From Jannaschia pagri (lineage in GTDB: Bacteria > Pseudomonadota > Alphaproteobacteria > Rhodobacterales > Rhodobacteraceae), in the NCBI RefSeq assembly GCF_019655435.1, contig NZ_BPFH01000003.1, positions 124,001-188,000 of the forward strand: 64,000 bases of DNA. Direction: 5' to 3'. This document shows, one piece after another, positions 1-64,000 of this stretch. Each line of letters starts with the position of its first letter. Positions within the stretch are counted from its first letter, which is position 1. The position numbers and the translations under genes are program-made. Under the pieces are notes generated by a model. It was not told where the DNA came from. It ran no database searches and saw only the letters and a program-made list of their open reading frames with translations.

Positions 1-70
1 AAAAGACGTATCATCCGCCAAGCCTAGGCGCCGACGATAGGATGCGTCAATTCAACCATAGGAGGACACC

Positions 71-262
71 ATGAGCGACGACTTCAACATGTCCATGCGC
101 AAGTTCCTGAAGCAGGTGGGCGTCACCTCGCAACAGGCCATCGAAGAGGCGATGCGCGACGGGGACACGACCGGCAAGACCTTTTCCGTCAAAGCCACGA
201 TCACCATCGAGGCCCTGGACCTGACCCATGAGGTCACGGGCCAGATCACGGGGGCCGACTGA
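71..262 (+). CDS. DUF6494 family small protein
   Basis: This 63-residue protein has no recognised catalytic motif, signal peptide or membrane segment. The N-terminal half is charged and predicted helical, and the C-terminal half looks like two beta strands around TFSVKATITIEAL. The start is well supported by a perfect AGGAGG ribosome site about 5 bases upstream. It lies 4 bases before the Mrp-type ATPase gene and heads a four-gene run with that ATPase, a ligase-like protein and a DUF6505 protein. From memory, DUF6494 and DUF6505 proteins recur together in Rhodobacteraceae. The function is unknown. An accessory role for the neighbouring Fe-S carrier is only inference. Confidence 0.75.
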   Translation: MSDDFNMSMRKFLKQVGVTSQQAIEEAMRDGDTTGKTFSVKATITIEALDLTHEVTGQITGAD

Positions 263-266
263 CCCG

Positions 267-1337
267 ATGCCGCTCGACCGCGAAACCGTCCTTGAGACTT
301 TGAAACAGATCCCCGACCCGGTGGCGGGCGGGGATATTGTCGCCTCTGGCGTCATGCGCGCCCTATCCGTGGGCGAGGATGGCGCCATCCGCTTCGTGTT
401 GGAGATCCCCACCTCCGCCGTGGAACCCTATACCCGAGCCAAAGAACAGGCCGAGACGGCCTTGGCCGCGCTGGACGGCGCTGGCCCTGTGTCGATCATC
501 CTGACCGGCCATACGGAAAAGGCCCCGCCCCCCGACATTCGCCCCAGCCGCCCGGCGGAGCCGAAAGGCCCTCAGAAAGTGCCGGGCATCGACCGTATTC
601 TGGCGATTGCCTCCGGCAAGGGGGGCGTCGGCAAATCCACGGTCTCGGCCAATTTGGCCTGCGCCCTGGCGCAGCAGGGGCGGCGTGTGGGACTGCTGGA
701 CGCGGATGTCTATGGCCCAAGCCAGCCCCGGATGCTGGGCATCTCCGGGCGTCCCGCCTCACCCGATGGCAAGACGATCCTGCCGCTGCGCAACCATGGC
801 GTGACGCTCATGTCCATCGGCTTGATGACCAACGACGACCAGGCGGTCGTCTGGCGCGGTCCCATGCTGATGGGCGCGTTGCAGCAGATGCTGACCCAGG
901 TGCAATGGGGCGCGTTGGACGTTCTCATCGTGGACCTGCCACCCGGGACAGGCGATGTGCAAATGACCCTCAGCCAAAAGGCGCAGGTGGATGGCGCCAT
1001 CGTCGTGTCGACGCCTCAGGACGTGGCCCTGCTCGACGCCCGGAAGGGGATCGACATGTTCCAACAGCTCAAGGTGCCTATCGTCGGCATGATCGAGAAC
1101 ATGAGCACGCACATCTGTTCGGCCTGCGGTCACGAAGAACACGTCTTTGGCCACGGGGGCGTCGCCGCCGAGGCCGCCAAGCTCGATGTTCCGTTGCTGG
1201 CCGAAGTGCCCCTGGATCTGCAGATCCGCCTTGCTGCGGATGGCGGAGCGCCCATTGTCGTCAGCCAGCCCGACAGCGCCCAGGCCCGCGCCTTCCAGGA
1301 TGTGGCCGCGGGACTCGTGGCCCAGGGCGTGGCATGA
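267..1337 (+). CDS. mrp: Mrp/ApbC/NBP35-family Fe-S cluster carrier ATPase
   Basis: This is a 356-residue P-loop protein of the Mrp/NBP35 family, which binds a 4Fe-4S cluster and transfers it to apo-proteins in the cytoplasm. An N-terminal MIP18-like domain (about residues 1-75) is followed by a short Pro-rich linker and the ATPase domain. The deviant Walker A motif SGKGGVGKST is near residue 116, the DLPPGTGD Walker B/switch segment is mid-domain, and the cluster-binding CSAC pair is near residue 285. The ATG at 267 was chosen over an in-frame upstream start because it begins the conserved N-terminal domain and lies just after the preceding gene's stop. Its stop overlaps the next start as ATGA. 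The adjacent genes suggest a dedicated client, but none is identified here. Confidence 0.93.
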   Translation: MPLDRETVLETLKQIPDPVAGGDIVASGVMRALSVGEDGAIRFVLEIPTSAVEPYTRAKEQAETALAALDGAGPVSIILTGHTEKAPPPDIRPSRPAEPKGPQKVPGIDRILAIASGKGGVGKSTVSANLACALAQQGRRVGLLDADVYGPSQPRMLGISGRPASPDGKTILPLRNHGVTLMSIGLMTNDDQAVVWRGPMLMGALQQMLTQVQWGALDVLIVDLPPGTGDVQMTLSQKAQVDGAIVVSTPQDVALLDARKGIDMFQQLKVPIVGMIENMSTHICSACGHEEHVFGHGGVAAEAAKLDVPLLAEVPLDLQIRLAADGGAPIVVSQPDSAQARAFQDVAAGLVAQGVA

Positions 1338-2035
1338 CCGCGGCGGCCCTGACATTCCCACCGCTGATGCAGGGCGAGGCCGTGCAAGGCGACGTTCTGG
1401 AGCAGGCCGCCATGCGGGCAGCGGGCGGCTGCGATGCGGGGCTGATCCTGCACGACTTGCGGGATGACCGCATGGCAGCGGCCATGGTTTTTGCGCCCGA
1501 TGTCCCCCTGGCAGAGGCCGTGACCATGCTGCCGCTCTGCGGGGTGGGGTTTCAGAACGCGCTGGGCGCCTTGGCCCCGCCCGAAGTGGCCGTGCACCTG
1601 GATTGGGACGGGGGGCTGCGCATCAACGGCGCCTCCTGCGGGTCCCTGACCATGCGGGCCTCTGGCGGTGATCCCACGCAAGTGCCCGATTGGCTGGTGG
1701 TGGCTCTGACCCTGCCGCTCTGGCCCCAGGGCGATGGCGGGGAGACTCCCGACCAAACCGCGCTTTATGCCGAAGGCTGCGCCGATGTGGCCCCGCCCAC
1801 GTTGCTAGAGGCCTGGGCGCGGCACACTCTCAACTGGATCACCCGGTGGGAAGCCGACGGCGCCCGCCCCCTGCACGCGGAATGGCGCGGCCTCGCCCAT
1901 GGGATCGGCGAGGAAACCGTGCGGAGCGGACATACGGGGACCTACCTGGGCGTGGACGACCGCTTCGGCATGTTGCTGCGCGACGCCGAAACCACCCATC
2001 TGATCCCCCTGACAACCCTGCTGGAGGCCCCATGA
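1334..2035 (+). CDS. Biotin/lipoate A/B ligase-fold protein with DUF4444-like C-terminus, probably atypical
   Basis: This 233-residue protein resembles the class of biotin/lipoate ligase-like proteins with a C-terminal DUF4444 domain. The ligase-like region covers about residues 1-170 and the C-terminal domain about 175-233. The usual biotin-ligase GRGRxGR loop is not visible: the equivalent stretch reads LRDDRMAAAM. The usual lysine motif after W-(N)-D also looks altered, reading LDWDGGLRINGASCG. Classical ligase chemistry is therefore doubtful. It is translationally coupled to the Fe-S carrier upstream (ATGA overlap) and to the DUF6505 gene downstream. The family call rests on overall pattern and context. 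The substrate is unknown. Confidence 0.65.
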   Translation: MTAAALTFPPLMQGEAVQGDVLEQAAMRAAGGCDAGLILHDLRDDRMAAAMVFAPDVPLAEAVTMLPLCGVGFQNALGALAPPEVAVHLDWDGGLRINGASCGSLTMRASGGDPTQVPDWLVVALTLPLWPQGDGGETPDQTALYAEGCADVAPPTLLEAWARHTLNWITRWEADGARPLHAEWRGLAHGIGEETVRSGHTGTYLGVDDRFGMLLRDAETTHLIPLTTLLEAP

Positions 2036-2514
2036 AACTCGCCCGTGCGATCCATTTCGACGAGAGCGACACCCGAGTCTTCGCAAGCCCCGCGCGCACC
2101 GGCGAATGGTGCATCTCAGGAGGCTTCGAATTCTCCGACTGGTCCGAAGGCGATTTGTCCGGCAAGGCCCGTCAGGCCTTTGCCAACGGATGGCTGGGGT
2201 TAGAAACCTTCGGCCGGGTCACATTCGTTGCCGTCGTCGAAGTGACCGAGGCAGAGGTCGCGGCACTGACGTCCGCCTTGTCGCAACATTTCGTGACCTA
2301 CTATGGCGCCCCATCGGCAGACGCCGCGCAGCCTGTGGCCGCCGAAGAAATCGCCCAGATGGCGGCGCTCTGTGACGATCATGCGCCCAACACATTGCTG
2401 ACCGTCGCGCGAGAGCTGACCGACGCGGGCGTGCGCGAAAGCTACCGGGTGATCGAACCCCAAGCGGCAGAGTTGGACATGGTCGCCGTCCATGGCGATC
2501 TGCCCGACGGCTGA
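2032..2514 (+). CDS. DUF6505 family protein
   Basis: This is a 160-residue soluble protein without signal peptide or membrane helices, recognised as DUF6505-like from its N-terminus (MKLARAIHFDESD) and its position after the ligase-like gene. The N-terminal half contains ARTGEWCISGGFEF and a Gly/Trp-rich segment. The C-terminal half is acidic and helical. The start overlaps the previous stop (ATGA). No function is established. Its fixed place with the Mrp-type ATPase, the ligase-like protein and DUF6494 suggests a common pathway. Confidence 0.72.
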   Translation: MKLARAIHFDESDTRVFASPARTGEWCISGGFEFSDWSEGDLSGKARQAFANGWLGLETFGRVTFVAVVEVTEAEVAALTSALSQHFVTYYGAPSADAAQPVAAEEIAQMAALCDDHAPNTLLTVARELTDAGVRESYRVIEPQAAELDMVAVHGDLPDG

Positions 2515-2525
2515 CCCTGCCCTCG

Positions 2526-2544
2526 GGGCCGGGTCGCCCGGCCC
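2526..2544. terminator. GC hairpin between convergent genes
   Basis: An 8-bp perfect stem (GGGCCGGG / CCCGGCCC) with a 3-base loop sits between the ends of the convergent DUF6505 and MFS genes. There is no T-run on either side, so it is only a candidate bidirectional terminator or mRNA 3' stabiliser. Confidence 0.45.
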
Positions 2545-2556
2545 TGCCCCAAAGGA

Positions 2557-3729
2557 TCACGCAGCCGCGCGGCGGTTCGTGCGCAACAGCAGGAAGCCAA
2601 ACAGAAGGCACAGGGGAATGGTCAGCGTGGTCAAGCCGATCCACCCGATCCCCACGAAGAGCATCCCTGACAGCAGCGAGGCCGAAGCCGCCGCAATCGC
2701 CAGGATCGTATCATTCGCCCCTTGCAGGGCGGGGGCTTCATCTTCGCCGACAGCGCCCTGCAACATGTAAGTCCCGCTGACAAAGGCGAAGTTCCAGCCG
2801 ACCCCGAGAATGATCAGCGCGGCGTAGAAATTCACAAGCTCCACGCCCAAAAGCGCCACGACGGCGGCGAACGCGATCAGGGCGAACCCCGCCGTGGCCA
2901 TCCGCCCGGCCCCAAACCGCTTGATCAATGACCCCGCAAACAGACCCGGCGCGAACATGGCCACCACGTGCCAACTGATGACGCCAGCTGCCTGGTCCTC
3001 GGCGAACCCACATCCCTCCATGGCGAGGGGCGTGGGCGTCATCATCAACACCATGACAGCCTGCGACAGGGCCGCCACGCCAATGGCCATCAAAACACGT
3101 GGATCCCGTCGAATAACCGTCCGCAGGGTCTCCAAGGCTCCGGCTGTGCGGCGCACCGGTTGGGCCACACGCATGGAGGTCATGCCCAAGACGGGTAAGG
3201 CCCCGATCACGCCGACAATGGCCAAGGCAGCGTAGGCCCCGGCCAGGGGCGTGGGCGCGAGGACATCCTTGGACAGCGCAAAGACCTGCGCCCCAACCAG
3301 CGCACCGACCAGGCCCGATGCGAGCGTCAGGGAAATTGCCTGAGACCGGTGATCTGGCCCCACGGCCTCGGCGGCGGCGAAACGGAAGTAGTTGATACAG
3401 ACAAGGGCGCAGCCCATCAGCCCATGCGCCGCGCACAGCAGCGGAAAGCTGAGCACAAGCAACGCGCCAACGGCCAGTAGGGCACCGGTGGTCAGCGTCA
3501 TCGCGCCAACCAAGAAGCCCGCCCGACGCCCATATCGCCCCATGAACAGCGACATGGGCGAGGCAACCGCGATCCCAGCCAGCATCGACACCGACAAGGG
3601 TGCCGTGGCCAGCCACGCCTGGGGGGCCAGCCAGCCGCCTGCCAGGGGACCGAGGGTCACCAGCATCGGTAAAGCCACCCCAAGGATGACATTGCCCAGC
3701 AGGATCAGACTGAAGTTTCGGTTTATCAC
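2557..3729 (-). CDS. MFS transporter
   Basis: This 390-residue integral membrane protein has about 12 hydrophobic segments and the MFS loop 2-3 signature in the form MGRYGRRAGFLVGA, near residue 65. It belongs to the drug:H+/YcaD-like part of the superfamily. The substrate cannot be read from the sequence. The start is a GTG, with a GGGGG stretch upstream as a weak ribosome site. It is a single-gene unit facing the DUF6505 operon and lies upstream of the tup genes on the same strand, separated from tupA by about 120 bases. Confidence 0.88.
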   Translation of the reverse strand: MINRNFSLILLGNVILGVALPMLVTLGPLAGGWLAPQAWLATAPLSVSMLAGIAVASPMSLFMGRYGRRAGFLVGAMTLTTGALLAVGALLVLSFPLLCAAHGLMGCALVCINYFRFAAAEAVGPDHRSQAISLTLASGLVGALVGAQVFALSKDVLAPTPLAGAYAALAIVGVIGALPVLGMTSMRVAQPVRRTAGALETLRTVIRRDPRVLMAIGVAALSQAVMVLMMTPTPLAMEGCGFAEDQAAGVISWHVVAMFAPGLFAGSLIKRFGAGRMATAGFALIAFAAVVALLGVELVNFYAALIILGVGWNFAFVSGTYMLQGAVGEDEAPALQGANDTILAIAAASASLLSGMLFVGIGWIGLTTLTIPLCLLFGFLLLRTNRRAAA

Positions 3730-3851
3730 AGCATTGCCCCCGTCAGAGGACGATACCCCTCAACCGGAAGTAGGCTGCAACGGAACGACAGCAAATCCCT
3801 ATCCAAGGGTGCGACACCAGGTGGGCGGTGCGCCCTGACCTCAGGGTCTGA

Positions 3852-4679
3852 TTACTGTCCGGCGCCTTGATCCGCGTTGAAGGTAAACAGCGTCTCGCCC
3901 CCAATCGTATACCCGTCGATCAGCACTTGGGCCGTGTCGGAGGTCAGCCAGTCCTCCAACGTCAGGGCCAGCGCGTGGCGCGTGTGGGGATGACGCTCGG
4001 GGTTCACGGGCAGATAGGCGTATTGATTGAACAGGACCGGATCTCCGGCAAAGACCAAATCCAAGTCACCTTTGTTGGCAAAGTTGAGCCAACTGGCGCG
4101 GTCGGCCAAAATGTAAGCGCCCAAGCCCGAGGCGGTGTTGAGCGCGGCCCCCATGCCTGCGCCGACGGCGTTGTACCAATCGCCTTCGGCAGCCACCCCA
4201 GCATCGGACCAAAGCGACAGTTCCTTTTTGTGCGTTCCACTGTCATCGCCCCGGCTGACAAAGGGTGCTTCAGCTTCGGCAATGGCCCGCAAGGCCCCGG
4301 TTGCGTCAGCCGCCTCGCGCAGACCAGCGGGATCGGCGGCGGGGCCAATGACGACGAAATCATTGTACATAATCTCGCGCCTGTGGGTCCCGTAGCCACC
4401 GGCGACGAAGGCCTCTTCGGCGCTGCGCGAATGGACGAGGATCGCGTCCACATCGCCCGCTTCACCCAACCGGATCGCTTGACCGGTACCGACCACGAGA
4501 AGCTGCACCTCTAGATCCAGATCCTCAGCGATCTGGGGCAACAGCACATCCGCCAAGCCGGAGTTATGGAACGAGGTCGTAACCGCCATGCGCATCACCT
4601 CGGCCGCGCGCGCGGGAGCGGTCGAGACGATACACAAGAGCGCGCAGGCCAGCGCCACCATAGGTCCACGGGTCGTCAT
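3852..4679 (-). CDS. tupA: Tungstate ABC transporter substrate-binding protein TupA
   Basis: This is a 275-residue periplasmic binding protein with a clear signal peptide (cleavage near ARA-AEVMRM, residue 25). It carries the TupA pattern: TTSFHNSG near the mature N-terminus, RGDDSGTHKKE mid-protein, and the AYLPVNPERH segment in the C-lobe. TupA binds tungstate (and molybdate weakly) and delivers it to TupBC. It is the last gene of tupB-tupC-tupA, and its start overlaps the tupC stop (ATGA). Tungstate uptake implies a W-dependent enzyme, for example a W-formate dehydrogenase, elsewhere in the genome. Confidence 0.92.
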   Translation of the reverse strand: MTTRGPMVALACALLCIVSTAPARAAEVMRMAVTTSFHNSGLADVLLPQIAEDLDLEVQLLVVGTGQAIRLGEAGDVDAILVHSRSAEEAFVAGGYGTHRREIMYNDFVVIGPAADPAGLREAADATGALRAIAEAEAPFVSRGDDSGTHKKELSLWSDAGVAAEGDWYNAVGAGMGAALNTASGLGAYILADRASWLNFANKGDLDLVFAGDPVLFNQYAYLPVNPERHPHTRHALALTLEDWLTSDTAQVLIDGYTIGGETLFTFNADQGAGQ

Positions 4680-5389
4680 TGCACGATGTCTCCTCTCAGA
4701 AAGGCCGCCGCCTCAGATGTGGCAGGGGCGTCGAAAAAGATGTCGGCCCGGGCGCGATCATGAACACGCCCATGCAACAGAAAGATTACTTCGTCCGCCA
4801 AGCGCCGGGCTTGACCGATGTCATGGGTCGTCATGATGATCCGGGTGCCAGCGGCCTTGGCGTCGGCCAGTATGGTCTCGATATCGCGGGTGGCGGCCCC
4901 GTCCAGGGCGGCACAGGGCTCATCCAGGAACAGAACGCGCGGCTCGGTGATCAACGCCCGGGCCAGGGCCAGCTTCTGCTGCTCGCCGCCGGACAAAACC
5001 GGCGCGGGCAAGTCCAGGCAGTCGGCGAGACCAACGCGCACGCCCCAGTCGCGCGCCTGATCCAGGGCCGCGCGCCGCCCGACGCCGCGCAACCGAAGGG
5101 GATACGCGATATTCTGGGCGACAGACCGGCGCAACATGACGGGCCGCTGAAAGACAAAAGCCTGGTGATGGCGCGCCGTATCCGTGGGACAGGCCCAGGT
5201 GATGGTCCCAGCCGACAGACGCGCCGCCCCATGGATCAGGCGCAGCAGACTGGTTTTGCCGGATCCGTTCGGTCCAATGATGATGGAGGCGCCCTGCCCC
5301 TCCAACCGGAGGTCAACGGGCCCCGCCAAATCCTTGCCACCCCGGCGGGTACAGGCGCCTTCCAGAACCAGGGGGAAGAGCTCGGTCAC
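4676..5389 (-). CDS. tupC: Tungstate ABC transporter ATP-binding protein TupC
   Basis: This 237-residue ABC ATPase has Walker A IGPNGSGKTSLL (about residue 38), the signature LSGGEQQKLALARAL, Walker B RVLFLDEPCAALD and the switch His in TTHD. The start is a GTG that overlaps the tupB stop as GTGA. A longer in-frame reading upstream has no support, because it is antisense-like sequence inside tupB. It powers the TupB permease. The ABC order tupB-C-A with 4-base overlaps indicates one tightly coupled operon. Confidence 0.9.
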   Translation of the reverse strand: MTELFPLVLEGACTRRGGKDLAGPVDLRLEGQGASIIIGPNGSGKTSLLRLIHGAARLSAGTITWACPTDTARHHQAFVFQRPVMLRRSVAQNIAYPLRLRGVGRRAALDQARDWGVRVGLADCLDLPAPVLSGGEQQKLALARALITEPRVLFLDEPCAALDGAATRDIETILADAKAAGTRIIMTTHDIGQARRLADEVIFLLHGRVHDRARADIFFDAPATSEAAAFLRGDIVQ

Positions 5390-6090
5390 CAGCGGCCCTC
5401 CCGCTCGGTCCGGCCCAGCCAATGGATCGCCAGGTTGATCCCGACGGCGAGGCCGATCAGCACAAAGCCCAAGGCCAAGGCCAGCGCGAAGTCGCCGCGG
5501 CCCGTCTCCAAGGCGATGGCCGTCGTCAGCACGCGGGTCGCATTGTCGATGTTGCCGCCCACGATCATGATCGCGCCCACCTCTCCGATGGCGCGCCCGA
5601 AGCCCGCCAGCGAGGCCGTCAACAATGCGCGCCGTCCGTCCCACAACAGGGTCGAGATCTTCTGCCATTGGGTCACATTCATGGAGATCAGCAGGTCGTG
5701 GTACTCCTGCCAAAGCTCCCGCAGAGATTGATGCGCGATAGAGGCGATGAGCGGGACGATAATGACCACTTGGGCGATCACCATGGCCGTCGGGGTGAAC
5801 AGCAAACCCAGCACGCCCAAGGGCCCCGACCGGGAAAGGATCACATAGACGATCAGCCCGACGACCACCGGCGGCAGGCCCATCAAAGCATTCAGCACGG
5901 CAATCACGGCCCGCCGCCACCGGAACCGTCGCACCGACAACAGGGCGGCCAAGGGCAGCGCGATGGCGGTCGCGATCACCAAGGCCGTCAGGGTGACCTG
6001 CAGGGACCGGGCCGAGATCTCCATCAGATCGGGGTCGAGCGTCAGAACGAGCCAGACAGCGCGCGTCAGCCCCTCCCATAGGTCTCCCAT
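5386..6090 (-). CDS. tupB: Tungstate ABC transporter permease TupB
   Basis: This 234-residue inner-membrane permease has about five or six transmembrane segments and the EAA-type loop typical of molybdate/tungstate permeases (GRAIGEVGAIMIVGGN). The ATG at 6090 was chosen over an upstream start at 6165 because GGGGAG lies about 8 bases before it and because the extra 25 residues look non-native. It is the first gene of the tup operon, and its promoter should lie in the 200-base gap shared with the divergent histidine kinase gene. Confidence 0.88.
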   Translation of the reverse strand: MGDLWEGLTRAVWLVLTLDPDLMEISARSLQVTLTALVIATAIALPLAALLSVRRFRWRRAVIAVLNALMGLPPVVVGLIVYVILSRSGPLGVLGLLFTPTAMVIAQVVIIVPLIASIAHQSLRELWQEYHDLLISMNVTQWQKISTLLWDGRRALLTASLAGFGRAIGEVGAIMIVGGNIDNATRVLTTAIALETGRGDFALALALGFVLIGLAVGINLAIHWLGRTEREGRW

Positions 6091-6169
6091 GTTGTCTTGC
6101 TCCCCGGTCCGTTCTGCCGACTGTCTCAGGTTCACCGGGGGCGTGCCAGCGGCATTCGGGGGCATCGTC

Positions 6170-6217
6170 CAAACTGTCCAGGCTGGACGCAGGTCAGTCG
6201 CGTGGTGGGACAGTTTG
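6170..6217. promoter_or_regulatory. Long inverted repeat between tupB and histidine kinase gene
   Basis: A perfect 10-base inverted repeat, CAAACTGTCC (6170-6179) and GGACAGTTTG (6208-6217), is separated by 28 bases in the intergenic region of two divergent transcription units. A second small palindrome, TCCAG-G-CTGGA, overlaps the left arm. The wide spacing suits cooperative binding of a dimeric regulator at both half-sites. The binding protein is unknown. Confidence 0.5.
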
Positions 6218-6290
6218 ACCCTAACGCGGGGCCAATCGTGGTTTGGCCGCGCGGCCCGGACCCGCTACGCTGCCCCCCGGAGGCCGCCCC

Positions 6291-8255
6291 GTGACATCCG
6301 TTCGCCTGAGACTGCTGATCTTCGCACTGATCCCAGTGATCGTGTTGATGCCCCTTCTGCTGTTTCTCAGCATGTCCCGGTGGTCCATGGACTACGACAA
6401 TGTGCTGATCGCCAATGTCGAAAGCGACCTGCGCATCGCCGAGCAGTACCTGGCTCGGATTGTGGACGACACCGGGCGCGATTTGGCGGCGGCGGCGCGG
6501 TCCAGGGCCTTCGCCCGCGCCATGCAGGACGACATCGCCCGCGATGCCTGGTTTGAGACAACGCGCGAGGCTCTGAACCTGGACTTTCTGTACTTTCTGC
6601 CCCGGTCCAAGATGCCGGAGCCTTGGCCCGTGGTGCAAGCGGCCCTGGGGGGCACCTCAGGGTCGGCCATCGACATCTTCGCGCCAGAGGATCTGGCCCA
6701 GAAGGGGGGCCTGGCCCTGGCCCAGCGCGCGGAAATCCCCCTAATCGAGACCGAGGCCGCCGTCCCAACCGACCGCGCGCGAGAAGACCGCGGCATGGTT
6801 GTCCATGCGGCCAGCCCGGTACCTGTGGACGTGGCCGATGGCGTTCTGATTGGCGGGGCACTCTTGAACCGCAATCTACAATTCATCGATACGATCAACG
6901 CGTTGGTCTATCTGAACGCTGTCACGGGCGGGGACCGGCACGGCACCGCGACGCTGTTCCTGGACGACGTCCGCGTCTCGACCAACGTCCGCCTGTTTGA
7001 GGATGTGCGCGCGCTGGGCACCCGCGTGTCCGCGGCTGTGCGCAGGGCCGTTCTGGGCGAGGGTCAGACCTGGCTGGACCGCGCGTTCGTGGTCAACGAT
7101 TGGTACATCTCTGGCTATCTGCCCATCACGGACAGCCGGGGGGACCGGGTTGGAATGCTCTATGTCGGGTTCCAAGAGGCCCCGTTCGCCGCCGCCAAAC
7201 GCGAGGCCTTTGTCGTGGTCACCGTGGCTTTTTTGGCGGTGATTGGCCTGTCGGCGCCGCTGTTTCTGTGGCTGGCCAAGGGGATCTTTTGGCCACTGGA
7301 GTCGATGACGCACACCATGCGCCAGGTGGCCGAGGGGGATCTGTCGGCACGCAACGGCGATGTGGGCAGCAGAGATGAGATTGGTCAGGTCGCCGCCCAT
7401 TTGGATGGTCTTCTAGACCAAATCCAAGATCGCGACCGGGAATTGCGCGGCTGGGCCGAAGACTTGAACCGCCGCGTCGAGGAACGCACCGCCGCCCTGC
7501 GCGATGCGAACGCCAAGCTGGAGGAGACATTCCGACAGTTGGTCGTGTCGGAAAAGCTGGCCGCCATCGGCGAGATCACGGCAGGCGTGGCCCATGAGAT
7601 CAACAATCCCGTGGCGGTGATCCAAGGCAATGTGGACGTCATCCGCGACACCATCGATGTGGAGGCTGCTGACCTGACCACGGAACTGGCCTTGATCGAC
7701 CAGCAGGTCCTTCGGATCGAGGCCATCGTCGGCAAGCTGCTGACCTTTGCACGACCGGCGGAATATGCCGATTTCGCGGACCGGGTGGACCTCCGGCCCG
7801 TCGTTGCCGATTGCCTGTTTCTCGTGGATCACCTCATGATCAAAGGACGCGTTGAGGTGCGGACAGACCTCGTCGATGTCCCGCCCGTCTGCATCGACCC
7901 CGGTGAGATGCAGCAGGTCGTCGTTAACCTCGTCATGAACGCCGTGCAGGCCATGGACGGTCGCGGCAGGCTCGATTTGATCCTTGGGCCTGACCTGCGC
8001 GATGGGCAGCAGGGCGCGCGTCTTCTGGTGCGCGACACGGGGCCCGGTGTTCCCGACGATCTGCTCGGGGCCGTGTTCGACCCGTTCTTTACGACCAAGC
8101 AGGCAGAGGGCACGGGCCTGGGCCTGTCGATCTCTCAGACCCTGATCCAGCGGGCGGGTGGCCTAATCTCGGCCCGCAACGTGCCGGATGGCGGCGCTGA
8201 ATTTGCCGTATGGCTACCGGCTGCCGATGAAAGCAGTACCCTTGCCGCGCAATAG
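6291..8255 (+). CDS. Cache-HAMP sensor histidine kinase
   Basis: This is a 654-residue membrane sensor kinase. TM1 covers about residues 7-28, and a large periplasmic Cache-type domain about 30-300 (the RVGMLYVGF segment before TM2 is typical). TM2 is about 305-328, HAMP about 328-382, and a coiled coil with repeated ELRGWAEDLNRRVEERT-like heptads follows. The phospho-acceptor H-box AGVAHEINNP is near residue 440, followed by an HATPase domain with DTGPGVPDD and GTGLGLS. The GTG start has GGAGG 7 bases upstream. It diverges from the tungstate transporter operon. No response regulator gene is adjacent, so its partner must be encoded elsewhere. The ligand is unknown. Confidence 0.9.
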   Translation: MTSVRLRLLIFALIPVIVLMPLLLFLSMSRWSMDYDNVLIANVESDLRIAEQYLARIVDDTGRDLAAAARSRAFARAMQDDIARDAWFETTREALNLDFLYFLPRSKMPEPWPVVQAALGGTSGSAIDIFAPEDLAQKGGLALAQRAEIPLIETEAAVPTDRAREDRGMVVHAASPVPVDVADGVLIGGALLNRNLQFIDTINALVYLNAVTGGDRHGTATLFLDDVRVSTNVRLFEDVRALGTRVSAAVRRAVLGEGQTWLDRAFVVNDWYISGYLPITDSRGDRVGMLYVGFQEAPFAAAKREAFVVVTVAFLAVIGLSAPLFLWLAKGIFWPLESMTHTMRQVAEGDLSARNGDVGSRDEIGQVAAHLDGLLDQIQDRDRELRGWAEDLNRRVEERTAALRDANAKLEETFRQLVVSEKLAAIGEITAGVAHEINNPVAVIQGNVDVIRDTIDVEAADLTTELALIDQQVLRIEAIVGKLLTFARPAEYADFADRVDLRPVVADCLFLVDHLMIKGRVEVRTDLVDVPPVCIDPGEMQQVVVNLVMNAVQAMDGRGRLDLILGPDLRDGQQGARLLVRDTGPGVPDDLLGAVFDPFFTTKQAEGTGLGLSISQTLIQRAGGLISARNVPDGGAEFAVWLPAADESSTLAAQ

Positions 8256-8282
8256 GTCGACCCCTGTCCGCCGACACAGAGG

Positions 8283-9545
8283 TTAGGACGCGACCTCGAA
8301 GCGATCCACAGCATAGGTGCTCAGGTCAACGTTTGGCATCCGCCCGACAAGCGTATCGGCCAGCAACTCGCCGGACTTGGGCGCCATCATCAGACCGTAG
8401 TGAGAATGTCCGAAGTTGAGGAAAAGGCCGGGCTGGTCCGCGACCGGACCAAGCATCGGCAGGCTGTCCGGCAGGGACGGGCGCGCCCCTACCCAGAGCC
8501 GCGCATCCGCCACGTTTAGTTGGGGCATCATAGCCTGGGCCAACCGCTCAAGATGCGGTTTGCGCCGGGGCGACGGGGGGGCCGAGGGATCACCGAACTC
8601 AGCCTGGCCCGCAACGCGCACCCCATCCTGCATGGAGCTTGCGACGACCTTGGCATCCATATCCATGATGGAGTTGGTCAGGGTCACCCCGGGGGTGGGG
8701 CATTCGATGTGGTACCCGCGCTCTGCCATCAAAGGCACCTGGATCCCAAGGGGGCGCAAGATGTCCAAGCTCCACGCGCCCAGGGCCAAAACAACCTGAG
8801 ACGCATGATATGTCTCGCCATCACAGACGATCCGCCAGCCTGGGGTCGCCCGCTCCACCGCTGTGATGCTGTCGGAAATGAATTCCACGCCAAGCCCGGT
8901 GGCCTTCTCCGCCAGGACTTCGCTCAGCTTCCCCGGCGATAGGGCGCGCGCCTGGTTGTGGATCACGATGGCCGCGTTGAATTGGCTGCCCAGCGCGGGT
9001 TCCAGTCGGGTGACGGCGGGGCCGTCGATCACCTCGCAGGCCGCGCCCTTCTCGACGCGCAAAGCATAGTCGAGCGCGCTCAGATCAGCACGGCTGCTGT
9101 TGCGAAAGGCGTGGACATAGCAGCTGTCGACCACCAGGCCCGCGTGACCAGTGCCCGCCAGATGGCGCCGATACAGATCGATTGAAGGACCGCAGAGGAT
9201 CTGCATGGCGTCGCAGGACTGCCGCAGCTTCTGCTCCGTCGCGTTCCGTAGAAACCGCAGCCCCCAGGGAACCATGCGCGGCCAAGCAGCGGGGCGCACG
9301 GCCAAGGGGCGGTAGCGACCCAACATCAGACCTGGAATCTGCCGCCAGATGCCGGGCACCGCTTGGGGGATGATGGACCAAGGCGAGATGACCCCAGCAT
9401 TGCCGAAGGAGGTCGCCTGCCCCGGCGGACCGCGGTCAATGACACGAACGGGGACACCACGTTCCGCCAAAGAGAGCGCGGTGCAAATCCCAACGATCCC
9501 TGCGCCAAGAACGGTCACCCTTGGGGTGGTGTCAGGCGACAGCAT
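8283..9545 (-). CDS. FAD-dependent amino acid oxidoreductase (DadA-like)
   Basis: This 420-residue DAO-fold flavoenzyme has a Rossmann dinucleotide motif at the N-terminus (VLGAGIVGICTALSLAERG) and the C-terminal GARPSLPDSLPMLG and GHSHYGLMMAP segments seen in D-amino acid dehydrogenases and related FAD dehydrogenases. Such enzymes oxidise D-amino or imino acids and pass electrons to quinone. It overlaps the end of the upstream TRAP permease gene by 14 bases, so it is cotranscribed with an uptake system and probably oxidises the imported compound. The exact substrate (D-amino acid, hydroxyproline-type or sarcosine-type) cannot be decided here. Confidence 0.82.
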   Translation of the reverse strand: MLSPDTTPRVTVLGAGIVGICTALSLAERGVPVRVIDRGPPGQATSFGNAGVISPWSIIPQAVPGIWRQIPGLMLGRYRPLAVRPAAWPRMVPWGLRFLRNATEQKLRQSCDAMQILCGPSIDLYRRHLAGTGHAGLVVDSCYVHAFRNSSRADLSALDYALRVEKGAACEVIDGPAVTRLEPALGSQFNAAIVIHNQARALSPGKLSEVLAEKATGLGVEFISDSITAVERATPGWRIVCDGETYHASQVVLALGAWSLDILRPLGIQVPLMAERGYHIECPTPGVTLTNSIMDMDAKVVASSMQDGVRVAGQAEFGDPSAPPSPRRKPHLERLAQAMMPQLNVADARLWVGARPSLPDSLPMLGPVADQPGLFLNFGHSHYGLMMAPKSGELLADTLVGRMPNVDLSTYAVDRFEVAS

Positions 9546-11745
9546 GACCCGCCCGTCGCGCGATGACCTGGGTGATGACAGCCGGCGCGGCGATGACGAG
9601 CGCCACGAGGTCCGCCTGCAAGGACGGCGCGATGAACACCAGCCCCGCGATTGCCATCAGCCATCGGAACACGGCCCCCATGGGCGCCAACCAATAGCCG
9701 ACCACCGCCGCCGACAGGGCGATGACCCCGGCAATGCAACTGGCCGCCGTATAGGTAAACTCCCACAGGTCGAACCCGGTGGACGACACAAACAGGAGGA
9801 CCGGCGCATAGACAAAGGCCATGGGCGCAATGACCTTGCCCAGCCCCAGGGTGAATGCCGAAATCCCCGTGCGGAAAGGGTTGGAGTTGGCGATGGCCGC
9901 CGCCGCATAGGCCGAGGTGCAGACCGGCGGCGTGATCTCGGCCACCACACCGTAATAGAGCACAAACATATGGCTCGCGATGGGGGGCACGCCCAATTGC
10001 GCCAGGGCCGGTTGGGCGACGGACACCAACATGATGTAGAGCGCCGTCGTCGGCACCCCGGCCCCCATGAGGATGCACGCCAGCGCGATAAAGACGAGGC
10101 TGATGAACAGCGTCAGATCCTCGACCGAGAACAGGACCCAGTCTCCGACGGTAAACAGCCAGGCAATATCACTCCCGAGGTTGGACGCGGCCTGGGTCAC
10201 CATGAAGCCAATGCGGAAGCCGACCCCGGTCGTGTTGATGACTCCGATCACAATCCCCACGGCGGCAGAAGCCGCGCCCACGGCCAGGGCGTATTTGACC
10301 CCCGTCTCAAAGGTGTCGGCCATCTGCGGCAGGGAAATCCGTATCTGTGGGTTCAATGTCGCGACCGCAGCGCCACCGATTAGGATTATCGACATCGTCA
10401 GGTCGAACCCGCCGCCCAGATACTTCCACACCACAAAGGCCGAGAAGGCGAGGGCATAGATAAGGGTCAGCGGCTCTCTCAGACGACTCATCCCCGCGAC
10501 AATCGCCAGCGAGATGCCGCAAAACGCCGACATATACGGCGTGTACCCCGAGAACAGCACCACAAGCAGACCGACCAGGGGCACGATGTTCGCCCAACCG
10601 TCACGCCAGACCGCCCCCAAACGGGGCAGCGCCTCTGCCCCCAACCCCTGGAGCCCCAGTTTCCGCGCCATCAGATGGACGACGGCAAAGACGCCCACGT
10701 AATGCAGCAGCGCCGGGAAGATCGCCGCGATGACGATTGTTGTGTAGGGAAGCTCCAGGAACTCGGCCATGATGAAGGCGGCAGCGCCCATGATCGGGGG
10801 CGTGATCTGCCCACCTGCAGATGCGGCGGCCTCAACCCCGCCTGCGAAATGGCCGGGATAGCCCAGGCGCTTCATGTTCGGGATGGTCAGCGCCCCGGTC
10901 GAGACCGTGTTGGCCACCGACGACCCCGAGATCGTGCCAAAGAACGCCGATGACACCACCGACACTTTTGCCGGACCGCCAGTGTAGCGCCCGGCCAAGA
11001 TCGTTGCATTGTCGATGAACAACTGACCCAGACCAGTCCGTTGGGCGATGACCCCGAACAAGACGAAGTGGAACACGATGGTCGAGACGACCCAAAGCGT
11101 GACGCCAAAGATCCCCTCCTGCGGGAAATACATGGACGACACGAAGGTGTTGAACTTGACGCCCGGGTGCTGAAGCAGGCCGGGAAACACCGGTCCAAAC
11201 AATGCGTAGCAGATGAACAGGCTGATGATGGCGGGCAGGATCCAGCCCAGGGTCCGGCGAGCAATGTCCAACACCAGCACGATCAGGACGCAGCCAAACA
11301 GCATGTCCCAGCCGTTTGGGTTGCCCATGCGAAAGGTCATCTCCTCCACGCCCAGCCATTCGATCCCGCGCCAGGCAAGACCCAAGTACAGCGCCGCGCA
11401 GACACCCATCCCCATCAGCAGGATATCAAGATAGGGCACACCACCCAGGCGCAGGGCACCTGTCTTCAGATCAAAGGCCGTCTTCGTTTTGACCAGCGGG
11501 TAGAAGCTGTAGGTCAGGATAAACAGCCCCGACAGGTGCCAGCCCATGTGCCAATAGTCCGGTGGCAGGGCGAACCCCGCCGTCAGATAGTGATAGACCG
11601 CAAAGGTGAGCGCCACGTAGCGCAGCAAGAGCGCGAACCTCGGCGTGACGGAGCGTGTGGCCGCGCCCTCGTCATATTTCTCTTCGATGGCGGCGAGTTC
11701 TTCGTCGGTCAACTCACGCACGTCTTCTGGTCGCGGCTCGGCCAT
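9532..11745 (-). CDS. TRAP transporter fused 4TM/12TM permease (TAXI type)
   Basis: This 737-residue protein fuses the small DctQ-like and large DctM-like membrane subunits, as in TAXI-TRAP systems. An N-terminal cytoplasmic stretch rich in Glu (ELTDEELAAIEEKYDEGA) precedes about 17 hydrophobic segments. The DctM part has the conserved SAFFGTISGSSVANTVSTG and GGQITPPIMGAAAF segments. It imports an organic acid or amino acid using an ion gradient, with the extracytoplasmic binding protein encoded 81 bases upstream. It overlaps the downstream DadA-like gene by 14 bases. Confidence 0.92.
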   Translation of the reverse strand: MAEPRPEDVRELTDEELAAIEEKYDEGAATRSVTPRFALLLRYVALTFAVYHYLTAGFALPPDYWHMGWHLSGLFILTYSFYPLVKTKTAFDLKTGALRLGGVPYLDILLMGMGVCAALYLGLAWRGIEWLGVEEMTFRMGNPNGWDMLFGCVLIVLVLDIARRTLGWILPAIISLFICYALFGPVFPGLLQHPGVKFNTFVSSMYFPQEGIFGVTLWVVSTIVFHFVLFGVIAQRTGLGQLFIDNATILAGRYTGGPAKVSVVSSAFFGTISGSSVANTVSTGALTIPNMKRLGYPGHFAGGVEAAASAGGQITPPIMGAAAFIMAEFLELPYTTIVIAAIFPALLHYVGVFAVVHLMARKLGLQGLGAEALPRLGAVWRDGWANIVPLVGLLVVLFSGYTPYMSAFCGISLAIVAGMSRLREPLTLIYALAFSAFVVWKYLGGGFDLTMSIILIGGAAVATLNPQIRISLPQMADTFETGVKYALAVGAASAAVGIVIGVINTTGVGFRIGFMVTQAASNLGSDIAWLFTVGDWVLFSVEDLTLFISLVFIALACILMGAGVPTTALYIMLVSVAQPALAQLGVPPIASHMFVLYYGVVAEITPPVCTSAYAAAAIANSNPFRTGISAFTLGLGKVIAPMAFVYAPVLLFVSSTGFDLWEFTYTAASCIAGVIALSAAVVGYWLAPMGAVFRWLMAIAGLVFIAPSLQADLVALVIAAPAVITQVIARRAGHAVA

Positions 11746-11826
11746 GGCACGCCTCCATCGTCGGTCATGTGAATGGGAGGTGGGACGGCGCAGATCGCCG
11801 CCCCGGGGAGAGAGGGCGCCTGCCCG

Positions 11827-12837
11827 CTACTCCAGCAAGCCCGCCTCGCGGTAGAACCGTTCCGCACCGGCATGCAGCGGCACGCCCAAAGCTGCGATCC
11901 CGTCCAGGGCGGTGTCCGGGGTAATCTGCTTCCCCTTGGCGTGGCCGTTGTCGAGCAACTTGCGGGTGTTGTCGTTCCACATGGCCGCCGTGATGCCATA
12001 GACCAAGTCTTCGGGAAGCTCAGACGACACCACGAGCAGCGCCGACACCGCTGGCGTCTTCACCTCGTAATCGACCCCCTCATAAACGCCCGCCGGAATG
12101 GAGGATGGGATATAGGCCGGGATCAGTTCGTTGATCTTGGTCAGATCCTCATCGGTGAAGCTGTGAAGCTCCATCCCCTTGGTGGTCGCCAGTTGGACCA
12201 TTGCCGAGACGGGCCAGCCAGCCGCGTAGAAATAGGCGTCCAACTGTCCGTCCGCCAAACGTTCCGCCGATTGGGAGTTGTTCAACTCCGCCTCGTCCAT
12301 GTTGTCTCGGGTGACGCCCCATTCGCCCAGCATCATTTCGACCGCGACCTGGGTCCCAGACCCGGCCTGGGCGATGCCCACACGCTTGTCAGCCAAGTCA
12401 GACAGGCTGTCGATGCTGGCGCCCTCCGGCAGGACCAGGTGCAGATCTTCGGGGTAGAGGTTGGCGACGATGCGCAGGTTCGGATGCGGTTTGCCGTCAA
12501 ACTTCCCCTCACCCAGGAACATCGACCGCGTCACATCGGCTGCGGCAAGCCCGGCCTCAAGCTCTCCGTTTTGGACGGCGGTGTTGTTGAAGACCGAGGC
12601 CGTCGTGGATTGCGCAATAGCAATCAAGCCGGGCACGCCGCATTGCCCACCTTCTTCGCAGGGCCGCGCGCCGGGGGGGGCCGAAATCCCGTTGGCGATG
12701 GTGCCGCCGATTGGGAAATAGGTGCCCCCCGCGCTACCGGTTCCGATCCGGAAGAACGTCGGGCTTTGGGCCACTGCCGTGCCTGCCACCAGGGTCAGGG
12801 CAAACGCCATACCGGACATCTTAGTCAAAAGGGTCAT
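11827..12837 (-). CDS. TAXI family TRAP transporter solute-binding protein
   Basis: This 336-residue exported binding protein has a signal peptide ending near VAGTAVAQS (about residue 24) and the TAXI signature FFRIGTGSAGGTYFPIGG at the mature N-terminus. It also shows the VGIAQAGSGTQVAVEMML segment in the first lobe. TAXI proteins deliver substrates such as glutamate or related acids to fused TRAP permeases. The ATG has GGAG about 8 bases upstream. It is the first gene of the operon with the fused permease and DadA-like enzyme, and it diverges from a LysR gene. Confidence 0.9.
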   Translation of the reverse strand: MTLLTKMSGMAFALTLVAGTAVAQSPTFFRIGTGSAGGTYFPIGGTIANGISAPPGARPCEEGGQCGVPGLIAIAQSTTASVFNNTAVQNGELEAGLAAADVTRSMFLGEGKFDGKPHPNLRIVANLYPEDLHLVLPEGASIDSLSDLADKRVGIAQAGSGTQVAVEMMLGEWGVTRDNMDEAELNNSQSAERLADGQLDAYFYAAGWPVSAMVQLATTKGMELHSFTDEDLTKINELIPAYIPSSIPAGVYEGVDYEVKTPAVSALLVVSSELPEDLVYGITAAMWNDNTRKLLDNGHAKGKQITPDTALDGIAALGVPLHAGAERFYREAGLLE

Positions 12838-12919
12838 GAAACACTCCGCTGTTTGAAGACCTCTGAACGAGTCGTGCAGTCAGCTTAGCGAGTGAACAAA
12901 TAAAGGCTAATTTTATTAT

Positions 12920-12945
12920 CTTTGATAAAGCAAAGTATACTTTAT
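12920..12945. promoter_or_regulatory. Candidate LysR operator / divergent promoter
   Basis: An unusually AT-rich stretch between the divergent TAXI and LysR genes holds nested inverted repeats. These are CTTTG-N6-CAAAG (12920-12935), the perfect palindrome AAAGTATACTTT (12932-12943) and ATAAAG-N9-CTTTAT (12925-12945). The last has a T-N11-A-like geometry often seen at LysR sites. Its position about 10 bases before the LysR ATG suits autorepression. Binding is not proven. Confidence 0.55.
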
Positions 12946-12954
12946 AGATATCCC

Positions 12955-13902
12955 ATGAATTATGCACAGATGTCCGCCTTCGAGGCGGTGATGACCTCTG
13001 CGACCTTGACGGATGCAGCCGTGAAACTGGGTCGAACGCAGCCTGCCGTGACAGCCGCGATCAAATCCTTGGAGGCGCAGTTGGGGATGCCCCTCTTCGA
13101 GCGGCAAGGTCGTAAGTTGGTGCCCGTCCCCGAGGCTCAGTACCTCTTGGCTGAGGTCAGCGAGATCCTAAGCCGCATGGCCGGTGTACGTTCCACCATC
13201 CATGCCCTTGCCGACGGAAAGGGCGGACGTTTGAACGTGGCGGCCATGCCGGGACCGATTTCGCTTCTGTTTCCGCGCTTCCTTGCGGATCAAATCGGCA
13301 CCGCGTCTGGCATCAAAGTCGCCCTGTTTGCCCGCAGTTCCAGTCAAATCGCCGAGCTTGCGCGGGCCCAGACCATTGATTTCGGCTTTACCGATTTGCC
13401 CCAGCGCACGACCGGTGACCGCCTTTACCACTCGCAGCACATCTCCGGCGATTGCTTCGTGGCGCTGCCTCGGTCGCATCCCCTAGCCGACCGGTCGAGC
13501 ATCGACCTAAGCGCCTTGGATGGGCACCCCATGGGAAGCCTGCAAGCCAATCATGTCCATCTGCATGACGTTCGGGAGGCCTTCGACCGGGCGGAAGCTG
13601 CGTTCGATTGCCGGGTCGAAAGCCAGACCTTCCTACCCCTGTTGCAATTCGTCATGGCCGAGCAGTGCTGCGCGATTATCGACCCTTTGACGGTGGCGCA
13701 CATCAACCAAACCACCGAGACGTCGGAACGTCTGGTGGTCCGCCCGTTGTCACGGGCCATTCGATACAGGTACGCGATCATCTGGCCCAAACATCGCCCC
13801 GCCTCGATCATCGCGACGCATATGCGGACCGCTTGGATGCAAGAGATCTGCAGTCTTTTGACCGAGGTCGACGCAGCGCCCCGGGTGGATGGCCTCGTTT
13901 GA
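12955..13902 (+). CDS. LysR family transcriptional regulator
   Basis: This 315-residue LTTR has an N-terminal winged HTH at about residues 3-62 (SAFEAVMTSATLTDAAVKLG, then RTQPAVTAAIKSLEAQLG and LFERQGR). A linker helix and a periplasmic-binding-like effector domain follow at about 90-300. The ATG at 12955 starts the conserved HTH. A TTG at 12922 in the same frame is an alternative and lies inside the palindromic operator. No good ribosome site precedes either start, so a leaderless or weakly translated message is possible. It probably controls the divergent TAXI-TRAP/DadA operon, which would supply its effector. Confidence 0.9.
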   Translation: MNYAQMSAFEAVMTSATLTDAAVKLGRTQPAVTAAIKSLEAQLGMPLFERQGRKLVPVPEAQYLLAEVSEILSRMAGVRSTIHALADGKGGRLNVAAMPGPISLLFPRFLADQIGTASGIKVALFARSSSQIAELARAQTIDFGFTDLPQRTTGDRLYHSQHISGDCFVALPRSHPLADRSSIDLSALDGHPMGSLQANHVHLHDVREAFDRAEAAFDCRVESQTFLPLLQFVMAEQCCAIIDPLTVAHINQTTETSERLVVRPLSRAIRYRYAIIWPKHRPASIIATHMRTAWMQEICSLLTEVDAAPRVDGLV

Positions 13903-14063
13903 GACGGTAGGCGGTCGGTTTGTGAGGTGGCAAACGGACACTCAGGGCTGGGCGCGGGACCAAGCGAAAGCGACTGCCGAGCAACGACAGGAGCCAGCTC
14001 CCTGGCCCGCAAGCGTCTTGGGCAGGACAGCGTTTTTCTGGGTGTTGCGAATTGCATCTGCGT

Positions 14064-14140
14064 TGGTCGGGCAGAGAGGATTCGAACCTCCGACCCCCTG
14101 CTCCCGAAGCAGGTGCGCTACCAGGCTGCGCCACTGCCCG
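14064..14140 (-). tRNA. tRNA-Pro (CGG)
   Basis: This is a 77-base cloverleaf with the 3' CCA encoded in the DNA. The acceptor stem is CGGGCAG / CTGCCCG with discriminator A. The anticodon stem-loop CCTGC-TTCGGGA-GCAGG places CGG at the anticodon. The T-loop GGTTCGAATCC is present, and the D arm contains AGCCTGGTAGC. It lies alone between a LysR gene and an MCP-like gene. It reads CCG, an abundant Pro codon in this high-GC genome. Confidence 0.96.
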
Positions 14141-14207
14141 ACCGTTTGTCCGCAAGCAGCGGACTGCGGGCGGGATATCCGGCGATCCGCAGGGTGGCAA
14201 GGGCCTA

Positions 14208-14825
14208 TCAGGGACTGCTTGTGGCTTCCTTCATCCGACTGAGCGCTTTCGATGTGTCCTGGGACAGATTTCTGATCTGTTCGCCGATGACAGCAAAGCC
14301 GCGCCCCGCCTCCCCAGCGCGGGCCGCCTCCACCGAGGCATTGATCGAAATGAAATAGATTTGGCGACTGATGGCCGAAACCTCACGGGCGGCCAAGTCG
14401 GACGATTCGCGGGCTCGGTCCTGGCGGCGCAACACTTCGCCCAGGAAGTCGCAGCGCATGGCGTCAAGGACATCTTCCAACTGGGCGGAATAATCCTTGA
14501 GGTGGGCCAATAGGCTCGCCCGGTCCAAATCCTCATTAGACGTGAGCAGCTTGGCCAAAGCCGTCAACTGATCCGCAAACCGCACGATGGTGCTCAAGCT
14601 GGACTGGCTGATGACGATGTCCATGCCAGGGAGATAGTGATCCTGCACGCTCCGCAGGCAGGAGGCCGCTTCGACCAGGTCGTCCGCAAGGTCTGGGTCG
14701 TCGTCACACTCCGGCACGAGCAAGGACAACAGGCGCCCCTGCAAAGGCCCCAGACTCTTTTCCAACCTCACCAGGGGATCCTGTCGCCACCTGTCAAACG
14801 CGTCGTTGTGTCCACCATCCGCCAT
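14208..14825 (-). CDS. Short soluble MCP-signalling-domain-like protein
   Basis: This is a 205-residue all-helical protein with no membrane segment. The last third matches the conserved hairpin tip of methyl-accepting chemotaxis proteins (NASVEAARAGEAGRGFAVIG then EQIRNLSQDTSKA near residues 165-200), but the chain stops just after the tip instead of returning through the second long helix. The first 130 residues are acidic helices resembling a small sensory or dimerisation module. The ATG at 14825 is preferred over a TTG 21 bases upstream, although ribosome sites are poor. It may be a cytoplasmic adaptor for a chemosensory array or a decayed receptor. No che genes are nearby. Confidence 0.7.
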   Translation of the reverse strand: MADGGHNDAFDRWRQDPLVRLEKSLGPLQGRLLSLLVPECDDDPDLADDLVEAASCLRSVQDHYLPGMDIVISQSSLSTIVRFADQLTALAKLLTSNEDLDRASLLAHLKDYSAQLEDVLDAMRCDFLGEVLRRQDRARESSDLAAREVSAISRQIYFISINASVEAARAGEAGRGFAVIGEQIRNLSQDTSKALSRMKEATSSP

Positions 14826-14869
14826 GGACAACTCGGTAGCACCCAATCCCTAACGGAAGGCTAAGGCCA

Positions 14870-15844
14870 TCAATCCAGGCTTTGCGGCACGGCCTTGTCC
14901 GCATCGGACAACATCGGTCCGACCCGTGGCGCCGTCCCCGTTTCCGCCCGTGACCGCGTTCGCAGCACCGGCGAGTTGGCCGATTGCCCCCGTCCTTCGC
15001 GCAGCACGATATAGAGGCCCGAAGCTATGATGACGCTCGCCCCGACACCGGTCCACAGATCGATGGATTCCTCAAAGAACCACCACCCATAGAGCGCCGC
15101 CCAGAGAATCTGGCTGTACTGCATGGGCGCAACCAGAACGGCATCCGACAGGCGATAGGCCTGAATCAGCGCAATGGTCGCGATAAAGGCCAAGACAGCC
15201 ATCATCACCCACAGACCCAGATCCCCGAGCGGCATCGGTTTGTAGACAAACGGCAGCAGCGCGCCCATCACCAGGCAATTCGCCATCATCGGGTAGAGCA
15301 TCATGACGGCGGTCCGCTCCTCCCGCCCGATCTTGCGCATGATGACAGCGGCCAGGGCGCCAAAGAAAGCGGCGGCGAGACCCGCGATATGGCCTGGGCC
15401 CAGCACCAAATCGCCAGGCCGCAACACGATCATCACGCCCGCCAGACCCACCAGAACGGCGCCGCCGCGATGCAGCCCGACACGTTCTCCAAGAATCGGA
15501 ATGGCCAGAACGGTGATCAGCAACGGCGAGGCAAAGATGATCGCATAAACCTGGGCCAGGGGCAGAACGGAAAACGCATAGAATGCGCAGAACCCGGTGA
15601 TCACCGCAGACACGGTTCGCAGCCCTGTCCACCAGGGATGCACGGGAATCAGCGTGGCACGCGTCTCGTCGCGCAGCAGCATCACCATCACAAGGGGAAA
15701 GGTGAGCAAGACACTGAAGAAGACGATCTGAAAGACGGAGTACCCCCCGCCCAGCATCTTCACGGCCACATCATGGAGGGAGAAACAGGCAAAGCCCACA
15801 AGGGCGAGCAGGATGCCTGAGAGAGCAGAGGAACGTTCGGGCAT
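14870..15844 (-). CDS. DMT superfamily (EamA) permease
   Basis: This 324-residue protein has about ten transmembrane helices arranged as two EamA repeats (roughly residues 10-140 and 155-290) and a hydrophilic tail. The family exports or imports small metabolites, but the substrate is not predictable. The ATG at 15844 is favoured by GGAAGG about 6 bases upstream. An earlier in-frame start would add a basic, unlikely segment. It lies alone, downstream of a GNAT/leuB pair on the same strand. Confidence 0.87.
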   Translation of the reverse strand: MPERSSALSGILLALVGFACFSLHDVAVKMLGGGYSVFQIVFFSVLLTFPLVMVMLLRDETRATLIPVHPWWTGLRTVSAVITGFCAFYAFSVLPLAQVYAIIFASPLLITVLAIPILGERVGLHRGGAVLVGLAGVMIVLRPGDLVLGPGHIAGLAAAFFGALAAVIMRKIGREERTAVMMLYPMMANCLVMGALLPFVYKPMPLGDLGLWVMMAVLAFIATIALIQAYRLSDAVLVAPMQYSQILWAALYGWWFFEESIDLWTGVGASVIIASGLYIVLREGRGQSANSPVLRTRSRAETGTAPRVGPMLSDADKAVPQSLD

Positions 15845-15937
15845 GGGCCTTCCAACAGGTTGGCGCGTCCCCCTCCCCCTTTGGGGCACGCGGTGTGTGC
15901 CCCGGATCTAGCCTCCGTCGTGCGACCGAGGAACCCC

Positions 15938-16402
15938 CTATTCGGACAAACGCGCCAATGCAGGACCGTCTAACGTGTAATGGGTCTTGCCGTCGTCTTC
16001 GGCGCCCAAACGCCCATAGAACGCCCGCGCGCCGGTCTCTCCCGTCTCCCACCGCAGGGTGTCGCAGCCCTGGTCCAAGGCGGTGCGCGCCAGTTGCTGC
16101 ATCAACGCGCGGCCCGCGCCGGTGCCGCGGGCGGCCTCGGTCACGAAAAGCTCTTTGAGATACAGGGCAAACCCATTGCCCGCCGGGAAGACCCGCATCC
16201 AGCAAGTGAATCCAACGGGCAGATCCCCCGCCCAAGCGATATGGGCGAAGGTCCCGAACGGCGCGGCGAGTTCCCTGAGAATGAGCGCCTCCACCGTCTC
16301 GCGGTCGGCCGGCCCCTCGTCGTAATGGGCCAGACACGCCCGATAGAGCGTCAAGAACGCATCAGGCGCATCCGGGTCGTGGGGCCGGACCGTGACGGTC
16401 AC
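15938..16402 (-). CDS. GNAT family N-acetyltransferase
   Basis: This 154-residue GNAT-fold protein has the acetyl-CoA pyrophosphate loop as [18 protein letters not shown] near residues 88-105 and a C-terminal YGRLGAE segment. The acceptor is unknown. The GTG start overlaps the leuB stop as GTGA, so it is translated by coupling with leuB. Confidence 0.87.
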
Positions 16403-17502
16403 GCGGCGTCGAGCGCCGCCAGGATCGCGTCGCCCATCTCACCGGTCGAGACGGGCGTCCCGCCCTCGGGACCCATCAGATCGGCCGTGCGCACGCCATC
16501 GGCCAGCACCTTCTGCACGGCACCCTCCAGCAGATCAGCGTTCGCGCCTTCGTCAAAGGAATAGCGCAGCGCCATGGCGAAGCTGAGGATACAAGCGATG
16601 GGGTTGGCCTTGCCCTGTCCCGTGATGTCGGGGGCGGAGCCGTGGACCGGCTCATAGAGCGCTTTGGGGCGCCCGTTCCCCATCGGCAGGCCGAGGGACG
16701 CCGAGGGCAGCATCCCCAGCGAGCCGGTCAGCATGGCCGCGCAATCGGACAGCACATCGCCGAACAGGTTGTCGGTCACGATCACGTCGAACTGCTTGGG
16801 CGCGCGGACCAGCTGCATGGCGCCGTTGTCGGCGTACATGTGCGACAGCTCCACCTCGGGGTATTCGGCGTCATGGATCTCCTGGACGACGTCGCGCCAC
16901 AGGATGCCCGATTCCATGACGTTGGCCTTCTCCATGGAGCAGACCTTGTTGCCGCGCCGTTTGGCCAGCTCAAACGCAGAGCGCGCCACGCGGGCGATTT
17001 CCGACTCGGTGTAGCGCTGGGTGTTCACGCCGACCCGCTCATTGCCTTCCTTGTGGATGCCGCGCGGCTCACCAAAGTAGACGCCGGAGGTCAGCTCCCG
17101 CACGATCATGATGTCGAGGCCCGCGACCACGTCCTTTTTCAAGGACGAAAAGTCGGCCAGCGCGTCAAAGCACTGGGCCGGACGCAGGTTGGAGAACAGG
17201 TCCATTTCCTTGCGCAAGCGCAGCAGGCCCCGCTCCGGCTTCACCGCGAAATCCAGATCGTCGTACTTCGGCCCACCGACCGCGCCCAGCAGGACGGCGT
17301 CGACCTCTTGGGCTTTGGCCATGGTGTCGTCGTGCAGGGGCGTGCCGTGTTTGTCGTAAGCCGCACCGCCCACCAGGTCCTCGGACACGTCGAACACCAG
17401 GTCCTTATTGGCACCGAACCAATCGATGACGCGCCGCACCTGGGCCATGACTTCGGGGCCAATGCCGTCGCCCGGCAGGATCAGCAGAGAGGGGTTCGCC
17501 AT
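16399..17502 (-). CDS. leuB: 3-isopropylmalate dehydrogenase
   Basis: This 367-residue NAD-dependent beta-decarboxylating dehydrogenase oxidises 3-isopropylmalate in leucine synthesis. The family signatures are clear: [14 protein letters not shown] at the N-terminus, [14 protein letters not shown], and the cofactor/metal segment [20 protein letters not shown]. Length is normal. leuD is 2.2 kb away on the same strand with two other genes between, so leuB and leuD do not form a tight unit here. leuC is not in the window. Confidence 0.96.
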
Positions 17503-17559
17503 GTCTCGGGGCCTTTCGATGAAATTCGCGCCACGGGGTACGCGCTGCCCGAGGTGCGG

Positions 17560-18705
17560 TCAAGGAAGCGCAAGGTCCACCCAGACCAGGCGCCCCCGGC
17601 TGGCCGTCGCGACCACCTCGGCCAGGGGGTCACCGGGCGCGGGCCAGACCACGCCGCTGTCCAGCACGCGCAAGGCCTGGGACGGAAGGATGTAATCCAC
17701 ACGCAGTGGACCGGGCCCCTCAAAGTCCACCGTATCCAGCGCCGGATCACCGCGATGCCCCAGACCGCCGCCGCCCGCGCCGCGCGGCTCCGGGTCCTGC
17801 AAGGCGGGGTGGTCTAACAGATCTATCATGACCTGGTGCAGCCCGTCGCCATCTTGGGGGTCAATATTCGACCGGCCCAAAACAACGGGCAGCGGCGCCT
17901 GGCTGACAAGGTCCGCGACAAAGCGCAGTTCATCGGCATTGCGCCGACCATTGCGATCCTCCGGCCCATCGAAAACCGGGGTATTGGCGTTCATCGTGAT
18001 CAGCCTCAGTCGCGTCTGCCCGAGGGTCAAGGGCACGACCCATTGTGCAACAGACGCCAGGGGGACGACCCCTGCGGCCTCGACCGGCAAAACATCCGCC
18101 GGGGGGGCGCTGTGATCCGCCCAAAGGTCCGCGCTGTGATCTTCGACCGTCCCAAGGGGCAGCCGCGACAACAGCGCCATGCCGCCATCGCCCGTAAACC
18201 GCCCATAGCCGAGGGCGTCGCGCCCTTCGCCCAAACGACCGTTTCCATCCAGATCGAAACCGCTCGGCACGCCCGCATTGGGACGGCGTGACACCCTATG
18301 GGCGTAGTCCAGCCCCCTCTCATCCAAGGCCGCTTGCAACGCCGACAGCGCAGCATCGCCATAGTCCCAATCCACATCGAGCAGCAGCAACACGTCTGGG
18401 CGGGCGTGGGCGATCACATCCAGTACGGCCAGAACCTGCGGGTCGCCGCGCTCAATATCGCGCAGCAGGAGCGCGGGGCCTTTGCGGCTCAACTCCGTGT
18501 GATAGGTCGCAATTCGAACCTTGCTTGGGCCCTGGGCCAGTGCCGGCCCGGCGCCGAGACAGGCGCCCGCAATCAGGCCGGCAAAAAGGCAGGCACCTCG
18601 TCGCCAACCTCTTCGCCATAGCGACGGCGCTTGCGGGAGATCATCAGAGCCAAACGGCGCATAGCGATTCCACGCAGGAAGAGCGAGGCAGGCAAGAACG
18701 CCCAT
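17560..18705 (-). CDS. Endonuclease/exonuclease/phosphatase-fold protein with altered active site
   Basis: This 381-residue protein has the EEP fold of a bacterial subfamily recognised by FDLDGNGRLGEGRDA, GRFTGDGGMALLSRLPLG, FDGPEDRNGRRNADE and GHRGDPALDTVDF. In active relatives the later motifs should read roughly GDxN and SRHRLVW. Here they read LGRSNIDP and SRGRLVW, so a catalytic Asp and the catalytic His appear replaced. A hydrophobic signal-like segment (ACLFAGLIAGACLGAG, about residues 38-53, then PALAQ) suggests export. The only in-frame ATG (18705) lies 133 bases inside the upstream gene and would put about 37 residues before that segment. The true start is therefore uncertain. Confidence 0.78.
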   Translation of the reverse strand: MGVLACLALPAWNRYAPFGSDDLPQAPSLWRRGWRRGACLFAGLIAGACLGAGPALAQGPSKVRIATYHTELSRKGPALLLRDIERGDPQVLAVLDVIAHARPDVLLLLDVDWDYGDAALSALQAALDERGLDYAHRVSRRPNAGVPSGFDLDGNGRLGEGRDALGYGRFTGDGGMALLSRLPLGTVEDHSADLWADHSAPPADVLPVEAAGVVPLASVAQWVVPLTLGQTRLRLITMNANTPVFDGPEDRNGRRNADELRFVADLVSQAPLPVVLGRSNIDPQDGDGLHQVMIDLLDHPALQDPEPRGAGGGGLGHRGDPALDTVDFEGPGPLRVDYILPSQALRVLDSGVVWPAPGDPLAEVVATASRGRLVWVDLALP

Positions 18706-19418
18706 AGGGACATCGTCCAGACAAACAGCAGATCGCTTTCAAACATCGACACGCCATATGAGTGGGCGATGAAGTACGCGAAGGGTGGCGTCAGGTATGG
18801 CAGGGCGAGTCCTAACAAAATGTTAATGGTCCCGTCGCGATTGAGTCGCTTGACCACATCCGCCCCTGCGGTCGGGTCGAACGTCGGCAGGTTCACCCAA
18901 ACGTTGAACCGGCCCGTTGGTGACGGCCAGTTCTTGAGCCGGATCATGATCGCAAAGACGGTCAGCCCCACGAGCGACACGAGATACGCGATGCCCGCAG
19001 CGATCCGCACCAACTGCGCCTGAACCACGGTCGTCCCTTCTGGCATCAGCCACAGGATCAGGCGCACAGGGCTAAAGGCGAAGTCGACCGACTGCCCCAA
19101 AAGCAGCCCAACTGCCTGGATGAGGCGGGCAAGGGCCGAGGGTGTTTCGATCCCGCGCATCGCCAACGCAATCAAGACGAGCGAGACCAACAAAACCCCG
19201 AACCGCACTCGGTTAAAAGGCGGCGCGTCCCGAAACTCGATCAGACCCGGATACACGGCGGCGTATTCGATAAGGACGAAGAGCGCTGCAAATATGGCAA
19301 TCAGAACGATCGTGTCCGCCACCTGAGGAGAGATATCAGGGAGCAGGAGGGATGGCGCCAAGACCATCGCAACCATTAAAAGCGCACGAATGCACGCGCC
19401 AGGAAGCCGTGAAATCAC
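18573..19418 (-). CDS. Conserved membrane protein, unknown function
   Basis: This 281-residue protein has seven or so hydrophobic segments and a basic C-terminal tail (MISRKRRRYGEE). No transporter or enzyme motif is recognised. The GTG start has GAGGAT about 10 bases upstream, and an ATG 42 bases later is an alternative. The C-terminal coding region overlaps the predicted start of the downstream EEP-fold gene, which suggests cotranscription. Confidence 0.75.
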   Translation of the reverse strand: MISRLPGACIRALLMVAMVLAPSLLLPDISPQVADTIVLIAIFAALFVLIEYAAVYPGLIEFRDAPPFNRVRFGVLLVSLVLIALAMRGIETPSALARLIQAVGLLLGQSVDFAFSPVRLILWLMPEGTTVVQAQLVRIAAGIAYLVSLVGLTVFAIMIRLKNWPSPTGRFNVWVNLPTFDPTAGADVVKRLNRDGTINILLGLALPYLTPPFAYFIAHSYGVSMFESDLLFVWTMSLWAFLPASLFLRGIAMRRLALMISRKRRRYGEEVGDEVPAFLPA

Positions 19419-19603
19419 TGCTCTACCGATCCTCGTTGGATGGAAACGATACGATGCCGTTCCCTTGTTCCATCGTTGTCCGCCCCGATTTTGTGGGGCG
19501 GCTGCCTCATTCTTGCCTTGAAGGTGCCTTGTTTAACTTCGACCTGCAAGTTCCTGTTTGAGAACAAAAAGGCATTGCTCAAATCACTGTGTTCAGAACG
19601 CAT

Positions 19604-19635
19604 CAGGCCCCTCCGCTGATCAGCGAAAGGGCCTG
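19604..19635. terminator. Hairpin downstream of leuD
   Basis: The arms CAGGCCC (19604-19610) and GGGCCTG (19629-19635) enclose an inner palindrome CGCTGATCAGCG. On the minus strand it lies about 30 bases after the leuD stop, without a clear T-run. It is a plausible terminator or 3' end. The rest of the 19419-19665 gap shows nothing else I can name. Confidence 0.5.
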
Positions 19636-19665
19636 TTTATCAAGGCGTTACGATTTGACGTTAAC

Positions 19666-20271
19666 CTAAACCCAGGGACGCGCCTGGGACATGCCCGCCT
19701 CATAGGTATCGATGGACGCCGCCTTCTCCATGGTCAGACCGATGTCATCCAACCCGTTGAGCAGGCAGTGCTTCTTGAACGCATCGACCTCAAACCCATA
19801 GGTCGCGCCGTCGGCGCCGGTGACCGTCTGGTCCTCCAGATTGATCGTGATGCGCGCATTCTCGCCATTTTCCGCATCGGCCATCAGCGCGTCCACCTGA
19901 TCCTGTGGCAAGACGATGGGCAGGATACCGTTCTTGAAACAGTTGTTATAGAAGATGTCCGCAAAGCTGGGCGCGATCACCGCGCGGATGCCGAAGTCCA
20001 GCAGGGCCCAAGGCGCATGTTCCCGCGAAGAGCCGCAGCCGAAGTTGTCGCCTGCCACGATGATCTGCGCCTCACGGTAGGCGGGCTTGTTCAGAACGAA
20101 ATCCGGGATCTCGGAGCCATCATCGGCATACCGCATTTCGTCGAACAGGTTCACACCCAGGCCAGACCGTTTGATCGTCTTCAGGAACTGCTTGGGGATG
20201 ATCATGTCCGTATCGACGTTGATCAGCGGCAGGGGGGCGGCGATGCCTGTGAGGGTCTCGAACTTGTCCAT
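19666..20271 (-). CDS. leuD: 3-isopropylmalate dehydratase small subunit
   Basis: This 201-residue swivel-domain subunit partners LeuC in isomerising 2- to 3-isopropylmalate. Signatures are [18 protein letters not shown] near residue 18 and [20 protein letters not shown] near residues 72-92. Length is normal for the bacterial small subunit. It is 27 bases downstream of the DUF4198 gene and may be cotranscribed with it, although their functions are unrelated. leuC is absent from the window. Confidence 0.96.
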
Positions 20272-20298
20272 GGGGGCCTCCGGTCACGGTTGGCTCAC

Positions 20299-21120
20299 TT
20301 ACCCCTCGGGCACGGCAAAGGTCAACGCAGCCCAAAGGGTATACCAGACAGGATCGCCGTCTTCCTCCGGCTCCAGCGGCAATAAGGTGACTGAGTCGAG
20401 CAAGTAGGCGTGGCCCTCGGTAACAGGCAAAACCGCCCGTCCCTCCGCGTCCGCACGATACAGCGTGACCTCGACCGCGCCATCGGGCGCCTTGTCGAAC
20501 ACTTCGATCTGGGCATTTGCCTTGGGCGCCCCCTCGAACAGGATCTGAACGGGCAACCCCGCCGACAGGTCATCGGTGTAGGGATTGGCGCCGAGGACAA
20601 ACTCCGTCCTCAGACCTTGGGCTACGTCGGCACCTTGGCCATCCCCCACGGCGATCAGCGATTTCGCGAACCGACGGTAGGCCTCTCGGAAGCCGGTTTC
20701 AGGCAGGCCTCGGTCAAGATGGCTATCTTGGGCAAAGGCCACGTCCTTATGGTCGGTGAACTTCACCCACTTCGCCCACTCTTTATAAGTCAGCCGTTGG
20801 TCCGCCGTCTCATGCAGGATCGTCAGCAACCCCTCCGACGGCGCATCCAAGGCCAAAGCTGGGTTATCGCCAAGGCGGGCGGGCACCGGCGCCACGACAC
20901 CGCCGGAGACCATGTCAAAGCGTTTCGACCGCCCGGGGATCCAGCTCAACGAAGAGCCTTCGAAGGTCTCCCCGTTGCGAAAGCGCGCGATGACGCTGTC
21001 CCCCGTTGCCACGGTGTAATCCTCTGGCTCTATCCAGAACTCATGTGCTTGCGCGCCCAGGGCGAAGATGCACAGTGCAGCGGATAGACAAACGGATTGT
21101 ACCGAAAAGAGGACAGACAT
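20299..21120 (-). CDS. DUF4198 domain exported protein, probably metal-uptake related
   Basis: This 273-residue protein has a signal peptide cleaved near ALGAQA-HEFWIEP, exposing an N-terminal His typical of DUF4198 proteins, which are linked to nickel or cobalt uptake. The mature chain is beta-rich. The ATG shares the bases CATG with the ATG of the divergent HupE-like gene, and no other usable start precedes the signal peptide. The pairing with a HupE/UreJ-like membrane protein supports a role in metal handling. The metal is not known. Confidence 0.8.
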   Translation of the reverse strand: MSVLFSVQSVCLSAALCIFALGAQAHEFWIEPEDYTVATGDSVIARFRNGETFEGSSLSWIPGRSKRFDMVSGGVVAPVPARLGDNPALALDAPSEGLLTILHETADQRLTYKEWAKWVKFTDHKDVAFAQDSHLDRGLPETGFREAYRRFAKSLIAVGDGQGADVAQGLRTEFVLGANPYTDDLSAGLPVQILFEGAPKANAQIEVFDKAPDGAVEVTLYRADAEGRAVLPVTEGHAYLLDSVTLLPLEPEEDGDPVWYTLWAALTFAVPEG

Positions 21121-22291
21121 GGCTCACATCCTGAAGTTTTGGGTCAGGGTGATCTTTGTGGCGCTGCTGTCAATGGGCGCGGCCTTCACGACCGCGGCAC
21201 ATGAGGTGGAACCAGCGGTCGCCGATGCCCAGGTCTCAGCGGATCGGGTCGATATTACCATCCGCATGGCTGTGGAGCCGATCCTGGCGGGCATCGACCT
21301 CGCCGGAGTCAGCGATGTGAACGATTCGCCCCTGTCCGGCCGTAACGATGCCCTGCGCGCCCTGCCGCCGGCCGAGTTGGCGACCGCCCTGACCGACGCA
21401 TGGCCGCAAATCGCCCGCCGGATGACGCTGATGGCGGGGGAGACTGAGTTGATGCCGGAACTGACGGGTACGACGATCCCCGATGTCGGCAACCCGGAGC
21501 TGCGCCGTGACAGCACCCTGATCCTGACGGCGGCTCTGCCCGAGGATGGGACAGAGGTGGTCTTTGGCTGGGACGCTGGCCTAGGCAGCTTGATCCTGCG
21601 CCAAGTCGGGGAGGGGGCCACCTACGAAGTCTTTCTGACCGGCGGCGCGCTGTCCGACCCGATGCCGCGCATCGGAGTGGCGGATCAATCCCTGGGGGAG
21701 GTCGTGTCCCGCTACACGGTCTCTGGCTTTATCCATGTGATTCCGGACGGGTTGGATCATATCCTGTTCGTGCTGGGCCTCTACTTCTTCGCGCTGGCCC
21801 TGCGCCCCCTCGTTTGGCAAGTCACGGCCTTTACGGTCGCGCACACCCTGACCCTGGCGCTGGCCACGACGGGGGTGATTGCCATTCCCGACAATTGGAT
21901 GTGGGCGGTAGAGACGGTCATCGCGGCCTCGATTGTCTATGTGGCGGTCGAAAACATCTGGGGCGGCGAAAAGACCGACATCGGATGGACTCGGATTGGC
22001 GTGGTGTTCCTCTTTGGTCTTGTCCACGGGCTGGGATTTGCCTCTGTCCTGTCGGAGTTTGGAGTGGGGTCGCACTTCGTCGCCTCCCTCGTGTCTTTCG
22101 CCATTGGTCTGGAGATCGGGCACCTGACGGTGATCGCCGTCGCCTTCCTGGTGCTGGGCCTCCCGTTCGGCCAGAGGTCCTTTTACCGCCGGGCCTGTGT
22201 CATTCCTGGATCGCTGTTGATTGCGGCGGTGGGAGCATATTGGGTTTTGAATCGGATCGGCCTGGTCGGTGACCTGCCGTATCTGACGTAA
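21119..22291 (+). CDS. HupE/UreJ family protein
   Basis: This 390-residue protein has a signal peptide (about residues 1-27) and a periplasmic domain of about 170 residues. The C-terminal membrane domain has around six helices and contains the family pattern FIHVIPDGLDHILFVLGL and later FGLVHGLGFASVL. HupE-type proteins are predicted or shown nickel/cobalt permeases. The ATG at 21119 follows AGAGGA at good spacing. It diverges from the DUF4198 gene with overlapping start codons. Confidence 0.85.
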   Translation: MAHILKFWVRVIFVALLSMGAAFTTAAHEVEPAVADAQVSADRVDITIRMAVEPILAGIDLAGVSDVNDSPLSGRNDALRALPPAELATALTDAWPQIARRMTLMAGETELMPELTGTTIPDVGNPELRRDSTLILTAALPEDGTEVVFGWDAGLGSLILRQVGEGATYEVFLTGGALSDPMPRIGVADQSLGEVVSRYTVSGFIHVIPDGLDHILFVLGLYFFALALRPLVWQVTAFTVAHTLTLALATTGVIAIPDNWMWAVETVIAASIVYVAVENIWGGEKTDIGWTRIGVVFLFGLVHGLGFASVLSEFGVGSHFVASLVSFAIGLEIGHLTVIAVAFLVLGLPFGQRSFYRRACVIPGSLLIAAVGAYWVLNRIGLVGDLPYLT

Positions 22292-22401
22292 GTGGCGTGG
22301 TGCTTTGGATCACGGGATGACGGCCACCGGAGAGCAGACAGCCTGGCCGCCACAATCGGTGGCATCCACCTGCGACAGTGCCCGATTCCTTGCCTACGGC
22401 C

Positions 22402-22436
22402 CGGGGCAGCGGCCCCGTGGCTTGCGCCCGGGCGCA
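22402..22436. repeat. GC-rich double hairpin before ade
   Basis: Two strong structures lie side by side: CGGGGC-AGCG-GCCCCG (22402-22417) and the perfect palindrome TGCGCCCGGGCGCA (22423-22436), ending 19 bases before the ade ATG. They could be a leader structure affecting ade translation, or a dispersed GC-rich repeat. The rest of the 22292-22455 gap shows only another weak hairpin near 22350-22370. Confidence 0.45.
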
Positions 22437-22455
22437 GCCCGTGACAGGCTTGCCC

Positions 22456-24258
22456 ATGTCGCCTGAGACCCTGCCTTCTTGGCCCGAAGTTGCCCCTGAT
22501 CTGATTGCTATCGCCGCTGGCCGTGCGCCTGCCGAGACCGTGATAACGGGCGGGCGCGTCGTCTTGGTTCATACGCGCGAAGTCCCCCCCTGGCAGATCG
22601 CCATTGCAAAGGGTCGATTTGCCTATGTGGGCCCGGATGCGAGCCATTGCATCGGCCCGGAGACGGCGGTGATCGACGTGGGCGGGCGGCATGTCATCCC
22701 GGGTCTTTGCGATGCCCATATGCATGTGGAATCGGGGATGCTGACCCCGGCGGAATTTGCCGCGGCCGTGATCCCACATGGCACCACGACGATGTTCACC
22801 GACCCCCACGAAATTGCCAACGTCCTGGGGCTGCCGGGCGTGCGGCTGATGCATGATGAGGCACGGGGTCTGCCGTGCAGCATGTTTGTCCAGATGCCGT
22901 CCTGCGCACCATCTGCGCCCGGCTTAGAAACGACAGGCCATGAGATTACGCCAGAGGACGTGGCCGAAGCCATGTCCTGGCCCGGCATCGTCGGGCTTGG
23001 TGAGATGATGAACTTTCCCGGCGTCGCAGCAGGGGACCCTAAGATGCTTGCCGAGATGGCGGCGACCGCTGCTGCCGGCAAGACAATCGGGGGGCACTAT
23101 GCTTCGCCCGATTTGGGACCGGTGTTCCATGCCTACGCGGCGGGTGGCCCAGCGGATGACCACGAGGGCACCTGCGAGGCCGATGCCGTGGCCCGCGTCC
23201 GGCAGGGGATGCGCTCAATGATGCGGCTCGGCTCGGCCTGGTATGACGTCGAGACGCAGATCACCGCTGTGACGGAACGGGGGCTGGACCCCCGCAACTT
23301 CCTTCTGTGCACCGACGACTGCCATTCCGGCACCCTGGTGAGCGACGGGCATATGAACCGTGTCCTGCGCCATGCCATCGCCTGTGGCTGCGACCCGCTG
23401 GTGGCCCTGCAAATGTGCACGATCAACACCGCCACCCATTTCGGATTGGAGCGGGAGTTGGGCGCCATCGCCCCGGGCCGACGGGCCGATCTGATCGTGA
23501 CCTCGGACCTGACCGCGCTGCCGATCGAGCGGGTCATGGCCTTGGGCCAATGGGTCGCTGAGGACGGTCGCCTGACCGTGCCCTGTCCCCATATCGGCTG
23601 GCCAGATACGGCGCGGCAGACGGTACACATGGCGCGTGATCTGATTGCGTCCGATTTTGATATTCCCGCGCCCGAGGGGGCTACCGAAGTCACCGCCCGT
23701 GTCATCGGAGTCGTGGAAAACCAGGCACCGACCAAGGCCCTGACGCGCCATCTGCCGGTGCGAGAAGGGCGCGTAGCAACCGACGAGCACCCCGATACAT
23801 GCCAGATCGCCTTGGTCGAACGGCACCGTGCGACGGGTGGTGTGACGAACGCCTTCGTGTCGGGCTTCGGCTATGATCGGCCAATGGCCATGGCCTCCAC
23901 CGTAGCCCATGACAGCCACCACATGATCGTTGTCGGCACGTGTCGCGATCATATGGCCATGGCAGCCAACCGTCTGCGAACCGTCGGTGGCGGCGTAACG
24001 CTTTTTGCCGATGGCACGGAGCAAGCCCTGGTCGAACTGCCCATCGCGGGACTGATGTCAGACCGTCCCGCCGCTGAGGTTGCCGCAAAGGCAGAGGCCT
24101 TGGGCCGCGCCATGGCTGCCGCTGGCTGCACCCTCAACAACGCCTACATGCAGCACTCCCTCCTGGCCCTGGTGGTGATTCCCGAACTGAGGATCAGCGA
24201 TTTGGGCCTTGTGGATGTGACCACATTCGAACTCACCGACGTTATCGAGACCCCATGA
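22456..24258 (+). CDS. ade: Adenine deaminase
   Basis: This 600-residue amidohydrolase converts adenine to hypoxanthine and ammonia in purine salvage. Visible features are the metal-binding GLCDAHMHVESGMLTPAEFA motif near residue 79, HGTTTMFTDPHEIANV, and the LLCTDDCHSGTLV segment. Length is normal for the Ade family. The ATG at 22456 matches the conserved N-terminus; an upstream in-frame start would run through GC-rich hairpins. It overlaps amn by 4 bases (ATGA), linking AMP breakdown to adenine deamination. Confidence 0.93.
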   Translation: MSPETLPSWPEVAPDLIAIAAGRAPAETVITGGRVVLVHTREVPPWQIAIAKGRFAYVGPDASHCIGPETAVIDVGGRHVIPGLCDAHMHVESGMLTPAEFAAAVIPHGTTTMFTDPHEIANVLGLPGVRLMHDEARGLPCSMFVQMPSCAPSAPGLETTGHEITPEDVAEAMSWPGIVGLGEMMNFPGVAAGDPKMLAEMAATAAAGKTIGGHYASPDLGPVFHAYAAGGPADDHEGTCEADAVARVRQGMRSMMRLGSAWYDVETQITAVTERGLDPRNFLLCTDDCHSGTLVSDGHMNRVLRHAIACGCDPLVALQMCTINTATHFGLERELGAIAPGRRADLIVTSDLTALPIERVMALGQWVAEDGRLTVPCPHIGWPDTARQTVHMARDLIASDFDIPAPEGATEVTARVIGVVENQAPTKALTRHLPVREGRVATDEHPDTCQIALVERHRATGGVTNAFVSGFGYDRPMAMASTVAHDSHHMIVVGTCRDHMAMAANRLRTVGGGVTLFADGTEQALVELPIAGLMSDRPAAEVAAKAEALGRAMAAAGCTLNNAYMQHSLLALVVIPELRISDLGLVDVTTFELTDVIETP

Positions 24259-25736
24259 CCGATTTGACCCCCGTCTGCGCGCCAGACGAAACGCCCCACC
24301 GCTCCTTCACCGACGCCGCCGAGGCCGTGGCCGAACTGCGCCGCCTCTATGATGTCGCGACGGATTTCCTGCGCACCGCGTTCAGCACGGCCGTGGGCGG
24401 TGGCATTCCCGACTGCCGCTATCGCGCCTTCTACCCGGAGGTGCGGATCACCACCTCAACCTTCGCCCGCACCGACAGTCGGCTCAGCTTTGGCCACGTC
24501 GTCGAACCGGGGCGCTACACGGCGACGATCACACGGCCCGATCTGTTCCAAAACTATCTGACGTCGCAAATTGAGCTTCTGCTCAAGGCCCATGACGTGC
24601 CCGTCCATGTGGGGTGGTCCCAAACCCCGATCCCGGTCCATTTCGCCGTCCTGAACGACTCCGATCTGACCGTGCCGCAAGACGGTGTTCTGCCGTTTTT
24701 GATGCGCGATGTCTTCGATGTGCCGGACCTGAACACGACGAATGATTCGATCGTCAATGGCACGGGTTTCACGTTCGAGGACGGGTCCCAACCGCTGGCC
24801 CCCTTCACCGCGCAGCGGGTCGACTATTCCCTGGCCCGCCTGGCCCATTACACCGCCACGGATCCGGGCGATTTTCAGAACCATGTCCTGTTCACGAACT
24901 ACCAATTTTACGTCGACGAATTCGAGGCCTATGCCCGCGAGGCCCTGCGCGACCCGACCTCGGGCTATACCGCCTTCGTCGGCCCCAACGGTCAGCGGAT
25001 CACACCCGCGGACCCCGACGCCCCCATGGTCGACCCGCCCAAGATGCCACAGATGCCGACCTATCACCTGACGCGGGCGGGTGAGGCAGGCATCACCCTG
25101 GTCAACATCGGTGTCGGCCCCTCAAACGCCAAAACGGCCACAGACCACATCGCGGTGTTGCGCCCCCATGTGTGGTTGATGGTCGGCCACTGCGCGGGGC
25201 TTCGCAATTCCCAGTCGTTGGGCGATTTCGTCTTGGCCCATGCCTACCTGCGCGAAGACCACGTTCTGGACGATGACCTTCCGATTTGGGTGCCGATTCC
25301 CGCCCTAGCCGAAGTACAAGTCGCCCTGGAGGAGGCCGTGGCCGACGTCACACAACTCGAAGGCTATGAATTGAAACGGGTTATGCGCACGGGCACGGTC
25401 GCAACCATCGACAATCGCAACTGGGAATTGCGCGAACAGGCGGGCCCTGTGCAACGGCTCAGCCAATCGCGCGCCATTGCCCTGGATATGGAAAGCGCGA
25501 CCATTGCGGCCAATGGATTTCGATTCCGCGTTCCCTACGGCACTTTACTTTGCGTAAGCGATAAACCGCTGCACGGAGAGCTCAAACTGCCGGGCATGGC
25601 CTCCGCGTTTTATAAGACGCAGGTCAGCCGACACTTGCAGATCGGTATCAAAGCCATGGAATCTCTCAGGGAAATGCCGCTGGCGCGTCTCCACTCCCGC
25701 AAGTTGCGCAGTTTTGAGGAAACCGCGTTCCTTTGA
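24255..25736 (+). CDS. amn: AMP nucleosidase
   Basis: This 493-residue enzyme hydrolyses AMP to adenine and ribose 5-phosphate. The C-terminal half is a nucleoside-phosphorylase-like domain with VNIGVGPSNAKTATDH, VWLMVGHCAGLRNSQ and the substrate-site segment ALDMESATIAANGFRFR. The N-terminal ~170 residues are the regulatory domain typical of Amn. It is coupled to ade upstream by ATGA, giving a two-step route AMP to adenine to hypoxanthine. Confidence 0.94.
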   Translation: MTDLTPVCAPDETPHRSFTDAAEAVAELRRLYDVATDFLRTAFSTAVGGGIPDCRYRAFYPEVRITTSTFARTDSRLSFGHVVEPGRYTATITRPDLFQNYLTSQIELLLKAHDVPVHVGWSQTPIPVHFAVLNDSDLTVPQDGVLPFLMRDVFDVPDLNTTNDSIVNGTGFTFEDGSQPLAPFTAQRVDYSLARLAHYTATDPGDFQNHVLFTNYQFYVDEFEAYAREALRDPTSGYTAFVGPNGQRITPADPDAPMVDPPKMPQMPTYHLTRAGEAGITLVNIGVGPSNAKTATDHIAVLRPHVWLMVGHCAGLRNSQSLGDFVLAHAYLREDHVLDDDLPIWVPIPALAEVQVALEEAVADVTQLEGYELKRVMRTGTVATIDNRNWELREQAGPVQRLSQSRAIALDMESATIAANGFRFRVPYGTLLCVSDKPLHGELKLPGMASAFYKTQVSRHLQIGIKAMESLREMPLARLHSRKLRSFEETAFL

Positions 25737-25859
25737 GGCATCGTCTCGTTAGATGAAACGGATAACGGGCATACAAGTTATTGTGACCTCTCACCATCAT
25801 GGGCTAAGTTGCCAACAGCTTACACGAAACTTGCCGTGAATAAGAGGGAGAGCCGGAAG

Positions 25860-26150
25860 ATGGCCCAAAAACCAATGACCAAAACGCAATTGGTCGCCGC
25901 CTTGGCCGACAAAATGGATGCCGACAAGAAGGTCGCGTCCGAGGCGCTGGACGCCATCGTCGCCGTCATCACCGAAGAGGTGTCGAACGGCGGCGCCGTC
26001 ACGTTGCCCGGTGTCGGCAAGATCATGTGCCGCGAACGCCCCGAGCGTATGGTGCGCAACCCGGCCACCGGCGAACAGTTGAAGAAAGAGGCCGACAAGG
26101 TGGTCAAGATGACCATCGCCAAAGCCCTCAAGGATTCCGTCAACGCGTGA
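25860..26150 (+). CDS. HU family DNA-binding protein
   Basis: This 96-residue basic DNA-bending protein of the HU/IHF fold has an N-terminal helix pair (TKTQLVAALADKMDADKKVA) and a beta arm with the ERPERMVRNPATGEQ segment and the conserved Arg-Asn-Pro-x-Thr-Gly. The ATG at 25860 begins the conserved region. A GGGAG stretch lies upstream. It is a monocistronic nucleoid protein followed by a strong hairpin terminator. Confidence 0.92.
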   Translation: MAQKPMTKTQLVAALADKMDADKKVASEALDAIVAVITEEVSNGGAVTLPGVGKIMCRERPERMVRNPATGEQLKKEADKVVKMTIAKALKDSVNA

Positions 26151-26196
26151 TCGTTTGGGCGGACCCACTCACACCGCCCTAGATCATTGCATGACC

Positions 26197-26227
26197 AAAG
26201 GGACCGTTCCGATGGAGCGGTCCCTTT
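26197..26227 (+). terminator. Rho-independent-like terminator after the HU gene
   Basis: A 10-bp perfect stem (AAAGGGACCG / CGGTCCCTTT) with an 11-base loop lies 47 bases after the HU stop. The final TTT of the stem provides a short U-tract. Confidence 0.75.
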
Positions 26228-26353
26228 CACGTTATAGGCCCCAGGGCGCGCTCTCGGCCCTTGGACTGACCAACCAGTTTGGCGCAGGGCGCCTCGCCAC
26301 TTGCGTCCGGCACGGGCTTGACCATGGTGGGCACGCTGGCACAGGGGGCGACA

Positions 26354-27247
26354 ATGGACATGCGCGCGGCGATCTACGGGCTGGCCTTTGCGCTCATGTG
26401 GTCCTCTGCCTTCACATCGGCGCGGATCATCGTCGCCGAGGCCCCGCCCATCCTGTCCCTGTCCCTGCGGTTCGCGATCTCTGGCGGGCTGGGTGTCGCG
26501 CTTGCCTATGCCATGCGCCAACGGATGCGCCTAACAGGGTCCCAATGGCGCGCCGTCGCCGTCTTCGGCGTATGCCAAAACGCCCTCTATCTCGGCCTCA
26601 ACTTCGTTGCCATGCAGTGGATCGAAGCCTCCCTCGCTGCGATCATCGCCTCATGCTTGCCGCTGCTGGTGGCGCTGGCCAATTGGCTCGTCTTTCGGGA
26701 GGGGACGCGCCTTTGGGGCATCGCAGGCCTCATGGCCGGCGCGCTGGGTGTCCTCCTGATAATGGGAACACGGGTACAAGGGGGCGCGGATCCCCTTGGA
26801 ATCGTCTTCTGCGCCCTTGGCGTCATCGCCTTGACCCTGGCCACACTCTCGGTGCGCGGCGCCTCCGGGGGCGGAAACCTGATGATGGTTGTGGGTCTGC
26901 AAATGCTGGTTGGATCGGCGGCCCTGCTGCCCGTCGGTTTGGCGTTTGAGACATGGGATGTCACCTGGACGCCCCGGCTCATTGCCGCCCTTACCTATAC
27001 TACGCTCATTCCCGGCCTTGCCGCCACTTGGATTTGGTTTCTCCTGGTGGCCCGCATCGGCGCGACGCCTGCGGCCACATTCCACTTCCTGAACCCGATC
27101 TTTGGCGTCGTCATCGCCTGGGCGCTCTTGGGCGAGCGCTTGGCCCCCTTGGACCTCTTGGGCGTTATCATCGTCACCTTTGGCATCCTCGCGGTCCAAC
27201 TCAGCAAAATGCAGTCGAGCCCCGGACAAGGCCAAGCACGACCCTAG
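26354..27247 (+). CDS. DMT superfamily (EamA) permease
   Basis: This 297-residue membrane protein has about ten helices in two EamA repeats, with FLNPIFGVVIAWALLGERL in the second repeat typical of RhaT/EamA exporters. The ATG at 26354 has AGGGGG about 5 bases upstream. Earlier in-frame ATGs would add non-hydrophobic residues before the first helix. The substrate is unknown. It converges on aroC. Confidence 0.86.
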   Translation: MDMRAAIYGLAFALMWSSAFTSARIIVAEAPPILSLSLRFAISGGLGVALAYAMRQRMRLTGSQWRAVAVFGVCQNALYLGLNFVAMQWIEASLAAIIASCLPLLVALANWLVFREGTRLWGIAGLMAGALGVLLIMGTRVQGGADPLGIVFCALGVIALTLATLSVRGASGGGNLMMVVGLQMLVGSAALLPVGLAFETWDVTWTPRLIAALTYTTLIPGLAATWIWFLLVARIGATPAATFHFLNPIFGVVIAWALLGERLAPLDLLGVIIVTFGILAVQLSKMQSSPGQGQARP

Positions 27248-27309
27248 CCAGCCCCTTCCATCACGGGTCCGAAATACTCCAAAGAGCGCGAGAAACAGCG
27301 TGTCTCGCC

Positions 27310-27342
27310 GCGCCGGATGGGGCTCGATGCCCCATGCGGCGC
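27310..27342. terminator. Long hairpin between convergent eamA-type gene and aroC
   Basis: A 14-bp stem with one mismatch and a 5-base loop (arms 27310-27323 and 27329-27342) lies 9 bases past the aroC stop and about 60 bases past the opposing gene. It has no T-run. It may serve as a two-way terminator or be a member of a dispersed GC-rich repeat family, since a GGGTCCGAAATACTCC element lies just before it. Confidence 0.55.
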
Positions 27343-27350
27343 GCCTGCCC

Positions 27351-28454
27351 CTAGCCGATCCGCCCGCCGGCCGCGCCAACCTGGCCACGGTGCAACAGCA
27401 GATGGTCTAGGACGACACAGGCCATCATCGCCTCCGCTACCGGGACGGCGCGGATGCCGACGCAGGGGTCATGGCGCCCCTTTGTGATGATGGTGGTGTC
27501 CTCGCCGGACTTGGTGATCGTCTGCCGTTCCGACAGGATCGAAGAGGTCGGCTTGACGGCAAAGCGGACCACAACGTCCTGCCCCGTGCTGATCCCACCC
27601 AAGATGCCGCCCGCGTGGTTGGACGAATAGACCGGCCCATCAGGCCCCATGGAAATCTCATCGGCGTTATCGCGCCCGGTCAGGCGCGCGGCGTTCATCC
27701 CCTCGCCAATTTCCACACCCTTCACGGCGTTGATCGACATCATCGCCGCCGCAAGATCCGTGTCCAGCTTGCCGTAGATCGGGGCTCCCAGACCAGCGGG
27801 CACCCCGCGCGCCACGCATTCGATCACCGCCCCGACGGAGTTATGGTCGTCCTTGCGCAGCCAATCCAGGTGGTCTGCGAACTCCTGCGCAGCGACCGCG
27901 TCCGGGCACCAGAAATCGTTGCGCCCGATCTCGTTCCAGTCGAACCGGCTGCGGTCGATGTCCAAGGGCCCCATGCCGACCATGTAGCCCGTGATTGACA
28001 CATCCGGCGCAATGGCCGCCAGGGCCGCCCGCGCTACGCCACCCGCTGCGACCCGTGCCGCCGTCTCCCTGGCCGACGACCGTCCACCACCACGGTAGTC
28101 GCGCACGCCGTACTTTTGCCAATAGGTGATATCGGCGTGGCCTGGCCGAAACTTCTCGGCAATATCGCCGTAGTCCTTGGACCGCTGGTCGGTGTTGCGG
28201 ATCATCAGTTGGATCGGCGTGCCCGTGCTGACGCCCTCGAAGACACCCGACAGGATCTCGACCGCATCGGGTTCCTTGCGCTGCGTGGTGTGCTTGGACT
28301 GCCCCGGTTTGCGCTTATCCAGCCAGACCTGCAGGTCTTCGGCCCGGATCGAAACCCCCGGCGGGCACCCATCAACCGTCGCGCCCAAGGCGGGGCCGTG
28401 GCTTTCACCCCAGGTGGTGACGCGGAACAGGTGACCGAAGGTGTTCAGGGACAT
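27351..28454 (-). CDS. aroC: Chorismate synthase
   Basis: This 367-residue enzyme makes chorismate from EPSP using reduced FMN, the last shikimate step. Signatures include [23 protein letters not shown] at the N-terminus, [19 protein letters not shown] in the middle, and [17 protein letters not shown] near the C-terminus. The ATG at 28454 begins the conserved sequence; the longer in-frame extension is not family-like. It is a single gene divergent from the MBL hydrolase. Confidence 0.96.
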
Positions 28455-28565
28455 GGGCGCTCTCCTCCCCCGCCCGATAGCCAGCGCGCGGCCCGCCCGC
28501 AAGCGGGGCGCGGCAGATTGCCTGACCCCGGTGGCTCTGGCACCAAGACCCGACAGGAGCATGCG

Positions 28566-29423
28566 ATGACCGACACAGATCATGTCGCCCTATTGGGCAC
28601 CAAGGGCGGTCCGGCGATCCGACCTGGCTCTGCCATGCCCACAAGCAGCCTTGTGACCCTGGAGGGTCAGCGCATCGTTGTGGACTGTGGGCTGGGCGTC
28701 TCGCGGGGCCTCTGCGATCAGGGCATGGCACTGGCCGATCTGACAACGATCTTCGTCACACATCTGCACTCCGACCACTACCTGGAGCTTGGGCCCCTGC
28801 TGCACACGGCCTGGACGGCAGGGCTGCGCACCCACGTCACGGTCTGGGGGCCACCGGGGTTGGACCGTTATTGGAAGGGCTTCCTGGCCTCCCTGGCCGA
28901 TGACATCGACCTGCGCATCGCGGACGAGGGACGGCCCGATCTGCGGGGTTTGGTCACCATCCATCCCCTAGAGGCCGGTATGGTGACGCATATCGGCCCC
29001 ATCGAGGTGCGCGCCCTGCGTGTGGATCATCCACCCCTGACAGATTGCTTTGCGCTGTCTTTCGCCGGGCGCAAGCGCGTCGTCTTTTCCGCCGACACCG
29101 CTCCCTTTCCGCCCCTCGCTGATTTTGCCCGGGGCGCAGACCTGTTGATCCATGAGGCGATGCTGCCCCAAGCGGTGCAGGCGCTGGTGGCCCGCGTGGG
29201 CAACGGAGACGGGCGGCTGCTGCGCCATATCGAACGCTCCCACACGGCGGCAGAGGATGCGGCGAGGATTGCGACGCTGGCAGGCGTGCACGCCCTGGCC
29301 TTGCACCATTTGCTGCCTTCGGACGACCCCAACTTCGGCCCCGAGGATTGGACGGCGGCGGTTGCGCCCCATTGGTCAGGACCGCTCTATCTGGGGCGTG
29401 ACGGGCTCCGCATTCCGCTGTGA
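28566..29423 (+). CDS. Metallo-beta-lactamase fold hydrolase (RNase Z-like group)
   Basis: This 285-residue MBL-fold protein has the metal site [15 protein letters not shown] near residue 62 and later FSADTAPF and [11 protein letters not shown], as in RNase Z/arylsulfatase-like hydrolases. The reaction is probably hydrolysis of an ester, phosphodiester or lactone, and the substrate is not identified. The ATG follows AGGAG at 6-7 bases. It precedes the thiamine riboswitch and is probably a separate unit. Confidence 0.85.
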
Positions 29424-29461
29424 CGACTGGACGGGCTGCCGGGCCTCGCCTATCCTCGGCA

Positions 29462-29548
29462 CCACCTCGGGGTGCCCGCACCAGGGCTGAGACGCAATCG
29501 GCGAACCCGTTGAACCTGACCCGGTTAAGACCGGCGGAGGGAAGGTGC
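29462..29548 (+). ncRNA. TPP riboswitch (THI element)
   Basis: The strongly conserved core is visible: GGGGTGCCC at the 5' side, GGGCTGAGA for the pyrimidine-binding helix, GAACCTGACCCGGTTAA for the pyrophosphate arm, and CCGGCGGAGGGAAGGTGC closing P1. It sits about 40 bases before the thiB start. It should lower expression of thiBPQ when thiamine pyrophosphate is plentiful, probably by hiding the ribosome site or by termination. Confidence 0.95.
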
Positions 29549-29588
29549 GATGTCCTCACCCCACCCCGTCCGGCCCATGGAGAGAGAC

Positions 29589-30563
29589 ATGAAAACGACC
29601 CTCATCCCGGCCCTGATCCTGACAGCCTCTGCCGCATCGGCAGAGCCGTTGACCATCTATGCGCCCGACTACTTCGGATCCGAATGGGGACCCGGCCCAG
29701 CGATCAAGACAGCGTTCGAGGCCCATTGCGCCTGCGAAATTGAGTACGTCACAGGCGACCTGCTGCCCCGCCTGCGCCTGGAGGGCGAGCGGACCCGCGC
29801 CGACGTCATGATCGGTCTGAACACCGACGACGCAGAACGGGCGCGCCAAACCGGTCTATTCGCGGACCATGGTGTAGACACCCGCGATCTGACCATGCCG
29901 ATTGAGTGGACGGACACCACCTTTGTGCCGTTCAACTGGGGGCAGACGGCCTTCATGTACGACACCGCGCGGGTCGAGACGCCACCGACGTCTTTCGCAG
30001 CGCTGCTGGAAGCCCCCGACGACCTGCGCATCGTGATCCAGGACCCGCGGACCAGTGTCTCGGGCCTCGCGCTGGCGCTGTGGATGTATGCCGTCTTCGG
30101 AGAGGAGACCGAGGACGCTTGGGCCAAGCTGGCCCCCAAGATCACCACGGTCACCCGAGGCTGGTCCGAATCCTATGGCATGTTCACCGAGGGCGAGGCT
30201 GACATGGTTCTCAGCTACGTCACATCGGAAGCCTACCACATCATCGCCGAAGAGGACCTGACCAAGAAGGCCGCCATCTTCGACGAAGGGCATTACGTCA
30301 TGGTCGAGACAGCCGCCAAACTGGCCGGAAGCGATCAACCCGACCTGGCCCAATCTTTCCTCGATTTCGTCCTAACCGAAGCGTTCCAGTCCATCATCCC
30401 AGAAGGCAATTGGTCCATGCCCGCGAAACTGCCAGCCGACCAACTGCCCGAGGGCTTTGCCCTGCTGGGCAAACCGGAAAAGGCCATCATCTACCCGGCG
30501 CCCGAGGCGGAGGCCCTGCGCGAGACCGTCGTCGCCGCCTTTGAGGCAGGCTTGGCCCGATAG
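29589..30563 (+). CDS. thiB: Thiamine ABC transporter substrate-binding protein
   Basis: This 324-residue periplasmic protein has a short signal peptide (MKTTLIPALILTASAASA). The mature chain begins EPLTIYAPDYF and carries the VPFNWGQTAFMYD and DPRTSVSGLALALWMY segments of thiamine-binding proteins. The ATG at 29589 has GGAGAGAG just upstream and gives a clean signal peptide. An ATG at 29550, right after the riboswitch, would add 13 residues before it. It is the first gene of thiBPQ. Confidence 0.93.
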   Translation: MKTTLIPALILTASAASAEPLTIYAPDYFGSEWGPGPAIKTAFEAHCACEIEYVTGDLLPRLRLEGERTRADVMIGLNTDDAERARQTGLFADHGVDTRDLTMPIEWTDTTFVPFNWGQTAFMYDTARVETPPTSFAALLEAPDDLRIVIQDPRTSVSGLALALWMYAVFGEETEDAWAKLAPKITTVTRGWSESYGMFTEGEADMVLSYVTSEAYHIIAEEDLTKKAAIFDEGHYVMVETAAKLAGSDQPDLAQSFLDFVLTEAFQSIIPEGNWSMPAKLPADQLPEGFALLGKPEKAIIYPAPEAEALRETVVAAFEAGLAR

Positions 30564-30575
30564 GCCCCGACCGCC

Positions 30576-32108
30576 ATGACCCTTGGGGTTCGGATCGGGG
30601 TTGCCGTGGCAAGCGTGGTGGCCGCCGCGCTTGTGGTGCCCCTGGGCGCGGTCGCCTGGCGCGCGGACGGATGGGATGGCCTGCGTCCCTCCGATTGGGG
30701 CGCCCTGCGGTTCACCCTAGGGCAAGCGATGGTCTCAGCGGCGCTTTCGGTCCTGCTGGCAGTGCCCGTGGCCCGCGCGCTCGCACGACGGCGGTTCGCC
30801 GGGCGGGGTGCGGTCATCCTGCTGCTCGGGGCGCCCTTCATCCTGCCGGTTATCGTCGCAGTCCTGGGGCTCGTGGCGGTGTTCGGGCGGTCGGGACCGG
30901 TGAACACCTTGCTGACAGCCGTGGGGCTGGAGCCGGTATCGATCTATGGCGCACATGGGGTCGTATTGGCCCATGTGTTCTTCAACATGCCCCTGGCCAC
31001 GCGCCTCATTGTCCAAGGGTGGCAAGCCATCCCGGGCGAACGACTGCGCCTCGCCGCCTCGCTCGGCTTCACGACGCGCGATACCTTTCGCCTGCTGGAA
31101 TGGCCCATGCTGCGGGCGGTCGTGCCGGGCGTCTTCCTGGTGATCTTTCTGATCTGCACCACGTCCTTTGCGGTGGCCCTCGCCTTGGGCGGCGGCCCCA
31201 ATGCCACAACCGTGGAATTGGCCATCTATGAGGCGTTTCGCTTCGATTTCGACCTGGGCCGCGCCGCGATGTTGGGGGCCTTGCAGTTGATCCTAGGGGC
31301 CACGGCGGCGGTGCTGTCCCTGCGCCTGGCATTGCCGTCTGGCTTTGGCGCGGGACAAGATCGTGTGGTGCCCCGGTGGGATTCCCAAGGGTGGGCGGTG
31401 CGCATGCAGGACAGTGTCGCCATCGGGCTTGCCTGTGCCTTCCTTCTGCTGCCCGTGGCGATCGTTTTGGGCGACGGGATCGGCCATGTGACGACGCTGC
31501 CAGCTGCTGTCTGGTGGGGCGCGCTGCGGTCTTTGGTCATCGCCGTGGCAGCCGCCTTGCTGACCACCAGCCTCGCCCTGGCCATGGCCATCGCCGCCAC
31601 CCGCCCCCACGGCGGTTGGATCGAGGTAGCGGGCACGCTGTCAGTCGCAGCGTCGCCTTTGGTTCTGGGGACGGGGCTGTTCCTGCTTGTCCTGCCGGTG
31701 GCGAACCCCGTTGTCCTGGCCTTGCCGGTGACGCTGTTCGTCAATGTGGTCCTGGGCTTGCCCTTTGCGCTGCGGGCGCTGATCCCGGCGATGCGTGACC
31801 TGATACGGGACTATGATCGCCTGTCGGCCTCGCTGAACCTCTCGGGCTGGGCGTGGCTGCGGCTGGTGGGCTTGCCGCGCCTGCGGCGACCTCTGGGCTT
31901 CGCCGCTGGGCTGACCGCAGCCCTCGCAGCGGGGGACCTGGGCGTTATCGCGCTCTTTGCCTCACCGGATCAGGCGACCCTGCCGCTGGTGCTGTATCAA
32001 CTCATGGGATCTTACCGAATGGACGAGGCCAAGGCCGCCGCACTGCTGTTGATTGCCCTATCCCTTGGGGTGTTCTGGCTGTTTGAACGGGGGAGCCGCG
32101 ATGCTTGA
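30576..32108 (+). CDS. thiP: Thiamine ABC transporter permease
   Basis: This 510-residue double-length permease has about 12 transmembrane segments in two BPD-type halves, each with an EAA loop (the first around ERLRLAASLGFTTRD). ThiP forms the channel for thiamine or TPP uptake. It starts 12 bases after thiB and overlaps thiQ by 8 bases. Confidence 0.92.
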   Translation: MTLGVRIGVAVASVVAAALVVPLGAVAWRADGWDGLRPSDWGALRFTLGQAMVSAALSVLLAVPVARALARRRFAGRGAVILLLGAPFILPVIVAVLGLVAVFGRSGPVNTLLTAVGLEPVSIYGAHGVVLAHVFFNMPLATRLIVQGWQAIPGERLRLAASLGFTTRDTFRLLEWPMLRAVVPGVFLVIFLICTTSFAVALALGGGPNATTVELAIYEAFRFDFDLGRAAMLGALQLILGATAAVLSLRLALPSGFGAGQDRVVPRWDSQGWAVRMQDSVAIGLACAFLLLPVAIVLGDGIGHVTTLPAAVWWGALRSLVIAVAAALLTTSLALAMAIAATRPHGGWIEVAGTLSVAASPLVLGTGLFLLVLPVANPVVLALPVTLFVNVVLGLPFALRALIPAMRDLIRDYDRLSASLNLSGWAWLRLVGLPRLRRPLGFAAGLTAALAAGDLGVIALFASPDQATLPLVLYQLMGSYRMDEAKAAALLLIALSLGVFWLFERGSRDA

Positions 32109-32793
32109 ACTCCGCGCCCTCCGCGTCGACCTAGGCGCATTCCATGTCTCGGCGGACCTGAGCCTGACCACAGGCGGAATCACGGCGATCATGGGGGCCA
32201 GCGGGTCGGGGAAATCCACAATTCTGTCTGCCATCGCGGGGTTCGTGCCGCCGAGCGCCGGACAGATCCGCATCGACGGCGCCGATGTCACGGCCCTGGC
32301 ACCAGGGGCGCGGCCCCTCTCGGTTCTGTTCCAAGACAACAACCTGTTCCCGCACCTGACCGTGGCGCAGAACGTGGGACTGGGCCTCGATCCCGGATTG
32401 CGCCTGACACCGCAACATAGGGAGGCGCGGGATGTGGTGCTGACGCGCGTGGGTCTCGACGGGATGGGGGATCGTCTGCCGCGGGATCTGTCGGGCGGTC
32501 AGCAGAGCCGTGTCGCATTGGCCCGCGCCCTCCTGCGGCGGCGTCCCTGGTTGCTGTTGGATGAGCCGTTCTCCGCCCTGGGCCCTGCATTGCGCCAGGA
32601 TATGTTGGCCCTGTTGCGCGAAACGACACGAGATGAGGGGCTGTCCGTCCTGATGGTCACCCACGATCCGGGGGATGCCCGGTCCATCGCGGATTCGGTT
32701 TGTATGCTTGCCGACGGCGTCCTCGCCCCGCCTGCTGAGACGCAAGAGCTATTTGCGAACCCGACCGAAGTGCTGCGCAGCTATCTAGGCTGA
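32101..32793 (+). CDS. thiQ: Thiamine ABC transporter ATP-binding protein
   Basis: This 230-residue ABC ATPase has Walker A MGASGSGKSTIL near residue 36, the Q-loop VLFQDNNLFPHL, the signature LSGGQQSRVALARAL and Walker B PWLLLDEPFSALGP. The ATG at 32101 lies inside thiP by 8 bases. Its last 9 bases overlap the 3' end of the convergent tspO gene. Confidence 0.93.
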   Translation: MLELRALRVDLGAFHVSADLSLTTGGITAIMGASGSGKSTILSAIAGFVPPSAGQIRIDGADVTALAPGARPLSVLFQDNNLFPHLTVAQNVGLGLDPGLRLTPQHREARDVVLTRVGLDGMGDRLPRDLSGGQQSRVALARALLRRRPWLLLDEPFSALGPALRQDMLALLRETTRDEGLSVLMVTHDPGDARSIADSVCMLADGVLAPPAETQELFANPTEVLRSYLG

Positions 32794-33249
32794 CGCGGAC
32801 TGCGGATTGCGGGTGACAATCGACAGGTTGAGCGCCCCGGCGATGGTGACCCAGATGAGGTAGGGCGACAGCAACCAGAACGCGAGGCGGTCCAGCGGCC
32901 AAAGGGCCGCCAACAAACCCGCGACCGCAAGCCACAGGCACACGATAATCACCAGGGCCGCCCGCAGTCGTTTCAACCCGAAGAAGACCGGGGTCCATAG
33001 GGTATTGAGCGCGATCTGGAGAGCCCAGAACGCCATCGCCATGGCGGCCCCGTCTAGCGGGGCGACACGCGCCCCCGCAAAGGCCAGGGCCAGGTACAGA
33101 TAGCTCCAGGCGACGGGAAAGGCCCAATCGGGGGGCGTCCACGTTGGTTTGGACAGGGTGCGATACCAAGCATCGGGCGGGAACATCGATCCCGTGGCCC
33201 CAGCGGCCGTGCAGGCCCCGAGAAAGATGACGAATAGCATCCAATCCAT
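32785..33249 (-). CDS. tspO: TspO/MBR family tryptophan-rich sensory protein
   Basis: This 154-residue protein has five transmembrane helices and TspO hallmarks: KPTWTPPDWAFPVAWSYLYL near the first loop, and a Trp-rich fourth and fifth helix with NTLWTPVFFGLKR. In Rhodobacter TspO (CrtK) lies in the crt region, binds porphyrins and modulates pigment gene expression. It follows crtB by 9 bases, forming crtI-crtB-tspO. It marks the left border of the photosynthesis cluster. Confidence 0.94.
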   Translation of the reverse strand: MDWMLFVIFLGACTAAGATGSMFPPDAWYRTLSKPTWTPPDWAFPVAWSYLYLALAFAGARVAPLDGAAMAMAFWALQIALNTLWTPVFFGLKRLRAALVIIVCLWLAVAGLLAALWPLDRLAFWLLSPYLIWVTIAGALNLSIVTRNPQSASA

Positions 33250-33258
33250 GGGCAGGAG

Positions 33259-34284
33259 TTAGGACGCGCTCCGCCTCCGTCCAGTTGCGGCGTCTTGGGC
33301 GGCAAGTTGCGAAAAGACGCCAAGCAACTCATCGCTCCAGCCTTCGCGCGCGGGCCGGGGATCGGCGGCGGCCGACACCAGAAAAGCGACCTCCGCCAGG
33401 GGACGGGCATGGAGCACAGGAGACCGCGGCACCAGAGAGACAGCCGCCGATTGCACCAGGCTTCGGCCCAGCCACCCCAGCTTTTGCGTCTTGGTCGTGT
33501 GCGCCCGTCGCGTGATGCTGTCATAGCCCGCGCGACGGATCTCGGTGCCGATCCCATCGTAGACGTGGCGCGCTGCAAAAATGCCGGGCCGTGCCGCCAA
33601 GGGCAGCGCGCGCACGCCTGCCTCAGCCCTGTGATAAAGACGGCGGGCTTCCTCAAGCAGTTGCTGCACCATGCGACGGATCTGGGGCGAGGGATGCGGA
33701 TCGCTCAGGAACGCCTCGGGCATGATATGCACGTCATCCAGCCAATCGGTCGGCAGGTACAGCCGACCGGCGCGCGCATCCTCACCGACGTCGCGGGCGA
33801 TGTTGGTCAGCTGCATGGCCACGCCCAGGTCACAGGCCCGTGCCAGGGCATCGGCATCACGCACGCGCATCAGCACGCACATCATCGCCCCCACGGCACT
33901 GGCCACGCGGGCGGAATACGCCCTGAGGTCAGACAGGCTAGCATAGGTCCGGCCCTGGGCATCCCAGGCCAGCCCTTCCAACAAAGCCTCCGGCAACGCG
34001 CGGGGCATATCATAGGTCTCGATCACGCGGGCGAAGGCGCGGTCTGCGGGGCTGTTGGCGGGACGTCCCGCAAAGGCCAAATCCAGCCGGTCGCGGAGAG
34101 CCAGGACGGCTGGCCCCTTGTCCGCCACCTCGTCCACGGCATCATCGGCCAACCGGCAAAAGGCATAGAGCGCCAGCGCCGGATCCCGGACCGAAGCAGG
34201 CAGCAGCCGGGACGCGGCGTGGAAAGAATGAGACCCCGTGCGGATCGCCTCACGGCAATGGGCCATGTCCGACGCGGCGGTCAT
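33259..34284 (-). CDS. crtB: Phytoene synthase
   Basis: This 341-residue prenyltransferase condenses two geranylgeranyl diphosphates to phytoene. It has both Asp-rich motifs: CRLADDAVDEVAD near residue 44 and LTNIARDVGEDARAGRLYLP near residue 160. The start overlaps the crtI stop (ATGA). It works directly before CrtI in carotenoid synthesis. crtE, which makes the substrate, is not in the window. Confidence 0.95.
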   Translation of the reverse strand: MTAASDMAHCREAIRTGSHSFHAASRLLPASVRDPALALYAFCRLADDAVDEVADKGPAVLALRDRLDLAFAGRPANSPADRAFARVIETYDMPRALPEALLEGLAWDAQGRTYASLSDLRAYSARVASAVGAMMCVLMRVRDADALARACDLGVAMQLTNIARDVGEDARAGRLYLPTDWLDDVHIMPEAFLSDPHPSPQIRRMVQQLLEEARRLYHRAEAGVRALPLAARPGIFAARHVYDGIGTEIRRAGYDSITRRAHTTKTQKLGWLGRSLVQSAAVSLVPRSPVLHARPLAEVAFLVSAAADPRPAREGWSDELLGVFSQLAAQDAATGRRRSAS

Positions 34285-35861
34285 TCGGCGGCCTGCGCGG
34301 GGCTGCCGGTGGTGATCGCGACAGAATCGGGCGTCCGCGCACCAACCGGCGGCACCACCTGCTCCAACACTTCGGCCGAGGCGACGACTCCCGGCAGCCC
34401 CGCACCCGGATGGGTGCCCGCGCCGACCAAGAACAGACCCGGCACCTCTTCGGAGACGTTATGCGGACGGAACCAAGCCGATTGAAGGATCCGAGGCTCC
34501 ACCGAGAACCCAGCCCCGTGGAGCGACAGGTACCGATCGCGGAAATCCTCGGGCGTGAGACACATGCTGGCCGAGATGTGCTGGCCCAAACCGGGCATGA
34601 CGGTCCGTTCCAACTGATCCTGCACCTTCTGGCGATAACGCTCCGCCTCTTGGGCCCAATTGATCGGCGACCGGTGCCCCAGGTGCGGCACGGGCGACAG
34701 CGCATAAAAGGTATCGTCCCCGCGGGGCGCGACCGTCGGATCGGTCAGCGACGGGCGGTGGATATACAGGCTCATGTCCTCGGCCAGATGCCCCCGGCGG
34801 AAGATATCGCGCAGCAGCCCCTCATACCGGGGACCCGATTGAATGGTGTGGTGGCCCAGGTCTGGCCACATGCCCCGCGTGCCCTTGGTGCCGAAGTACC
34901 AGACGAACAGCCCCATGGACCACCGCGTCCGGTTCAGCTTCGCCTGCGTCCACCGCTTGCGCCGCTGTTTGCGCATCAGATGACTGTAGGTGTGGCCCGC
35001 ATCGGCATTGGAGACGACGATATCGGCGGCAACGGTCTCTCCGCCGGACAGGACCACGCCATTCACGCGCCCCGTCTCATCCTGGCTGACACAATCGACT
35101 TGGGTACCGAGGCGCAGGGTTCCGCCCTGTTGGGTCACCACATCGGCCATGGCTTGGGCCATCGCGCCCACGCCGCCCATGGCGTAATGCACGCCCTGGG
35201 TCTTCTCCAGGTGGCTGACCAGGGCATACATGGAGGTCACACGCGACGGGTCCCCCCCGATAAACAGCGGGTGGAACGACAGCGCCATGCGCAGGCGTTC
35301 ATCCTTGACCCGTTTTCGCGCCAACCCCAGGATCGAGCGATCCGCCCGCAGCATGGCAAATTCCGGCAGAACGCGGAGTGTCTCCCAAAGTTTGTGCATG
35401 GGTTTGGTCAACATTCCTTCGTAGCCGACCACGTATCGCCGCTCCGCATCGTCTAGGAACTTACGCCATCCGTCCACGTCACCGGGCGACAGGCGGGCGA
35501 TCTCCGCCTCCATGTCGGCGTCCTTGGCGCGCGCGTCCAGGTGCGACCCATCGGGCCAACGGATCGTGTAGAAGGGGTCGAGCGCGCGGAGCGTCACCGC
35601 CGAATCGAAGTCCCGCCCGCAATCGGCAAAGAGTTTGCGAAACACCTCGGGCGCGGTGACAATCGTCGGACCCAAATCGAATCGGTGCCCATGGGACGTG
35701 ATCGAGGTGGCGCGCCCACCGGGTATATCGAGACGATCCAGGACGGTAACACGCCACCCACGGGCCCCAAGGCGCATGGCAGCGGCCAATCCGCCAAGGC
35801 CCGCACCGATGACAACGGCGTGGGACGACGCGGGCGGGTCAAAGGACTGATGTCGGGTCAT
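34281..35861 (-). CDS. crtI: Phytoene desaturase
   Basis: This 526-residue FAD enzyme introduces three or four double bases-equivalent desaturations into phytoene, giving neurosporene or lycopene. The N-terminal dinucleotide fold is VVIGAGLGGLAAAMRLGARG, and the C-terminal carotenoid oxidoreductase signature is FLVGAGTHPGAGLPGVVASAEVL. Length is typical for the bacterial CrtI. It is the first gene of crtI-crtB-tspO and diverges from crtA across a PpsR box. Confidence 0.95.
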   Translation of the reverse strand: MTRHQSFDPPASSHAVVIGAGLGGLAAAMRLGARGWRVTVLDRLDIPGGRATSITSHGHRFDLGPTIVTAPEVFRKLFADCGRDFDSAVTLRALDPFYTIRWPDGSHLDARAKDADMEAEIARLSPGDVDGWRKFLDDAERRYVVGYEGMLTKPMHKLWETLRVLPEFAMLRADRSILGLARKRVKDERLRMALSFHPLFIGGDPSRVTSMYALVSHLEKTQGVHYAMGGVGAMAQAMADVVTQQGGTLRLGTQVDCVSQDETGRVNGVVLSGGETVAADIVVSNADAGHTYSHLMRKQRRKRWTQAKLNRTRWSMGLFVWYFGTKGTRGMWPDLGHHTIQSGPRYEGLLRDIFRRGHLAEDMSLYIHRPSLTDPTVAPRGDDTFYALSPVPHLGHRSPINWAQEAERYRQKVQDQLERTVMPGLGQHISASMCLTPEDFRDRYLSLHGAGFSVEPRILQSAWFRPHNVSEEVPGLFLVGAGTHPGAGLPGVVASAEVLEQVVPPVGARTPDSVAITTGSPAQAAE

Positions 35862-35877
35862 GCGGCTCGCTATTGGC

Positions 35878-35907
35878 TTGAGTGTCCACTTCGGTTTACA
35901 GTATTCT
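35878..35907 (+). promoter_or_regulatory. Candidate crtA promoter with PpsR box between -35 and -10
   Basis: A possible -35 TTGAGT (35878-35883) and -10 TATTCT (35902-35907), 18 bases apart, flank the exact PpsR/CrtJ consensus TGT-N12-ACA at 35883-35900. A near-match with 11-base spacing lies at 35908-35924. The location between divergent crtI and crtA suits co-repression of both units by PpsR under oxygen and light. Confidence 0.65.
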
Positions 35908-35929
35908 TGTAAGTAACGCCAACACTTGA

Positions 35930-36655
35930 TTGTGGCGACCGACGACCGAGGGCCAGACCATCCAAACCGTGACCCTGACGCTGTATCGTTTCGGCCCCGT
36001 TCGGGACCGTCTCTGGGCCTTTTCCCAGATGGCCTTCGCGCGACGGGCCATGGCGCGGTTGCCCGGATGTTCGTTCTGGAAACTGATGGGGTCGGGTACC
36101 GGCGAAGGGTTCACCCCCGTGCCCAACACCGGGGTCTATGCCATTCTCTGCGCGTGGACGGATCGCTCTGCTGCGGAGCACGGCCTGACCGCGCCGGTCT
36201 TTCGCCGGTATAGGCACCACGCGACCGAGGTCTGCACGCTCCACCTGACACCGGTGTCGGCACGGGGGCAGTGGTCGGGGACCAGTCCCTTCAGACCCTT
36301 GTCGGGCGCGAGCGAGGGTCCCATCGCGGCCCTCACGCGGGCCACGGTCCGCCCCCGGAATGCCCTGCGATTTTGGCGCAGGGTGCCAGATATCAGTCGG
36401 CGGATCGGCGCCAATTCGGACGTGCGGCTGAAGATCGGGGTCGGAGAGGTCCCGTTTCTGCACCAGGTCACCTTTTCGATCTGGCCCGATACCGACTCCA
36501 TGGCACGCTTTGCCCGAACATCAGGCCCTCATGCCGCCGCGATCCAAGCCGTGCGCGACGGCGATTGGTTCGCCGAAGAACTCTACGCCCGCTTTTCCGT
36601 GGCCGAGGCCACCGGCCAGTGGCAGGGACGCCCCGCGACCGAGGTATTGCAATGA
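35930..36655 (+). CDS. crtA: Spheroidene monooxygenase CrtA
   Basis: This protein of up to 241 residues belongs to the CrtA family, which adds a 2-keto group to spheroidene or spirilloxanthin intermediates to give spheroidenone. Family patterns include TLTLYRFGPVRDRLWAFSQM near the N-terminus, FWKLMGSGTGEGFTPVPNTG, and LKIGVGEVPFLHQVTFSIWP. The start is uncertain: the coordinates use a TTG, while a GTG at 35969 begins at the conserved region and gives 228 residues. Neither has a strong ribosome site. It is the first gene of crtA-bchI-bchD-bchO. Confidence 0.92.
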   Translation: MWRPTTEGQTIQTVTLTLYRFGPVRDRLWAFSQMAFARRAMARLPGCSFWKLMGSGTGEGFTPVPNTGVYAILCAWTDRSAAEHGLTAPVFRRYRHHATEVCTLHLTPVSARGQWSGTSPFRPLSGASEGPIAALTRATVRPRNALRFWRRVPDISRRIGANSDVRLKIGVGEVPFLHQVTFSIWPDTDSMARFARTSGPHAAAIQAVRDGDWFAEELYARFSVAEATGQWQGRPATEVLQ

Positions 36656-37653
36656 CCGCTTTTCCGTTCACGGCCATCGTCGGCCAGGATGAGATGAAGA
36701 CCGCCATGGTGCTGACGGCCGTGGACCCGGGCATTGGCGGGGTGCTTGTGTTTGGCGACCGGGGGACGGGCAAGTCCACGGCCGTGCGCGCGCTATCCGC
36801 TCTGCTGCCGCCGTTGGAGATGGTCGCAGGTTGCCCGGTCAATTCCGCCCGGGCCGAGGATGTGCCCGATTGGGCCGATGTGCCATCCCCGCAGGTCATC
36901 CAGGCGCCAACCCCCGTCGTCGATCTGCCCCTCGGCGTGACCGAGGATCGGGTGACCGGCGCGCTGGACATCGAACGCGCCCTGACCCGGGGCGAAAAGG
37001 CCTTTGAGCCGGGACTGCTGGCGCGAGCCAATCGCGGGTATCTCTACATCGACGAAATCAACCTGCTGGAAGATCACATCGTCGACCTTCTGTTGGATGT
37101 CGCGCAATCAGGCGAGAACGTGGTGGAGCGTGAGGGGCTGTCGATCCGGCACCCGGCCCGCTTCGTGCTCGTCGGCTCCGGCAACCCAGAGGAAGGGGAG
37201 CTTCGCCCCCAATTGTTGGATCGCTTCGGCTTATCGGTCGAGGTCGCATCCCCCCAAACCATCGAAGACCGGGTGGCCGTGATCCGCAGGCGGGATGCCT
37301 TCGACCGGGACCGCGCGGCCTTCCTGGCCAGCTGCTCTGTGGAGGAGGCAGACCTGCGCGACCGGATTGTCGCGGGTCGGCAGCGGCTGGCCACCACGGA
37401 GTCGAGCGACGCGGCTCTGCGCGATTGCGCAGCGCTCTGTATTGCGCTCGGCTCCGATGGATTGCGCGGTGAGTTGACCTTGCTGCGCGCGGCCCGGGCA
37501 TTGGCCGCGTTCGAGGGCGACGGCGAAGTCACCCGCGATCACCTGCGCCGCGTGGCCCCCATGGCCCTGCGCCACCGCCTACGCCGCGACCCCCTGGACG
37601 AGGCTGGCAGTTCCACGCGCGTGGTCCGCACCGTCGAGGACGTCCTGGCGTGA
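36652..37653 (+). CDS. bchI: Magnesium chelatase subunit I
   Basis: This 333-residue AAA+ ATPase of the Mg-chelatase (BchIDH) inserts Mg2+ into protoporphyrin IX, the first committed step to bacteriochlorophyll. Walker A is FGDRGTGKSTAVRALSALLP near residue 36 and Walker B is GYLYIDEINLLEDH near residue 130. The sensor segment GSGNPEEGELRPQLLDRFG is also present. The ATG overlaps the crtA stop (ATGA), and the stop overlaps the bchD GTG (GTGA). Confidence 0.97.
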   Translation: MTAFPFTAIVGQDEMKTAMVLTAVDPGIGGVLVFGDRGTGKSTAVRALSALLPPLEMVAGCPVNSARAEDVPDWADVPSPQVIQAPTPVVDLPLGVTEDRVTGALDIERALTRGEKAFEPGLLARANRGYLYIDEINLLEDHIVDLLLDVAQSGENVVEREGLSIRHPARFVLVGSGNPEEGELRPQLLDRFGLSVEVASPQTIEDRVAVIRRRDAFDRDRAAFLASCSVEEADLRDRIVAGRQRLATTESSDAALRDCAALCIALGSDGLRGELTLLRAARALAAFEGDGEVTRDHLRRVAPMALRHRLRRDPLDEAGSSTRVVRTVEDVLA

Positions 37654-39278
37654 GCGCCGAGCGATGGGCACAGGCGGTGCGCACCGCACGGTGCCTGGCG
37701 CTCGATCCAACCGGGCTGGGCGGTCTGCACCTGCGCGCGCGGGCTGGCGACGCGCGGACGGCGTTCTTGGCGCTCCTGACGGATCGGCTGCCAGCGGCTG
37801 CGCGCCTGCATCCAGACATGGGGGACGACGCGCTGTTCGGTGGTCTCGACCTGGCTGAGACGCTGGCCCATGGCCGCCCCGTTCAGCGTGCAGGCCTGAT
37901 TGACCGGCACAAGTTGCTGGTCTTGCCCATGGCGGAGCGCACGACGCCGGGCCTTGCCGCGCGGTTGGGCCAAGTCCTGGACGGGGGTGATCGGAGTTTG
38001 ATTGCCTTGGACGAGGGGGCGGAGCCTGACGAAAGGCTGCCGCCGGCCTTGGTGGACCGCATGGGTCTCTTTCTGGATCTCGACGGATTGCGCGCCGCCG
38101 ATCTGCCGGATCTCTCGCCCTTACCGGATGGACCCGCACTTTCCTCAAACGATTTGCGCGGTCAGGTCGTGGCACTGACACTGGCGCTCGGCATTGCCTC
38201 CCAACGGCGAGGCATGTTCACCCTACGGTTGGCCCAGACCTCCGCCTCCATAGACGGGCGGGCGGAGGTTTCAGAGGCCGATCTGGCGTTCGCCATACAG
38301 GTTGCCCTGCTGCCCCATGCGACCCAGATGCCACCCGCCCCGCCCGAGGAGGCGGCGGAGACGCCTGACGACGCACCGCCCCCTGACGAGCAAGATGGCC
38401 CACCCAAGGATCAGCCGCTGCCAGATGGTGACATCCTGCTAGAGGCGGCTTTGGCCAGCCTTCCGCCCGACCTTCTGTCCCAATTGGCCCAAGGCGCGGT
38501 CCCGCGGGCAACGGGCACGGGGGCCGGCGCCACGCGCAAGGGCAATCGCCGCGGACGCCCGCTGCCCCCCCGCGCCGGACGTCTGGACGGGCGCGCGCGG
38601 CTTGACCTTGTGGCGACCCTCCGCGCTGCCGCACCTTGGCAACGGCTGCGCGGCGGGGGGCCTGGACAGCCGGTCCAAGTCCGCGCCAGCGACATCCGGT
38701 TGAAACGCTATGAGACCCGCTCGGACCGCCTGTTGATCTTTGCCGTGGATGCCTCCGGCTCCGCAGCCTTCGCCCGCCTGGCCGAGGTCAAAGGCGCGGT
38801 GGAGCTTTTGCTGGCCGAGGCCTATGCGCGCCGGGACCATGTGGCATTGATTGCCTTCCGAGGAACCGCAGCGGACCTGCTGCTCCCCCCCACCCGTAGC
38901 CTTTTGCGCACCAAGAAGGAGTTGTCCGGCCTGCCGGGCGGTGGGGGCACGCCCCTGGCCGCGGGCCTGCGCCAGTCGGCAGAGCTAGCGCATCAGGCCC
39001 GAGGCCGTGGCATGGACCCAGCGGTGATCGTGCTGACCGACGGACGCCCGAACATCACCCTCGCCGGAGAGGCCGCGCGCGGGACAGCGACCGCAGAGGC
39101 CACGACGATGGCGCGCACACTCCGGGCTGCGCAGGTGCCCGGGCTGTTGATCGATGCAGGCAACCGGCCCACACCGGCCTTGGCAACCCTGGCCGCAGAG
39201 ATGGGCGCACCCTGCGTTCCCCTGCCCCGCGCCGACGCCGAAAAGATGCGCCGCACGGTGGCCCAGGCCCTGGCATGA
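37650..39278 (+). CDS. bchD: Magnesium chelatase subunit D
   Basis: This 542-residue partner of BchI forms the ID double-ring motor of the chelatase. A degenerate AAA+ domain without a functional Walker A occupies about residues 1-225. An acidic Pro-rich linker follows around 228-262, and a C-terminal von Willebrand A domain has the MIDAS motif DASGSAAFARL near residue 367. The GTG start overlaps bchI, and the stop overlaps the bchO ATG, so the three genes are translationally coupled. Confidence 0.95.
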   Translation: MSAERWAQAVRTARCLALDPTGLGGLHLRARAGDARTAFLALLTDRLPAAARLHPDMGDDALFGGLDLAETLAHGRPVQRAGLIDRHKLLVLPMAERTTPGLAARLGQVLDGGDRSLIALDEGAEPDERLPPALVDRMGLFLDLDGLRAADLPDLSPLPDGPALSSNDLRGQVVALTLALGIASQRRGMFTLRLAQTSASIDGRAEVSEADLAFAIQVALLPHATQMPPAPPEEAAETPDDAPPPDEQDGPPKDQPLPDGDILLEAALASLPPDLLSQLAQGAVPRATGTGAGATRKGNRRGRPLPPRAGRLDGRARLDLVATLRAAAPWQRLRGGGPGQPVQVRASDIRLKRYETRSDRLLIFAVDASGSAAFARLAEVKGAVELLLAEAYARRDHVALIAFRGTAADLLLPPTRSLLRTKKELSGLPGGGGTPLAAGLRQSAELAHQARGRGMDPAVIVLTDGRPNITLAGEAARGTATAEATTMARTLRAAQVPGLLIDAGNRPTPALATLAAEMGAPCVPLPRADAEKMRRTVAQALA

Positions 39279-40165
39279 GGCCACCGCCGCCCGACGACTG
39301 GCCCTTTGCCGCCCAAAGCCAGATCATAGAGGCACGCCCTCACCGCTGGCACGTCCAACAACTGGGCGCAGGCCCTGACCTGGTCCTGCTCCATGGCGCA
39401 GGCGCATCGACCCACAGTTGGCGCGCGCTGGCGCCTTTGCTGGCCGATGGGTATCGCATCACCATGCTGGACCTGCCGGGGCACGGCTTTACCCGGTCAG
39501 ACAACCGGAGCCGTGCGGGCCTTGATCCCATGGCCGAGGACGTCGCGCGGCTGCTGCACGCTCTCGCCATTTCGCCAGCCGCCTACCTGGGCCATTCCGC
39601 TGGCGCCACCGTGGCTCTGCGGCTCGCGCTGGACGGGGCGCGGCCCACGCCGGTCCTCTCGATCAACGGCGCCTTTCAGATGTTTGAGGGGATCGCGGGC
39701 TTTCTCTTTCCCCTCATGGCAAAGGCCCTGGCATTCAACCCCTTGACGGTCCCGCTTTTTACGGCGGGAAGCTCCCTCCCCCGCACGCGGCGGATGCTGG
39801 CGGGCACAGGCAGCACCATTGAGGACGCGGGCCTGCGCCAATACCACGCGCTGATTTCGGATCGCGAGCACGTGGCCGGCGCCTTGGCCATGATGGCGAA
39901 TTGGTCGCTGGACCGGCTGATCCGCGATGCGCCTGGACTGGATGCACCCGCCCTATTGGTCGTGGGGGCGAACGATCGGACGGTTCCCACCCGTGTCAGC
40001 CGAGACATGGCGGATCGCCTGCAGCAGGCGACCCTGACGGAGCTTCCCGGAGTTGGCCACCTGTTGCACGAGGAAGCCGCGCATCGGGCGGCGGAGGTCT
40101 GCCTGACCTTTCTGGACACAGCGCTGAGGGTCGATGGGACTGCTCAAAAGAAAACCCCCGGGTAA
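39275..40165 (+). CDS. bchO: BchO, alpha/beta hydrolase of the Mg-chelatase operon
   Basis: This 296-residue alpha/beta-hydrolase has the oxyanion region LLHGAGASTHSW near residue 35, the nucleophile elbow YLGHSAGATVAL near residue 107, and a late GVGHLLHEE with the probable catalytic His. BchO is consistently linked to bchID and thought to help Mg insertion, but its reaction is not established. Its TAA stop lies in the loop of the terminator hairpin that ends the operon. Confidence 0.92.
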   Translation: MRPPPPDDWPFAAQSQIIEARPHRWHVQQLGAGPDLVLLHGAGASTHSWRALAPLLADGYRITMLDLPGHGFTRSDNRSRAGLDPMAEDVARLLHALAISPAAYLGHSAGATVALRLALDGARPTPVLSINGAFQMFEGIAGFLFPLMAKALAFNPLTVPLFTAGSSLPRTRRMLAGTGSTIEDAGLRQYHALISDREHVAGALAMMANWSLDRLIRDAPGLDAPALLVVGANDRTVPTRVSRDMADRLQQATLTELPGVGHLLHEEAAHRAAEVCLTFLDTALRVDGTAQKKTPG

Positions 40166-40178
40166 CACCGGGGGTTTT
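40151..40178. terminator. Bidirectional terminator between bchO and cycA
   Basis: The perfect 11-bp stem AAAACCCCCGG / CCGGGGGTTTT has a 6-base loop and A/T flanks on both sides. It works for the rightward crtA-bchIDO unit and the leftward puh/hemA/cycA unit. The bchO stop codon falls in the loop. Confidence 0.9.
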
Positions 40179-40225
40179 GATCTGCGTTCTTACCGTGCCT
40201 TTCGCCCGGCCTCAAACGGCCTCCC

Positions 40226-40693
40226 TCAGGAGTCGCCCTCGATCTCGCTGAACTGGGCCAGGAAGGCATAGAGGTTGATCGCGTCCTCTTCCTTGCGGAC
40301 CTTGTAGGACATCTTGGAGCGACCGCTTGCGCCCGAGACCTCTTGCAGGTGGGCGGTCGGATCCTGGACGTAGGCCACGAAGTTGGCTTCGTCGTAGATC
40401 ATGCCTGCCTCACCGGCGGCCATGGTCAGGTCGGAATAGCGGAAGCCTTCGACGGCGCCGGACAGGCGACCAACGATGCCATAGAGGTTGGGGCCGGTCT
40501 TGGCGGCACGACCGGCAAGGACCTCACCATCGGGGTCCTGGACGACGTGGCAGGACTGGCACTGGCGGAAGGCACGCTCGCCCGCGTCAACGTCGCCAGT
40601 GGCGGTCAGATCGACGGCATGTCCATCGGCCAAGGCGGGTGCGGCCGACAGGGCAGCAAAGGCGGCTGCGGCAAGTGTGAAGGTACGAAGCAT
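40226..40693 (-). CDS. cycA: Class I c-type cytochrome, cytochrome c2-like
   Basis: This 155-residue periplasmic cytochrome has a signal peptide (cleavage after ALA, near residue 23), one CQSCH heme motif, the TGPNLYGIVGR segment and an axial Met in RSKMSYKVR near the C-terminus. This is the cytochrome c2 architecture that reduces the photo-oxidised reaction centre or shuttles electrons from bc1. The ATG at 40693 was chosen for the clean signal peptide. It is the last gene of the long bchF-to-cycA run, after hemA. Confidence 0.88.
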   Translation of the reverse strand: MLRTFTLAAAAFAALSAAPALADGHAVDLTATGDVDAGERAFRQCQSCHVVQDPDGEVLAGRAAKTGPNLYGIVGRLSGAVEGFRYSDLTMAAGEAGMIYDEANFVAYVQDPTAHLQEVSGASGRSKMSYKVRKEEDAINLYAFLAQFSEIEGDS

Positions 40694-40729
40694 CGGGTCT
40701 CTCTCCCTTAGAGGTGTTCCAACTCCGAA

Positions 40730-40751
40730 CCTAGACCAACATGGGTCTAGG
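40730..40751. promoter_or_regulatory. Inverted repeat in the hemA-cycA gap
   Basis: A perfect 8-base inverted repeat (CCTAGACC, 6-base spacer, GGTCTAGG) lies 37 bases upstream of the cycA start. It could be an operator for separate cycA transcription or an RNA hairpin protecting or separating the hemA message. It does not match the PpsR or FnrL consensus. Confidence 0.5.
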
Positions 40752-40800
40752 TCCAACCGCAACTCACGTCGATGTTAAACGTTCCGGGCCGCGCCGGGGC

Positions 40801-42015
40801 TTAGGCGGTTTGCCGGGCGATAGCGCACTGCTTCCACAGGGTTTTCAGCGCCTGAACCAGATGCTCGATATCCTCATCGGAATGGCGCGGACCGGGCGTG
40901 AAGCGCAACCGCTCCGTCCCCTTGGGAACGGTCGGATAGTTGATCGGCTGCACGTAAATCCCGAACATATCCATCAGGTAATCGGACAGCATCCGGCACT
41001 TGACCGGGTCCTTGATCATCACCGGGATGATATGGCTGGGGTTGTCGATATGGGGGATCCCTTCGGCATCCAGGCGGGCGCGCAGGCGGGCGACCTGGGC
41101 GCGCTGCTCGGCGCGCTCCACACCGCTGGTCTTCAGGTGCCGGATCGACGTGGTGGCCGCGGCCGCAACCGACGGCGGAAGCGCCGTGGTAAAGATGAAG
41201 CCCGAGGCAAAACTGCGGATGAAATCGCACAGCGCAGCGGAGCCGGTGATATACCCACCAAAGACACCGAAGGCCTTGCCCAAGGTCCCCTCGATCAGGG
41301 TGATGCGGTCCATCAGCCCCTCTTGCTCGGCGACGCCGCCACCGCGCGCGCCGTACATGCCAACGGCATGGACCTCGTCGAGATAGGTCATGGCGCCATG
41401 CTTATCGGCCACGTCGCAGATTTCTTTGATGGGGGCGATGTCGCCATCCATGGAATAGACCGACTCAAAGGCCACAATCTTGGTCGCATTGGCAGGCAGG
41501 GCGGCCAGCTTCCGGTCCAGATCTTCGACGTCGTTGTGCTTCCAGATGACCTTTTGCGCCTTGGAATGGCGAATGCCTTCGATCATCGAGGCGTGGTTCA
41601 AACTATCCGACAGGATCACCGCATTGGGCAGCCGCGCGCCCAGCGTGCTGAGCGCGGCCCAGTTCGACACATAACCCGAAGTGAACAGCAGGGCGCTTTC
41701 CTTGCCGTGCAGATCGGCCAGCTCGGCCTCTAGTTCCAGGTGGTGATGGTTCGTGCCGCTGATGTTGCGCGTGCCACCGGCCCCGGTACCGCATTCCCGG
41801 GCGGTGCGGGCCATGGCCTCGACCACATCGGGGTGCTGCCCCATCCCGAGGTAGTCGTTGGAGCACCAGACGGTGACGTCCCGCATCTCTCCCTCGTGGT
41901 GGTTCTTGGCGCGGGGGTGCTGACCACATTCCCGCGTCAGGTCGGCGAAATAGCGGTAGTTGCCCTCCGCCTTGAGCGCATCGAGTTGTTCCTCGAACAG
42001 TTTATCGAATGGCAT
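40801..42015 (-). CDS. hemA: 5-aminolevulinate synthase
   Basis: This 404-residue PLP enzyme condenses glycine with succinyl-CoA to ALA, the alphaproteobacterial entry to tetrapyrroles. The PLP lysine lies in [18 protein letters not shown] near residue 248, and [21 protein letters not shown] is the substrate loop. It sits inside the photosynthesis cluster after puhE with a 14-base overlap, so ALA supply is tied to pigment genes. Another hemA copy may exist elsewhere. Confidence 0.97.
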
Positions 42016-42802
42016 CGGGCCCCTCCTCCAACAGTCTCTCGTTTTGCGGCAGCATCCACCGCCATAGCTTTTCGTCGGGCAAGCGCACGACCATGAACCA
42101 GTGTTCCAACAACGCCAGCGCGGTCAGCGCGGCTAACAGAGCGAATCCCACCGCCTCGGGTGCGGTCTCGGCATGGGCCACCCTCTCCATCCAGCAGGCG
42201 GTGGCAAACGACAAGAGCGTGACCGACGTCGGGAACAGCCAATTGATCCGCGCCTCGCGGAAATGGCTGGGCAGGTGGTCGAGGGCGCGGGGGATGAACT
42301 CCGTATTCACCTTGCGCACGCCCAGATAGAGGTTGAGCTTGGCGCTGATCCGGGCCGCGTAAAGCACCCCGAACGTCCACAGCGCAAAGCGGTTCACGGC
42401 CCCGTGGCTGGCGATGGCCAGCGCGATCAAGGCGGCGGTCAACGTCATCTCGTGATAGGCCACAGTGCCCCAGGCGCGAATGAACCGCTCCCACTCGGGG
42501 ACATTGGCGCGGGCGCGCATCCGGTTTGGACCGGTGATGACGCCCGTCAGAAAGGCCAACTCGATCCAGCCCCAAATCGCCAGGGCCGACACGAACCCCA
42601 CATAGGTCGCGCCCAGGCCAGCGTCCGCCATGGACACCCAGGCCCCGACGCACCCGAGCACCATCAGAGGCAACATGCCCAGGACGGCCCACATGGGCGC
42701 CTGCACGCTGTCCGCACGGCGCACCACAACCAGGATCACCCCGGTGGAGAACCACCAGGCGAACAGGGCCACAAGGCCGGCGATCCAGGGTGAGGCGAAC
42801 AT
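42002..42802 (-). CDS. puhE: Photosynthetic complex assembly protein PuhE
   Basis: This 266-residue protein with about seven transmembrane helices has the DUF3623/PuhE pattern, including [20 protein letters not shown] and [20 protein letters not shown]. PuhE influences reaction-centre and bacteriochlorophyll levels in Rhodobacter, but the mechanism is unknown. Its ATG shares a base with the acsF TGA (TGATG), and its end overlaps hemA. Confidence 0.92.
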
Positions 42803-43923
42803 CAGTAGGCAGGCTCCAACCGGGTTTGGGTGGGCACATCATGCCGTTTGACCGGGATCGTATATAGCGAGACAAAAGCCGCAGCGGCCCGCAGCGATCC
42901 GCTGGCCTTACCCAACAGACGGCTGAGACCGGTCTTCTTTTCAGCCAGGGCCAGATCGGCGTTGGCCTTTTGCAACCGCTTCAAGGTCGGCATCCAGCGG
43001 GGATGGTCGATGTCGAGCGTGATCGGAAAGACCTGCTTGGAGATTTCAGAGGTCTTTTCGAACACGGATTGCGCGTACCAATCCGGGTCCACACCCAGGG
43101 CCTTGTGGAAGGCGGGGCGCTGGTGGTCACGGACGTACATCGTGCCGTAGACCGCTGTTAGGAAGAACTTGATCCACCAGACGTTCCGACCGCTTGTCAG
43201 CTTCGGGTCGGTCTTCATCAGCAAGGCGAAGGCTTCGCCATGGCTGAACTCGTCGTTGCACCACTCTTTGAACCATTTGAAAATCGGGTGGAATCGATGT
43301 TCCGGATGCGCCTCCAGGTGACGAAAGATCGTGATGTAGCGCGCGTAGCCGATTTTTTCCGAAAGGTAAGTGGCGTAGTAGATGAACTTGGGCCGGAAGT
43401 AGGTGTATTTCTTTTTCTGCGTAAGGAATCCCAGATTCACGGCAATACCTGCCTCACGCAGGGCATCATTGATAAAGCCCGCGTGTCGCGCTTCGTCCCG
43501 CGCCATCAGTTGAAATAGCGTGGTGATGTCCTCGTTCGAGCCCCGGCGCTTCATTTCTTTGTACAGAACGCAGCCCGAGAACTCGGCCGTGCAGGACGAG
43601 ATCAGAAAATCGATGAACTCCCGCTTGAGCGCCGGGTCCATGCCGTCCCAGTCGATGTGATCCCAGTCTTCGTTCTTTTTGAAGTGCCCCCGGTTCGGGT
43701 CCGCTTTCATCTGGCCGATCAAGGTGTCCCAGTCTTCGCGCACGGGGCTGACATCGATGGCATCCATCTCATCGAAATCGGTGGTATAGAACCGCGGCGT
43801 CAGGAGTGTGTTCGACATGGCGACGCGGGTGGCGCTTTCGCTGTCGACGACCTGTTGGTTATCGGCGGCCAGCGCCTCTTCGACGGTGGTGGCATCGGCG
43901 GAGTGATTGGTTTGGACGTTCAT
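42802..43923 (-). CDS. acsF: Mg-protoporphyrin IX monomethyl ester oxidative cyclase (aerobic)
   Basis: This 373-residue di-iron monooxygenase forms ring E of bacteriochlorophyll using O2. The ligand motifs are visible: SSCTAEFSGCVLYKEMKRRG, then ARDEARHAGFINDAL and EWCNDEFSHGEAFAL. Its presence indicates pigment synthesis under oxic conditions. No bchE is seen in the window. The start overlaps the small upstream gene (ATGA), a likely cyclase partner. Confidence 0.96.
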   Translation of the reverse strand: MNVQTNHSADATTVEEALAADNQQVVDSESATRVAMSNTLLTPRFYTTDFDEMDAIDVSPVREDWDTLIGQMKADPNRGHFKKNEDWDHIDWDGMDPALKREFIDFLISSCTAEFSGCVLYKEMKRRGSNEDITTLFQLMARDEARHAGFINDALREAGIAVNLGFLTQKKKYTYFRPKFIYYATYLSEKIGYARYITIFRHLEAHPEHRFHPIFKWFKEWCNDEFSHGEAFALLMKTDPKLTSGRNVWWIKFFLTAVYGTMYVRDHQRPAFHKALGVDPDWYAQSVFEKTSEISKQVFPITLDIDHPRWMPTLKRLQKANADLALAEKKTGLSRLLGKASGSLRAAAAFVSLYTIPVKRHDVPTQTRLEPAY

Positions 43924-44216
43924 GCCAAGACCTCCTCGGAGAAGCTGAACTCACACAGTTCCATGAATTCCAAATCACCGGTGGCGCGGGTCCACATGCG
44001 CTCCAACCCACTGGCGCGGGTGATGACGGCTGTGCGCTCCTCCGAGACGACCTCGCCGTAGGGGGCCATGATCTCGGCGCCCTGCACCTCGACCGTGTCA
44101 CCGGGATGAACCACCGCCCCGTTGTTGAAGCGCACATGCGCCGACAACTCTTCGAACCGGTGCGAGATCGTCACCGTGCAGGGCGCTTCCTCGCGTGTTC
44201 TCGTCAGAAATCCCAT
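43920..44216 (-). CDS. bciE: Probable BciE, small subunit of the aerobic cyclase
   Basis: This is a 98-residue soluble protein. It has a short N-terminal TISHRFEELSAHVRF segment, a beta-rich HPGDTVEVQGAEIMAPYGE core and an acidic tail ending FSEEVLA. It sits directly before acsF and overlaps it by 4 bases. In Rhodobacter sphaeroides a small alphaproteobacterial protein encoded at this position, BciE, is required for AcsF activity. The identification here rests on size and position rather than a motif. Confidence 0.75.
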   Translation of the reverse strand: MGFLTRTREEAPCTVTISHRFEELSAHVRFNNGAVVHPGDTVEVQGAEIMAPYGEVVSEERTAVITRASGLERMWTRATGDLEFMELCEFSFSEEVLA

Positions 44217-44234
44217 GGGTCGTTCTCCCGTCGG

Positions 44235-44705
44235 TTAGTCTAAAAGCCTGGCGAAGGTGTCTGCGTTCTTCGCCCCGAATCCGATCAACTCCGCGCGCCA
44301 GCCGGTCAGGTCGTCGCGCAGGCTCAGCTGTCCGTTCTCGAACAGCACCAGGCGGATCGGCGCCCGGATGTCTTGGCCTCGTCTGTCACGTTCGAACACC
44401 AGCACACGATGCACACCTGCGACGAAGCCGCCTTGCTCTGTGTCAAATGTCGCGATGACGGTGCCATTGGCGTCCAGCACACGGGCCGCGCCGGTGGTGC
44501 CATCGGCATCCAGCATGATCGCACGCTGTTTGACGATGGCCACATCGCCGCCCTCCAGCGCGGGCATCGCCTCCAATGGGCGGTCTGTCAGGGCGGCATA
44601 GGTGGTGATGAACAGGGCACAGGCCACCAGAACACCGACCGCACGCAGCAGCAGCGTCGGGACCATTTCCTTGTCGCGTTGGACGAGGCGGGCTTCGGGG
44701 GTCAT
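44235..44705 (-). CDS. puhC: Photosynthetic complex assembly protein PuhC
   Basis: This 156-residue protein has a short cytoplasmic N-terminus, one transmembrane helix (about residues 18-40) and a periplasmic beta-rich domain with the GGFVAGVHRVLVFERDRRG segment typical of PuhC. It supports assembly and arrangement of RC-LH1. It lies 6 bases after puhB. Confidence 0.9.
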   Translation of the reverse strand: MTPEARLVQRDKEMVPTLLLRAVGVLVACALFITTYAALTDRPLEAMPALEGGDVAIVKQRAIMLDADGTTGAARVLDANGTVIATFDTEQGGFVAGVHRVLVFERDRRGQDIRAPIRLVLFENGQLSLRDDLTGWRAELIGFGAKNADTFARLLD

Positions 44706-44711
44706 GTCACC

Positions 44712-45362
44712 TTACTCCGCTGGGACAGGCATGGTGCCTATGGTTGAGGCCGCGTCATCATCGCGCGCCAGTTGGGGCATCGCGGTGTCGGCGCCGGCGG
44801 CATCGGCCAAAAGCTTGGCGACACGGGCCGCATCGGGGATGCAGCGCAGGGCGGGCTGTGTCTTGGCCATGCGCCAGGGCCGCAGGTGCGGCCACATCAG
44901 CAGATAGGAAAACCGCGTCTCGCCCGAAGTACGAAGGGCAATCGTGCCCGTCCCATCCCGGCGCATCACCAGGTCCGCCGCTTCGACCCAACGGAACGGA
45001 AACTGCAACGTCATCGTCAACGCTGCGCCGATCCGCATAATCACGCGGCGGTTCGTGATGGTGTAGACGGCTGATTTCGCCTGGGCATAGGCCGTGGCGA
45101 TCAGCAGACCGCAGGTCAGCACCCCGAGTATCAGGTAAAAGGAGGACGCGATAATCGCCTGCATCGGGGGCATTTCGGCCCCCGCCACGATGGCGCGCCA
45201 TCCAAACAGCAGCACGAAGTACCCGGCCACCCACTTCACTTTGAGCGCATCCTTGGCCAGGGCCCAACCGCTGGGCGCGCCCTGCCAAAGGATCTCCTCC
45301 CCGGAGGGAGGAAGCTCGGGGAGCCCTCGGATGGGCTCCTGTTCAAAGTCGTCATGGGGCAT
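44712..45362 (-). CDS. puhB: Photosynthetic complex assembly protein PuhB
   Basis: This 216-residue protein has an N-terminal LPPSGEEILWQGAPSGWALA motif, two or three transmembrane helices and a PH-like cytoplasmic domain (ITNRRVIMRIGAALTMTLQF) seen in PuhB. It promotes reaction-centre assembly as a dimer in Rhodobacter. It is 32 bases after puhA and precedes puhC. Confidence 0.92.
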   Translation of the reverse strand: MPHDDFEQEPIRGLPELPPSGEEILWQGAPSGWALAKDALKVKWVAGYFVLLFGWRAIVAGAEMPPMQAIIASSFYLILGVLTCGLLIATAYAQAKSAVYTITNRRVIMRIGAALTMTLQFPFRWVEAADLVMRRDGTGTIALRTSGETRFSYLLMWPHLRPWRMAKTQPALRCIPDAARVAKLLADAAGADTAMPQLARDDDAASTIGTMPVPAE

Positions 45363-45394
45363 GGGCCGGTCCTCCCGCTACGGTCTGTGGTCGA

Positions 45395-46159
45395 TCAGAG
45401 CTGCGGCTCTTGCCGGTCGAGGCTGGCATAGAGCTTGCCCCCGCCGACAAAGCCGCAGATCTTGTCTTCTTCCAGCATGGTCACCTGGGTCGGTGACTTG
45501 GTCGCCGGGATCTGGGCGAAGTGCTGTTGATGCAGGGCCTTCACCTCGACGTGGTCGGCGTGGATCCGCATCAGTTGGATCGGGATGATCCGCTTGCCCG
45601 CGTCCGCCACGTCCACTTCGAGGTAGCGGACCAGCTGTTCGGGCACATCGATCCACATATCGCTGATCTCACCGGCGATCTTGCCGTCATCGCCCATCAC
45701 AGGCAGGCCACGTGGGTCACGCCCCGCGCTCACGCGGAAGCCGTCGACCGCGTGCATCGGCAGGATCTTGGGATGACCGTGGCCATCCAGTTCCGGCAGG
45801 TCGCGACGCGGGGCCCAGCTTGCCGGTCCAACACCGTCCAGCATCGGGTTGCCCGTCGGCTCAAACGGGAAGCCGTTGGGCACGGCGCTCTTTTCCATGG
45901 CGACTTCGCGGGCCTCGGGCTGCAGTGTCGGTTGCACGACCTCGCCGCGGCCATGGGGCAGGATGAAGGTCTTCTCCGACGGGACAGGGAACGGCCCCTG
46001 GTTTGGCGCAATGGTCCCGTCGTCGTTTTCCAACGGGTAACCTTCGCGCATATTCTCCGTCTGAAGGTAGTAGATCAGCAGGGCAAAGAAGCCCCAGAAC
46101 AGCCAAATCGCCAGGCTGGCCAGGTCAAAGTTTCCGAAAAAGGCATCCACTTGTTGCAT
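45395..46159 (-). CDS. puhA: Photosynthetic reaction centre subunit H
   Basis: This 254-residue H subunit has one N-terminal transmembrane helix (about residues 12-33), then [15 protein letters not shown] and a cytoplasmic domain with the PRC-barrel segment [20 protein letters not shown]. It caps the L-M core and shapes proton delivery to QB. A GAGGGA site precedes the ATG. It is 12 bases downstream of lhaA. Confidence 0.96.
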
Positions 46160-46171
46160 GGGTTTGGTCCC

Positions 46172-47602
46172 TCAAGTTGGGAAGTCGGCCAGTCCGATCC
46201 TGGCCTCCTTCGGGTCGGGTCTGTCTGAAGGTCGTGCGGTGCGGCGCACCAATGGTCCAAGGGCGGCCAGCGTCAGGAAGAGCAGGCCGATCTCCATGTG
46301 GTAGACGACGGAGTAGCCGGTGACGGGGCTGTTGAGCACCTCGCCCAACACGCCGGAGGTGGCCAGGGCATTCACCCCGTCGCGGATCCCCCCGCCCAGC
46401 GCCGTGCTGAGGCCCTGGGCCGTGGCCTGGGCCGCGCCCCAGGCGCCCAGGGCCAAGCCTCGCCCGGCCAGTCCCGTGGGCAAGGTCATCGCCGTGGTGA
46501 GGGTCGCAACGGCAAATAGACCGCCGCCGAACCCGATGCCCAGGCTGCCCGCAAAGAACAGCGACGCAGAGCCGAGGGGCGACGAGAAGATCACCGCGCT
46601 AAACGCGCCCAGCCCCACGAGAACCCCGCGCGCGGCCATGCGTGTCGGATTGATCCCCTGTCCCAGCCAACGCGCCGCCAGCGCAAAGGCCGCGATGGCG
46701 CCCACAGCCCAGCAGGCCGTCAAAAGCGTCGTGTTCGAAACGGACAGGCCCAGGATCTCGCCGCCATAGGGCTCCAACAGCACGTCCTGCATGTTGAAGG
46801 CCATGGTGCCCAGGAAAACTGCCAGCAACAGGCGCCCGGCGGTCCCACCACCGGCCAGATCGGCCCAAGCGTCGCGGAACTGAGGCGCGGGTTCGGCGCG
46901 CTCGGCCTTGGTGGTCGGTTTGAACGATTCCTGCTTCCACAGGGCCACCACGTTCAGCGCCAAGGTCGCCACAGCCGTGCCTTGCACCACCTGGATCAGG
47001 ACAACCGGGTCAAAGTCGCGCAGCAGCCAGCCGATCAGCAGCGCACTGACCAGCATCCCTGCGAGAAAGGCCACGTAGAGCAGGGCCACGACCCTCGGCC
47101 GCGTTTCATCATCGGCGCGGTCCGCGGCCAGGGCGAGACCCGCCGTCTGGGTCATATGCATCCCCAGGCCCGTCATCAGGAAGGCAACAGCCGCAGCCGC
47201 CTCCCCCGCACCCGGTGGGATATAGATCTGATCGTAGCCGCCCAGGATCAGCAGCGAGAACGGCATGATCGCCAACCCGCCGAACTGCCACAGGGTACCG
47301 AACCACAGGTAGGGAACGCGCTTCCAACCAATGGCGCTGCGGTAGGTGTCGGACTTGAAGCCCAGCAGCGCGCGGAACGGCGCGATCAACACAGGCAGGG
47401 CGATCATCGCGGCCACCAGGAAGGCCGACAGCCCGAGCTCCACGATCATCACGCGGTTGAGCGTGCCCAGCAGCATCACGGCGGCCATACCGACCGAGAC
47501 CTGGAACAGCGACAGCCGCAGCAATTGCGCCAAGGGCAGCCCCGCAGACCCGGCGTCCGAGAAGGGCAACGCCTTCAGCGCCATATGTTTGAGGGCGCTC
47601 AC
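46172..47602 (-). CDS. lhaA: LhaA/PucC-family light-harvesting 1 assembly protein
   Basis: This 476-residue BCD-family MFS protein with 12 transmembrane helices is needed for LH1 assembly, probably by handling bacteriochlorophyll. It has LLGTLNRVMIVELGLSAFLV early and GFKSDTYRSAIGWKRVPYLW in the loop 2-3 region. The GTG start overlaps the bchM stop (GTGA). A second BCD-family protein is encoded between bchG and bchP. Confidence 0.92.
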   Translation of the reverse strand: MSALKHMALKALPFSDAGSAGLPLAQLLRLSLFQVSVGMAAVMLLGTLNRVMIVELGLSAFLVAAMIALPVLIAPFRALLGFKSDTYRSAIGWKRVPYLWFGTLWQFGGLAIMPFSLLILGGYDQIYIPPGAGEAAAAVAFLMTGLGMHMTQTAGLALAADRADDETRPRVVALLYVAFLAGMLVSALLIGWLLRDFDPVVLIQVVQGTAVATLALNVVALWKQESFKPTTKAERAEPAPQFRDAWADLAGGGTAGRLLLAVFLGTMAFNMQDVLLEPYGGEILGLSVSNTTLLTACWAVGAIAAFALAARWLGQGINPTRMAARGVLVGLGAFSAVIFSSPLGSASLFFAGSLGIGFGGGLFAVATLTTAMTLPTGLAGRGLALGAWGAAQATAQGLSTALGGGIRDGVNALATSGVLGEVLNSPVTGYSVVYHMEIGLLFLTLAALGPLVRRTARPSDRPDPKEARIGLADFPT

Positions 47603-48260
47603 GCGCGCAGCTCCAGGCAGGTGGAGATATAGAAACCGCTCGTCACCCGCTCGACCTCGATCAGGGCACCCGACAAGCGCGGTGCAAGATCAGCGGCGGA
47701 ATGGGGCACCATCGTGGGTGAGCGATCCTTGCGCGGGAAGGCCTTGCCTGCCCAGAACATCGCCATCAGCAGGGGGGTGCGCGGCGCGACGCTGAACACC
47801 GTGCGCGGCGTCCGGCTGGACAGGGCGTCCAAGTGCCGGGCCAAATCACTGGCACCGTAGTAGATCATCGAATCCTGCGCGACGACCGCGTCAAACGACC
47901 CTAACGCAGGGGAAAACATGTCTTCGGCGGTAAAGGTCACACGCTCGCGCAGCGCCTCGGGCAGGCGCTTGGCCGCGATGTCGAGCAGTTTGGGCGAGAT
48001 ATCCACGGCCACCACGTCGGCCCCGCGCCGCGCCAATTCAGCCGCCTTGGCGCCCGTGCCACAGCCCGCGTCCAGCACCCGCGCGCCGGTCAGATCGTCC
48101 GGCAGGCGCGACAGAATCACGTCGCGCATCCGATCCCGACCCGCACGCACGGTGGCGCGGACCTTAGACACAGGCGCGTCCGAGGTCAGATCCGCCCAGA
48201 CCTGCGTGGCGGTGCCGTCGAAATAGCTTTCGACGCGGGAACGGGTGGCGCCGTAGTCCA

Positions 48261-48261
<1 letters not shown>
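47599..48261 (-). CDS. bchM: Mg-protoporphyrin IX methyltransferase
   Basis: This 220-residue class I SAM methyltransferase methylates the C13 propionate of Mg-protoporphyrin. The SAM loop is RVLDAGCGTGAKAAELARRG near residue 66, followed by VVAVDIS. The ATG shares one base with the bchL TGA (TGATG). Its product is the AcsF substrate. Confidence 0.95.
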
Positions 48262-56114
<7,853 letters not shown>

Positions 56115-56136
56115 GAGGCGACTCCCTTTCCCTGAC

Positions 56137-56179
56137 AGTATCAGCGCGTTGACGGGCAGAATGTCAACTTGAAGTTACA
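56137..56179 (-). promoter_or_regulatory. bchF promoter with PpsR box
   Basis: The exact PpsR/CrtJ palindrome TGT-N12-ACA lies at 56162-56179, 48 bases upstream of the bchF ATG. On the minus strand its right end forms TTGACA, a perfect -35 (56162-56167), with GATACT as a possible -10 at 56137-56142 (spacer 19). Repressor binding would block the -35 of the long operon. Confidence 0.72.
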
Positions 56180-56228
56180 CTAAGAGTGTTGCCTTAGTGA
56201 CAAGCTCACGTTACGCCTATGGACAAGC

Positions 56229-56246
56229 TGTCAGTTACCCGTGACA
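56229..56246. promoter_or_regulatory. Second PpsR box, upstream of aerR and bchF
   Basis: The sequence TGTCAGTTACCCGTGACA fits TGT-N12-ACA exactly. It lies 49 bases from the bchF-proximal box (67 bases start to start) and 60 bases before the aerR GTG. Paired boxes allow cooperative tetramer binding and looping over the divergent promoters. A weaker TGT-N10-ACA lies between them at 56187-56202. Confidence 0.75.
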
Positions 56247-56306
56247 CATCGAGGTTGCGGGGCGTACTTTGTAGGCGGTTGCAGAATCCTCGAAAGAGAG
56301 GTCCAT

Positions 56307-57083
56307 GTGCCTGGCTTCGAACCACCTTTTGCGATGACCGCAGCGCCAGGCCCCCTGGCGATCAGGCTGTTGCGGGACCTTCAGAGGGGTCCTCAATTTG
56401 GCATCACGCCGAATCTGATCGCCTTGGTTGAACGCGCGATGATCGATGTGGATGACGGGCCGCGCCGGGCCATCCTGGATCTGGCGGGGCGCCGCAGCGA
56501 TATCGCACGGGTGCTGCTGGACCGCGTGTTTCCGGATGTTGCGCGCCTGCTGGACAGTGGATGGCAGGATGACCGACTGTCTTTCGTGGATGTCACCATC
56601 GCGGCAACACGGCTGCAGGACGCGATCCGCACGCTGTCCCGCCAGTCGCCAGCACCACGGGGTGCGCAGTCCTTGACGATGATCGTGCCGAGGTGGGAGC
56701 AGCACGGATTGCCAGCGGCCTTTGCCGCCGATCAACTGCGCGCGTTGGGCGCCCCCACATCGGTCCTGGCCGGGTTGAGTGGACCCGATTTGGTCCGCAT
56801 CACAAGCCGAGCCGCGCCTGCTGGCATCTTGATCTCGGTGGCCAGTTATCGGTCCGTCGCGCAGCTGCCTGAGTTGATCCGCACCCTGCGCCAAGAGATC
56901 TCAAAACCCATCCCAATCGTTGTCGGAGGGCCCGCAATGGCCCTTAACGCGCAAGAATGCCGCAGATCTGGGGCGGATCTAGCAACGAACGATATTAGAC
57001 AAGCTGCGAAATTCTGCGATATTCAACTTTCGGACGGGCACTTGCCAGCTAGGTGTCCAATGGGGGCGGGATCCGATCGCTAG
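56307..57083 (+). CDS. aerR: PpaA/AerR-type B12-dependent antirepressor
   Basis: This 258-residue regulator of the PpaA/AerR family releases PpsR/CrtJ repression, using bound cobalamin as a light sensor. The C-terminal Rossmann-like B12 domain (about residues 120-235) has MIVPRWEQHGLPAAFAADQL, with the probable cobalt-ligand His at about residue 133. The GTG at 56307 has AGAGAGG 5 bases upstream. An internal ATG at 56334 could give a shorter form; a GTG at 56241 is less likely because it overlaps the PpsR box. It lies 24 bases before ppsR. Confidence 0.87.
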   Translation: MPGFEPPFAMTAAPGPLAIRLLRDLQRGPQFGITPNLIALVERAMIDVDDGPRRAILDLAGRRSDIARVLLDRVFPDVARLLDSGWQDDRLSFVDVTIAATRLQDAIRTLSRQSPAPRGAQSLTMIVPRWEQHGLPAAFAADQLRALGAPTSVLAGLSGPDLVRITSRAAPAGILISVASYRSVAQLPELIRTLRQEISKPIPIVVGGPAMALNAQECRRSGADLATNDIRQAAKFCDIQLSDGHLPARCPMGAGSDR

Positions 57084-57107
57084 CGAGCGACAAAGGAGAA
57101 GTGGCAG

Positions 57108-58523
57108 ATGAACACTCGGGAAAGCGACTTCTGGAATGAGCGTTCTGGACCTCGAATCGCGCCTGAGTACCTGGGCAATATCGTCGCGACCGCCGCAGAC
57201 CTAGCGCTTGTCCTCTCCGAAGGGGGCACGGTCATATCCGTGACGACGAACCCCCTGAACTCCGCCCTTGGTCAAATCGGCCATTGGGAAGGCCGTAACA
57301 TCACGGATTTCCTGGCCCCCGATAGCGTCGCCAAGGTAACGGGCCTGCTCACAGCCGTCGCGGCCAACGCGGCTGGGCGACCCGACGCAATCGAAGTGAA
57401 CCATATTGACGGCGGCGCCTGGGACTTTCCGGTGCGATACACCATGCATCTGACCGGCCGCGACGGGCGGATCCTGATGCTGGGCCGTGACATGCGCCCG
57501 GTCGCTGAGTTGCAGCAACGCCTGGTGCGGGCGCAACTGGCTCTGGAAAAAGATTACGAAGGCCAACGGGTGTTTGAGACCCGGTATCGCGTCCTACTGG
57601 AGGCCTCAAACGAGGCGCTGGTGCTCGTGGACGTGGGAACGGGTCGTATTCTCGATGCCAACAGCGCCGCCGCAAAGCTGTTCCATGCGGGGCAAGCCGC
57701 CTTGTCGAACAGCGCCTTCACCCAGGAGTTTGAGGGCCGGAAGCGCGCCGATTTCCTGGATTCGCTGATCCGGGCAGCCGAAGATGAAAGCGGTCAGGCC
57801 GTCGTCGCCCCGCTCCGCCGCAATGGCCAAGAGGTTGCGATCCGACCCTCGGCGTTCCGCAATGCGGGTGAACGGGTTCTTCTGTGCCGCATTCACCGGA
57901 CCGAGAGCGGACCCACCACGAGCGTCAAACAAGATCTGTCCGACCGGCTGGCTGCGCTCTACACCAACGGCAGCGATGCCATCGTCTTTACCGACGATGA
58001 CTACCGGATCGTTCAGGCGAATGACGCCTTTCTGACGATGATGGATGTGGACTCCATTGCGCCACTCCGGGGTCTGTCGTTCCCGGACACGCTGGCGCGG
58101 GGGAGCGTGGACCTCAAGGTTATCACAGATACAAGCCAGATTGGCGCCTATGCGACCCGCCTGATCACGCGGTTCGGCTCTTCTGTCTCGGTGGAGATCG
58201 TCTGCGTGGCGCTGCCCGATGGGCAAGGCCAGGGCTTTGTCCTGCGCGACATGGGGCGCGGTACGATGCTGCGGGACACGGGCGTCGACGCCGACATGCC
58301 CGGTGACGCCGGACTGGGCAACGCGACGGCGCTCGTGGGCTCTGCACCGCTGCGCGATATCGTCGCGTCCATGACGGATGTGGTAGAGAAGCAATGCATC
58401 GAAGCCGCCGTGGAACTGACCAACAACAATCGCGTCGCTGCCGCAGAGATGTTGGGGCTGAGCCGACAAAGCCTGTACGTCAAACTGCGGAAATACGGGT
58501 TGCTCCAACGGGATGAATCCTGA
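57108..58523 (+). CDS. ppsR: PpsR/CrtJ photosynthesis transcriptional repressor
   Basis: This 471-residue repressor of bch, crt and puc-type genes acts under oxygen and light. An N-terminal PAS-like region, a Q-linker helix (around residues 135-155) and two PAS domains (about 160-265 and 280-385) precede a C-terminal FIS-type HTH (NNRVAAAEMLGLSRQSLYVK, 440-459). Cys260 and Cys430 match the positions of the redox cysteines of the Rhodobacter proteins, and there is a further Cys366. A strong AAAGGAGA site precedes the ATG. It is cotranscribed with aerR. Confidence 0.95.
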   Translation: MNTRESDFWNERSGPRIAPEYLGNIVATAADLALVLSEGGTVISVTTNPLNSALGQIGHWEGRNITDFLAPDSVAKVTGLLTAVAANAAGRPDAIEVNHIDGGAWDFPVRYTMHLTGRDGRILMLGRDMRPVAELQQRLVRAQLALEKDYEGQRVFETRYRVLLEASNEALVLVDVGTGRILDANSAAAKLFHAGQAALSNSAFTQEFEGRKRADFLDSLIRAAEDESGQAVVAPLRRNGQEVAIRPSAFRNAGERVLLCRIHRTESGPTTSVKQDLSDRLAALYTNGSDAIVFTDDDYRIVQANDAFLTMMDVDSIAPLRGLSFPDTLARGSVDLKVITDTSQIGAYATRLITRFGSSVSVEIVCVALPDGQGQGFVLRDMGRGTMLRDTGVDADMPGDAGLGNATALVGSAPLRDIVASMTDVVEKQCIEAAVELTNNNRVAAAEMLGLSRQSLYVKLRKYGLLQRDES

Positions 58524-58554
58524 GCCCGCGTAACGGGATCGGTTCAAACCCCCT

Positions 58555-58586
58555 TGTGACGACTCAAGTGTATCGACTACGATACA
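58555..58586 (+). promoter_or_regulatory. bchG promoter overlapped by a perfect PpsR palindrome
   Basis: A -35 TTGTGA (58555-58560) and a -10 TACGAT (58578-58583) are spaced by 17 bases. The PpsR box TGTATCGACTACGATACA (58569-58586) covers the -10 and extends to the 20-base perfect palindrome GTGTATCG-ACTA-CGATACAC. Transcription would begin at about the A of the bchG ATG (58590). Confidence 0.7.
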
Positions 58587-58589
58587 CAC

Positions 58590-59492
58590 ATGACTGTCAC
58601 GTCTGATTTACACTCTACGCCACGCCGCGTGCCTGAGCCCCTGGCGATGTTGCGTCTGATCAAGCCGATCACCTGGTTCCCGCCGATGTGGGCCTACCTC
58701 TGCGGTGTCGTGTCCTCGGGCGTGTCGCCCAGCACCGCGCCCGGTCTGGTGGCCCTCGGCGTGGTTCTGGCCGGGCCCGTCGTCTGCGGCATGAGCCAAG
58801 CCGCAAACGATTGGTGCGACAGACATGTGGACGCCATAAACGAACCCGACCGCCCCATCCCATCGGGCCGCGTCCCCGGTCGCTGGGGCCTTTGGATCGC
58901 CTTGGCCATGACGGTCCTTTCCCTGCTCATGGGAGCCTTTCTGGGGCCTTGGGGCTTTGGCGCCACGGTCCTGGCCGTGATCGCCGCCTGGGCCTATTCG
59001 GCGGAACCCCTTCGCGCCAAGCGGTCGGGCTGGTGGGGGCCTGGTCTGGTCGGTCTGTCCTATGAGACCCTGCCTTGGATCACTGGCGCGGCAGTCTTAG
59101 CCGCCGGAGCACCGGATTGGCGGATCGTCGCCGTGGCGTTGCTTTACGGGATTGGCGCCCACGGCATCATGACCCTGAACGACTTCAAAGCGCTGGAGGG
59201 GGATCGGCAGCTAGGCGTCAACTCCCTGCCCGTCACCCTTGGACCCGAGCGCGCGGCACGGGTCGCGTGCTGGGTCATGGCCGTGCCGCAGATCGCGGTG
59301 ATCGCCTTACTGGTCGCCTGGGGTCATCCCATCCATGGCGCCATGATCGCAGCCCTCGTGGGCGCGCAACTGATGGCCATGCGTCGGCTGTTGCGGGACC
59401 CGAAGGGCCTGGCGCCTTGGTACAATGGCACCGGCGTGCTGGGCTCCGTCTCGGGTATGATGGTGGCCGCCGCCGCCTTGGGGGCCGCATGA
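58590..59492 (+). CDS. bchG: Bacteriochlorophyll synthase (geranylgeranyl transferase)
   Basis: This 300-residue UbiA-family membrane enzyme attaches geranylgeranyl or phytyl diphosphate to bacteriochlorophyllide. It has about eight helices and the Asp-rich ANDWCDRHVDAINEPDRPIP motif near residue 71, with NDFKALEGDRQLG later. The N-terminus (EPLAMLRLIKPITWFPPMW) matches family proteins, so the ATG at 58590 is right, yet no ribosome site precedes it. The message may be leaderless. It heads bchG-MFS-bchP-idi. Confidence 0.95.
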   Translation: MTVTSDLHSTPRRVPEPLAMLRLIKPITWFPPMWAYLCGVVSSGVSPSTAPGLVALGVVLAGPVVCGMSQAANDWCDRHVDAINEPDRPIPSGRVPGRWGLWIALAMTVLSLLMGAFLGPWGFGATVLAVIAAWAYSAEPLRAKRSGWWGPGLVGLSYETLPWITGAAVLAAGAPDWRIVAVALLYGIGAHGIMTLNDFKALEGDRQLGVNSLPVTLGPERAARVACWVMAVPQIAVIALLVAWGHPIHGAMIAALVGAQLMAMRRLLRDPKGLAPWYNGTGVLGSVSGMMVAAAALGAA

Positions 59493-60736
59493 GCGCCGCG
59501 GTCCCACTGGGATGGGCCGGGATTGGTCGGCTGTGTCTGGTGAACGCAGCGATCGGGGGTATGTCTGCGCTCCCATTGAATCTGTTCAACCGTCTCATGA
59601 CGGTGGAGCTTGCCCTGCCAGCAACCCTATCCGGGTTTCTAATAGCCTTGCATTATGGCGTGCAGCTCAGTCGACCAGCTTGGGGCTACCGATCCGATAG
59701 GACTCAGGCGCGAGTGCCCGTCATCATCGGCGGCATGGTAACACTCTGCCTAGGTATGATCGCCGCCGCCTGGGCTGTCGGCCTCCCTACGGGCGCGGCC
59801 CTCCTGGTCTGGGTCTTGGCCTATGTCGCCATCGGCCTGGGCATCGGTGCTGCCGGAACGTCGTTTCTGGCACTTCTGACGATTGCGACATCCGAAGACA
59901 AACGCGGTGTCTCTGCCACGATCGCATGGCTCTTCTTGATTGGGGGGGCGATCCTAACGTCCATATGCGTCGGGATCGGACTAGAGCCATATTCGCCCGA
60001 ACGCTTGGTGCGGGTTGTCGCCATCGCGGCGGCGGGCGCACTGATCGTGACCCTAGGCGCGACGTGGCGCATGGAGCGGACTGGCGTCGTCCCCTCGACG
60101 GCCTCCAAGCCGCTGGCCGAGGCCCTCCGTGAAGTCTGGGCGGCCCCCTCCGCCCGCCGCTTCACGGGCTTTGTATTCCTGTCAATCCTGGCCTTTCAGC
60201 TGTCGGAACCGGTTTTCGAGACATTCGCCGGCCATGTCCACGGCCTGCCACCCGGAGACTCAACCAAACTGTCTGGCGCAAAGGATGGCGCAGCCCTGCT
60301 GGGCATGTTGGCCAGCGGCGGGCTGGTCCATCTGCGGATCGGATCCCTGCGGGCCTGGGCCATCGTTGGGTGCATCCTATCCGCTGTGGGCTTGATTGCC
60401 CTGGGTGCGGGCGCACCCCTCATCCCCGGGACCGTTACCTTGGGTCTTGGCAATGGCCTGTTCGCTGTCGGCGCCATCGGGTCTATGATGCGGCTCGCCT
60501 CTGCGAATAAGGACGCCGAGGGCACGACCATGGGCGTGTTCGGCGCGGCCCAGGCCATTGCCTCGGGCATCGCCGTCATCGCCGCCACAACCACGCTGGA
60601 CCTGCTGCGCACGGTCCTGCCGGATGGCGCGGCCTACGGCACGCTGTTCACCCTCGAAGCCATCCTCTTCCTTGCCGCGGCCCTGATGGCTGCGCGCGTC
60701 CTCGGCGCCACGCCCGCCCCCATCCCCGGAGAATGA
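59489..60736 (+). CDS. BCD-family (PucC-like) MFS protein between bchG and bchP
   Basis: This 415-residue protein with 12 transmembrane helices belongs to the same bacteriochlorophyll-delivery group as LhaA and PucC. It includes LPLNLFNRLMTVELALPATL and GYRSDRTQARVPVIIGG in the loop 2-3 region. Its place between the pigment esterification and reduction genes (ORF428/Bch2 position) suggests pigment handling, but the activity is not established. Both ends overlap neighbours by ATGA. Confidence 0.9.
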   Translation: MSAAVPLGWAGIGRLCLVNAAIGGMSALPLNLFNRLMTVELALPATLSGFLIALHYGVQLSRPAWGYRSDRTQARVPVIIGGMVTLCLGMIAAAWAVGLPTGAALLVWVLAYVAIGLGIGAAGTSFLALLTIATSEDKRGVSATIAWLFLIGGAILTSICVGIGLEPYSPERLVRVVAIAAAGALIVTLGATWRMERTGVVPSTASKPLAEALREVWAAPSARRFTGFVFLSILAFQLSEPVFETFAGHVHGLPPGDSTKLSGAKDGAALLGMLASGGLVHLRIGSLRAWAIVGCILSAVGLIALGAGAPLIPGTVTLGLGNGLFAVGAIGSMMRLASANKDAEGTTMGVFGAAQAIASGIAVIAATTTLDLLRTVLPDGAAYGTLFTLEAILFLAAALMAARVLGATPAPIPGE

Positions 60737-61935
60737 CCATGACCCAGACCTTCGACGTCGTCGTGATCGGGGGCGGCCCCTCGGGCGCCACCGCGGCCCA
60801 TGATCTGGCACTCGCCGGACGCAGCGTCGCGCTGATCGACAAGGCTGGGCGCATCAAACCCTGCGGCGGGGCCGTGCCCCCCCGATTGATCCGGGATTTC
60901 GACATTCCCGACAGCCAACTCGTGGCCAAGATCAACACGGCCCGCATGATTTCCCCAACTGGGCGTCAGGTCGATATCCCCATCGAAGATGGCTACGTTG
61001 GCATGGTCGACCGGGAACACTTCGATGAGTTTCTGCGCCTCCGCGCCGCCGAGGCGGGGGCGGCACGGCACACCGGCACGTTCCTGCGGATCGAACGGTC
61101 AGGGAACGTGGCGACGGTGTTCTACCGCGACAAGGCCAGTGGCGAGGAAGTCCGGCTGGACACCCGGCTGGTCATCGGCGCGGATGGTGCCCGCTCGGGC
61201 GTGGCACGGGCCGAGGTAAAGGGCGGCAAGGAAATCCCCTATGTGATCGCCTACCACGAGATTATCGAAGCCCCCGACGCGGTCGGCTCCTACGACCCCG
61301 CGCGATGCGATGTGGTCTATGACGGCCAGATCAGCCCCGATTTCTACGGCTGGGTGTTCCCCCACGGGACATCGGCCAGCGTCGGCATGGGCACGGGCCG
61401 CGACGGCGTCGACCTGAAGGAAGCCACCCGCGCCCTGCGCGCCGCATCGGGCCTGGCCGATTGCCCCACCATCCGGAAAGAAGGCGCACCCATCCCGTTG
61501 AAACCGCTGGAGCGTTGGGACAACGGTCGCGATCTGGTCCTGGCCGGAGACGCGGCAGGCGTTGTCGCGCCCAGCTCTGGCGAGGGGATCTTCTATGCCA
61601 TGGTCGGCGGGCGCGTGGCCGCTGTGGCCTGCGAAAAGGTCCTGGCGACGGGACAGGCCGCGCACCTAGCCACGGCGCGCAAACGGTTCATGAAAGATCA
61701 CAAGGCGGTCTTTAAGATCCTCGGCGCGATGCAGGACGCCTATTACAAATCCGACGAACGTCGCGAACGCTTTGTCACACTGTGTCACGATGTCGACGTG
61801 CAGCGCCTGACCTTCGAAGCCTATATGAATAAGGAACTCGTGAAGGCCCGGCCCATGGCGCATATCAAGATCGGTATTAAGAACCTTGCCCACCTCATGG
61901 GTATCGTTCCCGCGACCGGAGCGCGCCAAGCATGA
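60733..61935 (+). CDS. bchP: Geranylgeranyl diphosphate/bacteriochlorophyll reductase
   Basis: This 400-residue FAD-binding reductase converts the geranylgeranyl tail of bacteriochlorophyll to phytyl. It has the FAD fold VVVIGGGPSGATAAHDLALAG at the N-terminus, INTARMISPTGR, and LAGDAAGVVAPSSGEGIFYA near residue 272. The ATG overlaps the preceding stop, and a second ATG lies 6 bases on. It overlaps idi by ATGA. Confidence 0.96.
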   Translation: MTMTQTFDVVVIGGGPSGATAAHDLALAGRSVALIDKAGRIKPCGGAVPPRLIRDFDIPDSQLVAKINTARMISPTGRQVDIPIEDGYVGMVDREHFDEFLRLRAAEAGAARHTGTFLRIERSGNVATVFYRDKASGEEVRLDTRLVIGADGARSGVARAEVKGGKEIPYVIAYHEIIEAPDAVGSYDPARCDVVYDGQISPDFYGWVFPHGTSASVGMGTGRDGVDLKEATRALRAASGLADCPTIRKEGAPIPLKPLERWDNGRDLVLAGDAAGVVAPSSGEGIFYAMVGGRVAAVACEKVLATGQAAHLATARKRFMKDHKAVFKILGAMQDAYYKSDERRERFVTLCHDVDVQRLTFEAYMNKELVKARPMAHIKIGIKNLAHLMGIVPATGARQA

Positions 61936-62462
61936 CCATTCTGATCCCCGCCTGGGTCGACGGCACATTGACCCCCGTTGAGAAGCTGGACGCCCATCGG
62001 CTAGGCCTGCGGCACAAGGCCGTGTCTGTCTTTGTGATGGACGGCGCGCGCATCCTGATCCAGCAACGCGCCCTGTCAAAGTATCATACGCCCGGACTGT
62101 GGGCGAACACCTGCTGCACCCATCCGCTTTGGGACGAAGACAACGTCACCTGCGCCAACCGCCGATTGGCGGAGGAGGTGGGGATCACCGGCTTGACCAT
62201 GCGGCCTCGCGGCGTTCTGGAGTATCGCGCGGATGTGGGCGACGGGTTGATTGAGCATGAGGTGGTCGAGGTCTTTACCGCCGATGCGGATCGGACAGTC
62301 CCCATGGCGCTCAACCCCGATGAGGTGGCGGCCGTGCGGTGGGTCGATCTGTATGACCTTCGCGCAGAAATCGACCGTCATCCCGAGCGCTTCACCCCTT
62401 GGCTGCGTATCTACATGCGAGAGCACATGGACGCGATCTTTGGCGTCCTGAACCGCGCCTAG
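61932..62462 (+). CDS. idi: Isopentenyl-diphosphate delta-isomerase (type 1)
   Basis: This 176-residue Nudix-fold isomerase interconverts IPP and DMAPP for carotenoid and bacteriochlorophyll tails. The active-site Cys is in NTCCTHPLWDEDN near residue 60, and the Nudix-type helix is NRRLAEEVGITGL. Length is normal. It ends the bchG operon and is coupled to bchP by ATGA. Confidence 0.94.
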   Translation: MTILIPAWVDGTLTPVEKLDAHRLGLRHKAVSVFVMDGARILIQQRALSKYHTPGLWANTCCTHPLWDEDNVTCANRRLAEEVGITGLTMRPRGVLEYRADVGDGLIEHEVVEVFTADADRTVPMALNPDEVAAVRWVDLYDLRAEIDRHPERFTPWLRIYMREHMDAIFGVLNRA

Positions 62463-62958
62463 TTGAAGGCCTTGATGGTTGGGGAAACACCGCCCTGACC
62501 ATGATCTCCGATCCCTAGGCTCCATCTTCCCTTCAGTCAGCGCAAATTGAGCGTATCCACTCCGCGCGGAATCCCCATCGCGGCGCGGCTCGGATGACAA
62601 TATGTGTCCGCCCTGTGCGGAGTGCCGCAACGCGATGATAGCCCGTGATCCGAAGCCGTCCCGTCGCGTCTAGCAGTCGGAAGGATCCGACGTCCCCAAG
62701 CCCCCGTGCCCCCCCCCCTAACGCGGGCCCGGTCCGGTACTTGACCCAATTGCTTCTCCAACGTCGTTATCACGGACCCTACCTTTCCGAACGCGCTATG
62801 CGGCGCAGCTTCGGGCCGGTCTCAGGAGGTCGGCAGCGATATCGAGACCACAGTCATCCTCAGCAAATCCAACACCTTCATACTCAGCCCTCACGTCCTC
62901 TGCGTCTGTCCTCTGTCCGCGATCTGCCGTCCGGCGCGCCTGACCTCCCGAAGCAGAC
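62463..62958. other. Gap between idi and the pufC terminator, no gene recognised
   Basis: About 500 bases, including a run of nine C at 62709-62717, show no open frame with convincing codon use or homology on either strand. No PpsR box, tRNA or repeat was found by eye. Short frames here are Pro/Arg/Ser-rich and look non-coding. It may hold a decayed gene or the 3' ends of two converging operons. Confidence 0.6.
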
Positions 62959-62994
62959 AAAAAAAGCGCGCGAGGAGGAACTCCATCGCGCGCT
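62959..62994 (-). terminator. Rho-independent terminator of the puf operon
   Basis: On the minus strand a 9-bp perfect stem (AGCGCGCGA / TCGCGCGCT) with a 12-base loop is followed by seven T. It lies about 80 bases after the pufC stop. Confidence 0.9.
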
Positions 62995-63074
62995 CAGGCA
63001 TGCCTACTCGGATTGGGACATCGTAGGGCATGGGGGTCGGCACCCACCTACAAGGGGCGGAGGCCGGAAAGCGA

Positions 63075-64000
63075 TCACTCGTAGACAGGCGGTTCCGAGC
63101 TGGCCAATTCAGGCCAATCCGCGATCATGTTCAGACCCTGCAGCGGCTTGTTGTAGCCTTGGTGGCAGGTCTTGCAGGCGGCCTTCGGCGCATCGGCATA
63201 GACCGGACCCAGACGCTCTGGCGGGTAGACCGGGCCCAACGGCTCCAGGAAGTCGTTGTTGAGCTCCTGTGCCATGATGATGCCGAGCGATGCCGTGGCC
63301 CACTGGGGCGTGTGCTGCGACGGGTCATAGAAGGCCCGGCTGTTGTGACAGAAGACACAGTTCACACCCAGCGAGTTGGCGAAGTAGTTCATGAAGCTGA
63401 ACGTCCGCTCCGTGTTCTGCCAGGTCGCCACACCTTCGTCCGCAGGCCAATCCCCAACGCGGCTTTCCAGGTCGTGCACGGCGATCACATTGTCCTCATA
63501 GAGGTAGCGATACAGCGCATCGGAGGGCAGCGAGGTGAACTGAGACTGAACCGTCGCCCGGTTTTGAACCGCTGACCAACCGGCCGTCGACTCGGTGACA
63601 GGGTCGATGCGGAACCAGATGTTGTTCGGCACCGGCTGACCACGGTGGCAGGAGTAGCAGTTCACCCCGACCTCTTGGTTTGCCTGAACGTGACCGATCC
63701 ATTCCTCATTGATGTACTGAGTCATCTGGATCATGCGACGCGAGACGATCTTGGTGTAATTGTCGTCCGAGGCGTAGTTGATCTCTCCATCGTCGTTCTG
63801 CACGTGGCAGTAGAGGCACCCTTGGTCGGGCGAGACCCACTGGGTCATCGCGTTCATCAGGCGGTTGAAGTTGCCGTCGGACACGCCACCCAGGACCTGC
63901 ACGTTCTCGTAGACTTCACCGGCGAGCGGCTCTCCCTCTTCGCGGGGATAGGGCTCTTCGGTGTAGTACTCTTCGATGGTGGGATCGACCGTGCTGCTGA
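63075..64000 (-). CDS. pufC: Reaction-centre cytochrome c subunit PufC (partial)
   Basis: The C-terminal 308 residues of the tetraheme cytochrome that re-reduces the photo-oxidised special pair are present. Four CXXCH motifs are visible: CLYCH, CYSCH, CVFCH and CKTCH, in the family order. The frame runs open to the window edge (TVDPTIEEYYTEEPYPREE at the start), so the N-terminal signal/lipobox region and the upstream pufBALM genes lie outside. It points leftward toward the terminator. Confidence 0.96.
   Translation of the reverse strand, partial: SSTVDPTIEEYYTEEPYPREEGEPLAGEVYENVQVLGGVSDGNFNRLMNAMTQWVSPDQGCLYCHVQNDDGEINYASDDNYTKIVSRRMIQMTQYINEEWIGHVQANQEVGVNCYSCHRGQPVPNNIWFRIDPVTESTAGWSAVQNRATVQSQFTSLPSDALYRYLYEDNVIAVHDLESRVGDWPADEGVATWQNTERTFSFMNYFANSLGVNCVFCHNSRAFYDPSQHTPQWATASLGIIMAQELNNDFLEPLGPVYPPERLGPVYADAPKAACKTCHQGYNKPLQGLNMIADWPELASSEPPVYE

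Follow-up and report, generated by a model that had tools for sequence, protein, structure and literature searches.

A probable EEP-fold pseudoenzyme in Jannaschia pagri, encoded beside leuB and overlapping a membrane-protein gene

Main finding

A gene of Jannaschia pagri (17560..18705, minus strand, in the window, that is, the whole stretch of 64,000 nucleotides of contig NZ_BPFH01000003.1 that was analysed) codes for a protein of the EEP superfamily that keeps the fold but has lost most of the catalytic residues. The losses are shared by a whole clade, the genus, and the gene stays at one locus, is held under purifying selection and starts at a conserved codon embedded in the neighbouring gene. 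The reading that we favour, and that we hold to be reasonably probable, is that of a pseudoenzyme made stepwise at a fixed locus, completed in the genus and now working by binding, probably with the membrane protein encoded next to it. Such a protein would be inactive and exported, and would bind a ligand in partnership with that neighbour.

An EEP fold in an open frame

The frame is open over 381 codons plus the stop, as the preliminary description of this DNA had stated, and its product matches the Pfam profile PF03372 (Exo_endo_phos) with 61.5 bits and an E value of 1.3e-16, for a cut-off of 24.5. The EEP-fold domain, supported by the AlphaFold2 model and its PDB matches, comprises 318 residues from RIATYHTEL to the C-terminal end (17563..18516, minus strand). 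Residues are numbered here within the domain, residue 1 being the R of RIATYHTEL; adding 63 gives the residue of the complete ORF.

The domain was modelled from an alignment of 133 sequences, in which L016 was corrected and from which L044, L055, L119, L136, L152, and L163 were excluded; the model has a mean pLDDT of 95.3 and a pTM of 0.93. Its top structural matches in the PDB (Foldseek, VIA-align 2) are EEP proteins: first 4ruw (Z 22.4 over 247 residues, 21% identity), then DNase I (1atn_D, Z 21.2, 235 residues aligned), TDP2 (Z 20.8), and APE1 (Z 20.0), with nocturnin also matched. High among them, too, is 9nb9_E, a chain of a complex with actin and, apparently, DNase I in its title. The scaffold of the window protein is therefore intact, and the profile match together with the DNase I-like fold (Z 20-22 to DNase I, TDP2, and APE1) places it in the EEP superfamily PF03372, in agreement with the original assignment. 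A sequence search of the PDB with the window protein gave no match, and a profile search gave a single weak one (3teb, E 0.002).

Ahead of the domain lies a hydrophobic segment, CLFAGLIAGACLGAGPALA (18535..18591, minus strand), and a hydrophobic stretch also precedes the domain in the homologous rows that we inspected. Judged by eye and by hydropathy, this is a probable signal peptide core or membrane anchor, and the protein is probably exported or anchored in the membrane.

Active-site residues of the window protein

We compared the domain with homologue rows at the catalytic motif positions, which we take to be those of DNase I and APE1. All coordinates that follow are on the minus strand. 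The motif-1 Asn (residue 6, 18499..18501) is replaced by His and the metal-binding Glu (residue 47, 18376..18378) by Asp; a further His (residue 158, 18043..18045) has become Gln. The catalytic His (residue 176, 17989..17991), presumably at the position of DNase I His134, is Asn, in MNANTP ahead of FDGPED. The Asp of GDxN (residue 215, 17872..17874) is Arg, the site reading GRSN (residues 214-217), and the Asp-His of SDHRLVW (residues 307-308, 17593..17598) is Arg-Gly, giving SRGRLVW; positions 17593-17595 read ccc on the plus strand, so that the Gly codon is GGG. The GRSN site, the SRGRLVW end with its GGG codon, and the Asn before FDGPED had all been quoted correctly at the outset. The form then given as expected, SRHRLVW, turns out to be itself derived, the nine outgroup rows introduced below all having Asp-His at this site. 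The seven core positions (47, 176, 215, 217, 274, 307, and 308) thus read Asp, Asn, Arg, Asn, Asp, Arg, and Gly and, counting the motif-1 Asn with them, two of eight catalytic positions are kept in comparison with the outgroup homologues.

Nine outgroup rows (L065-L073), homologues from beyond the family that the phylum search itself selected, without regard to residue state, keep the seven core residues in 9/9. In all, 13 rows lack the neighbours of the locus described below; they keep Glu in 11/12, His176 in 12/13, Asp215 and Asp307 in 11 each, and Asn217, Asp274, and His308 in 13/13 each. A canonical set of 15 rows was also assembled from the nine outgroup rows, two unlinked rows of the family (L114, L132), and four linked rows (L151, L159, L163, and L128); as it is defined by possession of the seven core residues, their invariance in it holds by construction, and the independent comparison is that with the nine outgroup and 13 unlinked rows. 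His158 is excluded from this definition, yet it is His in 15/15 canonical rows. Residues 152 and 154, Arg and Ser in the canonical rows, are Pro and Ala in the window.

Active homologues carrying the same GRSN and SRG residues had been named as grounds against the initial reading; this objection was not borne out, as none of the 13 unlinked rows shows Arg in place of the GDxN Asp and none is without the C-terminal His, it being kept in mind that, to our knowledge, none of them is biochemically characterised and that we infer their active status from their residues.

That the window protein is a paralogue of an intact copy in the same genome was ruled out, as no second match to it appears at E 10. 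The J. pagri genome has eight places that match PF03372, and the other seven keep GDxN and SDH in 7/7. Second EEP copies, carried by larger ORFs, were seen in three other genomes of the family (L172, L173, L174, and L175); they keep HPTPP and GDxN in 4/4, and SDH was found in 2/4 with the pattern used.

Losses shared by the genus

The gene was found in 20/20 Jannaschia genomes searched, with one match each and no internal stops, and the 20 rows form one clade (SH-aLRT 99 on the 161-row tree). Jannaschia sp. Os4 is among the members, and the domain sequence of L021 is identical to that of L008. In all 20 rows the metal Glu is Asp and the Asp of GDxN is Arg. The catalytic His is likewise replaced in 20/20 (Ala 14, Asn 3, Ser 3), and so is the C-terminal His (Gly 14, Ala 4, Ser 2). 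The motif-1 Asn and the Asp of the C-terminal SDH dyad are also gone from 20/20, and Gln stands at position 158 in 20/20. The Asn of GxN (Asn217) and the Asp of VDY (Asp274) are present in 20/20. A sequencing or frame error as the cause of the substitutions was ruled out by this common state of 20 genomes without internal stops.

On these residues, the window protein should not be classed as a catalytic EEP phosphoesterase. Some metal binding may survive, because the GxN Asn and the VDY Asp are kept and the change from Glu to Asp is conservative. New residues, too, became fixed: eight of them (Asp47, Asp110, Pro144, Pro152, Ala154, Gln158, Leu197, and Arg215) occur in at least 95% of the genus and in less than 25% of the other derived linked rows. 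The scaffold loops, for their part, have many residues that do not vary within the genus.

Residue loss across the family at one locus

Matches to the EEP protein at E 1e-20 or better are present in 345 of 394 family genomes (393 genera), a few of the 345 being unlinked canonical relatives (L114, L132). The class search matched 2/142 genomes, both from the same family, and the phylum search 17/200, 8 of them from the same family. Sequences were read from part of the 345 matching genomes, the rows being drawn from the best-scoring loci, from 40 listed regions, from 60 genomes chosen among those with lower scores, from named records, and from the phylum search. Removal of five identical sequences reduced 171 loci to 166 distinct rows; 133 linked rows lie outside the genus. 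Five truncated rows (L130, L137, L141, L142, and L143) were excluded from the tree and from the counts on 149 rows, and the C-terminus of L135 is poorly aligned.

In 153/166 rows, leuD, leuB, or the membrane-protein gene lies near the EEP gene within the stretch read. Among the 149 untruncated linked rows, genus included, the catalytic residues are retained very unequally: Glu and Asp307 in 8 each, Asp215 in 49, the motif-1 Asn in 66, His176 in 67, Asp274 in 109, His308 in 124, and Asn217 in 145. Glu, His176, Asp215, Asp307, and His308 are all absent together in 24/149, namely the 20 genus rows plus L027, L135, L146, and L164. The preliminary description had overlooked that most linked relatives are already without the metal Glu and the second Asp; the window protein is therefore the end point of a trend of residue loss that runs through the family. 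As a side observation, L146 and L164, from other genera, also have Arg at the GDxN Asp and have lost the C-terminal His, with SRGRLVW in L146; this looks like convergent loss.

Four linked rows (L151, L159, L163, and L128) keep 8/8 residues and branch near the base of the tree. The change therefore seems to have occurred in place. By parsimony on the 161-row tree, Asp307 requires 2 changes, Glu 5, His308 6, Asp215 31, and His176 34; the larger of these counts are rough, because 68/158 inner branches have support below 80. In the 161 rows, His176 and Asp215 are both absent in 75, both kept in 52, with His alone in 26 and Asp alone in 8; an independent-pairs test on the starred branches gave no significant correlation of their loss (median p 0.25 and 0.5).

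Reduced sets of catalytic residues are common among the relatives: 41/149 linked rows retain His176, Asp215, and His308 together, for only 8 with Glu. This speaks for the first of the alternatives to be weighed, namely, that the window protein has remained an enzyme but with its site rearranged. Asp47, Asn217, and Asp274 would then hold a metal, Arg215 would stabilise a phosphate, and His236 would perhaps help, which would make the protein a changed, slow or narrow hydrolase or transferase; we consider this unlikely. Asp47, Arg215, Asn217, and Asp274 are invariant in 20/20 genus rows, unlike what random decay would leave. Another His or Asp filling the site had also been raised in the preliminary description. 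Sought column by column in the aligned sequences of the genus, no replacement His reaches 19/20, which counts against a rearranged enzyme, but the nearest, His236, is present in 18/20, the window included, and Asp47 is fixed at the former Glu position. His158, His176, and His308 are, moreover, all replaced in the window, and a positive Arg occupies the position of the catalytic Asp.

Selection on the gene

Purifying selection is visible within the genus: in six genus pairs, dN/dS (Nei-Gojobori) of the EEP gene is 0.15-0.20, values that are rough for the four of six pairs with dS above 1. In four pairs of relatives, where seven of the eight row places keep His176 and Asp215, it is 0.20-0.25, and in a canonical pair 0.19; the pair L051/L075 gives 0.10 at a dS of 2.4, and L034/L083 was not computable, dS being saturated. 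For the same six genus pairs, the membrane-protein gene gives 0.10-0.25 and leuB 0.03-0.13. The EEP gene is, thus, constrained about like its relatives and less than leuB, with no visible decay; its constraint is only moderate, because the dN/dS of leuB is lower. Two marks of a pseudoenzyme are found here, catalytic motifs absent from a conserved homologue and retention under purifying selection.

That the need for catalysis vanished and the gene is now being lost is, in our opinion, very improbable, the last in order of the alternatives. One would point, in its favour, to the catalytic columns of the derived linked rows outside the genus: those of the motif-1 Asn, Glu, His176, and Asp215 each vary more than 61-81% of all columns do, and the Asp307 column varies more than 47% of them, Asn217 and His308 being well conserved. 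Four genomes, besides, have leuD and the membrane-protein gene with no EEP gene in the stretch read. Against this, the gene is present without stops in every genus genome, its dN/dS is not above that of most relatives tested, the three closest genus pairs show 0, 0, and 2 gap columns, and the new residues are fixed. Decay or sequencing error is, thus, unlikely because the losses are common to 20/20 members of one clade and because of the low dN/dS. The preliminary description had drawn from the residue loss either a non-enzymatic role or ongoing decay, and had proposed aligning close relatives and computing dN/dS; with the Glu, both His, and the GDxN Asp lost throughout the clade and selection maintained, the non-enzymatic branch is favoured and that of decay is not upheld.

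Neighbouring genes and an embedded start codon

Directly downstream of the EEP gene is a gene for a protein of 367 aa (16399..17502, minus strand), which from its sequence we take to be leuB, and upstream one for 201 aa (19666..20271, minus strand), presumably leuD. In at least 87/166 rows, leuB is downstream on the same strand within the stretch read, and leuD is a neighbour in most rows with enough flank. Upstream of the EEP gene, and overlapping it, is a gene for a membrane protein of 281 aa (18573..19418, minus strand) with eight helices (model pLDDT 86.6), found beside the EEP gene in 136/166 rows. This protein has no Pfam match over the cut-off and no NCBIfam match, and its model has no fold match in the PDB at E 0.001 or better. 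It carries strongly conserved motifs, FRDAPPFNR and FNVWxNLPTFDPTAG, and its gene adjoins leuD across the family.

With the ATG at 18703-18705 as the start of the EEP gene, the two genes overlap out of frame by 133 bases (18573..18705, minus strand). This ATG straddles two codons of the membrane-protein gene: its A is the wobble base of the first, and its TG opens a conserved Trp codon. In the alignment, the wobble base before that Trp is A in 103/136 loci; as a control, three other conserved Trp codons are preceded by A in 18/136, 2/135, and 7/136. In 99 of these 103 loci, no stop interrupts the frame between the embedded ATG and the EEP domain, and 58/99 have no other ATG, GTG, or TTG between the embedded ATG and the eighth codon before the domain, an alternative existing in the other 41. 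The last 43 codons of the membrane-protein gene are open in the EEP frame in 125/136 loci, compared with 716/1359 windows elsewhere in the gene. The conservation of the out-of-frame ATG in so many loci implies a start of the EEP gene some 130 bases within the neighbouring gene and supports the start at 18705 given initially; a CTG start overlapping the stop of the membrane-protein gene was ruled out once this ATG proved conserved. No extra synonymous constraint was found over the whole overlap (third-base identity 0.584 versus 0.564), and no Shine-Dalgarno-like run is obvious ahead of the embedded ATG in the window. The linked canonical rows L151 and L159 are without the embedded ATG site.

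The adjacency, the embedded start, and the co-occurrence of the genes suggest that the EEP protein probably works with the membrane protein. The membrane-protein gene is present in 9/10 genomes with the EEP gene and in 6/20 without it (Fisher p 0.005; the 20, some of them incomplete, are the listed ones among the 49 family genomes without the EEP gene, and it was these 20 that were searched for the membrane-protein gene). The same counts also hold what goes against a partnership, the membrane-protein gene without the EEP gene in those six genomes and the EEP gene without the membrane-protein gene in 1/10. In L184, L190, L191, and L192, leuD and the membrane-protein gene are found, but within the 3.8 kb read no EEP match falls below E 0.5; the EEP gene seems absent there rather than visibly broken.

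The same adjacency, conserved embedded start, and enriched co-occurrence, as well as the many invariant residues of the scaffold loops in the genus, would also suit a chiefly structural role, in which the EEP domain would cover the neighbouring membrane protein as a lid or serve as a subunit in its assembly, with an old site empty of ligand. This second alternative is, to our mind, less likely still than a rearranged enzyme: Arg215, Asp47, and Gln158 never vary within the genus, seemingly beyond the needs of a structural shell, and the membrane-protein gene persists in six genomes without its supposed lid.

A proposed route from enzyme to binding protein

The pseudoenzyme reading can be put as a series of steps. 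The locus would at first have held a metal-dependent EEP phosphoesterase of the ordinary kind. Its metal-binding Glu would have gone early in the family, as would the first residue of the Asp-His dyad; those catalytic His and Asp residues that were still left would have been replaced on the stem of the genus. Purifying selection would have kept the fold, two loops rich in Asp, Asn, and Gly (FDLDGNGRLGEGRD, FDGPEDRNGRRN), and a remodelled pocket (Arg215, Asp47, and Gln158). The protein would fold like DNase I and bind instead of cutting; what it holds, at the old active site or at the conserved loops, would be another protein or a ligand that is anionic or carries phosphate. Together with the membrane protein of the overlapping upstream gene, it would probably act on the periplasmic side.

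A bolder version, which we offer as a tentative and rather doubtful proposal, sees in this pair an unannotated membrane complex present throughout the Rhodobacteraceae. A DNase I-fold hydrolase would have been turned in place, step by step, into a ligand sensor, with Arg215, in the genus, as a fixed positive charge that replaces the metal and binds a phosphate-bearing ligand, and with signalling to the polytopic partner, the two genes being tied by the embedded start.

The Pfam-based label of endonuclease/exonuclease/phosphatase is probably wrong for the genus and doubtful for many linked relatives. At one chromosomal place, the same gene occurs in complete form in some genomes and partly or fully stripped in others; the route from enzyme to pseudoenzyme and the function that retains the protein can therefore be tested directly. 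Two further subjects emerge from the analysis: a membrane protein that the family conserves and that is so far uncharacterised, and a gene start within an overlap, which is likewise conserved.

Comparison with known systems

No paper on the window protein or on bacterial EEP pseudoenzymes was among the matches listed in our literature search, in which terms containing a slash could not be searched and some papers may have been missed. The fungal pseudonucleases of the Dis3/RNase II family offer a parallel: according to PMC8097288, inactive homologues evolved repeatedly and were retained. They resemble the present case as inactive, retained homologues of nucleases, and differ in belonging to another nuclease family (RNase II) and to fungi, and in acting as RNA-binding proteins.

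Within the EEP superfamily, DNase I, APE1, and TDP2 share the fold of the window protein across the whole domain, but the window protein lacks the catalytic Asn, Glu, His, Asp, and Asp-His of DNase I and APE1. The EEP protein of Beutenbergia cavernae (PDB 4ruw) is likened to it by fold alone. The canonical bacterial EEP proteins carry LLNEFDYD, HPTPPVFDG, GDLN, and SDHRLVW motifs: their domain is homologous and the GxG, FDGPEDRNG, and DYVLPS elements of the scaffold are shared, but they keep the seven core residues that define the set of 15, and the window protein keeps two.
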